This document shows positions 1 through 36,804 of a stretch of 36,804 nucleotides of DNA, piece by piece (within the stretch, counting starts at the first letter, position 1; the number at the start of each line of letters is the position of its first letter). Position numbers and translations under genes: made by a program. The notes beneath the pieces are model-generated. The model saw nothing but the letters and a program-made list of their open reading frames with translations. It was not told where the DNA came from and did not search any database. Location of the stretch: contig SLSQ01000061.1 of assembly GCA_007130355.1 (NCBI GenBank), forward strand, positions 1 through 36,804, given 5' to 3'. This DNA comes from Trueperaceae bacterium (lineage in GTDB: Bacteria; Deinococcota; Deinococci; Deinococcales; Trueperaceae).

Positions 1-413
1 CCCTTGCGCCGCCCCCCGGCCTGACGCGCCATCGACGCGGCCGCGGGATGGAAGATCGCCGACCCGAGCCCGCCGATGGCGAGCACCAGGAAGAGCGCCC
101 AGACGGTGGGCACGACCGGAAGCAGGCTCATCAGCGCCGAACCGACGATCAGTCCCAGCGCGGCCGTGCGGCGTCGGCCCCAACGGTCGGCGAGGGCTCC
201 GGCGAACGCCTGCAGCACGTTGCTCGAGAACGAGATCAGGGCGACGAACCCGGCCAGCGCCGCCTCGCCCAGGCCGAAGCGGGCCTGGAGCGTCGGCAAC
301 AGTACGGGCAGGATGTTCGCGAAGGCGTCGTTCGTGGCGTGCGCCAACGTCAGCAGCACCGCCACACCGGCACCGCCCGCGGCGGCGGTTCGGCGCGCGG
401 CACGGCTCGTCAT
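1..413 (-). CDS. MFS transporter, N-terminal part (runs off window edge)
   Basis: Own translation of the minus strand from ATG at 413: MTSRAARRTAAAGGAGVAVLLTLAHATNDAFANILPVLLPTLQARFGLGEAALAGFVALISFSSNVLQAFAGALADRWGRRRTAALGLIVG; typical MFS 'DRWGRR' loop and TM helices, fosmidomycin-resistance-like start. Confidence 0.85.
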   Translation of the reverse strand, partial: MTSRAARRTAAAGGAGVAVLLTLAHATNDAFANILPVLLPTLQARFGLGEAALAGFVALISFSSNVLQAFAGALADRWGRRRTAALGLIVGSALMSLLPVVPTVWALFLVLAIGGLGSAIFHPAAASMARQAGGRRK

Positions 414-417
414 CCGG

Positions 418-1224
418 TCAATCTACCCGACGGTCCGGGACGAACCGGTACGGCGTCGTGCGGCCGTGGTCGTGGAACCCGAGACGTTCCAGGATCGGTC
501 GGCTCATCGGACCGGCGTCGACCGCCAGCCAGCGCGCGCCGAGCCGGAGCGCGTGGCGCGCCCGGGCGTGCAGCAGGCGGCGGTAGAGGCCCGAGCCGCG
601 CGCCTCGGGCACGGTCGCTCCGGCCAGCAGGGTCGCGAACGGACTTCCGGGCGTACGGGCCATGGTGCCGGTCGCGACCGGGCGATCGTCGACCCACGCC
701 ACCCAACCGGCCGCCGCCCCCGGGTCGGCGTCGTGCAGACCCCGCAGGCGCCCCACGACGCTGGCGGCGTGCTCCGGCCAGACCGCCTCGTGCACCGCCC
801 GGTACGCCGCCAGGTCGTCCTCGTGGTCCGGTGCGACGCGGCGGAGCCGGACGCCCGGCGCCGTGTCCGTCGCGACCGTGGCCGCGACGACGACGTGGGC
901 GGGCGCGAGGAGGAGCGTCTCCGGTTCCTCCGGCACGAAGCCGGCGGCGCGCAGCCGCGCCCCCAGGTCGGACGGCCGGTCGTGCGCGTACGTCTTCCAC
1001 TCCACCGCTCGGCCCAGGCGCGCGAAGCGGTCGCGCTCCGCCGCGATGACCGCGTCCGGGTCGGGCGCGCCGGCCAGGTCGGACCAGACGATCCAGGCGC
1101 CGCCGTCCGGCTCGAGGTGCCGGATCGTGCGCGCCGTGCGCTCGACCCGCACCGGCGGCAGCGCCGGTCCCCGGCGTTCGTGGCGGTCGAAGCTCGCGAG
1201 CAGATCGTTCGGTTCCGTCGTCAT
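418..1224 (-). CDS. GNAT family N-acetyltransferase
   Basis: ORF 418..1320 trimmed to ATG at 1224 (MTTEPNDLL...); contains VPEARGSGLYRRLLHARARHALRLGARWLAVDAGPMSRPILERLGFHDHG, a GNAT acetyl-CoA-binding pattern. Confidence 0.85.
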   Translation of the reverse strand: MTTEPNDLLASFDRHERRGPALPPVRVERTARTIRHLEPDGGAWIVWSDLAGAPDPDAVIAAERDRFARLGRAVEWKTYAHDRPSDLGARLRAAGFVPEEPETLLLAPAHVVVAATVATDTAPGVRLRRVAPDHEDDLAAYRAVHEAVWPEHAASVVGRLRGLHDADPGAAAGWVAWVDDRPVATGTMARTPGSPFATLLAGATVPEARGSGLYRRLLHARARHALRLGARWLAVDAGPMSRPILERLGFHDHGRTTPYRFVPDRRVD

Positions 1225-1292
1225 CGGCCGACAGAGTACGTCACGGGGTTCCCGCGACGCTCGAGCCCGTACGCCGTAGACTGCGGACGACC

Positions 1293-3161
1293 ATGCCGAA
1301 CGAACGGGAATCGACCGCACGCGCTCCGGCCCCGGACGCGCCCGCAGCGGAACGGAGCGCCATCCCGGAGCGGCTGGCGGAGGTCGCCGACCTGCTGCCG
1401 GGCGCCGTCTACCTGTTCCGGCGCGGGCCCGACGGAAGCTACTCGGTCCCGTACGCGAGCGGGCGCATCGAGGAGCTGTTCGACGTTCCCGCCGGTCACG
1501 CCACCGGCGACGTCGGCGAGGTCCTGAAGCGGGTCCACCCGGACGATCTCGGCCCCTACCGCGACTCGGTCGAACGCTCCGCCCGCGACCTCGCGCCGTG
1601 GCGCCACGAGTTCCGCGTGGTGCACGGAGACGGCACGGTGCGCTGGCTGGCCGGACAGGCGACCCCGCGGCGCGAGGAGGACGGCGGCGTCCTCTGGCAC
1701 GGCTACGTCTCGGACGTCACCGAGCGACGCGAGCTGCACGAACGGATGCGCACCCGGACGGCGACGCTGCGGCAGGTGACCGACGCGCTTCACGACGTGG
1801 TGGTCCGCGCCGGTCCGGACGGCACGATCGACTTCGTGACCCCCAGCCTCCGCACGGTCCTGGGCCTCGACCCCGACGACGCGATCGGCATGCCGGTCGC
1901 GTCGCTGTTCGACCCCAGCGCCGAGGCGACGGTCGAACGGATGCTCGCGGAGGGCGCACGACGCCCGGTCGAACTGCGCGGCGCGCGGCCCGACGGGCGC
2001 GACTCGTGGCTCGACGTCTCCTGCCGCACCCTCCCGGACGACACGGGCGGCGGCGCGGTCCTCGCCTGCCGCGACGTCACCCGTCGCGTCGCCGACCGGC
2101 GCGACCTGCAGCGACAGGCGACCCTGCGCCGCACCCTGATCGAGACCACCAACGAGATGTTGGCCGCCTCCCTCGGCGAGGACTTCTACCCGTTCCTGAT
2201 GGAACGCGCGATCGCGGTCGTGCCGGACGCCGAGGCGGGCAGCATGGTGTTCTGGAACGAGCAGGAGGAGCGCTACCGCTTCGTGGCCGCGCAGGGCTTC
2301 GACCTCGAGGTCTTGCGCTCGATTCCGCTCACGCCCGCCGAGTTGGGGCGCAGCGACCCGCCGCGGGTGGTGCGCATCCACGTCCACGACACCGAGGGGC
2401 GGTTGAGTCCGGAGAAGCTCGCACGGTTCGCCCACGCGGGGAACCTCGACCGGATCAAGATGACGCTCAGCGTACCGATCGAGACGGCGGGCCGGCTCCG
2501 GGGCTACCTGAACCTGGACAACTTCCGCGACCGAGAGGCGTTCGGTCCGGACGCGATCGAGGTCGCGGAGCTGCTGACGGCCCAGGTCGGGATCGCGCTG
2601 CAGCGCCTCGAGCTGGAACGCTCCCTGCGGACCGAACGGGCCCGCTACCGGCACCTCGCCGATCACGATCCGCTCACCGACCTGCCGAACCGGCGCCTGT
2701 TCCAGGACCGACTCGCACAGGCGCTCAAGCACGCGCGCCGCAGGAACGGACGCGTCGCGCTGGTGTACGTCGATCTGGACGCCTTCAAAGCCGTGAACGA
2801 CCGTTACGGACACGCGCTGGGCGACGCGCTGCTGACCGCCGTGGCGGGGCGCCTGCAGGAGGGCGTCCGGGAGGAGGACACGGTCGCCCGTCTGGGCGGC
2901 GACGAGTTCGCGGTGGTCCTCGCCGACGTGTCGGGCTCCGAGGCGGCCGAGACCGTCGAACGCAAGCTTCGTGCGGCCGTGGAGCGGCCGCTCGACGCGC
3001 ACGGGGTCCGGCTCCGGCCCCGCGCCAGCGTCGGCTTCGCCCTCCATCCGGACGACGGCGGCGACGGTGAAGCGTTGATGCGCGCGGCCGACGCCGCGAT
3101 GTACCGAGCCAAGCAGGAGCGCCGGTCCGCGACGCGATCCGGAGCGTCCCCCGAGCGCTGA
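1293..3161 (+). CDS. PAS/GAF-containing diguanylate cyclase (GGDEF)
   Basis: 622 aa; PAS-like N-terminal regions, GAF-like middle, C-terminal DHDPLTDLPNRRLF...RLGGDEF (2895-2909) with RxxD (REED) five residues upstream, as in an inhibitory I-site. Confidence 0.93.
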   Translation: MPNERESTARAPAPDAPAAERSAIPERLAEVADLLPGAVYLFRRGPDGSYSVPYASGRIEELFDVPAGHATGDVGEVLKRVHPDDLGPYRDSVERSARDLAPWRHEFRVVHGDGTVRWLAGQATPRREEDGGVLWHGYVSDVTERRELHERMRTRTATLRQVTDALHDVVVRAGPDGTIDFVTPSLRTVLGLDPDDAIGMPVASLFDPSAEATVERMLAEGARRPVELRGARPDGRDSWLDVSCRTLPDDTGGGAVLACRDVTRRVADRRDLQRQATLRRTLIETTNEMLAASLGEDFYPFLMERAIAVVPDAEAGSMVFWNEQEERYRFVAAQGFDLEVLRSIPLTPAELGRSDPPRVVRIHVHDTEGRLSPEKLARFAHAGNLDRIKMTLSVPIETAGRLRGYLNLDNFRDREAFGPDAIEVAELLTAQVGIALQRLELERSLRTERARYRHLADHDPLTDLPNRRLFQDRLAQALKHARRRNGRVALVYVDLDAFKAVNDRYGHALGDALLTAVAGRLQEGVREEDTVARLGGDEFAVVLADVSGSEAAETVERKLRAAVERPLDAHGVRLRPRASVGFALHPDDGGDGEALMRAADAAMYRAKQERRSATRSGASPER

Positions 3162-3179
3162 ACCGAGGCGCGGTTCAGC
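3157..3179. terminator. Bidirectional hairpin between convergent genes
   Basis: GCTGAACCG-AGGCG-CGGTTCAGC, 9-bp perfect stem; contains the stop codons of both convergent genes (3159-3161 and 3175-3177). Confidence 0.6.
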
Positions 3180-5121
3180 CGCGGACCGCTTCGGGCGCCT
3201 TCGCGCCGTCCCGGCCATGCTTCTCGCGGTACATGCGGCGGTCGGCCAGGCGCAGGAGCTGGTCGGCCGCGAGGGCGTCGGTCGGGAACGACGCGATCCC
3301 GACGTGCGCGACGAGGCGTCGGCCGCCTTCGCGCACCGTGGCCAGCGCCTCCGCGATCCGGCGTCCGGTCCGGGAGGCGTCGTGATGGCCCTGCTGCGGA
3401 AGGATGGCCAGGAACTCGTCCCCGCCCCAGCGGGCCACGACGTCCCCGGCCCGCACCGTCCGGCGGAGCGCGTCGGCTGCGGCGTTCAGCGCCCGATCGC
3501 CGGCGGCGTGTCCGAACCGATCGTTGATCGCCTTGAAGGCGCCGAGGTCGATCACGACCACCGCCACCGGTTGGTCGGCGCGTTCGGCGCGCGCGAGCGC
3601 GCGGTGCAGCTCCATCTCGGCGCCGCGACGGTTCAGAAGGCCGGTGAGCGCGTCGGTGACCGCGTCGCGGCGGGCGCGGTCGCGGTCGTGCGCGACGCGC
3701 AGCAGGGTGCGGGCGGTCAGCGACCACTGGCGCGCCATCCGCACCGAGTCGCGCCCGAACGCCGTGGCCCGGGTCGCGGAGTGCAGCACCAGGAGCGCGT
3801 CGACCGAGGTGCCGACCCGGACCGGAACGGTGAGGTCGGCGCGCACCCGTCCCAACGACGCGTCGAGCCCCGCCTCGCGACCGAGGCCGATGCGGCGCGC
3901 CATGCGCAGGTACCGCCCCCCCTGGGTCGCCAGGACCCGTGGAGCGGCCTCGCCCCAGGTCGCGCCCTCGGGGTCGTACCAGGCGCGCGCTTCGGCGTCG
4001 CCGACCCGCAGATCGTCGAGCGCGCCGAGGTCGTAGCCGAGCGTGGCCCGGAAGACGAAGGCGTCGCCCTCCGCCTCGCGCGCCAGGAGCGCCCCCGCGT
4101 CGGCGCCGGGGACCGACTCGATCGCGGTCTCGAGCAGCAGCGGGTGGAGCGCCTGGGTCGGCAGGTCCGGCAGGCGCTCCTGGAGCGAGATCATGCGCTC
4201 CTCCGCCTCGATCGTGGCCGCCCGCTCGAGCGCGGTCGCCAGCACCGGCGCGACGCCGCGGATCAGGGCCAGGTCGCCGCCGTACGGCGGTTCCGCTTCC
4301 GGGAACGACAGCGCCAGGACCCAGCGCGGCGCGTCGCGGCGACCGATCGGCGTGACCGACACGTGCGGATCGATCGGCAGGTCGGGCAGTGCGGCGCCGG
4401 AATCGGCGTACGGCGAAGCGAACACGGGCACGTCGTCCAGCAGCGCGCGCCACGCCAGGCCGGTCCCGCGTGGAAGGCCGGACGCGAGCGCTTCGCGGCG
4501 GGCGATCGCGCCCGCGCCGACGTCGGCCAGGACGTGCAGACGTCCGCCCCGGTCGACCAGCAACGCGCCGGCGCTGGCGCCGACCGCGTCCGTCAGGCGG
4601 CCGAGCGCCGCGGCCGCGACCGACTGGCTGCCGTCGGCGACCATCGGTAGCTCGGCCAGGTCCGCGGACAGGCGGGCTTGGATCGTGGCGTGCCGCTCGC
4701 GGAGGCGACCGGCGACCCCTTCCGCCAGGCGGATCCCTTCGGTCAGGTCGGCGTCCGGGATCGGCCCGGGACGCGCGACGCGGATCGCCTTGCGGACACC
4801 GCCGGGACAGGCGATCCCGAGCACGACCATCCCGCCGTCCGTGCCGCTCGGCGCGTCGACCCGGACCGGCGCGCCGTCCGCGAAGCAATCGGCCACCGCG
4901 CCGCAGTCGGGCGCGGCCGGAATCCAGGCGGGGCGGACGCCGTCGGGTCCGGAGGCGAGTTCGATGCCGCGCAGGCCGGTGGGGCCGTCCAACACGACGT
5001 CGGCCCACGCGTCCGGCCAGCGCCGGGCGAGCGCGTCCGCGACCCGGGTCCAGACCGGGCAGCGGGACCCGTCGATCGGGACGTCGTCGAAGAGGGGTTC
5101 GTCGTTCCAGCGCCACTGCAC
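3175..5121 (-). CDS. Multidomain diguanylate cyclase (sensor/GAF-like + GGDEF)
   Basis: 648 aa; C-terminal RDAVTDALTGLLNRRGAEMEL...RWGGDEF (3412-3426) with RAGD I-site-like motif; GTG start with AAGGAG upstream. Confidence 0.92.
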   Translation of the reverse strand: MQWRWNDEPLFDDVPIDGSRCPVWTRVADALARRWPDAWADVVLDGPTGLRGIELASGPDGVRPAWIPAAPDCGAVADCFADGAPVRVDAPSGTDGGMVVLGIACPGGVRKAIRVARPGPIPDADLTEGIRLAEGVAGRLRERHATIQARLSADLAELPMVADGSQSVAAAALGRLTDAVGASAGALLVDRGGRLHVLADVGAGAIARREALASGLPRGTGLAWRALLDDVPVFASPYADSGAALPDLPIDPHVSVTPIGRRDAPRWVLALSFPEAEPPYGGDLALIRGVAPVLATALERAATIEAEERMISLQERLPDLPTQALHPLLLETAIESVPGADAGALLAREAEGDAFVFRATLGYDLGALDDLRVGDAEARAWYDPEGATWGEAAPRVLATQGGRYLRMARRIGLGREAGLDASLGRVRADLTVPVRVGTSVDALLVLHSATRATAFGRDSVRMARQWSLTARTLLRVAHDRDRARRDAVTDALTGLLNRRGAEMELHRALARAERADQPVAVVVIDLGAFKAINDRFGHAAGDRALNAAADALRRTVRAGDVVARWGGDEFLAILPQQGHHDASRTGRRIAEALATVREGGRRLVAHVGIASFPTDALAADQLLRLADRRMYREKHGRDGAKAPEAVRG

Positions 5122-5265
5122 GCGGCACGCTCCTTCCGCGAGGCTCGCGGTTCCGTGGGGGGAGCCCGTCCACCGCCGTGCGGCGCGGGTCCTCCCCCTC
5201 TAGGATCGAGAGCATGCCCGAGGGGCGCTCCCCGGGTTCTTACGCGCGGCGCGGGCCGCGTCGGG

Positions 5266-6618
5266 TCAGGTCCGGACGCCCGACCAGAGCTCCAGGAAGC
5301 GGACGGTGGCGAGCGTGCCGCGATGCAGGTCGCGGGTCCGCAGGTGCTCGTTCGGTCCGTGGATCCGGCTGCCGGGATAACCGCAACCGATCCCGACGAT
5401 CGGCACGCCGAGGTCGTGCACGAACGGGTGCGCCGGCCCGGAACCGGGGCTGTTCGGCTGCAGCGCCGGCGGAACGCCGTACGTCTCCTCGAGGGCCCGC
5501 ACGGCGTGCGCGAAGAACGGGTCGCTCAGGTCGGAGCGCGCGGCCGGCTCGGCGTGCTGCAGCGGGATCACCCGCACGTCCTGGAACCCGTGCCGGTCGA
5601 GGTGCCGCCGGATCGCGTCGCGCACCGCGACGGGGTCCTGACCCGGCACCAACCGCAAGTCGAGCTTGGCGGTCGCTTCGCACGGAAGCACCGTCTTGGC
5701 GCCCTCGCCGCCGTAGCCGGCGTGGATGCCGTTCACGTTCAGGGTCGGCTCGAGGTACAGCGCCCGCTTCCAGGCGGCGCCGGCGAGGCCGCCCTGCCAC
5801 CGTTCGATGCCGAACGTCCGCGCCAGCTCCACCTCCTCGTCGGGAAGCGCGTCGACGTGCGCGAGCAGCGCGGCGTCGGGCGCCTCGATGCCGTCGCGGA
5901 ACCCTTCGATCGCGACGGTGCCGTCGGCGTCGCGGAGGCTGGCGACGGCGGCGCTCATGCGCCAGGCGGCGTCGTCGGCGACGGAGCCGAAGCTCGAGTG
6001 CAGGTCGCGGTCGGCGGTACGGACGTGCAGCTCGACGGTGACGATCCCCTTCATGCCGGCGAAGCTGACGGGACGCTCCGAGGCGTCGACGCCGCCGAAC
6101 TCCCAGAGGCACCCGTCGGCCCGCAAGGCGTCCCGGTGCGTGCGGACGTACTCCGGCAGGTGGGGGCTGCCGATCTCCTCCTCGCCCTCGATCAGGAAGG
6201 CGACGCCGAACGGAAGCGCTCCGTGCCGCTCGCGGAACGTCCGGAACGCCGCCAGGCGGGAGACCAGCTCGCCCTTGTCGTCGGCCGCGCCGCGGCCGTA
6301 GAGCGCGCCGTCCCGTTCGGTGAGCTCGAACGGAGGGGAGTCCCACGCTTCGACAGGGTCTTCGGGCTGGACGTCGTAGTGGTTGTAGAGGAGCAGCGTC
6401 GGGGCGCCCGGCACCTCGTGGCGGGCGTGGACCACCGGCGCTCCGCCGGTGTCGTGGAGGACGGGGTCGAACCCGTCCTCACGAAGGATGCCGGCGACCG
6501 CCTCGGCGGTCTCGGGAATGGCCCGCCCGTCAGCGGCGACCGACGGCGACGCCACCAAGCGCCGCAGCCGGTCGACCGCCTGAGCGTAGACCTCGCTCGA
6601 GAGCCGGTCCTCGCTCAC
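5266..6618 (-). CDS. M20 family peptidase/dipeptidase
   Basis: GTG at 6618 overlaps the upstream stop (GTGA). Motifs LLLYNHYDVQPEDPVEAWDSPPFE, GRGAADDKGE, FLIEGEEEIGS, GANDLHSSF-like TADRDLHSSFGS, IHGPNEHL. Confidence 0.95.
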   Translation of the reverse strand: MSEDRLSSEVYAQAVDRLRRLVASPSVAADGRAIPETAEAVAGILREDGFDPVLHDTGGAPVVHARHEVPGAPTLLLYNHYDVQPEDPVEAWDSPPFELTERDGALYGRGAADDKGELVSRLAAFRTFRERHGALPFGVAFLIEGEEEIGSPHLPEYVRTHRDALRADGCLWEFGGVDASERPVSFAGMKGIVTVELHVRTADRDLHSSFGSVADDAAWRMSAAVASLRDADGTVAIEGFRDGIEAPDAALLAHVDALPDEEVELARTFGIERWQGGLAGAAWKRALYLEPTLNVNGIHAGYGGEGAKTVLPCEATAKLDLRLVPGQDPVAVRDAIRRHLDRHGFQDVRVIPLQHAEPAARSDLSDPFFAHAVRALEETYGVPPALQPNSPGSGPAHPFVHDLGVPIVGIGCGYPGSRIHGPNEHLRTRDLHRGTLATVRFLELWSGVRT

Positions 6619-8117
6619 CGCGGGGCGACGTCGATCATCCACAGCCGCTCGTCGGTGCGCGGCTCCCAGTCGATCGCGTCCGACACGCCGTACAGGTCCT
6701 GCGGCTTGTACAGGTAGATCGCGTACGCCCGTTCCGTCATGAGCTCGAGCGCGCCGCGGTACGCCTCGAGGCGCGCGTCGCGGTCGACGGTGCCGCGGCC
6801 GGCGTCGAGGAAGGCGTCGAGGTCGGGGTCGGAGGTGTAGGAGAGGAGCTCGTCGGTGCGGAGCAGCGACGGCAGGATGAAATCGGCGTCCAGTGGCGCG
6901 TTGCCCCAGCCGATCAGGTACAGGTCGGGTGCATTGCCGCTGAACAGGTCGCCGACGTAGGCGCCGTACTCGCGAATCTCGAGGTTCACGTCGATGCCGA
7001 CGGCGCCGAGCTGTTCGGCGACCGCCTGGGCCACGGCGGCGTCGCCGACGTAGCGGCCGTTCGGGCTCTGCAGCGTCAGTTCGAGGCCGCTGGCGTGGCC
7101 GGCCTCCGCGAGCAGCGTGCGGGCCGCGTCGGGGTCGTACGGGAACGGCTCGAACGCCGGGTCGTAGCCGAAGTCGACCTCGGTCAGCAGCGTGGTGGTG
7201 GGCGTGCCGCGACCGTCCAGGATCCCTTCGACGATCCCTTCGACGTCGACCGCCAGGTTCAGGGCGCGCCGCACGCGCGGGTCCTGGAGGGCTTCGTTTC
7301 CGGCGACCGAGTTGATGCCGACGTAGATGGCGCGGGCGCCGTCGACCGCCTTCAGCGACACGTCCGGCGCCGCTTCGAGGACCGGCGCGAGGGAGGGCGG
7401 AATCTGCGCGGCGACGTGCGCTTCGCCCGCCTGCAGGGCCGAGACGCGGGTGACCGCCTCCGGGGCGGGGCGGAAGGTCAGTCCGTCGACCGCCGGAGCG
7501 CCGCGCCAGTGGTCCTCGAACGCCTCGAGCCGCAGCTCGACGTCGCGCTGCCAGGAGACGAAGCGGAAGGCGCCGGTCCCGATCGGATTCCGGCCGAACC
7601 GTTCGGCCGCGCCGTCGCCGTCGAAGGCGTGCGGCGGCACGATCAGCAGCTCGCTGAAGTGGTGCTCCGCGAGCGGCATCGGGCGGGTGGTGCGGAGGGT
7701 CAGTTCGTGATCCCCGTGCACCTCGACCTCCTCGATGAAATCGAAGCCGCCACGGATGGCGGAGCCGGTCTCCTCGTCCAGGATCCGGGCCACGGTGAAC
7801 GCGACCGCCTCGGCCGTGAACGGCGTGTCGTCGTGAAAGAGGACGTCGTCCCGGAGCTCGAAGCGCCAGGTGGTCTCGTCGACCGCCTCCCACGACTCGG
7901 CCAGACCGGGAGCGTAGCCGCCCTCCGCCTCCTTGTCGAGCAGCGCGTCGAAGACGTTGATGAGCACGTTGAAGGTGGGGGTCTCACGGTTCAGGGTGGG
8001 GTCGAGGGTGGCGGCGTCGGCGGACTGCATGACGACCACGTTCTGCGCCGCGGCGCTGGCCGCGAGCAGAAGCGCGGCGACGACCGCGAGGAGTCGGGGG
8101 CGAAGAGGTAGGTGCAT
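6615..8117 (-). CDS. ABC transporter substrate-binding protein (peptide/oligopeptide, SBP family 5)
   Basis: 500 aa; signal peptide; AATLDPTLNRETPTFNVLINVFDALL...LAESWEAVDETTWRFELRDDVLFHDDTPFTAEAVAFT; SD GGAAGG upstream. Confidence 0.95.
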   Translation of the reverse strand: MHLPLRPRLLAVVAALLLAASAAAQNVVVMQSADAATLDPTLNRETPTFNVLINVFDALLDKEAEGGYAPGLAESWEAVDETTWRFELRDDVLFHDDTPFTAEAVAFTVARILDEETGSAIRGGFDFIEEVEVHGDHELTLRTTRPMPLAEHHFSELLIVPPHAFDGDGAAERFGRNPIGTGAFRFVSWQRDVELRLEAFEDHWRGAPAVDGLTFRPAPEAVTRVSALQAGEAHVAAQIPPSLAPVLEAAPDVSLKAVDGARAIYVGINSVAGNEALQDPRVRRALNLAVDVEGIVEGILDGRGTPTTTLLTEVDFGYDPAFEPFPYDPDAARTLLAEAGHASGLELTLQSPNGRYVGDAAVAQAVAEQLGAVGIDVNLEIREYGAYVGDLFSGNAPDLYLIGWGNAPLDADFILPSLLRTDELLSYTSDPDLDAFLDAGRGTVDRDARLEAYRGALELMTERAYAIYLYKPQDLYGVSDAIDWEPRTDERLWMIDVAPR

Positions 8118-8158
8118 CGGTTCCTTCCTTTCGGTACGGAGGGCGGGGGTGCGACGGA

Positions 8159-8172
8159 CCCCTCCGGAGGGG
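8159..8172. promoter_or_regulatory. 14-bp perfect palindrome in divergent SBP/permease intergenic region
   Basis: CCCCTCCGGAGGGG, lying between the two divergent start codons. Confidence 0.35.
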
Positions 8173-8241
8173 CGACGTCGCGCCGACCCATCGTACGCGG
8201 CCCCAGGGCGAAAGGGCGTGAGGCGCAGGCGCCGCGCGGGA

Positions 8242-8247
8242 TAGGCT
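8242..8247 (+). promoter_or_regulatory. Putative leaderless -10 box of permease gene
   Basis: TAGGCT then 7 nt then GTG start at 8255. Confidence 0.45.
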
Positions 8248-8254
8248 GTCCGCC

Positions 8255-9172
8255 GTGTTCGCCTACCTGACCCGTCGCCTGCTGCTCAGCGTCGCCGTGC
8301 TGTTCGGCCTCTCGCTGCTGGTGTTCGCGATGGTGAACCTCTCCGGCGATCCGGTCCGGTTGCTCCTCCCGCCCGAGACCTCCGCGGCCGAGGTGGCGCG
8401 CTTCCGGACCGCGATGGGGCTCGACGATCCGCTCCCCGTGCGGTACGTCCGCTTCCTGTCCCACGCCGTGCGGCTCGACTTCGGCGCCTCGATCCAGCTT
8501 CGCGATCCGGCGCTCGAGCTGGTGGCGCAGCGACTGCCCGCCACCCTCGCCCTCGCCGGTCTGGCGGTCGCCGCCGCCGTCCTGATCGGCGTGCCGCTCG
8601 GCGTGCTCACCGCACTGCGCCGGAACACGCCCTGGGACACGGTCATCACCTCGCTGGCGTTGGTCGGCCAGTCGACGCCGGTGTTCTGGGTTGGGGTGAT
8701 GAGCATCCTGCTGTTCGCGGTCGAGCTGCGCTGGCTGCCGTCGTCCGGTTCGGGCACCTGGCGGCACCTGGTCCTGCCGGTCGGCACCCTCACGCTCTTC
8801 CTGCTCGGGGGGCTGGTACGCGTCACCCGTACGAGCATGCTCGAAGTGCTCGACCGTCCGTACGTCCGCACCGCCACCTCGAAGGGACAGTTGAGGCGGG
8901 TCGTGGTCTGGAAGCACGCCTTCCGCAACGCGATGATCCCGGTCGTGACGCAGATCGGCCTGCAGATGCGGTTCGTCATCGGAGGCAGCGTGATCACGGA
9001 ACAGGTGTTCGCCTATCCGGGCCTCGGTCGGCTGCTGGTGAACGCCGTCTACGCGCGCGACTACCCGATCGTCGAGGCGGGCGTGTTCCTCGTCGCCCTC
9101 ATCCTGATCGCGGTGAACACGCTGGTCGACCTTTCGTACGCCTGGCTCAACCCGAAGGTGAGCATCGCGTGA
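8255..9172 (+). CDS. ABC transporter permease (DppB/OppB-like)
   Basis: 305 aa; MFAYLTRRLLLSVAVLFGLSLLVFAMVNLSGDPV ... EQVFAYPGLGRLLVNAVYARDYPIVEAGVF. Confidence 0.95.
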   Translation: MFAYLTRRLLLSVAVLFGLSLLVFAMVNLSGDPVRLLLPPETSAAEVARFRTAMGLDDPLPVRYVRFLSHAVRLDFGASIQLRDPALELVAQRLPATLALAGLAVAAAVLIGVPLGVLTALRRNTPWDTVITSLALVGQSTPVFWVGVMSILLFAVELRWLPSSGSGTWRHLVLPVGTLTLFLLGGLVRVTRTSMLEVLDRPYVRTATSKGQLRRVVVWKHAFRNAMIPVVTQIGLQMRFVIGGSVITEQVFAYPGLGRLLVNAVYARDYPIVEAGVFLVALILIAVNTLVDLSYAWLNPKVSIA

Positions 9173-10005
9173 GGGGTCGGACGCTGCAGCGCTGGTGGCG
9201 CAACCCCCGCACCAAGGCGGCGCTCGTGGTGCTGGTCCCGGTGCTCGCGGCCGCCCTGCTCGCGCCGCTCTACCCGGTCTCGCCGACGGCGCAGGACCTG
9301 CGCGCCACCCTCGCGCCGCCCGGCACCACCTCCGCTTCGGGCGCGTTCTACCTGCTCGGCACCGACGAGCTCGGGCGCGACCTGACCGCCCGCCTGCTGC
9401 ACGGCCTGCGCGCGTCGGTCCTGGTGGGCGCCGCGGCGCTCTCGATCGCGGTCGTGGTGGGCACCACGCTCGGACTGCTCGCCGGCTGGTTCGGCGGCGC
9501 CGTCGACTCGGTCGTGACCGGCGCGACCGAGACGCTGATGACGCTTCCCTTCATCCTGCTCGCGATCGCGGTGATCGGCGCGCTCGGCGCCTCGACGACG
9601 GTGCTGATCCTCACGCTGGGCCTGACCGGCTGGGTGTCGTTCGCGAAGCTGGTGCGGGCCAAGACGTTCGAACTGCGCAACGAGGAGTTCGTCCAGGCGG
9701 CGCACGCCCTCGGCGTCCGCACGCCCGGCAAGCTGGTCCGGCACGTGCTCCCGAACGTCGCGCCGCTGATGCTCGTCGACGGCACGCTGCAGTTCGGCGC
9801 GCTGGTCCTGGCCGAGGCCGGCCTCAGCTTCCTCGGGCTGGGCGTCCCCCCGCCGACCCCGACCCTCGGCGGGATCCTCGCCGGCGGGCAGGTGTTCCTC
9901 GCCGTCGCCTGGTGGATCGCCACCCTGCCCGGGCTGACGCTGCTCGTGCTGGTCCTCGCGATCAACGTGCTGGGCGACACGCTGCGCGACGCGGCGGCTC
10001 CGTGA
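9169..10005 (+). CDS. ABC transporter permease (DppC/OppC-like)
   Basis: 278 aa; overlaps upstream stop by 4 nt; GTDELGRDLTARLLHGLRASVLVG, LGVRTPGKLVRHVLPNVAPLMLV, AGLSFLGLGVPPPTPTLGGIL. Confidence 0.95.
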   Translation: MRGRTLQRWWRNPRTKAALVVLVPVLAAALLAPLYPVSPTAQDLRATLAPPGTTSASGAFYLLGTDELGRDLTARLLHGLRASVLVGAAALSIAVVVGTTLGLLAGWFGGAVDSVVTGATETLMTLPFILLAIAVIGALGASTTVLILTLGLTGWVSFAKLVRAKTFELRNEEFVQAAHALGVRTPGKLVRHVLPNVAPLMLVDGTLQFGALVLAEAGLSFLGLGVPPPTPTLGGILAGGQVFLAVAWWIATLPGLTLLVLVLAINVLGDTLRDAAAP

Positions 10006-10106
10006 CCCCACCAGGCGCCGTGCGCGCGCCGACGGCGGCCCGCTTGCTACGCTCGGCCCCGAACCGCGTTCGGCCGGCACGGCCGCACGCGCGAGGAGGT
10101 CGTTCG

Positions 10107-12011
10107 GTGCCGGGTCCACGCCGCTTCACCCGTTCCTTCTGCGCCGCCTTGCTGGCGGCGCTCTTCGCGTTCGCGACCGGCGCCGTCGCCCAGGGTGACG
10201 CCGCCCGCGTCGCGGCCACCGTCGACGCCGAGGCCGCCCGCCTGCTCGACGCCCACGACGTGACGGGCGCGGCCGTGGCGGTCGTGATGGACGGGGAGAT
10301 CGTGCATGCCGCCGGGTACGGCGTCGCCGACGCCGAGTCGGGCCGGGCGGTCGGGGCCGACACCGCCTTCTCGATCGGATCGGTCACGAAGATCCTGACC
10401 TTCGCGGCGCTCGCGACGCGGATCGAGGACGGCGACGTGGACCGCGACGCACCGGTCGTGCGGTACCTCGACCTGCCGCTCCCGGGCGAGGATCCGGAGG
10501 CGATCCGGATTCGCCACCTGTTCGCGCACGACGCGGGGTTCGAGGACCGGCCCTTGATCGGGCTCCTGGCCCTCGACGAGGAGCGGCTCCGGCCGCTGCG
10601 CGAGGAGCTCGAGGCGACCACGCCCGCGCTGCAGCGTCCGGTCGGCAGCGAACCGACGTACAGCAACTGGGGCGCCGCGTTGGCGGGGCTGGTGGTCGAG
10701 GAAACGTCCGGTACGGCGTTCGACGCCTACGTCCAGGAGCGGATCCTGGATCCGCTGGGGATGCGGGCGACCTCGCTGCGGCAGCCGCCCGCCGGTCCGG
10801 ACCTGGCCCATCCCCACGTCCCGACCGACGACGGCTTCGCGCGCGTCGCGACGGAACTGGTGCCGCTCGTGCCGGCCGGCGGTGCGACCGCCGGCGCGCG
10901 CGACCTGGCGCGCTTCGCGGCCGCCCTCCTCAACGACGGGGCGGCGCCCGAGGCGCTCGGCGGCGGTCGGATCCTGAGTCCACCGTCCACCGCCACGATG
11001 CTCGAACCGCTCCACATGCATCCGGACGGCGTCTCGGGGGTGGCGCACGGCCTCTGGATCTCCGAGTCGTTCGGGATGCGCACGGTGCACCACCTGGGCG
11101 ACACGCTCGCCTCCCACGCCCTCTGGCTGCTGGTTCCGGAACGGGACGCGGCGCTGGTGGTGCTGACGAACGCCACCACCGGCGGCGCCTTCCGGGAGGA
11201 GTTGCGCGTGACGTTCCTGCGGGCGCTGGCGGGCGACGCGGCGGACGACCCGGTCGCCGCGATCGCGGCCGACGCCGACCCGGTCGCCACCGACGCCGAG
11301 AGCTACGCCGACCTGTACGGTTCCTCGCGCCGCAGCGACGCCACCGTCGGCAAGCTCCTCGCGGTGCTCAGCGGGCTGCTGCCGGTCCTCGCGGACGGGG
11401 ACGATGTGCTGATGCCGCTGCCGACCGGAGAACTGACCCGCTTCGAGGCGGCCGGGGCCGACCTGTTCGTCGAGCCGGTCTCCGGAGGGCGGGCGACGTT
11501 CGTGCGGGAGGGCGGCGAGGTGGTCGCGCTGCACCTGTCCGACGCCCCGATGTTCGTCCATCGTCCGCTCCGGGGCCTCGACGCGCCGACCACCTTCCTG
11601 GCGGTGCTCGGCGTCGCCTTCCTGGCGTCGCTGGTGGTGGTGATCTTCTGGCCGATCGGCCTGCGGCGCTACCGCCGCCGCACCGGCGAGCTGCCCGGCG
11701 GTCCGCGCTGGGTCCGGACCACGGCGCAGGCGACCGCGACGCTGGTCGTGCTGTTCGGCGCGTCGCTGATCCTGGTCGGGCTGGCCCCGCTGGCGCTGGT
11801 CTACGGGCTCACGCTGCCGATGGCGTCGGTGCTCGTGCTCGGCTCGGTGCTGCTGCTGGCGACGCCGCTCACGGCCCTCGCGACCGGCTACGCCCTCTGG
11901 CGCAGCGCCGGGCGGCCGGCGGACCGGGGCTGGTCGCTGCTCGCTGCCGTGTCGGCCGTATCGCTCGCGATCCAGATCGTGCACTGGAACCTGTTCGGCT
12001 TCCACCTCTGA
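10107..12011 (+). CDS. Serine hydrolase (beta-lactamase/class C PBP-like) with C-terminal TM helices
   Basis: GTG at 10107 after GAGGAGGT. SxxK motif SVTK, YSN motif, signal peptide, and about four TM helices at the C-terminus. Confidence 0.92.
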   Translation: MPGPRRFTRSFCAALLAALFAFATGAVAQGDAARVAATVDAEAARLLDAHDVTGAAVAVVMDGEIVHAAGYGVADAESGRAVGADTAFSIGSVTKILTFAALATRIEDGDVDRDAPVVRYLDLPLPGEDPEAIRIRHLFAHDAGFEDRPLIGLLALDEERLRPLREELEATTPALQRPVGSEPTYSNWGAALAGLVVEETSGTAFDAYVQERILDPLGMRATSLRQPPAGPDLAHPHVPTDDGFARVATELVPLVPAGGATAGARDLARFAAALLNDGAAPEALGGGRILSPPSTATMLEPLHMHPDGVSGVAHGLWISESFGMRTVHHLGDTLASHALWLLVPERDAALVVLTNATTGGAFREELRVTFLRALAGDAADDPVAAIAADADPVATDAESYADLYGSSRRSDATVGKLLAVLSGLLPVLADGDDVLMPLPTGELTRFEAAGADLFVEPVSGGRATFVREGGEVVALHLSDAPMFVHRPLRGLDAPTTFLAVLGVAFLASLVVVIFWPIGLRRYRRRTGELPGGPRWVRTTAQATATLVVLFGASLILVGLAPLALVYGLTLPMASVLVLGSVLLLATPLTALATGYALWRSAGRPADRGWSLLAAVSAVSLAIQIVHWNLFGFHL

Positions 12012-12057
12012 CCGCACGCCCGTCGACCGCGGATCCGCGTCGCAGCGTGAATGCGGG

Positions 12058-13401
12058 TCACGGCCCGTCCAGGTGCGGGTCGGCCCCGAACGCCCGCTCG
12101 GCGGAGGGCAGGCGTACCTCGAAGATCGCTCCATGGACCCCCGGGCCGCCGCGCGCTTCGGCCCGGACGGTCCCGCCCATGGCATCGACCAGGCGACGGA
12201 CCACCGCCAGCCCAAGACCCGTTCCGCCGCTCCCGGCGACGTAGCGACCGAAGATCGCGTCGCGCGCCGCCGCGTCGAGCCCCGGGCCGTCGTCCTCGAC
12301 CCGCAACGCCACCTCCTCGCCGGCGCGCGCCACGTGGACGCGCACCCCCTCCTCCGCGTCCGCGGCCTTGACCGCGTTGCGCACCAGGTTGCGGACCACC
12401 TGCCGCAGCCGCACCGGATCGATGAGCGCTCGGAGGTCGTCGTCCGCAGCGACCTCGACGCGGACTCCGCCCCAGCCGCCGGCCGCGTCGCGGACCGATT
12501 CGCCCACGTCCCGCACCTCCCAGGCGAGGCGTTCGTCCAGGTCGCCGCGGGCCAGCGTCAACAGATCATTGGAGGCGTGGAGCAGGTCGTCGGCCGCCGC
12601 CTGCGCCGCCTCGAGTCCCCTCCGGTCCGGCTCGGACACCGCCGCGTCGCGCCCTTCCGCCAGGCGCCGCAGCCGGGCCGCGACGACGGTGACCGGGGCC
12701 GCGAGCTCGTGGGCCACGTCCGCAAGCCGTTCCCGCTCGGCGTCGCGCCGCTTCCGGATGCCGTCCAGAGCGCGATTCAGTCCGTCCGCGAGTCGGGCCA
12801 CCTCGTCGTCGGGTCCCCGGTACGCCACCGGCCGAGGATCGGCGGGATCGACGGCGTCGGCCGCCCGCGCCAACGTGCCGAGCGGACGGAGGCCGCGCCG
12901 GACGCTCCAGGCGCCCGCGGCGCCCGACGCGACGATCGTGAGCACGCCGGCGGCGAGCAGCACGCGCCGCAGCGCCTCCCGGTCGCGGTCGGCGGGCCGC
13001 ATCGAGACGGCCACGCGCACGGTGCCGGCGTCGGTGCCGGCGGGCGTGCGCCAGGGGGCCGCCGCGACCGCCCAGCGACCGTCCATGTCGGACAGCGGGC
13101 GCTCCACCACGGCGCCCGGACCCGCCTCCGGCAGGGGCGCCTGCGACGGGCCGGGAAGCCGGACGTTCCCGTCGCGTCCGACGAACTGCAGCCGCACGTC
13201 GCCGACGCTCGCGAGGAAGGCGTCGCCCGGCCGGCCGGCCTCGACGATCTCCTGAGCGCGGCGCGCCTCCCGCTCCGCCGTCTCGCGCGCCTGCCGCTCC
13301 AGGAAGGCGCCGAACGCCGCGTCCGTCGCCACGCCGAACGCCGCGACGGTGACGGCGACGCCGCCCACCACCCAGGCCGTGAGCCGGTCCCTCAGCAGCA
13401 C
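12058..13401 (-). CDS. Sensor histidine kinase
   Basis: 447 aa; two TM segments, HAMP-like, ADVAHELAAPVTVV H-box, VRNLVRNAVKAAD N-box, VEDDGPGLD, GGTGLGLAVVRRLVDAMGG. Confidence 0.95.
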   Translation of the reverse strand: MLLRDRLTAWVVGGVAVTVAAFGVATDAAFGAFLERQARETAEREARRAQEIVEAGRPGDAFLASVGDVRLQFVGRDGNVRLPGPSQAPLPEAGPGAVVERPLSDMDGRWAVAAAPWRTPAGTDAGTVRVAVSMRPADRDREALRRVLLAAGVLTIVASGAAGAWSVRRGLRPLGTLARAADAVDPADPRPVAYRGPDDEVARLADGLNRALDGIRKRRDAERERLADVAHELAAPVTVVAARLRRLAEGRDAAVSEPDRRGLEAAQAAADDLLHASNDLLTLARGDLDERLAWEVRDVGESVRDAAGGWGGVRVEVAADDDLRALIDPVRLRQVVRNLVRNAVKAADAEEGVRVHVARAGEEVALRVEDDGPGLDAAARDAIFGRYVAGSGGTGLGLAVVRRLVDAMGGTVRAEARGGPGVHGAIFEVRLPSAERAFGADPHLDGP

Positions 13402-13411
13402 CGCGACCCGC

Positions 13412-14071
13412 TCACGCGACCGTGTAGCCCTTGCCGCGGACCGTTCGGATCGGGTCGTCGGCCCCGAGCCCGCGCAGCTTGCGGCGCAGGCCCGAGACGT
13501 AGACCTGCACCGTGTTCGACCCCGGCAGGTCCGGTCCGTAGAGGCGCCGTTCGAGCTCGTCGACCGAGAAGACCCGACCGGGGTGCGCCAGCAAGCGGTG
13601 CAGGACCTCCCCCTCCCGTTCGGGCAGCACGACGGCCCCGGCCGGACCGTGCACCGTACGCGTGTCCGGCTCGTACCGGAACGCCCCGTGACGAAGCTCG
13701 GTCGCGCCGGTCCCCTCCCGCAGTTGGGCGTGCACGCGCGCGAGCAGCTCGCGCACGTCGAACGGCTTCACCAGGTAGTCCCGCGCGCCGGCGTACAGCC
13801 CCGCGATCCGGTCGTCGACCTCGCGTCGTGCCGTCAGCATCAGGATCGGCAGGCCGTCGTCGCGCAGGCGCTCCGCGACCTCGAGGCCGTCGACGTCCGG
13901 AAGGTTCAGGTCGAGGAGCACCAGGTCGAAGGCGTGGTCGATCGCCGCTTCCAGTCCGGCCGTGCCGTCCGGGACCGCGCGCACCCCGTACCCGGCCGTC
14001 GTGAGCTCCTGCACGAGAAGTTCGCGTAGGCTGGCGTCGTCCTCGATCAGGAGCAGCTCGCCGCGCGTCAC
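13412..14071 (-). CDS. OmpR-family response regulator
   Basis: 219 aa; receiver LLIEDDASLREL / VLLDLNLPDVDG / LTAR / KPFDVRELLARV and winged-helix C-terminus TVQVYVSGLRRKL...IRTVRGKGYTV. Confidence 0.96.
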   Translation of the reverse strand: MTRGELLLIEDDASLRELLVQELTTAGYGVRAVPDGTAGLEAAIDHAFDLVLLDLNLPDVDGLEVAERLRDDGLPILMLTARREVDDRIAGLYAGARDYLVKPFDVRELLARVHAQLREGTGATELRHGAFRYEPDTRTVHGPAGAVVLPEREGEVLHRLLAHPGRVFSVDELERRLYGPDLPGSNTVQVYVSGLRRKLRGLGADDPIRTVRGKGYTVA

Positions 14072-14841
14072 GGGAGACCCGGCAGGTCCGGGAGCGGATC
14101 TTCGGCGTCCTCTTCGGGGTCCTCTTCGTCGACCGCTTCGTCCTCAGCTTCGTCGTCCGCGTCGGCGTCCGACGCGTCGTCCGGGTCCTCGTCGGCGTCG
14201 GGGTCCCCGAACAGCGGGCCCGCGTCCGGCCGGTCGATCTCCGGCAGGCGCGGAGGGAGCGGCAGGCGCGGATCGTCGTCCGGTGCGACGTCCGGGTCGG
14301 GGACGTCGGCGTCGGGCGCGTCGGGGTCCGGGCCGCCCGGTTCCCCGTCGACGTCCGGTTCGGCTCGGGCCCGGTCGGCGTCGTCCGACGGAGCGACGAG
14401 GCTCGCCTCCGCGCCGTCCACGGCGACCCAGAGCCCACGTCCGCCCGTCGCGAGCAGGTCGGCCAGATCGGCTCCGTTCGCCGGTCCCTCGTCCGGCTCC
14501 CCCGTCCCCTCCTCCTCGGGCAGGTCGGCCCCGGAGACGAGGAGGCGACCGGCGCGCCACGCGGCGCGGTACGTCGTCGACGAGCCGTCCGGGGCGATCA
14601 GCACGATCCGCAGCTCCTGGGCGGGACCCTGAAGCTCGAGCCGCACGCCGTCGGCGTCGACCGTTCCGAAACCGACGAAGCGCTGGCCCCCCGCGTCGGT
14701 GGCCAGGAGCTCGCTGCCGGGCTCGGGGTCGAACGCCTGGGCCGATGCCCACGGGAGCCCCGCCGCGACGGCGAGGGCGACGCACGTGCGCGCGAGGTTC
14801 GCCGCGCACGCGCGCACGTCGATTCGAACCCGTTCGTGCAC
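14068..14841 (-). CDS. Secreted Asp/Glu-rich protein of unknown function
   Basis: GTG at 14841 preceded by GGAGG with 6-nt spacing; hydrophobic signal-like segment VALAVAAGLPWASAQA; C-terminal half almost entirely D/E/P/A; stop overlaps response regulator start (GTGA). Confidence 0.75.
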   Translation of the reverse strand: MHERVRIDVRACAANLARTCVALAVAAGLPWASAQAFDPEPGSELLATDAGGQRFVGFGTVDADGVRLELQGPAQELRIVLIAPDGSSTTYRAAWRAGRLLVSGADLPEEEGTGEPDEGPANGADLADLLATGGRGLWVAVDGAEASLVAPSDDADRARAEPDVDGEPGGPDPDAPDADVPDPDVAPDDDPRLPLPPRLPEIDRPDAGPLFGDPDADEDPDDASDADADDEAEDEAVDEEDPEEDAEDPLPDLPGLP

Positions 14842-14938
14842 GCTGCGCCTCCGTTCCCGAGTCCTCATCGTCCCGGACGGTCCGCGTACCGCCCGGCCCA
14901 CGCCGGAACCCGTGTCCGGATCATTGCACCACGATCGG

Positions 14939-14955
14939 CTGAAGGGCTCCTGAAC
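14939..14955 (-). promoter_or_regulatory. Putative response regulator box 1 (tandem 6-mer, 11-bp period)
   Basis: Minus strand GTTCAG-GAGCC-CTTCAG, upstream of the 14841 gene. Confidence 0.55.
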
Positions 14956-14990
14956 CCCGTCGGGCGAAGGCGGCGCGACCCACCCGCGCC

Positions 14991-15007
14991 CTTCAGCGAC
15001 GCTTCAG
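14991..15007 (+). promoter_or_regulatory. Putative response regulator box 2 (tandem 6-mer, 11-bp period)
   Basis: Plus strand CTTCAG-CGACG-CTTCAG, upstream of the 15121 gene; same motif as box 1 in the opposite orientation. Confidence 0.6.
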
Positions 15008-15120
15008 GTCCGACCTCCATCCTGACCCTCGAAGCGCGCCCCGACCGCGTCGGAACGACGACGGTCCGGGTGGCGCTCAGGCCCCGGACGCCGGTCCGGG
15101 CGCCGGAAAGGAGCACGACC

Positions 15121-15885
15121 ATGCGTACGATTCGCACGATGTTCCGACCGATCCTGCTCGCGACCCTCTTCGCGCTGGCGGCCTCGAGCGCCGCCGTCGC
15201 CCAAGAGGCGGAGGGAGCCGCCGAGGCCGCGGCCGACGCGGCAGCGACGGTGACGTTCTACGACGGCTCCGGCGCCGAGCTCGACGCGGGCGCCGACCTC
15301 CGCGCCGCCTTCACCGTCGAGGTGGAGACCGCCGCCGGCGAAACGTACCGCTTCCTCGTCACCCACGCGTCCGACGCGCTCGCCGAGGTCGAGGTCGCGC
15401 TGGGCGAGGCGCGCGAGCGGTCGATCGAGCTGACCGCCGCCATCGACGCGATCGTCCGGTCCGAGGCGAGCGGCAGCGACGCCGACGCCGCGTGGGACGC
15501 GGACGGCCGCTTCGTGACCGAACTCGGTGCGGTCGTCGAGGTCGACGAGACGACCGAGGGGACCACCCGCATCGTCCGCACGCCGTCCGGCGTCACCGTC
15601 ACCGTGCGCACCGAGGAGGACGCCTCGGCCACGGTCGACGTCGACGCGGACGTCGCCCACGGTGACGATCCGGCGGAAGACGTGCGCGGCGACGCCGAGG
15701 CCGGCGGCGACGGCGAAGCCGGCGCAGAAGGCTCCGTCGGCGTCGACGCCGAGGCCGAAGGCGAAGCGCGCGCCGAAGCGGGCGCCGACGGCTCGAGCGA
15801 AGCGCGCGGCGCGGGCGGCGCCCGGGTCGAGATCGAGACCGACATCGGCGTCGGGATCGGCACGGACGACGAGGACGACGAGTAA
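15121..15885 (+). CDS. Secreted acidic (Asp/Glu/Ala/Gly-rich) protein of unknown function
   Basis: ATG after AAAGGAG; signal peptide ILLATLFALAASSAAVAQ; acidic low-complexity C-terminus ending DDEDDE. Confidence 0.78.
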   Translation: MRTIRTMFRPILLATLFALAASSAAVAQEAEGAAEAAADAAATVTFYDGSGAELDAGADLRAAFTVEVETAAGETYRFLVTHASDALAEVEVALGEARERSIELTAAIDAIVRSEASGSDADAAWDADGRFVTELGAVVEVDETTEGTTRIVRTPSGVTVTVRTEEDASATVDVDADVAHGDDPAEDVRGDAEAGGDGEAGAEGSVGVDAEAEGEARAEAGADGSSEARGAGGARVEIETDIGVGIGTDDEDDE

Positions 15886-15918
15886 CGGCGGTCGGCGACG
15901 ACCCACGCCATAAGCTTC

Positions 15919-15946
15919 GTCGGGAGCGGCTTCGGCCGCTCCCGAC
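15919..15946. terminator. Hairpin with TTCG tetraloop downstream of acidic protein gene
   Basis: GTCGGGAGCGGC-TTCG-GCCGCTCCCGAC, 12-bp perfect stem. Confidence 0.7.
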
Positions 15947-15966
15947 GCTCGTGTCGCTCCGAAGCG

Positions 15967-15995
15967 CGGGACGCGACCGTCGAGGTCGCGTCCCG
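15967..15995. terminator. Hairpin directly after antiporter stop codon
   Basis: CGGGACGCGACC-GTCGA-GGTCGCGTCCCG, 12-bp perfect stem, abutting the stop at 15996-15998. Confidence 0.65.
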
Positions 15996-18467
15996 TCATG
16001 CGTCGCGCTCCTCCCCCTGCAACCGACGCCGGACGTCGTCCACGTCGCCGGCGTCGGCGAGGCTCTCGATCGGACCGCTGAGGGCGAGAGCCCGCGTCGT
16101 CTCGGCGAGCAGCGCGAGGTGCTCGCGGCCCGACATGGCATCGGGCGAGATCAGCACGCAGAGGACGTGCACGCGGTGGGTCGAGGACCGGTGCGCGATC
16201 CCGGGGCGCGAAAGGCCGAGCGCGAGCACCGGTTCGGCCAGGCCCCGGCCGCGCGCGTGCGCGATCACGAGGCCCGGCAGCACCTCGGCGGCGTAGCCGA
16301 CGTCGTCGTCCAGCAGTTTCTCGAGCAGCACCGCACGCCGAACCGGCGCCTCCCCGACCGCGGCGTCGAGCAGCCGTTCGATCGCCCCCGCGTAGCTCGC
16401 GTCGGCCAGGTCGGGCAGGAACCGTTCCTCCGTCAGGAGCGCCGCGACCCGGTCGCGCGGCACCGGACCGTCCGTCCCCACGACCCGTTCCGACGGCACC
16501 ACGATCAGGACGCTGCCCGCGTGCTCGCCGAGCGCGCGCGCCAGGCGCGGCAGCCACGGTTCGTGCGCGACCGTCCCCTCGCGGGGCGCGAGGAGCGCCA
16601 CCAGGTCGGTCTGCGGGTCGATCCACTCCGAGCCGTTCCGGAGCACGGCGGTCCACGACGTCAGTCCGTGGAAGGTGGCCTCGAGCGCCGGTTCGACCTC
16701 GCCGCAGCGATGCGCGAGTCGGGTCGTGTCGCCCTGCACGACCAGGACCCGGAGGGAGGCGCCGAGCTGCACCACCAGCCGCTTGACGGCACGGATCGCG
16801 TCGTGGAACCCGGGGGCGTGGTCGGCGAGCGGCGGCACCACCAGCGTCACCCGACGGTGGGTGGCGACCGGCTGGCGCAGCCGCGTGATCGCCACCAGCT
16901 GATCGCCGCGCCGGACGGTGTCGTCGATCACCGCGCCCAGCACGTGGCCGCCGGTGCCGACGCGGCCGTCCCAGCCCAGCACGACGTCGGTGATCCGGTT
17001 GTCGCGCGCGGCGGCGACGATGCCGCTGGCGGTGTTCCGCGCGATCCGCGTCAGCGGGCGGACCGGGACGTCCGCCTCGGCGGCGTGGACCACGGCGTGC
17101 GCCAGGGTGCGTTCGGCGCGGGCGACCTGCTCCTCGCTCGGCACGACCAGGAGGGGGAACACCGGCTCCCGTTCGGCCGGGTCGCGCAACAGGAAGGCCA
17201 GGTCGAGCAGGTCGTCGGCGGTCTGCGGGTTCGCGAGCGGCACCAGCATCCGGTGGGGCGCGTCGTCCGGCGCCGGCTCCTCGCGCTCGGCGGCGACCGC
17301 CACCCGCTTGCCGAATCGTTCGACCAGGGTCGAGCCGACCAGGGTGCTCACCATCACGAGCACGATGACGGCGTTCACGACCGGCTCCCCGAACAGGCCG
17401 ATCTCGAGCCCGACGAAGGTGACCGCGAGCGTGGCGGCCGCCTGCGGAACGCTCAGCCCGACCATCAGCAGGCCCTGATCCAGACTGAGTCCGAAGATCC
17501 GCTGGGCGATCAGGGCGGCGGCCCCCTTGCCGACCAGCACGATCGCGATCATCAGGCCGGCGAGGATCGCGACGTCGGCGCTGCCGACCACGACGCGGAC
17601 GTCGACCAGCATCCCCACCGACAGCAGGAAGAACGGCACGAAGAAGGCGTTCCCCACGAACCGGACGCGCGTCATCAGGGTGCTCCGGTCTGGGACGAGA
17701 GGGTTCAGCGCGAGGCCGGCGAGGAACGCGCCGATGATCGGTTGCGCGCCGACCGCCTGCGCCAGCCAGGCGGACCCGAACGCCACGGCGAGCAGGAACA
17801 ACCAGCGCACCGCGGCGTCGTCGGCGGTGTTGCGGAAGAACCAGGCGCCGAGCTTCGGGACGCCCAGCGTCACGACCACCACGTACGCGGCCAGCCCGAG
17901 CGCGAGCCGGATCCAGAAGCCGGCGCCGGCGTCGCCGGTCGCGGCCCCGTCGATCACGGCGAGCACCGCCAGCGACAGGGCGTCGGTCAGCAGCGTCCCG
18001 CCGACGACCGTGACCACCGCCGGGTCGCGTCCGATCCCGAGCCGCGTGGCGACCGGGTAGGCGAGCAGCGTGTGGGAGGCGACGATCGCGCCGATCAGCA
18101 GGGCGGGACCGAGCTCGAACCGGTAGAGGGTCATCACGATCATCGCCAGGGCGGCGGGGATCGCGAACGAAAGCGTGCCGAAGGTCAGGCTTCGGACGCG
18201 CTCCCGGGCGAAGCCGCGCAGGTCCAGCTCGAGGCCGGCGACGAACATCAGGTAGAGCAGGCCGACGGTGCCGAGCAGCTCGATCGTGACGTCCCGCGCC
18301 AGCAGCCCGGTCGCGTTCGGACCGAGCACCGCACCGATCGCGATCAGCACCACGATGCCCGGCAGGCGCAGCCGCGGCGCGATCAGCGGCGCGATCAGGA
18401 ACGTCGTCACCGCGAGCGCCATGATCAGGACCGGGTCCTGGATCGGAAGGCTGGACGGGAGGTTCAT
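15996..18467 (-). CDS. CPA2-type cation:proton antiporter with C-terminal USP-like and PTS EIIA-like domains
   Basis: 823 aa; about 12 TM N-terminal half (ELDLRGFARERVRSLTFG, IGAIVASHTLLAYPVATRLGIGRDPAVVTVVGGTLLTDALSLAVLAV); soluble C-terminal half, ending in a region like EIIA-Fru/Ntr (VLPGLVIAHARGRGLAEPVLALGLSRPGI). Confidence 0.88.
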   Translation of the reverse strand: MNLPSSLPIQDPVLIMALAVTTFLIAPLIAPRLRLPGIVVLIAIGAVLGPNATGLLARDVTIELLGTVGLLYLMFVAGLELDLRGFARERVRSLTFGTLSFAIPAALAMIVMTLYRFELGPALLIGAIVASHTLLAYPVATRLGIGRDPAVVTVVGGTLLTDALSLAVLAVIDGAATGDAGAGFWIRLALGLAAYVVVVTLGVPKLGAWFFRNTADDAAVRWLFLLAVAFGSAWLAQAVGAQPIIGAFLAGLALNPLVPDRSTLMTRVRFVGNAFFVPFFLLSVGMLVDVRVVVGSADVAILAGLMIAIVLVGKGAAALIAQRIFGLSLDQGLLMVGLSVPQAAATLAVTFVGLEIGLFGEPVVNAVIVLVMVSTLVGSTLVERFGKRVAVAAEREEPAPDDAPHRMLVPLANPQTADDLLDLAFLLRDPAEREPVFPLLVVPSEEQVARAERTLAHAVVHAAEADVPVRPLTRIARNTASGIVAAARDNRITDVVLGWDGRVGTGGHVLGAVIDDTVRRGDQLVAITRLRQPVATHRRVTLVVPPLADHAPGFHDAIRAVKRLVVQLGASLRVLVVQGDTTRLAHRCGEVEPALEATFHGLTSWTAVLRNGSEWIDPQTDLVALLAPREGTVAHEPWLPRLARALGEHAGSVLIVVPSERVVGTDGPVPRDRVAALLTEERFLPDLADASYAGAIERLLDAAVGEAPVRRAVLLEKLLDDDVGYAAEVLPGLVIAHARGRGLAEPVLALGLSRPGIAHRSSTHRVHVLCVLISPDAMSGREHLALLAETTRALALSGPIESLADAGDVDDVRRRLQGEERDA

Positions 18468-18498
18468 GTCGGTCGGATCATGTCGCTGGATTCCCGTC

Positions 18499-18524
18499 GG
18501 AACGGTCGTGCGGAACGGTCATGC
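18499..18524. repeat. 13-bp tandem direct repeat in divergent intergenic region
   Basis: GGAACGGTCGTGC / GGAACGGTCATGC, 12/13 identical. Confidence 0.6.
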
Positions 18525-18543
18525 GGTCGGCCTCCGGGTGCGC

Positions 18544-18561
18544 TCGTGCCGTCCGGCACGA
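18544..18561. promoter_or_regulatory. 18-bp dyad, operator-like
   Basis: TCGTGCCG-TC-CGGCACGA between the antiporter and fhs start codons. Confidence 0.4.
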
Positions 18562-18628
18562 CCGGTGGAAACGGTACCAAGCGGCGCGGCCGGGACGTTC
18601 CGCTCCTGCACCGAACGCGTCCTCGTCC

Positions 18629-18634
18629 TACGCT
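18629..18634 (+). promoter_or_regulatory. Putative leaderless -10 box of fhs
   Basis: TACGCT then 6 nt then ATG at 18641. Confidence 0.5.
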
Positions 18635-18640
18635 CGAGGC

Positions 18641-20311
18641 ATGACCCGAGTCCAACTGCGCCCCATCGACGACGTCGCCCGCGAGCTCGAGCTGCCCGAA
18701 GCGGCGCGGATCCCGGTCGGCCGCGACGTCCGCAAGATCGACCTTCGCCACGTCCGCGCCGCACCGGGCGCCGGGACCCGGCCCCGCGGCCGCCTGGTGC
18801 TGGTGAGCGCCATCGCGCCGACGGCGGCGGGCGAGGGGAAGACGACCGTGACGGTCGGTCTGACCGACGGCCTGCGCCGCATCGGCGTGCGTGCGGCCGC
18901 CTGCCTACGGGAGCCGTCGCTCGGTCCGGTGTTCGGCATGAAGGGCGGCGGCACCGGGGGCGGCCGCGCCCAGGTCGAACCGGCGGAACGGATCAACCTG
19001 CACTTCACCGGCGACCTGCACGCGATCGGAGCGGCGCACGACCTGCTCGCCGCGATGATCGACGCCGACCTGCACTTCGGCGGCGCCTCCGGGCTGCGCC
19101 CCGACACGGTCACCTGGCCGCGGGTGCTCGACGTGAACGACCGGGCGCTGCGCTCGGTGATCGTGGCGGCGGGACGCCCGACCGAACGACGCACGCGCTT
19201 CGACATCACCGCCGCCAGCGAGGTGATGGCGATCCTGGCGCTGGCGCGCTCGCACGAGGACCTGCGGGCCCGGCTGGCCCGGATCGTGGTCGGGACCCGC
19301 GCCGACGGCGGCGAGGTCACGGCCGCGGACCTCGAGGCGACCGACGCGATGCTCGCCCTGCTGCAGGAGGCGCTGCACCCGAACCTGGCCCAGACGCGGG
19401 ACGGCTCGCCCGCCTTCGTGCACGCCGGCCCGTTCGCGAACATCGCGCACGGCTGTTCGAGCGTGGTGGCGACCGAATTGGCGCTCGACCACGCCGACGT
19501 GGTGCTGACCGAGGCGGGCTTCGGGTTCGACCTCGGTGGCGAGAAGTTCCTCGACCTCAAGGCCCGTGGCGCCGGACTGGCCCCGGAGGCGGTCGTCCTG
19601 GTGGCCACCGTCCGGGCCCTGAAGGCGCACGGTTCCGGCGACCTGGAGCGCGGCCTGCGGCACCTCGACCGACAGCTCGCCAACGTCGAGGCGTTCGGGC
19701 TGCCCGTCGTGGTGGCGCTGAACGTCTTCGACGACGACGTCGCCGCCGACCTGCGAACGGTCGAGGCGCACGCGGCCGCGCGCAGCGTTCCGAGCGCCCG
19801 GGTGACGGCGTTCCGGGACGGCGGTCCGGGCGGCGTGGCGGCGGCGCGTGCGCTCGTCGAGCTGCTCGACGCCCGGCCGGGACCCGCGCCCGAGCTGGAC
19901 CACCCGTACGCGCTCGAGGACGATCTCGAGACCAAGGTCCGCAAACTGGCGCGACGGGTGTACGGCGCCCGCGACGCGACGCTGAGCGAGCGGGCCGCGC
20001 GGCAGGCGGCCGCGCTCGCGGGAGCCGGGCACGGCCGCCTGCCGATCTGCATGGCGAAGACGCCGCTCTCGTTCGGACCGAGCCCGAAGGACGGCGGGTT
20101 GGCGGAGGGGTTCGACCTGCCGATCCGTTCGCTCAGGCTCGCGGCGGGCGCCGGGTTCGTCGTCGCGATGGCGGGGGCGGTGGTGGCCATGCCGGGTCTG
20201 CCGCGCGAGCCGGCGGCCAAGCGGGTTCGGGTGCGGCCGGACGGCACGGTGACCGGTCTGATGCAGGGCGAGGCGGAGGAACCGGAACCGGTGGCGGGCC
20301 ACGACGCCTGA
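18641..20311 (+). CDS. fhs: Formate--tetrahydrofolate ligase
   Basis: ORF 18521..20311 trimmed to ATG 18641; SAIAPTAAGEGKTTVTVGL, REPSLGPVFGMKGGGTGGGRAQV, HFTGDLHAIGAAHDLL, CMAKTPLSFG. Confidence 0.97.
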   Translation: MTRVQLRPIDDVARELELPEAARIPVGRDVRKIDLRHVRAAPGAGTRPRGRLVLVSAIAPTAAGEGKTTVTVGLTDGLRRIGVRAAACLREPSLGPVFGMKGGGTGGGRAQVEPAERINLHFTGDLHAIGAAHDLLAAMIDADLHFGGASGLRPDTVTWPRVLDVNDRALRSVIVAAGRPTERRTRFDITAASEVMAILALARSHEDLRARLARIVVGTRADGGEVTAADLEATDAMLALLQEALHPNLAQTRDGSPAFVHAGPFANIAHGCSSVVATELALDHADVVLTEAGFGFDLGGEKFLDLKARGAGLAPEAVVLVATVRALKAHGSGDLERGLRHLDRQLANVEAFGLPVVVALNVFDDDVAADLRTVEAHAAARSVPSARVTAFRDGGPGGVAAARALVELLDARPGPAPELDHPYALEDDLETKVRKLARRVYGARDATLSERAARQAAALAGAGHGRLPICMAKTPLSFGPSPKDGGLAEGFDLPIRSLRLAAGAGFVVAMAGAVVAMPGLPREPAAKRVRVRPDGTVTGLMQGEAEEPEPVAGHDA

Positions 20312-20422
20312 ATCCCGAGTGGTCCGCTACGTATTGTGCCTTGCGCGGCGCGGCGAGCACGCTGCGTAGCCTCGAGGCGTCCGCATCCGAATCCCTACGA
20401 CACCGTCGAAAGGAGCCCCACG

Positions 20423-21547
20423 ATGCGCACGCCCTTCCCTGCCCCCTCCCCCACGACTCGGACCGCCTGGCTCGCCGCCGTGGCGTTCGCCCTCGCCTCG
20501 ACCGCCCTGGCCGACGGGCACGGACCGACGGCCGTCGAGTGCGTCGCCGGCGACGAGCTGGCCGCCGCGCTCGAAGGCGCGACGCCCGGCACGACCCTCG
20601 CCCTGTCCGGCACCTGCGACGGTCCCGTCCGTATCGCCGTCGACGGCGTCGCGCTCGACGGCGGCGGCGACGCGTCGATCCGCGTGCCCGAGGACGCCTC
20701 CGGTCCCGTCGTCCACGTGGACGGCGCACGCGACGTGGAGCTCTCCGGCCTGACGCTGGCGGACGGGCAGCACGGCCTGCTGGCCGAACGGATGGCGTCG
20801 CTGGTGCTGCGCGACGTCGTCGCGCGCGACAACGGCGCCCACGGCTTCGAGGTCATCAACTCGTTCGTCGAAGGGTTCGACCTGCACGCCCACGACAACG
20901 GCCGCGTCGGCTTCAACCTCAACCGCGGCGGCGAGGCGCGCCTCACGAACGCGCTGCTCGAGGAGAACGGCATCTCCGGCCTGATCTCGTTCAACGGCGC
21001 GATCGTCCGGCTCGAGGACCGCAACGTGATCCGCGCGAACGGCGACCAAGGGTTCACCCTCGGCATGAACGGCATGCTCTTCACGATCGGCGCGGAGCTC
21101 GTCGTCGAGGAGAACGGCGCCGAAGGGATCTTCCTACAGCAGTCCGGGCACGCGCAGTTCCTGGGCGGCTCCGTGCACGTGCGCGGCAACGGCGGCGCCG
21201 GCATCGGCGCCGACTTCGGCTCGACCCTGGCGCTCGGCATCGACGAGTTCATGGTCCCCGGCGAGGTGACGCTCGAGGACAACGCCGGACCCGGCCTGCT
21301 CGCCGACCGCGGCGCGATCGTCGCGGCCGAGTCGGTGATGCCGGTGACCGCGCGCGGCAACGACGGTCCCGGACTCCACGTCGGCGACGGGGCGCAGGTC
21401 TCGGTCGCCGACGCCACCTTCGAGGGCAACGACGGCGGTGGGATCGTGGTCGGCACGCGCGGCCTGCTCACGACGCACGGAGGCGAGCACGACGGCCTGA
21501 CCTGCGACGCCACCGCGACCGTCCGCGGCGACGCGGCCTGCCCCTGA
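20423..21547 (+). CDS. Secreted right-handed parallel beta-helix repeat protein
   Basis: ATG after AAAGGAG; signal peptide ending ALA-DGHGP; repeated N-G/ENG rungs (VVARDNGAHGFEV, ALLEENGISGLIS, VIRANGDQGFTL, VVEENGAEGIFL, VRGNGGAGIGA). Confidence 0.88.
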   Translation: MRTPFPAPSPTTRTAWLAAVAFALASTALADGHGPTAVECVAGDELAAALEGATPGTTLALSGTCDGPVRIAVDGVALDGGGDASIRVPEDASGPVVHVDGARDVELSGLTLADGQHGLLAERMASLVLRDVVARDNGAHGFEVINSFVEGFDLHAHDNGRVGFNLNRGGEARLTNALLEENGISGLISFNGAIVRLEDRNVIRANGDQGFTLGMNGMLFTIGAELVVEENGAEGIFLQQSGHAQFLGGSVHVRGNGGAGIGADFGSTLALGIDEFMVPGEVTLEDNAGPGLLADRGAIVAAESVMPVTARGNDGPGLHVGDGAQVSVADATFEGNDGGGIVVGTRGLLTTHGGEHDGLTCDATATVRGDAACP

Positions 21548-21575
21548 GGGGCAGCACGAGGCACGCCCGGAGGTT

Positions 21576-21615
21576 CGGCGCCCGCGGCCCGGTCCCGCAC
21601 CGGTCGCGGGCGCCG
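21576..21615. terminator. Nested hairpin between convergent beta-helix and Kelch genes
   Basis: CGGCGCCCGCG ... CGCGGGCGCCG 11-bp stem with an inner CCGGT/ACCGG stem. Confidence 0.6.
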
Positions 21616-21631
21616 TTCCGTGGGGCGGTCG

Positions 21632-22627
21632 TCAGCGCCCGGCGTCCCAGACGTCGACGGTGTCGACCAACGTCGTGAAGGTGTCCCACCCGGCGCCGGT
21701 CGCGCCCCCGATCACGTACCAGGCGTCGCCCGTTCCGGCCGACGCGATCCCGTGCCGCGCCGTCGGCAACGGCTCCGTCCGCGTCCAGGCGTCCCGCGCC
21801 GGGTCGAACGCTTCGTGGTCGGCGAAGGTCCGCGCCGAGTCGAGCGCCTCGCCTCCGACGACGTGGACACGGCCGCCCACCGCTCCGGCCGTGTGCCCGC
21901 TGCGCGGGGTCGGCAGGGGCGGTCGCGTCGTCCAAGCGTCGGCGTCGGGATCGTACGCCTCGTGCGTTCCGAGGTTGCCACGGCCGGGCCAACGCCCGCC
22001 GACCACGTGCACCCTCCCGTCCACGACCGTCGCGGCGAGGTGCTCGCGGGCGGTGGGCAGCGGCGCGGCCGGCTCGAGCCAGGCGCCGGCCGCCACGTCG
22101 AGGCGCCACACCTCCTGCGGCGCGGCGCCGACGCCGCCGATCACGTACACCACGTCGTCGACGGCGACGGTCACGTGCGCCGCCCGCGGTCCGGGCAGGT
22201 CCGGCAGGCGTGCCCAGGCGCCGGCGACCGGATCGAACGCCCAGACCGCGGCGTGGTCGGTGCGGAACTCGAGGTCGCGGTACCCGCCCGTGACCACGAC
22301 CCGTCCCGCAGCGGCGGCGACGCCGGCGTGGTGGACCGGTTCCGGCAGCGGCGGGAGCGCCGTCCAGCGGCCGGTCGCGACGTCGAACGCCTCGAACGCC
22401 GCGACGGTGCCGTCCGGACCCAACCCGCCCGGAACGTAGACGAAGCCGTCCAGGGCGGCGGCGTGCATCTCGGAGCGGGGCGTCGGCAGCGACGCCGCGC
22501 TCCGCCACGGGCCGGCGGCGTCTTCCTGACCGACCCCCGTGCCCGCGACGGCCAGGACCGCCAGGGAGGCGCCGAGGAGGAGGTCGAACGCGCGTCGGCG
22601 GACGGATACGGCTCGGGTCCGGTTCAT
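21632..22627 (-). CDS. Secreted Kelch-repeat protein
   Basis: 331 aa; repeating ...VYVIGGVG...W.RLDVAAGAW...PLPTAREHLAA.V.DGRVHVVGG blades. Confidence 0.93.
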   Translation of the reverse strand: MNRTRAVSVRRRAFDLLLGASLAVLAVAGTGVGQEDAAGPWRSAASLPTPRSEMHAAALDGFVYVPGGLGPDGTVAAFEAFDVATGRWTALPPLPEPVHHAGVAAAAGRVVVTGGYRDLEFRTDHAAVWAFDPVAGAWARLPDLPGPRAAHVTVAVDDVVYVIGGVGAAPQEVWRLDVAAGAWLEPAAPLPTAREHLAATVVDGRVHVVGGRWPGRGNLGTHEAYDPDADAWTTRPPLPTPRSGHTAGAVGGRVHVVGGEALDSARTFADHEAFDPARDAWTRTEPLPTARHGIASAGTGDAWYVIGGATGAGWDTFTTLVDTVDVWDAGR

Positions 22628-22920
22628 GGTGCGACGGTGGCACGTCCGCCCGTGCGGCGGATGAGGGGTCGGGCGCGCGGAGGGCCGGCGCGCACCCCCC
22701 GGTCGGTCCCCGGCGTCGCCCGGACCTCGAAACCGGAGTCAGGTCGCGAACCCGTGCCGCGTCCTCGTCGTACGATGACGGCCAGGGGACGCCGAACCGT
22801 CCGTGAGGCACCGGCGGAACGGCGAGGTACGACACTGATACACGCTACGAAGCGCCGGCGTCGAGCCGGCACGGGCCGATCGAACGCCCGAACGGCCCCG
22901 AAGCGAACGGGCTGCCGCAG

Positions 22921-23724
22921 GTGACGTCGCGCCGGCGACGTTTCGGCGCCGTCGCGGCGATCGTCGCGACGGTCGTGGTGCTGGTCTGGAGCCTCGTGGC
23001 GGGCATCGGGGCGCCGCCCGCCACCGCCGACGACGCCGCGCCGATCCGGATCGCGTGGCCGACCGATGCCGCCGACGCCCTGCTCTGGATCGCGCTGGAC
23101 GACGACGCGTTCCGCGACGCGGGGGCGCGGGTCGAAGCGGTGGCGCACGATCGCGACGACGACGGGACCCGCCGCCTCCTGGACGACCTCCGCGCCGGAA
23201 CGATCGATCTCGCCGCCGTCGCCCTGCACGACGTCGCCGCCGAGTTCGCGTCCCGCGACGGCCGGGTCGCGGCGGACGATCCCACGATCCTCGCCGCGAT
23301 CGCGCACGTCGCGGAGGCCGCCCCGGCCACCGCCCTCGCGCATCGGGTCGTCGTCGCCCGCCGGAGCGACGTCGCGCGCGATCCCGACCGCTACGCCCGG
23401 GTGCTGACCGCGCTCGCCGCGACGCTCGACGCGACGGGGGGCGGGACGGAGCCCCTTCCGGACGGCTTCGCCCGGTCGTCCGGCGTCGCGCCCGACGTCG
23501 CCGCGGACCGGTACCGGGCGACCACCCTGGACCTGAGCCTGGAGTGGAACGTCCTCGCCGCGTTCCTCGCCCTGGGCGATCGGTTCCGTGCGGAGGGCCG
23601 GGCGGCCTGGCCGCCCGACGGGCCGGTCCTCGGCGCCTTCGATCCGCGTCCCCTCGAACGGGCCGCCTCGCCGGCTCCGACCTTTCCCTGGCTCGCGCCC
23701 GGCTCCGGCGCGGGGGCGCCGTGA
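22921..23724 (+). CDS. Periplasmic solute-binding-like protein (NMT1/THI5-type)
   Basis: 267 aa; N-terminal membrane/signal segment; PIRIAWPTDAADALLWIALDDDAFRDAGARVEAVAHD... LRAGTIDLAAVALHDV resembles nitrate/thiamine-type SBPs; stop overlaps next start (GTGA). Confidence 0.7.
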   Translation: MTSRRRRFGAVAAIVATVVVLVWSLVAGIGAPPATADDAAPIRIAWPTDAADALLWIALDDDAFRDAGARVEAVAHDRDDDGTRRLLDDLRAGTIDLAAVALHDVAAEFASRDGRVAADDPTILAAIAHVAEAAPATALAHRVVVARRSDVARDPDRYARVLTALAATLDATGGGTEPLPDGFARSSGVAPDVAADRYRATTLDLSLEWNVLAAFLALGDRFRAEGRAAWPPDGPVLGAFDPRPLERAASPAPTFPWLAPGSGAGAP

Positions 23725-26555
23725 CCGGCCCGCGCAGCCTGGTGCGGTCATCGCGCGTCGCGATCGCGTTCGGAGCCGTCGGGGCGGTCACGATCGCGAT
23801 CCTGGCGCTGATCCTGATCACGGACATGCGCGGCCAGCACGAGCGCGCGCACGACCTGATCGCGCTGCAGCTCGACCTCGACGCCTTCTCCGTGTCCGCC
23901 GACGGCATCGTCGCGACGCCGTACGTCGCCGACGTCGACGCCGCCTTCCGCGCGGAGGCCGAGGACCTCCAGGTCCGCCTCGACGCGCTCGCCGGACCTC
24001 GGCCCGACCTGGCCCGAGCGAGCGCGACCCTCGGGCGGATGCTCGACCTGCTCGACCGCGTCCGCGCGTCCGCCACCGAGGCGGCGCCGGGTGCGGTTCA
24101 CGCGATGGCGACGTACGGTTCGGTCCTCGATTCGGCGATCGGACGCGCGATCGACGCCAACGAAGCCACGCACGCCGCCCGCTCCCTCGCGGTGATGGCG
24201 ACGTTCGCCCTGGCCTCGCTCGGGTTCGCGCTCCTCGCCATCGGCGGGTTCCGGCTCCTCCATCGCCGGGTCGCCCTGCCGGTCCGAGACCTCACCCACG
24301 TCGCCGAACGGATCGCCGCCGGCGACGACGCCGCCCGTGCCGGAACCGCCGGCCGGGACGAGCTCGCGCGCCTCGGGGCGGCGCTCGACGCGATGCTCGA
24401 CCGGCAGCGCGAACTGAATCGATTGACCGCGCGGCAGCGTGCCCAGCTCGAGACCCACGCCCGGCAGTTGGCGGAGGCGCAACGGATCGCCCAGGTCGGG
24501 AGCTGGGAACGCAGTCTGGAGGAGGACGCCGAACCGATCTGGTCGGCCGAGACCTACCGGATCCTCGACATGGACCCGGACGCCGGGCCGTTGACGGTCG
24601 CGCCGTTCCTCGACCGCGTCCGCGAGGAGGAACGCGAGCGACTGCGCGAAACGCGCGAACGCGGCATCGCCAGCGGCGACGGGTACGACGTCGAGGTGCG
24701 CATCCGCACCCGCGACGGGGGCGAGCGTCCCGTCCGCCTCAAGACGATCGTGCGGACCGACGCCGACGGTCGTCCCATCGGCCTGATCGGCACGGTGCAC
24801 GATCTGACCCGCCAGAAGGAGGAGGAACGCCTGCGGTCGGCGCTGTTGAACGCCCTTCCGGCGCAGGTCGCGTTGGTCGACGCCGACGGGTCGATCGTGC
24901 ACGTGAACGACCGCTGGCGCGCCTTCGCCGAGGAGAACGGAGGCGAACCCGCGCGCAGCGGGCCGGGCACGAACTACCTGACGATCTGCGAAGGCGCCGT
25001 CGGCGAGCACGCCGACGAGGCGCCGAACGTCGCGGACGGACTGCGCGCGGTCCTCTCCGGCGCGCGCGAGCGGTTCCTGCTCGAGTACCCGTGCCACGCG
25101 CCCGATCGGTTCCGCTGGTTCCGCGCCATGGTCGAACCGATGCCGGTCCCGGCCGACGGCGGGCTCCGGACCGGTGCGGTGGTGATGCACGTCGACGTGA
25201 CCGACCGGAAGCTGGCGGAGGAACGGCTGCACCGGCTGGCGTTCCACGACCGCCTCACCGACCTGGCGTCCCGGCACGGGTTCACGCGCCAGTTGGTCGA
25301 CCGGCTCGAGGACGGCTGGTCGGAGCACGGTGCCGTGGTACTGGCCGACGTCGAGAACCTGCGCGGCATCAACGACACGCACGGGTTCGCCAGCGGCGAC
25401 GCGCTGCTGGTCGCGGTCGGCCGGCGCCTCCGCGAGGCGATCGGGCCCGACGGGCTGGCGGCCCGGACCGGCGGCGACCAGTTCGCCGTGTGGGCGATCG
25501 ATCCACACGGCGACCTGCCGCAACGCCTGGTGGCGGTGTTCGACCGTCCGTTCCGGATCGGCGCGCGGCAGATCGAGGCGAGCGCCCGCTTCGGTCGGGC
25601 GCGGACCGGCGAGCACCGGCGCTCGGTCGAAACGCTGCTCCGTGAGGCGGAGGTCGCGCTCTACCACGCGCGGACCGAGGTGAAGGCCGGCTGGGTCGAC
25701 TACGACGTCGAGATGGACCGCGCCGCGCGCGAGCGGATCCGCACCACCGAGGAGCTGAGGACGGCGCTCCGCGAGGGGCAGTTCCGCCTCCACTTCCAGC
25801 CTCAGGTCGACCTGAGCAGCGGCGCGATCGAGGCGGGCGAAGCGTTGATCCGCTGGCGCCACCCCACGCGCGGCCTGCTCTCGCCCGGCGCGTTCATCGA
25901 GATCGCCGAACGGAGCGGCCTGATCGGCGCGATCGGCGACTGGGTGATCTACGAGGCGTGCCGAGCGCTGCGGTCGTGGAGCGACGCCGGCCACGGGCCG
26001 GCCCGAATCGCGGTGAACGTCTCGATCGAGCAGTTCGCCTCCGGCACCTTCCCGGCCACGGTGCGCGAGGCGCTCGACCGGCACGGGGTCGACCCGCGGG
26101 CGCTGACGCTCGAGATCACCGAAAGCGTCTTCGAGCGCGAGTCGCCCGAACTGTGGCGCGACGTGCGCAGTCTGCACGCCATGGGCGTGCGCCTGTCGCT
26201 CGACGACTTCGGGACCGGGTTCTCGTCCCTGATGTACCTGAAGAAGTACCCGTTCGACGAGATCAAGATCGATCGGGCGTTCGTACGGGACCTGGCGCAC
26301 GACCGCTACAGCCGCAAGCTGGTCGGTACGATCCTGGCCGTCGGTGAGGCGATCGGCGCCAGCGTCCTGGCGGAAGGGATCGAGACCGACACGCAGCGCG
26401 ACGCTCTGCTCGAGCTCGGCTGCCGCTTCGGTCAGGGGTTCCGCTTCAGCGTGCCGCTGGCCGAAGAGGACTTCCGCTGGCTGCTGCGGCAGAACCGGCC
26501 GCTGCCCCTGCACGAGGCATCCGTCGCGACCGACCCTGGAGGCGAGAACGCATGA
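23721..26555 (+). CDS. Membrane sensor with HAMP, PAS domains, degenerate GGDEF (GGDQF) and EAL domain
   Basis: 944 aa from GTG 23721; TM-periplasmic-TM-HAMP; PAS regions; RTGGDQF at 25470-25484; EAL features QPQVDL, EALIRWRHP, LEITES, LDDFGTGFSSL, EIKIDRAFV, AEGIET. Confidence 0.93.
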   Translation: MTGPRSLVRSSRVAIAFGAVGAVTIAILALILITDMRGQHERAHDLIALQLDLDAFSVSADGIVATPYVADVDAAFRAEAEDLQVRLDALAGPRPDLARASATLGRMLDLLDRVRASATEAAPGAVHAMATYGSVLDSAIGRAIDANEATHAARSLAVMATFALASLGFALLAIGGFRLLHRRVALPVRDLTHVAERIAAGDDAARAGTAGRDELARLGAALDAMLDRQRELNRLTARQRAQLETHARQLAEAQRIAQVGSWERSLEEDAEPIWSAETYRILDMDPDAGPLTVAPFLDRVREEERERLRETRERGIASGDGYDVEVRIRTRDGGERPVRLKTIVRTDADGRPIGLIGTVHDLTRQKEEERLRSALLNALPAQVALVDADGSIVHVNDRWRAFAEENGGEPARSGPGTNYLTICEGAVGEHADEAPNVADGLRAVLSGARERFLLEYPCHAPDRFRWFRAMVEPMPVPADGGLRTGAVVMHVDVTDRKLAEERLHRLAFHDRLTDLASRHGFTRQLVDRLEDGWSEHGAVVLADVENLRGINDTHGFASGDALLVAVGRRLREAIGPDGLAARTGGDQFAVWAIDPHGDLPQRLVAVFDRPFRIGARQIEASARFGRARTGEHRRSVETLLREAEVALYHARTEVKAGWVDYDVEMDRAARERIRTTEELRTALREGQFRLHFQPQVDLSSGAIEAGEALIRWRHPTRGLLSPGAFIEIAERSGLIGAIGDWVIYEACRALRSWSDAGHGPARIAVNVSIEQFASGTFPATVREALDRHGVDPRALTLEITESVFERESPELWRDVRSLHAMGVRLSLDDFGTGFSSLMYLKKYPFDEIKIDRAFVRDLAHDRYSRKLVGTILAVGEAIGASVLAEGIETDTQRDALLELGCRFGQGFRFSVPLAEEDFRWLLRQNRPLPLHEASVATDPGGENA

Positions 26556-28300
26556 CGACGACCGCGATACGAAAGCGACCGACCGGCATCGCCGGTCTGG
26601 ACGCCGCCTGCCACGGCGGCCTACCGGCGAACGGCGCGACCCTGATCACCGGCACGCCGGGCACCGGCAAGACCGTCATGGCCCTGCAGATCGTCGCGAA
26701 CGCCGTGCGCGACGGGGGCGCGGGGATCGTGGTGACGTTCGAAGAGTCGCCGGACCGGATGCTGAGGCACGTCGCGAGCTTCGAGTTCGCCGAGCACCTG
26801 CACGATCCGGACCGGGTGCTCGCGATCGACGCCCGCCCGCGCGACGCGACGACGGTCGGCGGAACCTTCGACCTCGAGGGTCTGCTCGCCGTCCTCTCCG
26901 AGAGGCGCGAACGGATGGACGCCGGTTGGATCGTGCTCGACGGACTCGACCAGCTCCTGGTCCTCCACGGCGACCGTCGCCAGGTCCTCGCGCACCTGAA
27001 GCGGCTGGACGCCTGGGCCGAACGGCACGACGCCTCGCTGCTGATCACCGCCAAGCGGGAGCCGGAGGACCCCGAGGTCGCCGCCGCGCTGCGGGGCACG
27101 GAACACCTGCTGTCGACCCTGCTGACGGTCGTCGGAACGCTGGTCGAACGGCGCCTCAACCGACGCTTCCGGGTGGTGAAGTACCGCGGCAGCGCCCACG
27201 TCGCCGACGAGCTCCCGATGATGCTGACCGGCGAGGGCGTGGTCCTGCCGTACGGCCTCGCCGACCCGGCCGCGACCGTCGACGTCGCCGACCGGGCGTC
27301 GCTCCCGACCGTGTCGGACGATCGGGTCGGGACCGGAGTGCCGCAGCTCGACGACGTGCTCGGCGGAGGACCGTACCGGGGGACCACCACGCTGATCTCG
27401 GGCGCGCCGGGCACGTCCAAGACCACCCTGGCGGCGTCGTTCGCCGCGGCCGCCGCGGCGCGCGGCGAGCGGGCCCTCTACGTCAGTTTCGACGAGCGGG
27501 CCACCGGCGTGATCCGCAACGCCGCCTCGGTCGGCATCGACCTGGACGCGCCCATCCGAAACGGTCGGCTGCGCGTGCGGAGCCGAACGGCCTGGTCCGG
27601 TCTGGTCGAGGAGCACTTCCTCGCGATCGCGCACGAGCTCTCGGAGTTCGCCCCGTCGTTGCTGGTGATCGACCCCGTATCGGCACTGCTCAAGGCGGCC
27701 AGCGCGGAGAGCGCCTACCTGTCGGTCGAACGGCTGCTCGCGATCGCCCGGGCGCGCGGCGTGACCACCGTCCTCACCTCCCTCGGCGCGAACGAGAACC
27801 CCGAAGTCGAATCGACCCTCAGCCACACCTCCACGCTCGCGGACACCTGGATCTCGCTCGCGTACCGGGTGCAGGGCGGCGAACGGAACCGAGCCCTCTC
27901 CGTGGTCAAGTCGCGCGGCACGGCGCACTCGAACCAGGTCCGCGAGCTGATCCTTTCCGACCGCGGCATCGAGCTGACCGACGTCTACCCGTTCGGCAGC
28001 GAGGTCCTGTTCGGCACCGCCCGGCTTCAGAAAGTGCGGGAGCAGGAGGCGGCGTCGCGGGTCGAAACGGCGGCCCACGAGCGACGGCGCTCCGAACTCG
28101 AGGAGCGCCTCGACCACGCCGCCGCGCGCCGGGCGGAGGCGCAGCGCGAGGAGGATCGGATCCGGGCCGCGCTCGAGCGGGAGCGGACCGACGCGCGTGC
28201 GGAGGAACGGGACCGGGGCGCCCACGCGACGCGGGTGCACGCTCGGCGTGCGCCGGACGGTGGGCGACGCCGCAGCGACGGCGAGGGGGCGGACCGGTGA
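26552..28300 (+). CDS. kaiC: KaiC-type double-domain RecA-like ATPase
   Basis: 582 aa; start overlaps EAL gene stop. CI Walker A GTPGTGKT (26651-26674), VTFEESP; CII GAPGTSKT (27401-27424), SFDER, STLSHTSTLADT matching the KaiC phosphosite segment. Confidence 0.93.
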   Translation: MTTTAIRKRPTGIAGLDAACHGGLPANGATLITGTPGTGKTVMALQIVANAVRDGGAGIVVTFEESPDRMLRHVASFEFAEHLHDPDRVLAIDARPRDATTVGGTFDLEGLLAVLSERRERMDAGWIVLDGLDQLLVLHGDRRQVLAHLKRLDAWAERHDASLLITAKREPEDPEVAAALRGTEHLLSTLLTVVGTLVERRLNRRFRVVKYRGSAHVADELPMMLTGEGVVLPYGLADPAATVDVADRASLPTVSDDRVGTGVPQLDDVLGGGPYRGTTTLISGAPGTSKTTLAASFAAAAAARGERALYVSFDERATGVIRNAASVGIDLDAPIRNGRLRVRSRTAWSGLVEEHFLAIAHELSEFAPSLLVIDPVSALLKAASAESAYLSVERLLAIARARGVTTVLTSLGANENPEVESTLSHTSTLADTWISLAYRVQGGERNRALSVVKSRGTAHSNQVRELILSDRGIELTDVYPFGSEVLFGTARLQKVREQEAASRVETAAHERRRSELEERLDHAAARRAEAQREEDRIRAALERERTDARAEERDRGAHATRVHARRAPDGGRRRSDGEGADR

Positions 28301-28620
28301 GCGGGCCGACGCCGACCCCGGATCGTGGCCTCCGCCTGGTGCTGCTCGCCACCGGCGACGCGCCCCGCTCGGTCCGGGCGCGGGGGCGGCTCGTCGAAGC
28401 GCTCGAGCGGGCGGACCTCGAAGGCGTCGAGCGCGAGGAGGTCGACCTGACGCTCGATCCGGCGCCGGCGGTGCGCTACCGCGTGTTCGCGACCCCCGCC
28501 CTGCTCTGGGTCCGGGACGACGGCGACGACCCGGTCGCGGCGGTGCTGTACGGCGATCTCGGCGACGAGGAGGCGTTGCTCCGCTTCCTGAGCGACGGCC
28601 GGCCGGCGCCGGTACCCTGA
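28297..28620 (+). CDS. kaiB: KaiB-like thioredoxin-fold protein
   Basis: Start overlaps kaiC stop (GTGA); RLVLLATGDAPRSVRARGRLVEALERADLEGVEREEVDLTLDPAPAVRYRVFATPALLWV...YGDLGDEEALLRFL matches the KaiB pattern (V.G..P.S.RA...L......V.DV...P........ATP.L.......GDL). Confidence 0.88.
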   Translation: MSGPTPTPDRGLRLVLLATGDAPRSVRARGRLVEALERADLEGVEREEVDLTLDPAPAVRYRVFATPALLWVRDDGDDPVAAVLYGDLGDEEALLRFLSDGRPAPVP

Positions 28621-28671
28621 CGGCACCCGGCGATCCTCCGTTCCGATCCGCCCCGCCCGAAGGGAGTCCCC

Positions 28672-29688
28672 ATGTCCGATCCGATCCGTTTCGGCGTCCT
28701 CTCGACCGCGAACATCGCCCGCGCCGCGGTCGCGCCCGCGATCCGCGCCGCCGACGGCGCCCGGCTCGCTGCCGTCGGTTCCCGCGACGAGTCCCGCGCG
28801 CTCGCCTTCGCCGACCGGATCGGCGCGCCCCGGGCGCACGGGACGTACGAGGCGCTCCTGGACGATCCGGAGGTCGACGCGATCTACCTGGCGCTCCCGA
28901 ACGCGCTGCACGAGTCGTGGACGATCCGCGCGCTCGAGGCGGGCAAGCACGTGCTCTGCGAGAAGCCGCTCGCTCCGACCGCCGCCGCCTGCGCCCGCAT
29001 GGGCGACGCCGCCGAGCGCGCCGACCGAGTGCTGGCCGAAGCGTTCATGTACCGGCACCACCCGCGCCTGCTGGCCGCGGCCGAGGCGGTCCGGTCCGGC
29101 CGGATCGGACGGCCGACGTTCGTGACGACGACGTTCACCTTCGCCGTCACCGATCCCGCGAACATCCGGCTGTCGCGCGAGCTGGCGGGCGGGGCGTTGC
29201 TCGACGTCGGTTGCTACACGGTCGACGTGGTGCTGCGGCTGCTGGGCGAGGACCCGGACGCGGTGACGGCGTACGCACGCTTCGACGGGGACGACCCGCG
29301 GGCGGGCGTCGACCTCGAGACGAGCGCCTCGCTGCGCTTCCCGTCCGGCGCCACCGCATCGGCCACCTCGGCGCTGACCCTGCCGCGCCGCGAGTCGGTC
29401 GAGGTCCGCGGCACGGAGGGGACCCTCCGCTTCGAGAAGTCGTTCCTGCCCGGTCCCGACGCGACGGAGACGACCTTCGTCGCGCCCGACGGCGTCGAGA
29501 CGCTCGAGCGGCATCCCGGCGAGGACCCGTACCGGGCGATGGTCGAGGCGTTCGTGCGGCGCGTGCGGGGCGAGCCGCGGGCGACCGATCCGGTAGCGGA
29601 CGCACGGACGGCCGCACGGACCGTGCGGGTGCTCGAAGCGGCGGCGGCGTCGGCGCGGGGCGGCGGGGCGGTCTTCGCGCTGGATTGA
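28672..29688 (+). CDS. Gfo/Idh/MocA family oxidoreductase
   Basis: 338 aa; RFGVLSTANIARAAVAPAIR, EVDAIYLALPNALHESWTIRALEAGKHVLCEKPLA, EAFMYRHHP. Confidence 0.96.
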   Translation: MSDPIRFGVLSTANIARAAVAPAIRAADGARLAAVGSRDESRALAFADRIGAPRAHGTYEALLDDPEVDAIYLALPNALHESWTIRALEAGKHVLCEKPLAPTAAACARMGDAAERADRVLAEAFMYRHHPRLLAAAEAVRSGRIGRPTFVTTTFTFAVTDPANIRLSRELAGGALLDVGCYTVDVVLRLLGEDPDAVTAYARFDGDDPRAGVDLETSASLRFPSGATASATSALTLPRRESVEVRGTEGTLRFEKSFLPGPDATETTFVAPDGVETLERHPGEDPYRAMVEAFVRRVRGEPRATDPVADARTAARTVRVLEAAAASARGGGAVFALD

Positions 29689-29766
29689 CGCACGAGCTGT
29701 GCCGAGCACGAATCCGGTGTTCGGACGGGATCGCGTTCGCGTTCCAGAAGCGGATCGTGCAGGGCC

Positions 29767-29784
29767 TGACGGCCGGCGCCGTCA
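29767..29784. terminator. Short hairpin between convergent oxidoreductase and CrcB genes
   Basis: TGACGGC-CGGC-GCCGTCA, 7-bp stem that includes the CrcB stop (29782-29784). Confidence 0.4.
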
Positions 29785-30180
29785 AGGAGTGACGAGAAGC
29801 CCCCCAGCGGAGAGCACCCATCCGGCGACCCACCACCCGGCGACCACCGCGACGCCGCCCCCGGTCACCCCGCCAAGCACGCTCCACGCCGCCGTGCCGG
29901 AGCGCCCCTCCTGAGCCGCGGCGACCGCCTGCTGCAGCCAGGTCGAGAAGGTCGTGAACGACCCGAGGAACCCGGCCGCCACGACGGTCCGGACCGGGTC
30001 CGGTACCACGCCCGAGGCGGCGGCCCCGGCGAGCGCGCCCGCCACGAACGAGCCGGACGCGTTCACCACGAACGTCCCGAGCGGAGCCCGCTTCGGATCG
30101 TCCCGCACCACGGCACGGTCGAGACCCCATCGCGCGACGGCCCCGAGGGCGGAGGCGCCGGCGATCCAGAGCACGCTCAC
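29782..30180 (-). CDS. crcB: Fluoride exporter subunit CrcB/Fluc
   Basis: GTG at 30180; GTFVVNASGSFVAGAL and GFLGSFTTFSTW signatures; start overlaps upstream CrcB stop. Confidence 0.93.
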   Translation of the reverse strand: MSVLWIAGASALGAVARWGLDRAVVRDDPKRAPLGTFVVNASGSFVAGALAGAAASGVVPDPVRTVVAAGFLGSFTTFSTWLQQAVAAAQEGRSGTAAWSVLGGVTGGGVAVVAGWWVAGWVLSAGGLLVTP

Positions 30181-30590
30181 CCGTCGCCCCCGAAGGTCCG
30201 GACCCCGAGGTACGCCGCGATCAGGCCGCTGGCGACCGAACCGACCAGGTACCCGGCGGCGAGCGACGCGTCCCCCGCCGACACCCCCTCGGCCGCTTCG
30301 ACCACGAACGTCGAGAAGGTGGTGAACGCGCCGAGCACGCCGGTGGCCGCGAACGGCAGCAGCCCGGCGGCCGGCGCACGTCCCGCGCGACGTCGACGCA
30401 CCGTCCAGGCGAGCAGCGCCCCGAGCAGGAACGCGCCCGCCACGTTCACGCCGAAGGTCGCGGCGGGCCAGCCGGTCGCGTCGACCGGAAGCAGCGCGTC
30501 GACGGCGTAACGGGCGCACCCGCCGACCGCGCCGCCGAGGGCGACCGCGAACGGCGTCGTCCACGCCGGTCCGGACGCGGGCCCGGGCAC
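30177..30590 (-). CDS. crcB: Fluoride exporter subunit CrcB/Fluc (second copy)
   Basis: GGAVGGCARYAVD, TFGVNVAGAFLLGALL, GVLGAFTTFSTFVVE; paralogue of the adjacent gene. Confidence 0.93.
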   Translation of the reverse strand: MPGPASGPAWTTPFAVALGGAVGGCARYAVDALLPVDATGWPAATFGVNVAGAFLLGALLAWTVRRRRAGRAPAAGLLPFAATGVLGAFTTFSTFVVEAAEGVSAGDASLAAGYLVGSVASGLIAAYLGVRTFGGDG

Positions 30591-30636
30591 GGGTCCGTCC
30601 GCCGGAGCGGGCGCGCTCGTAGGCGCGAGCGAATCC

Positions 30637-31053
30637 TCAGTCGAAGTCGATCTCGAGCTCGTAGCGCCCTCCGCCTTCGTCCTCGAGCTCGAGCTCGAAC
30701 TCCGTGCCGCCGCGGCGGTACTCCGCCTCGATCTCGTCGCTCTCGATCTCGAGGTCGGTACGCCGCCAGCCGTCCGCGACCAACTGATCGTGGAACCAGG
30801 CGTAGACCGTCCTCAGGTCGGCGTCCGCGAAGAATTCGGTTTCGGAGTCGCGACCGTCGACCTCGTGCTCGACGATCCGCGACCCCGGGTAGGCGACGAG
30901 GCCCAACGTCGGGTTGAGGATCCGTTCGTCCGCCGGACGATCGGGCGACACCACGATCCCCTGGGTCGCCGCGCCGTTCGTGACGGCGACGGTGCAGGCG
31001 GAGAGGAGCGCGAGGAGCGCGGCGGCGAGAACCGTGCGTGCGAGTCGGGTCAT
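30637..31053 (-). CDS. Acidic lipoprotein of unknown function
   Basis: 138 aa; lipobox LLSAC; acidic C-terminus EFELELEDEGGGRYELEIDFD. Confidence 0.78.
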   Translation of the reverse strand: MTRLARTVLAAALLALLSACTVAVTNGAATQGIVVSPDRPADERILNPTLGLVAYPGSRIVEHEVDGRDSETEFFADADLRTVYAWFHDQLVADGWRRTDLEIESDEIEAEYRRGGTEFELELEDEGGGRYELEIDFD

Positions 31054-31059
31054 GGCCTC

Positions 31060-31065
31060 AGGTTA
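31060..31065 (-). promoter_or_regulatory. Putative leaderless -10 box of lipoprotein gene
   Basis: Minus strand TAACCT then 6 nt (GAGGCC) then ATG at 31053. Confidence 0.5.
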
Positions 31066-31108
31066 GGTGCTCGACGCCCCGCGGGAGGTGATGGAGGATC
31101 GGTCGTTC

Positions 31109-31125
31109 CTTCACGCGGGCTTCAG
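31109..31125 (+). promoter_or_regulatory. Possible third tandem CTTCA(C/G) box
   Basis: CTTCAC-GCGGG-CTTCAG, 11-bp period; overlaps the stop codon of the neighbouring gene and a weak hairpin. Confidence 0.3.
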
Positions 31126-31826
31126 AACCCGGGCGGCATCGGGAACTCGGGCAGATCCATCCGGGTCGACCCCGCCGGCACCTCGAACGCGCCCGCCTCG
31201 GGCGGGCCGGGCCGATGGTTCGTGAAGTCGACGCGGACGCCCTCGTCGTCCTCGGTACGCACCACGCGGCCCTCGGCCCGGTCGAACCAGAAGGTCGAGC
31301 CGTGCACGGTCCCGTCCTCCTCGGTCACGTCGACCCGCCACCGCTCGGCCGTCCGACCGTCCACCTCGTCGGATCCGAGGCGTTCGCAGCGGAACCGATC
31401 CGGCTCGGCGACGCACGGGTGGGCGGGATCGTCGGGCGCGGTCACGACCGGGGCGAACCCCTGCTCGGCCAGTTCGGGGAACTCGTCGGGCCCGAACACC
31501 GTCACCACGTGCATGTCGCCCGGGATCAGGGCGGTCACCTCGACCCCATCGGGGACGAGCCGCAGCAGCATGACGACCTCCATCCCCGACTCGGAGAAGG
31601 CGAGGCGCACGTCGCGCGCGTCGACCGCCAGGTTCGCGTCCATCGGCGCCTGGCCGGGCGCGGTGATCGTCAGGTCGGTCGTGAACGGTTCGGCGAACCA
31701 GGTCCAGGACTCCTGCGCGGCGGCGGCCGGCGCGAGCGTCAGGGCGAGGGCGAGAAGCGCGGCGGGACGGGCGGCAGGACGAGCGGCGGGACGGGACGGG
31801 GCATGAAGTCGGGCACGGGTTCGCAT
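31122..31826 (-). CDS. Secreted protein of unknown function (LolA-like/DUF4412-like character)
   Basis: ATG at 31826 after AAGGAGG; Ala/Pro-rich signal peptide ending AAAAQ; beta-rich sequence with ...RTAERWRVDVTEEDGTVHGSTFWFDRAEGRVVRTE. Confidence 0.7.
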   Translation of the reverse strand: MRTRARLHAPSRPAARPAARPAALLALALTLAPAAAAQESWTWFAEPFTTDLTITAPGQAPMDANLAVDARDVRLAFSESGMEVVMLLRLVPDGVEVTALIPGDMHVVTVFGPDEFPELAEQGFAPVVTAPDDPAHPCVAEPDRFRCERLGSDEVDGRTAERWRVDVTEEDGTVHGSTFWFDRAEGRVVRTEDDEGVRVDFTNHRPGPPEAGAFEVPAGSTRMDLPEFPMPPGF

Positions 31827-31906
31827 GGTGGAAGCCTCCTTGGCACCCCAGCCTACGTCGCGACGGAGCCAATACCCCGTGGCCCGCGCCGCCGACCGAC
31901 GCGGCG

Positions 31907-32767
31907 TCAGGTCACGGTCGTGCACCCGAGCGTCGCGAAGGTCGTCAGCTCGATGCCGAGCCGCTCGACCCGGTCCCGGACGCGCGGGTCGGTCAGCGCC
32001 GCGAGCTCGACCTCGCGGTGCCCGTAGGCGTCTCCGGCGTCGCTGTCGTAGCCGGGGTGGCACACCAGTTCGGTGATCCCTTGGCCCAGTCCGCTGAGGA
32101 TGGCGAGGAGCCGCTCCACCGTCGCGCGTTCCCCCAGGAACCGAACGTCGAACGCGTCGGGCGACGGCACCTCGCCCGAGCCCCGCGTCGCCGCCCGCAC
32201 CGCCGGGAGCCTCCGGACCACGTCGGTGACCGCCTGCGGGAGTCCCCCCCAGGCGCGCAGCTCGCGTTCGACCCGCTCGACGAACGCCCGGCCGCCCCGG
32301 CGCATCGGAAGCCGGTGACGGAACGCGATCCGGACCATCGCCTCGGCGCACGAGGCGCTGAGCGAACCGACCATCATGTGGGAGTCCAGGTGGTCGGGGA
32401 GCCCACCCGCCAATCGGACGAAGCGGTCGAACTGGGCCTCGACCTCCGCCTCGACCTCGTCCCGGGCCCAGGTGTACGGCAGGCCCAGACCCCGCGTGAC
32501 GCTGACGAACGAGCCGTCGCTGCGCACCAGGCTGGGGATCCGATCGGGCGGCAGCACGGGCCGCCCGTACGTCAGGTTCACGTGCAGGCCGACGCCGAGC
32601 TCCGGCGCCTCGCGCCGCACCCGTTCGAAACCGTCCTCCGCCGCGGGTCGGTTCACCATCGCGGTGGTCGAGGTGACGATCCCGTGCCGGTGCGCCTCGA
32701 CGATGCCGCGGTTGACGCCGACGGACATGCCCAGGTCGTCGGCGTTGACGATCAGTCGTTTCGCCAC
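31907..32767 (-). CDS. ChbG/HpnK (YdjC-like) family carbohydrate deacetylase
   Basis: GTG at 32767; RLIVNADDLGMSVGVNRGIVEAHRHGIVTSTTAMVN, GLHVNLTYGRPV, DHLDSHMM, ELVCHPGY. Confidence 0.93.
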   Translation of the reverse strand: MAKRLIVNADDLGMSVGVNRGIVEAHRHGIVTSTTAMVNRPAAEDGFERVRREAPELGVGLHVNLTYGRPVLPPDRIPSLVRSDGSFVSVTRGLGLPYTWARDEVEAEVEAQFDRFVRLAGGLPDHLDSHMMVGSLSASCAEAMVRIAFRHRLPMRRGGRAFVERVERELRAWGGLPQAVTDVVRRLPAVRAATRGSGEVPSPDAFDVRFLGERATVERLLAILSGLGQGITELVCHPGYDSDAGDAYGHREVELAALTDPRVRDRVERLGIELTTFATLGCTTVT

Positions 32768-33528
32768 GGCGCACGGACCCGTTCGGAGAACTCCGCGACC
32801 GGACCGATCGCGTTCGCCCGCGCCCGGATCGCGTGCGCGTCGCGCAGCTCGCGCTCGGACGCGTTCGTATCGATCCAGCCCTTGCGGTACAGCAACGTAG
32901 ACGACCGGCCCGGCATCACGTCGGCGAGCGTGAACGGTGGGAAGCTGCCGGGGCGGACCTGGTTGGCGTGCCGGCGCAGCAGGTTCGTGCAGTTGGCGCG
33001 GAGGCTGTCGTAGCGGCGCGGCCGCTCGGCCAGGGCGTTGGCGGTCGCGACCGTCGTCAGGAAGAACGCCTGCGCCTCGATCATTGGCGTCACCAACGGG
33101 TAGAGGTGCAACTCGTGCTCGCGGTGGACCGTCCGGCCGAGGAACAGGTCGCGCTCGTCGCCGAACACGTAGATCAGCTCGTACGCCCCGAACAGCCCGG
33201 CCACGATCGAATACCTCTGATCGGTCCGCTGGCGCGCTTCGATCGACAGCGCCAGGAAGTCGTCCTCGAACTCGAACGCCACGAAGGTGTGCGCCACGAA
33301 CGGCAGGCTCGGGACGAACGGCTCGACCACGAACCAGAGGCGTCGGATCCGGTCCAGCTCGTAGCGGCGCGTGGTCCAGCGGATCTCCGGAGGGCCGCCG
33401 GGCGGGTGGCGGCCGTCGCGCACGTTCTCGATCGTGACCTTGCCGTCCGCGATCTCGGCGCGGGCCCGGCGGGCGTGCTCCGGCTTCCACGGCGCCCGCC
33501 GGTCGTCGCCCGTCGCGCCGCCGCTCAC
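32752..33528 (-). CDS. DUF4105 (Lnb N-terminal periplasmic domain) protein
   Basis: RYELDRIRRLWFVVEPF...AHTFVAFEFEDDFLALSIEARQRTDQRYSIVAGLFGAYELIYVFGDERDLFLGRTVHR...LRANCTNLLRRH; GTG at 33528 overlaps upstream stop. Confidence 0.83.
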   Translation of the reverse strand: MSGGATGDDRRAPWKPEHARRARAEIADGKVTIENVRDGRHPPGGPPEIRWTTRRYELDRIRRLWFVVEPFVPSLPFVAHTFVAFEFEDDFLALSIEARQRTDQRYSIVAGLFGAYELIYVFGDERDLFLGRTVHREHELHLYPLVTPMIEAQAFFLTTVATANALAERPRRYDSLRANCTNLLRRHANQVRPGSFPPFTLADVMPGRSSTLLYRKGWIDTNASERELRDAHAIRARANAIGPVAEFSERVRAPWRND

Positions 33529-34814
33529 TCCCCGCACGTCGACGGCGCGGGCACGCCGGCCGCCCGGTCGTGGATCCATCCGACCGCGGCCTCGAACCCG
33601 GCCGGGCGGGTGTCGCGATGCCGTGCGACCGGATCGTTGAGGTAGCGGACGTCGCTACCCAGGCCGCAGAGCGCCTGGACGAACCGTTCCTGCGTCGCAT
33701 CGTGCACGATGACGTCGTTCCCGCCCTGCACCACCAGCGCCGGGAGGCCGTGGCCGGAAAGGCCGGTGCGGTTCTCGCGGAACAACGCGTGCAGTTCGGG
33801 GTGCGTGGCGTCCAAGGTGCCGCGCCGCAGCGAATCGGCGAACGCCGCGTCGAACATCGCGTCGACGTCGAACGGGTACACCTGCTGCGCCCGGTCGACG
33901 CACACCTGGACCGCCTCGCGCTGCAGGCTCGGGAGCCACCGCTCGGCCAGAACCGTCTTGGGCCGGACCCGGTCGACGCCGTACACCGACGACCAGGCGG
34001 CCAGCACGTACGGCGCGTAGTACGGCCCCTCGCGGAACAACGCCTCGACGTCGGTGGTGGCGGCGTACCCGATCGCACCGGCGAGCGGCACCTCGGGCGC
34101 GTAGTCGGCGACCCGGTCGGCGGCGGCGAAGGCGGCGTGGCCGCCCTGGGAGTACCCGCCGGTGACCACCGCCTCCTCGAGCGTGCCCATCCAGATCGCC
34201 TCCTCGAAGGTCGTACGGACCGCCCGCGCGGCGTCCAGCAGTACGTGCGCTTCGCTGGCGGCGTGGAAGTACGCCTGCGGCCGGTCCGGATCCTCGAAGC
34301 CGAGATAGTCGGGGAACACGGTTACGATGCCGCGCGCGGCGTACGGCGCCAGGTAGCCGCGGTAGTCGCCGAGCGGGGCGGGCAGGTCCGCCTCGCGCGA
34401 GGGGGCGCACACGTCGGCGAGGCCGGTGGTCCCGGAGCCGAACACGTAGAGCGGCGCGCGCTCGCGCGACGGCTCGACCGGCACGAACAGGGTGGCCGGA
34501 ACCACGACGGTGCCACCGTCCAGGCCGGTGGTCGCGAAGCGCAGGCCGTACACGTCGACCGCGTTCTCGGTCTCGGGCGGACCGTAGCGCCCGAACGACG
34601 CCGCCGCCGCGGCCTGCACCTGTTCGGCCGAGAGGCGTTCCTCGTAGGTCACCTCGACCACCTGACCGGGCGTCGCGTCGGCGGCCTCGACGGGCTGCTG
34701 CGCGACCCCGGTCGCGGTCGCCGCGAGCGCGAGCAGCGCCGCGGCGCCCGCGACGAGGTGCGTGCGGAGGTTCGGGGCGGTCAGGGACGCGGATCGGAAC
34801 CGGTCGTACGGCAT
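33525..34814 (-). CDS. Secreted lipase/alpha-beta hydrolase (paralogue 1)
   Basis: ATG at 34814 after AAGGAGG; signal peptide; nucleophile elbow GYSQGG; C-terminal NDPVARHRDTRPAGFEAAVGWIHDR. Confidence 0.88.
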   Translation of the reverse strand: MPYDRFRSASLTAPNLRTHLVAGAAALLALAATATGVAQQPVEAADATPGQVVEVTYEERLSAEQVQAAAAASFGRYGPPETENAVDVYGLRFATTGLDGGTVVVPATLFVPVEPSRERAPLYVFGSGTTGLADVCAPSREADLPAPLGDYRGYLAPYAARGIVTVFPDYLGFEDPDRPQAYFHAASEAHVLLDAARAVRTTFEEAIWMGTLEEAVVTGGYSQGGHAAFAAADRVADYAPEVPLAGAIGYAATTDVEALFREGPYYAPYVLAAWSSVYGVDRVRPKTVLAERWLPSLQREAVQVCVDRAQQVYPFDVDAMFDAAFADSLRRGTLDATHPELHALFRENRTGLSGHGLPALVVQGGNDVIVHDATQERFVQALCGLGSDVRYLNDPVARHRDTRPAGFEAAVGWIHDRAAGVPAPSTCGE

Positions 34815-34873
34815 GGGACCTCCTTCGGGCGGTGGCGTTCCGGCGACGTCGGCGGTGGTCGCGGTCGGGGCGG

Positions 34874-36115
34874 TCATCGAAGCACCGAATCGCAGTCGGT
34901 CGGCGCGGGCGTCCCGGCGACCCGGTCGCGCATCCATTCGAGCGCGGCGTCGAACCCGAGGTAGCGGGTCTCGTGCCGCGTGCGGGCGTAGTTCGGGTAG
35001 CGGACGGCGCTGCCGAGGTCGCACAGCCGCGCGACGAACCGGTGCTGGTCCTCGAGCGGCGCGACCGGGTCGTCGACGCCCTGCAGCACGATCGCCGGAA
35101 GTCCGTGCGGCCGGACGCCGGTCCGGTTCTCCTTCACCAGCGCGTGCAGCTCCGGATGGGTGGTCGCGAGGCGGCCGGCTTCGAGCGAGGCGGCAAGCTC
35201 CGGTTCGAGCAGCGCCGCCGGATCGCCCGGGTAGGCGCCCTGGGCCTCGAGGATGCAGAGACGCTCCACGTCGGAGGCGAGCCGGCTGGCGTACGGCTCC
35301 TGCAACAGCGCGGCCGCGTCGATTCGCTCGCGCCCGTACGCCTGTTCGTACGCGACGAAGATCCACGGGGCGACGTAGGTGAAGGCGCGCAGGACCACGT
35401 CGACCTCGCCGCTGGGGCCGAACCCGGCGACGCCGGCCAGGGGCACGTCGGGCGCGTAGTCGGCGGCGCGATCGGCGGCGGCGAAGGCGGCGTGCCCGCC
35501 CTGCGAGAACCCGCTCACGAAGGCGTGCTCGACCACCAGATCGGGGCCGAGCCCTTCGAGCACGTCCGTCGCGGCTCGGAGCGCGTCGAGCACCACGTGC
35601 GCCTCGGCGTCGGCGACGAAGTACGGTTGCAGCCGGTCGGGGTCGAAGAAGCCACCGTAGGTGGGCACCACGGTCGGCATCCCCTGCCCCGCCCAGGCCA
35701 GGCCGTAGAGGACGTACGAACCGGTCGAGGCGAGCTCGCCCCGCTCGAGGTACGGCCGCGAGGGGGCGCAGGCGTCGACCAGCCCGCTCGAGCCGGGCGC
35801 GAAGGCGTGCACGGCGCCGGCGTCGACGGGGTCGTGCGGCACGAACAGGTGCGCGAGCCCCACGACCGGATCGTCGTGCTCGGTCCGCGTCTCGAAGCGG
35901 AGCAGGTACACGTCGACCCCGCTGCGGACGCTGGGCGGGTCGCGCCCGTCGTTGCGGAACCGGCTGGCGGTCCGGTCGTCGACCTGCTGCGCGGTGAACG
36001 ATTCGCCCCGCTCGACCTCGAGGAGGCGGCCGGGCTGCGCCCAGGCGCAGGAACCGATCAGGATCAGGACCGTCGCGAGCACGGCGGGGACGAGGCGCGG
36101 GCGGCGGACGCTCAC
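34874..36115 (-). CDS. Secreted lipase/alpha-beta hydrolase (paralogue 2)
   Basis: GTG at 36115 overlapping upstream stop; signal peptide; GFSQGG elbow; same HAAFAAADRAADYAPDVPLAG block as the neighbour. Confidence 0.88.
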   Translation of the reverse strand: MSVRRPRLVPAVLATVLILIGSCAWAQPGRLLEVERGESFTAQQVDDRTASRFRNDGRDPPSVRSGVDVYLLRFETRTEHDDPVVGLAHLFVPHDPVDAGAVHAFAPGSSGLVDACAPSRPYLERGELASTGSYVLYGLAWAGQGMPTVVPTYGGFFDPDRLQPYFVADAEAHVVLDALRAATDVLEGLGPDLVVEHAFVSGFSQGGHAAFAAADRAADYAPDVPLAGVAGFGPSGEVDVVLRAFTYVAPWIFVAYEQAYGRERIDAAALLQEPYASRLASDVERLCILEAQGAYPGDPAALLEPELAASLEAGRLATTHPELHALVKENRTGVRPHGLPAIVLQGVDDPVAPLEDQHRFVARLCDLGSAVRYPNYARTRHETRYLGFDAALEWMRDRVAGTPAPTDCDSVLR

Positions 36116-36804
36116 CAGCTCGCCCCGTCCGGCACGTACTCGGCGACGGTCAGGTAGCGCTCCGGAATCTCCCACACCACCACCTCCGGCGGGCTGGTGC
36201 GCAACGCCTCCCCCTCCAGGTAGCGCCGCATCGGCTCCCACGGGCCCAGGCCGGAGAGCGACGCGTCGACCAGGTCGGCGCCGAGCGCGCGGCGCAGCGC
36301 GCCCGGCAGGTCCCAGGCGGGGTCGGCGCTGTACGACGTTCCGACCAGCGTTAGGGGCAGGCGCACCTCGGCGAACAGGTCGTTCCCGGCCGGTTCGGCC
36401 GGCACGGTCGTGGGGACCGCGACGCGGTCCGGCGGCGGCCCGAGCACCGCCGTGAACGGTCCCAGGTCGAGGAACGGCAGCAGGTCGCCCGGCCGTTCGG
36501 TCTGCCGGGCACGGTCGACGAGGAACCGCTCCTCCCCGGCGCCCGCGAACGCCGTGCGCGTCCGGATCGTCGCCGCGATCGCGTCCGCCGCCGCTTCGGC
36601 GCCCGCCGGCGTCCAGTGCGTGTCCGTGCGCAGGTAGGCCGCTTCGGGGTCGCGGCTCAGCGCCGGGCGCAGGTCGGCCACGACCACCTCGCGCCGCTCG
36701 AGCGCGGCGAGGAACGCGTCGTAGCGCCGCTCGGCGCCCGACGGCAGGGGCGACGGCGCGGCGTGCGCGACGATCCGCGCCTTGGCCGGCACGGGCGCGA
36801 CCAC
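36112..36804 (-). CDS. AlgX/AlgJ-like SGNH O-acetyltransferase-type protein (partial, runs off window)
   Basis: AYLRTDTHWTPAGAEAAADAI, LVGTSYSADPAWDL, EVVVWEIPERYL are typical of AlgX/AlgJ-like proteins. Confidence 0.85.
   Translation of the reverse strand: MVAPVPAKARIVAHAAPSPLPSGAERRYDAFLAALERREVVVADLRPALSRDPEAAYLRTDTHWTPAGAEAAADAIAATIRTRTAFAGAGEERFLVDRARQTERPGDLLPFLDLGPFTAVLGPPPDRVAVPTTVPAEPAGNDLFAEVRLPLTLVGTSYSADPAWDLPGALRRALGADLVDASLSGLGPWEPMRRYLEGEALRTSPPEVVVWEIPERYLTVAEYVPDGASW

Follow-up and report, generated by a model that had tools for sequence, protein, structure and literature searches.

Paired CTTCAG boxes at the divergent promoters of a putatively autoregulated OmpR/PhoB-family two-component system in Trueperaceae

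We examined two short, oppositely oriented tandem repeats at positions 14939-15007 of a Trueperaceae contig (SLSQ01000061.1, assembly GCA_007130355.1; the whole 36,804-nucleotide stretch analyzed is referred to here as the window). These boxes are real and conserved, and almost certainly functional as regulator sites. They very likely belong to an autoregulated OmpR/PhoB-family system, in which the response regulator encoded at 13412-14071 (minus strand) would activate both divergent class II promoters through the tandem boxes. Many relatives have the same arrangement of promoters, which is a well-known type of regulation; that this particular regulator binds the boxes, and that it activates rather than represses, is what we infer.

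The boxes and the genes they face

The minus-strand box, GTTCAG-GAGCC-CTTCAG (14955-14939), faces an operon encoding an acidic protein, the response regulator and a histidine kinase, and comprises an upstream half-site GTTCAG (14955-14950) and a downstream half-site CTTCAG (14944-14939), which is kept in orthologous operons. The plus-strand box, CTTCAG-CGACG-CTTCAG (14991-15007), faces the gene at 15121 with both of its CTTCAG half-sites (14991-14996 and 15002-15007). Both boxes have an 11-bp half-site period, and the gap between them is 35 bp. The earlier note had reported two opposed CTTCAG-type boxes with this period, and its coordinates, strands and spacing were all confirmed exactly. Just two exact matches to [CG]TTCAG-N5-CTTCAG were found in the entire 2.5 Mb assembly to which the window belongs (G000, 80.7% complete), both of them at 14939-15007. 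When one mismatch was allowed, 12 further matches appeared genome-wide versus 8 for the control, which is background level, and no further regulon members were found in G000.

The flanking genes also proved to be as the note had claimed, with a kinase and a regulator recognized by their Pfam domains and acidic open reading frames on either side. The sensor histidine kinase (12058-13401, minus strand) has HAMP, HisKA and HATPase_c domains, and the proposed binder (13412-14071) combines a receiver with a Trans_reg_C winged helix. Together with a HisKA/HATPase partner kinase and a promoter-adjacent tandem direct repeat of about one helical turn, this composition is that of an OmpR/PhoB-family two-component system and its operator. 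The first operon gene (14068-14841, minus strand) encodes a secreted acidic protein with an acidic tail; its GTG start at 14841 is better placed and preceded by GGAGG, so that a start at 14901 is disfavored. The divergent target (15121-15885, plus strand; RBS AAAGGAG) likewise encodes a secreted acidic protein and is followed by a perfect 13-bp hairpin (15918-15947, plus strand) that may be a terminator. Both proteins have a predicted pI of about 4.05 in their mature forms. Farther along, at 15996-18467 on the minus strand, lies a gene whose product joins a Na+/H+ exchanger to Usp-like and PTS EIIA-like domains.

The N-terminal domain of the operon acidic protein recurs in most orthologous operons, where one or two genes encode it (31 ORFs). 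AlphaFold models it as six beta strands (pLDDT 90); no PDB fold match was found at E<=0.001, nor any consistent match in Pfam. We assign the protein to an undescribed family of predicted secreted beta-domain proteins. Members of this family carry acidic tails, lie in one or two copies directly 5' of the regulator gene, lack a Pfam model and occur at loci L123, L124, L125, L128, L130, L131, L133, L136, L137 and L138. Homology between the two acidic proteins of the window was rejected as not significant, the 4.2-bit score being driven by composition. No match to the 15121 protein was found in 60 other genomes, which makes it unique to G000 among 61. The 15121 gene is an orphan and not a conserved target of the system. 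With that caveat, the earlier proposal of an autoregulated system controlling both acidic genes is supported, the boxes being conserved in orthologous operons.

Conservation of the boxes and a promoter code

Related regulators were gathered from 60 related genomes and their surroundings read; 33 upstream regions were compared. An exact TT[CA]AG-N6-TT[CA]AG pair was present on the operon strand in 15 of the 33. Other spacers from 2 to 20 were found at 0-2 loci each, with the exception of spacer 17 (six loci), which equals 6+11 and derives from tandem arrays. In relatives, arrays of 2-5 half-sites with an 11-bp period stand immediately 5' of the first operon gene, and in most of them the array is single and points one way, with the geometry seen in the window. 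An exact box is absent from about half of the 33 loci, mainly those farther removed, in part because the sample includes distant regulators without the operon. Half-sites of the TTAAG type occur in orthologous operons, as do mixed TTCAG/TTAAG sets (in genus g2 relatives), where the window has CTTCAG. Proteobacterial regulators related to this one show the pentamer pair too, mostly at spacer 6 (9 on the plus strand, 4 on the minus strand), so the box type is old and widespread. The earlier note had named a lack of conservation upstream of orthologues as one refuting outcome; the boxes are in fact conserved by strand, spacing and promoter position.

A further signal lies downstream. In the window, -10-like hexamers follow the last half-site by 10 nt on both sides (TGCAAT at 14928-14923, minus strand, and CATCCT at 15018-15023, plus strand). 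Alignment of 21 promoters on their final half-site, both window boxes included, placed a -10-like hexamer exactly 10 nt downstream; four of the 21 (from G004 and G002) were added by hand, and the G002 operon box, recognized partly through its -10, is hence not independent. The mean -10 score was +2.37 at offset 10 versus -2.6 at the next best offset, and position 6 of the hexamer was T in 19 promoters out of 21 (P ~2e-12), position 2 being A in 15. This offset is an addition to the earlier note, whose reader had missed it. The full code (box-N10-NANNNT) was matched 64 times in 39 family genomes compared with once for a reversed control, and in G000 by the plus box of the window alone. As in PhoB-type class II promoters, the box replaces the -35 element and the -10 lies at a fixed offset of 10 across the 21 aligned promoters. 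This arrangement, which lacks a separate -35, is the PhoB/PmrA-type (class II) activator architecture (PMC4660055 for PmrA, PMC4682146 for BqsR).

Known regulators and competing explanations

In class II promoters of PhoB, the -35 is replaced by a pho box of direct repeats with an 11-bp period, about 10 nt upstream of the -10. The window boxes have the same period, place and distance but a different half-site sequence, and the regulator scored 153 bits against the PhoB equivalog, where the cut-off is 296. The BqsS kinase of the BqsRS system has a conserved periplasmic RExxE motif. Of 20 kinases compared, just those of the window and G002 have this motif; it is not kept in orthologues, and Fe(II) sensing through it was rejected on that ground. 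The BqsR operator of Pseudomonas aeruginosa, TTAAG-N6-TTAAG, occurs in clusters, and BqsR is an activator (PMC4682146). The boxes of the window and its relatives share with it a pentamer pair at the exact 6-bp spacing and the tandem clusters (up to five pentamers in BqsR), the last of which adjoins the promoter (PMC4682146), with TTCAG rather than TTAAG as the pentamer.

The PmrA box likewise consists of two half-sites of the CTTAAG type, CTTAAG-N5-(N)TTAAT/G, arranged head to tail around N5 (PMC3973317, PMC4660055). PmrA of the enterobacterial PmrAB (BasRS) system resembles the window regulator in its head-to-tail hexamers 5 bp apart, in its OmpR/PhoB-family membership and in a first half-site that overlaps the -35 (PMC3973317, PMC4660055); the window differs in having CTTCAG rather than CTTAAG half-sites, in a GC-rich genome, and acidic secreted proteins as targets. 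Against the PmrA equivalog NF007928 the regulator scored 135 bits (cut-off 330). Of the PmrA base contacts, the equivalents of Asn188 and Arg210 are kept, but the position of Asn196 is Gly, as compared by eye with the residues given in PMC4660055, where the docking of PmrA and PhoB is also discussed. The comparison with the PmrA box made in the earlier note holds for architecture (PMC3973317), although by the curated model the regulator is not PmrA. The regulator also misses the curated cut-offs of QseB and the rest; it is a plain OmpR/PhoB-family member that would work like PmrA or BqsR and is filed as neither. A literature search for CTTCAG operators returned no paper, and no such operator was found described for this bacterial family.

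On the model that we favor, the regulator (13412-14071), once phosphorylated, would occupy each CTTCAG pair in head-to-tail fashion along a single face of the DNA, with one dimer per box. Since the boxes occupy the -35 position, the bound regulator would recruit RNA polymerase to the weak -10 exactly 10 nt downstream. Activation of the minus promoter would autoregulate the genes for the acidic protein, the regulator and the kinase, and that of the plus promoter would yield the acidic exported protein encoded at 15121. The signal may be of an envelope or cation type, and the acidic secreted proteins may help to buffer or sense it. Counting against the model are the Gly at the position of Asn196, the failure to find more regulon members in G000 and the loci without an exact box.

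Three other explanations were weighed. The main binder of the boxes in vivo could be a PmrA/BqsR-like paralogue from the same genome, with the local system as target and not controller. There are 21 regulator-type matches in G000, and in other family genomes the same code precedes unrelated genes and other kinase genes. However, complete boxes in G000 flank this operon only, and in relatives the boxes track the operon while half-site changes track the recognition helix of this very regulator, so that we regard control by a paralogue as unlikely. We give still less weight to a joint repressor or bridging site, at which regulators bound 52 bp apart would loop or cover the intergenic DNA and silence both promoters. 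In its favor, close, opposed boxes are a feature of three species of one genus, the window's included; yet a -10 at activator distance accompanies each box, most relatives manage with a single one-directional array of the same geometry, and BqsR, whose layout is alike, activates.

Functionless CTTCAG pairs arisen by chance are the least credible explanation by far. The hexamers are short and single CTTCAG sequences are frequent, with 13 in the window, but a dinucleotide model predicts about 0.07 boxes for a genome and about 2e-6 for a 69-bp stretch, compared with two within 69 bp here, and chance is refuted by the conservation of spacing and -10 across species.

Variation within the genus and wider targets

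In G004 and G002, which belong to the same genus and have the system, the two opposed boxes are kept with half-sites changed to GTCAG types. Their regulators (L121 and L126) have the recognition helix SNAV..SRLR/SRVR, compared with SNTV..SGLR in the window. The sequences are consistent with a joint change, in this one lineage, of the half-site from TTCAG to GTCAG and of the recognition helix; GTCAG boxes were not found in other relatives with an Arg helix (G014, G031, G034, G028, G008 and G032). In these two species the divergent box has no coding gene in front of it; it points to a non-coding stretch of about 290 nt that is conserved and structured (G004, L121:3780-4095 on contig C149, plus strand; G002, L126:6041 to about 6340 on contig C19, minus strand). 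The two stretches are 77% identical over about 185 nt, fold more stably than their shuffled versions (z -2.4 and -3.2) and end in a conserved 11-12-bp hairpin; their stems are kept with three double-sided changes, a count from two sequences with a weak shuffle control (60/500). No match was found in Rfam, nor did a covariance model of the stretch find anything in the G000 assembly. A weak match in the window (15830-15953, 20.6 bits) was rejected as a non-coding RNA, since it overlaps the end of the 15121 gene and its hairpin, and another in G001 was set aside as what looks, by eye, like a chance hairpin 3' of a Lon-protease-like gene. A tentative reading, on which we would not insist, is that in this genus the divergent box serves as an exchangeable output slot, filled by an orphan acidic exported protein in the window and by a structured RNA of about 290 nt in the two sisters.

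Genes located 3' of the code in relatives encode acidic beta-domain proteins, BamB/PQQ_2-like lipoproteins, HTTM/vitamin K-dependent carboxylase-like proteins, fasciclin, DUF4956 and DUF4382 proteins, and kinases. Because these products are mostly exported or membrane proteins, the targets suggest an envelope response. Vitamin K-dependent carboxylase-like genes stand behind the code in three genomes (L247, L248 and L251 in G028, G035 and G029, respectively), the HTTM and VKGC lumenal domains being identified by Pfam in L247 and by similarity in L248 and L251. G016 and G024 have an expanded set of similar lipoproteins (L223, L224, L227, L230, L232, L233, L236 and L239), each encoded some 100-130 nt behind a CTTAAG/CTTCAG box that has an N10 -10; the PQQ_2/BamB-like call comes from the one lipoprotein tested, and the many genus g13 copies were assigned by N-terminal similarity. 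Another extended repeat, GTTAAGACCNTGTTAAGACC, whose -10 stands equally far away, recurs in genus g2 (G005 and G021), for example at L258 (G021:C44:36283-36315); it is probably another regulator's site.

What began as a motif spotted by eye can now be used, as the code STTMAG-N5-STTMAG-N10-NANNNT, to predict promoters in a bacterial family. Candidate regulon members named by it are the acidic beta-domain, BamB-like lipoprotein, vitamin K-dependent carboxylase-like, fasciclin and DUF4956 proteins. In the sister species, the joint shift from TTCAG to GTCAG and in the recognition helix provides a small natural experiment on the DNA specificity of OmpR/PhoB regulators. If the output slot is truly swappable, one signal would yield either a protein or a regulatory RNA.

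Follow-up and report, generated by a model that had tools for sequence, protein, structure and literature searches.

The locus described here raises the question of whether its KaiC is of the phosphorylating, KaiB-linked kind or a bare RadA/KaiC-like ATPase, and of what such a protein would act on in a bacterium of the family Trueperaceae. In the window, which is the whole 36,804-nucleotide stretch of DNA that was analysed, kaiC is the third of four consecutive genes joined by 4-base overlaps (GTGA, ATGA and GTGA). The features of this run are listed below, with the evidence for each in brackets.

22921..23724, plus strand: first gene, divergent putative periplasmic binding protein with an N-terminal hydrophobic segment (phmmer to relatives; hydropathy)
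23721..26555, plus strand: membrane HAMP-PAS-PAS-GGDEF-EAL protein, 944 aa (Pfam HAMP, PAS_3, PAS_4, GGDEF with 86.8 bits and EAL with 243.9 bits)
26552..28300, plus strand: kaiC, 582 aa, double-domain KaiC with a C-terminal coiled coil (PF06745 twice; PDB match; AF2 model)
26741..26746, plus strand: CI catalytic pair E64 E65, kept (clade alignment)
27401..27424, plus strand: CII Walker A motif GAPGTSKT, with Ser for the Gly preceding the Lys
27491..27496, plus strand: CII dyad D314 E315, a natural E318D (opposite E318-E319 in S. elongatus KaiC, E302-E303 in KaiC-RS)
27815..27817, plus strand: T422 (ACC), equivalent of S. elongatus KaiC T426 (alignments)
27830..27835, plus strand: S427 (TCC, 27830-27832) and T428 (ACG, 27833-27835), equivalent of the S431/T432 pair (alignments)
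28013..28246, plus strand: predicted C-terminal helix, residues 488-565, a KaiC-RS-like coiled-coil extension (AF2 secondary structure)
28297..28620, plus strand: kaiB-like gene, 107 aa, divergent KaiB (KaiB HMM; PDB match; AF2/Foldseek)

The kaiC product has two tandem PF06745 domains (26579-27244 and 27326-27979), both RecA-like and each with a Walker A motif, GTPGTGKT in the first and GAPGTSKT in the second. Its top PDB match by sequence is KaiC-RS (8dba, E 6e-83), which extends over residues 5-559 with the tail included. Scores against the NCBIfam models of circadian clock protein KaiC fell under the curated cut-offs, at 393.9 bits for NF006799 (cut-off 408) and 217 bits for TIGR02655 (cut-off 546.25). 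The AF2 model, built from an alignment of 46 chosen sequences that are a subset of all, reached a mean pLDDT of 87.4 and matched the tail-less KaiC-RS 8db3 in a VIA structure search with a Z of 41.3 over 440 residues; the S. elongatus KaiC entries, with Z about 40, tie with it within 1 Z. Full-length KaiC-RS 8dba covered residues 5-544 of the model in the same search, part of the predicted coiled-coil extension included.

The position of this protein among its relatives was examined with a scan of genome contigs, from which the best 80 of at least 575 confirmed KaiC relatives were kept, and a tree of 90 rows made up of the scan loci, the family genomes, two plasmid loci and S. elongatus KaiC. 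One locus with an early stop in kaiC (L082) was left out of both tree and counts, other KaiC-like or RadA-like matches (L005, L006, L017-L038) stand outside the counts, and the KaiC start positions of L051 and L052 are guesses. The proportions given for the clades come from the best 80 of at least 575 relatives and are not population frequencies. Among the matches listed, the window KaiC falls within a clade of 65 rows (SH-aLRT 100), whose sister is a group of 20 KaiC2/KaiC-RS rows (support 98), with five KaiC1/3-like rows outside. The clade stays monophyletic with a support of 100 after removal of the P-loop, dyad and P-site columns. Judged from these alignments, it is a KaiC lineage sister to KaiC2 with Asp at the position of S. 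elongatus E318 in 64 of the 65 listed members, and it is referred to below as the Asp clade. A kaiB gene adjoins kaiC in 62 of its 65 listed loci. The Asp-clade loci have one kaiB gene; two tandem copies lie 3' of kaiC on the Pararhizobium qamdonense plasmid (L130:7665-8338) and in most KaiC2 loci.

The initial annotation had placed T422, S427 and T428 opposite T426, S431 and T432 of Synechococcus KaiC by eye, and the positions turned out to be exact. The sequence around the P-site reads E420-S-T422-L-S-H-T-S427-T428-L-A-D431. In the HMMER alignment with the designed KaiC 8zn5, which is ungapped here, the three residues stand opposite T, S and T of TESHIST, and in the alignments with S. elongatus KaiC they stand, again without gaps, opposite T426, S431 and T432. 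Against KaiC-RS, HMMER sets S427 and T428 opposite the adjacent serines S413 and S414 of the published numbering, and none of the three comparisons displaces the S-T pair from 431/432. From composition only, S or T, S and T would fall at three fixed positions with a probability of about 0.0006; the case for the phosphosites rests mainly on homology across the 65 clade members rather than on these odds. Among the matches listed, position 431 is Ser in 64 of 65 rows of the clade, position 432 is Thr in 54, Ser in 3, Ala in 4, Lys in 3 and Met in 1 (S or T in 57/65, neither in 8/65), and position 426 is Thr in 38, Ser in 23 and another residue in 4. By column conservation in the same listed rows, S427 is in the top 11% and T428 in the top 31%; the T422 column is average by single residue (top-residue share 0.585), though 94% S/T. 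As a control, six KaiC-like proteins of this family with two domains and no kaiB beside them were compared, and none of the six has S/T at 432. Two Trueperaceae proteins of this kind (L047:4841-7295 and L048:4443-6867, minus strand), followed by a GGDEF protein and without kaiB, read S-E at 431/432, as if a phosphomimetic were built in.

In the active sites the picture is mixed. The initial annotation counted the acidic pairs of both domains as retained, which holds for CI, where the columns of E64 and E65 are Glu in 65/65 and 64/65 of the listed Asp-clade rows, and not for CII, where the "DE" contains D314 as a substitution of E318; the catalytic EE is thus present in CI only. In S. elongatus KaiC, E318 is reported to act catalytically by activating T432 and S431, and E319 to be a Mg2+ ligand (PMC2777353). 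The rhythm of Synechococcus was abolished by E318A and by E318D alike; phosphoryl transfer is reported as lost for E318A, and E318D is described as arrhythmic without that statement in the available part of the paper (PMC2777353). By residue type, the change from E318 to D314 is a replacement in a conservative direction. In the listed KaiC2 rows, Glu318 is found in 19 of 20 (L128 has Val) and Glu319 in every one of the 20; the EE dyad is present in all five listed KaiC1/3-like rows. The sole listed Asp-clade row with Glu318 is L094:5968-7728 from a Latescibacterota MAG, which is also among the three without a detected kaiB neighbour. Other KaiC-like proteins (L147:2264-4609, minus strand, and L148:2429-4018) read TDER at the CII dyad, and Asp at 318 may have arisen again in this second, distant KaiC lineage. 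A literature search for KaiC with E318D, covering few subscription papers, returned the mutant study only and no account of the Asp clade.

Does CII of this clade still phosphorylate? It might instead be a pseudokinase or near-pseudokinase, a domain kept for ATP binding and hexamer formation in which S427 and T428 serve interface packing, so that the protein would work as an ATPase/KaiB-regulated adaptor of the EAL protein with no phosphorylation cycle. Such a state would fit the loss of the E318 base in 64/65 listed rows of the Asp clade, the loss of E319 in 35/65 (Glu in 30, Ser in 34, Ala in 1 among the matches listed), the replacement of the Gly before the Walker A Lys of CII by Ala or Ser in all 65 listed rows, and the reported effect of E318A in S. 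elongatus (PMC2777353). The change at 318 is, however, to Asp in all but one of the rows listed and not to random residues. Aspartate can still act as a base. Against a dead kinase also speaks the conservation of Ser at 431 and of S/T at 432 in the listed rows, when the double KaiCs without kaiB have lost S/T432 throughout. The equivalents of K294, D378, K457 and R459, which in the CII of KaiC hold the phosphates of ATP, are identical in 65/65 listed rows, and together with S431 and S/T432 they form the pattern of a CII that would still be under constraint in this clade. We therefore regard the pseudokinase as possible and rather doubtful for the window protein. The loss of E319 and the eight listed rows with neither S nor T at 432 suggest that the kinase may be disappearing in some members of the clade; the association of the two losses has a Fisher p of 0.06 with kinship ignored, and E319 was lost in a single event on the tree.

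Alternatively, the protein could be an ordinary timer of the KaiC2/KaiC-RS type that works as KaiC-RS does, the Asp and the S-T pair being neutral variation. Architecture, tail and KaiB partner are common to it and KaiC-RS, and KaiC2 is the sister clade. Membership of KaiC2 itself is ruled out by the separate sister clade, D318 and the S-T pair, the listed KaiC2 rows having S-S in 20/20 in addition to the nearly constant E318. The separation of the Asp clade holds at a support of 100 with the trait columns in or out, and E318D by itself was enough to abolish the rhythm in S. elongatus (PMC2777353), which makes neutrality decidedly unlikely. The reading as a bare RadA/KaiC-like ATPase, with S and T at these positions by chance, has the shared P-loop fold of RadA-like proteins and next to nothing else for it, being ruled out by the full-length double-domain KaiC match, the KaiB partner and a homologous P-site kept across the clade.

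The reading of a phosphorylating, KaiB-linked KaiC is well supported by the fold, the P-site, the KaiB neighbour, the predicted coiled-coil tail and the phosphate-binding residues of CII. In this respect the initial annotation was right about the type of protein, and half of its argument from catalytic residues has to be given up. It also treated the phosphosites as a surprise in the apparent absence of KaiA. No match to KaiA (PF07688) at E<=1 turned up in any of 39 family genomes, which speaks against a KaiABC oscillator, and kaiA is likely absent from the window's genome, which is 80.7% complete. However, the available parts of PMC5520375 and PMC10076222 report KaiA from Cyanobacteria only and describe KaiA-independent autophosphorylation as typical of KaiC2 and KaiC3; KaiCs without KaiA normally keep their sites, and a KaiA-free KaiC with phosphosites is already known.

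The partner of the window KaiC is encoded by the next, overlapping gene. This divergent KaiB scored 13.9 bits against Pfam KaiB PF07689, under the cut-off of 27; it matched KaiB-RS in the PDB with E 6e-4 and a KaiB HMM trained without it with E 3e-11. Its AF2 model (pLDDT 86.6) had the fold-switched KaiB structures 5jwo_B and 8fwj_M as best Foldseek matches, and the protein is predicted to be in the thioredoxin-like, KaiC-binding fold. Its identity is 40-49% to the KaiBs of four halophiles versus 24-32% to others. At the other end of the run, the product of the first gene had no Pfam match at E<=1 and is too divergent for one; it resembles the upstream ORFs of Methylohalomonas (L050:2353-3405, phmmer E 1e-10) and Halochromatium (L051:1002-2312, phmmer E 7e-5). 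These two and Thiohalocapsa L052:1270-2397 have Pfam NMT1/NMT1_2 (NMT1/THI5-like) domains, so that by way of its relatives the product appears to be an NMT1/THI5-like binding protein.

The protein between them is hydrophobic in two stretches, around residues 12-35 and 155-178. Its GGDEF signature is degenerate (GGDQF, 25470-25484), departing from the GG[DE]EF of diguanylate cyclases, and its EAL motifs are intact (EALIRW, 25839-25856; DDFGTG, 26202-26219); therefore a phosphodiesterase is the likely activity, and we regard the protein as a probable c-di-GMP phosphodiesterase. No promoter was found in a scan of 22600-28700, and the two terminator-like sites in this interval are no more than shuffled sequence gives.

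Signalling genes accompany kaiCB in much of the clade. Among the matches listed, 27 of 65 Asp-clade loci have a GGDEF/EAL gene directly beside kaiCB and 23 a histidine kinase, three loci having both; of the other listed loci one has a receiver only, nine have nothing recognised and eight too little sequence. The listed KaiC2 loci have GGDEF/EAL neighbours in 4/20 and histidine kinases in 13/20. All 24 readable sets among the 27 listed GGDEF/EAL partner sets carry an EAL (or ETL) signature, and the GGDEF motif reads exactly so in 7 of the 27. Linkage of kaiCB to histidine kinase or GGDEF/EAL genes has already been described by De Luca et al. (2011, PMC3164672), and the window's locus has the same type of neighbourhood. 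In those clusters, as far as the available part of the paper goes, the signalling gene lies downstream and the catalytic dyad has no place in the account, whereas in the window it lies upstream, overlaps kaiC and has a binding protein in front. Apart from that paper, a literature search for KaiC with GGDEF or c-di-GMP, covering few subscription papers, returned nothing on the Asp clade or the four-gene block. The histidine kinases and the loci with nothing recognised are alternatives within the clade, and the GGDEF-EAL partner of the window KaiC could be co-regulated only and not controlled by KaiBC.

The same gene order of binding protein, GGDEF/EAL, kaiC and kaiB is present in Methylohalomonas (L050), Halochromatium (L051) and Thiohalocapsa (L052). 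The closest KaiCs among the matches listed are those of Methylohalomonas (54%), Rhodovibrio, Thiohalocapsa and Halochromatium, and the order is kept in the nearest loci with enough sequence; the Rhodovibrio locus ends just upstream. In the class as a whole, matches at E <= 1e-30 occur in 8 of 111 genomes, all of the family Trueperaceae, and the four other genomes of the genus have no match beyond weak RadA-like ones. Recurrence of the block in the three halophiles points to a lateral gain by the Trueperaceae genome, and acquisition of the module from a halophilic proteobacterium seems the simplest account. DNA comparison within the genus found no kai locus in common with the four other genomes, many short matches, and 67-77% identity at the flanking formate-tetrahydrofolate ligase and oxidoreductase genes (three of four genomes each), which mildly supports the contig as genuine. 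The ligase gene (window 18521-20311), whose DNA is about 69% identical in three of the four, can serve to anchor the contig.

The same genome has, on a different contig, a second kai cluster (G000:C61 = L039:8274-10935) of kaiB, kaiC and a PAS-GGDEF gene with overlapping ends. Its KaiC has the EE dyad and T-S-T and no coiled-coil tail, and its PAS-GGDEF partner reads AGDEF and has no EAL. A kaiB-linked kaiC occurs in 6 of 39 family genomes; the cluster of this second type is present in all six, though broken or incomplete in two of them. Five of the six also have another KaiC, of the tailed types, which in one case is a fragment assigned by its 57% identity only. As a tentative and unlikely extension, the two KaiBC modules might work on opposite sides of c-di-GMP turnover, with the messenger made through the second cluster and broken down through that of the window, its level being set by energy state or time of day, and with an Asp-based phosphorylation cycle in the Asp clade at large.

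Among known systems, the KaiC-RS/KaiB-RS hourglass of Cereibacter (Rhodobacter) sphaeroides KD131 (8dba, 8fwj; PMC10076222) is the nearest: it is likewise free of KaiA with kaiC followed by kaiB, has the same CI-CII-coiled-coil architecture and the highest PDB sequence similarity, and differs in its E302 E303, S-S and downstream histidine kinase, as opposed to D-E, S-T and an upstream GGDEF-EAL gene here. KaiC-RS is reported to autophosphorylate fast without KaiA, its coiled coil holding a dodecamer and the ATP/ADP ratio and KaiB setting its state (PMC10076222). KaiC2 of Rhodopseudomonas palustris, for which phosphorylation is reported, also comes from a KaiA-free kaiC-kaiB pair and has a long C-terminus; unlike the window KaiC it has TSS, a catalytic EE and a PAS histidine kinase neighbour (PMC4794148, available part). 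S. elongatus KaiC (1u9i/2gbl) shares the T426/S431/T432 pattern and the two RecA-like domains, and the window KaiC differs from it in the Asp for E318, the extra coiled coil and a genome in which no KaiA was found.

On balance we favour, with a probability of roughly 0.58, a KaiBC module that works without KaiA, has the coiled-coil architecture of KaiC-RS and acts on a c-di-GMP phosphodiesterase. Since the window KaiC has the same parts as KaiC-RS, autophosphorylation at S427/T428 and output through the EAL protein would be expected. Two-ring KaiC hexamers would be joined as dodecamers by their C-terminal helices, and a high ATP/ADP ratio would load CII with ATP; S427 and T428 would then be phosphorylated with D314 standing in for the usual glutamate base, and KaiB would bind the post-hydrolysis CI ring and return the cycle. 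The state of KaiBC would control the co-translated membrane HAMP-PAS-PAS-GGDEF-EAL protein, a direction of signalling that we infer, and the periplasmic binding protein may also feed the latter. Because an Asp base replaces the Glu, a switch or hourglass is expected rather than a self-sustained clock.

The Trueperaceae module extends Kai to the Deinococcota, a phylum for which a literature search (Kai with Trueperaceae or Deinococcus-Thermus, few subscription papers covered) found no Kai work. It belongs to a natural, mostly KaiB-linked clade in which E318D is present in 64 of the 65 members listed with the phosphosites mostly kept, the same change that was arrhythmic when engineered (PMC2777353). 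This raises the testable question of how the exact base affects the speed and reversibility with which KaiC is phosphorylated, and of whether Asp turns an oscillator into a switch. To our knowledge, few outputs of KaiBC have been identified outside Cyanobacteria, and the run of overlapping genes that includes a probable c-di-GMP phosphodiesterase is a concrete candidate for one.
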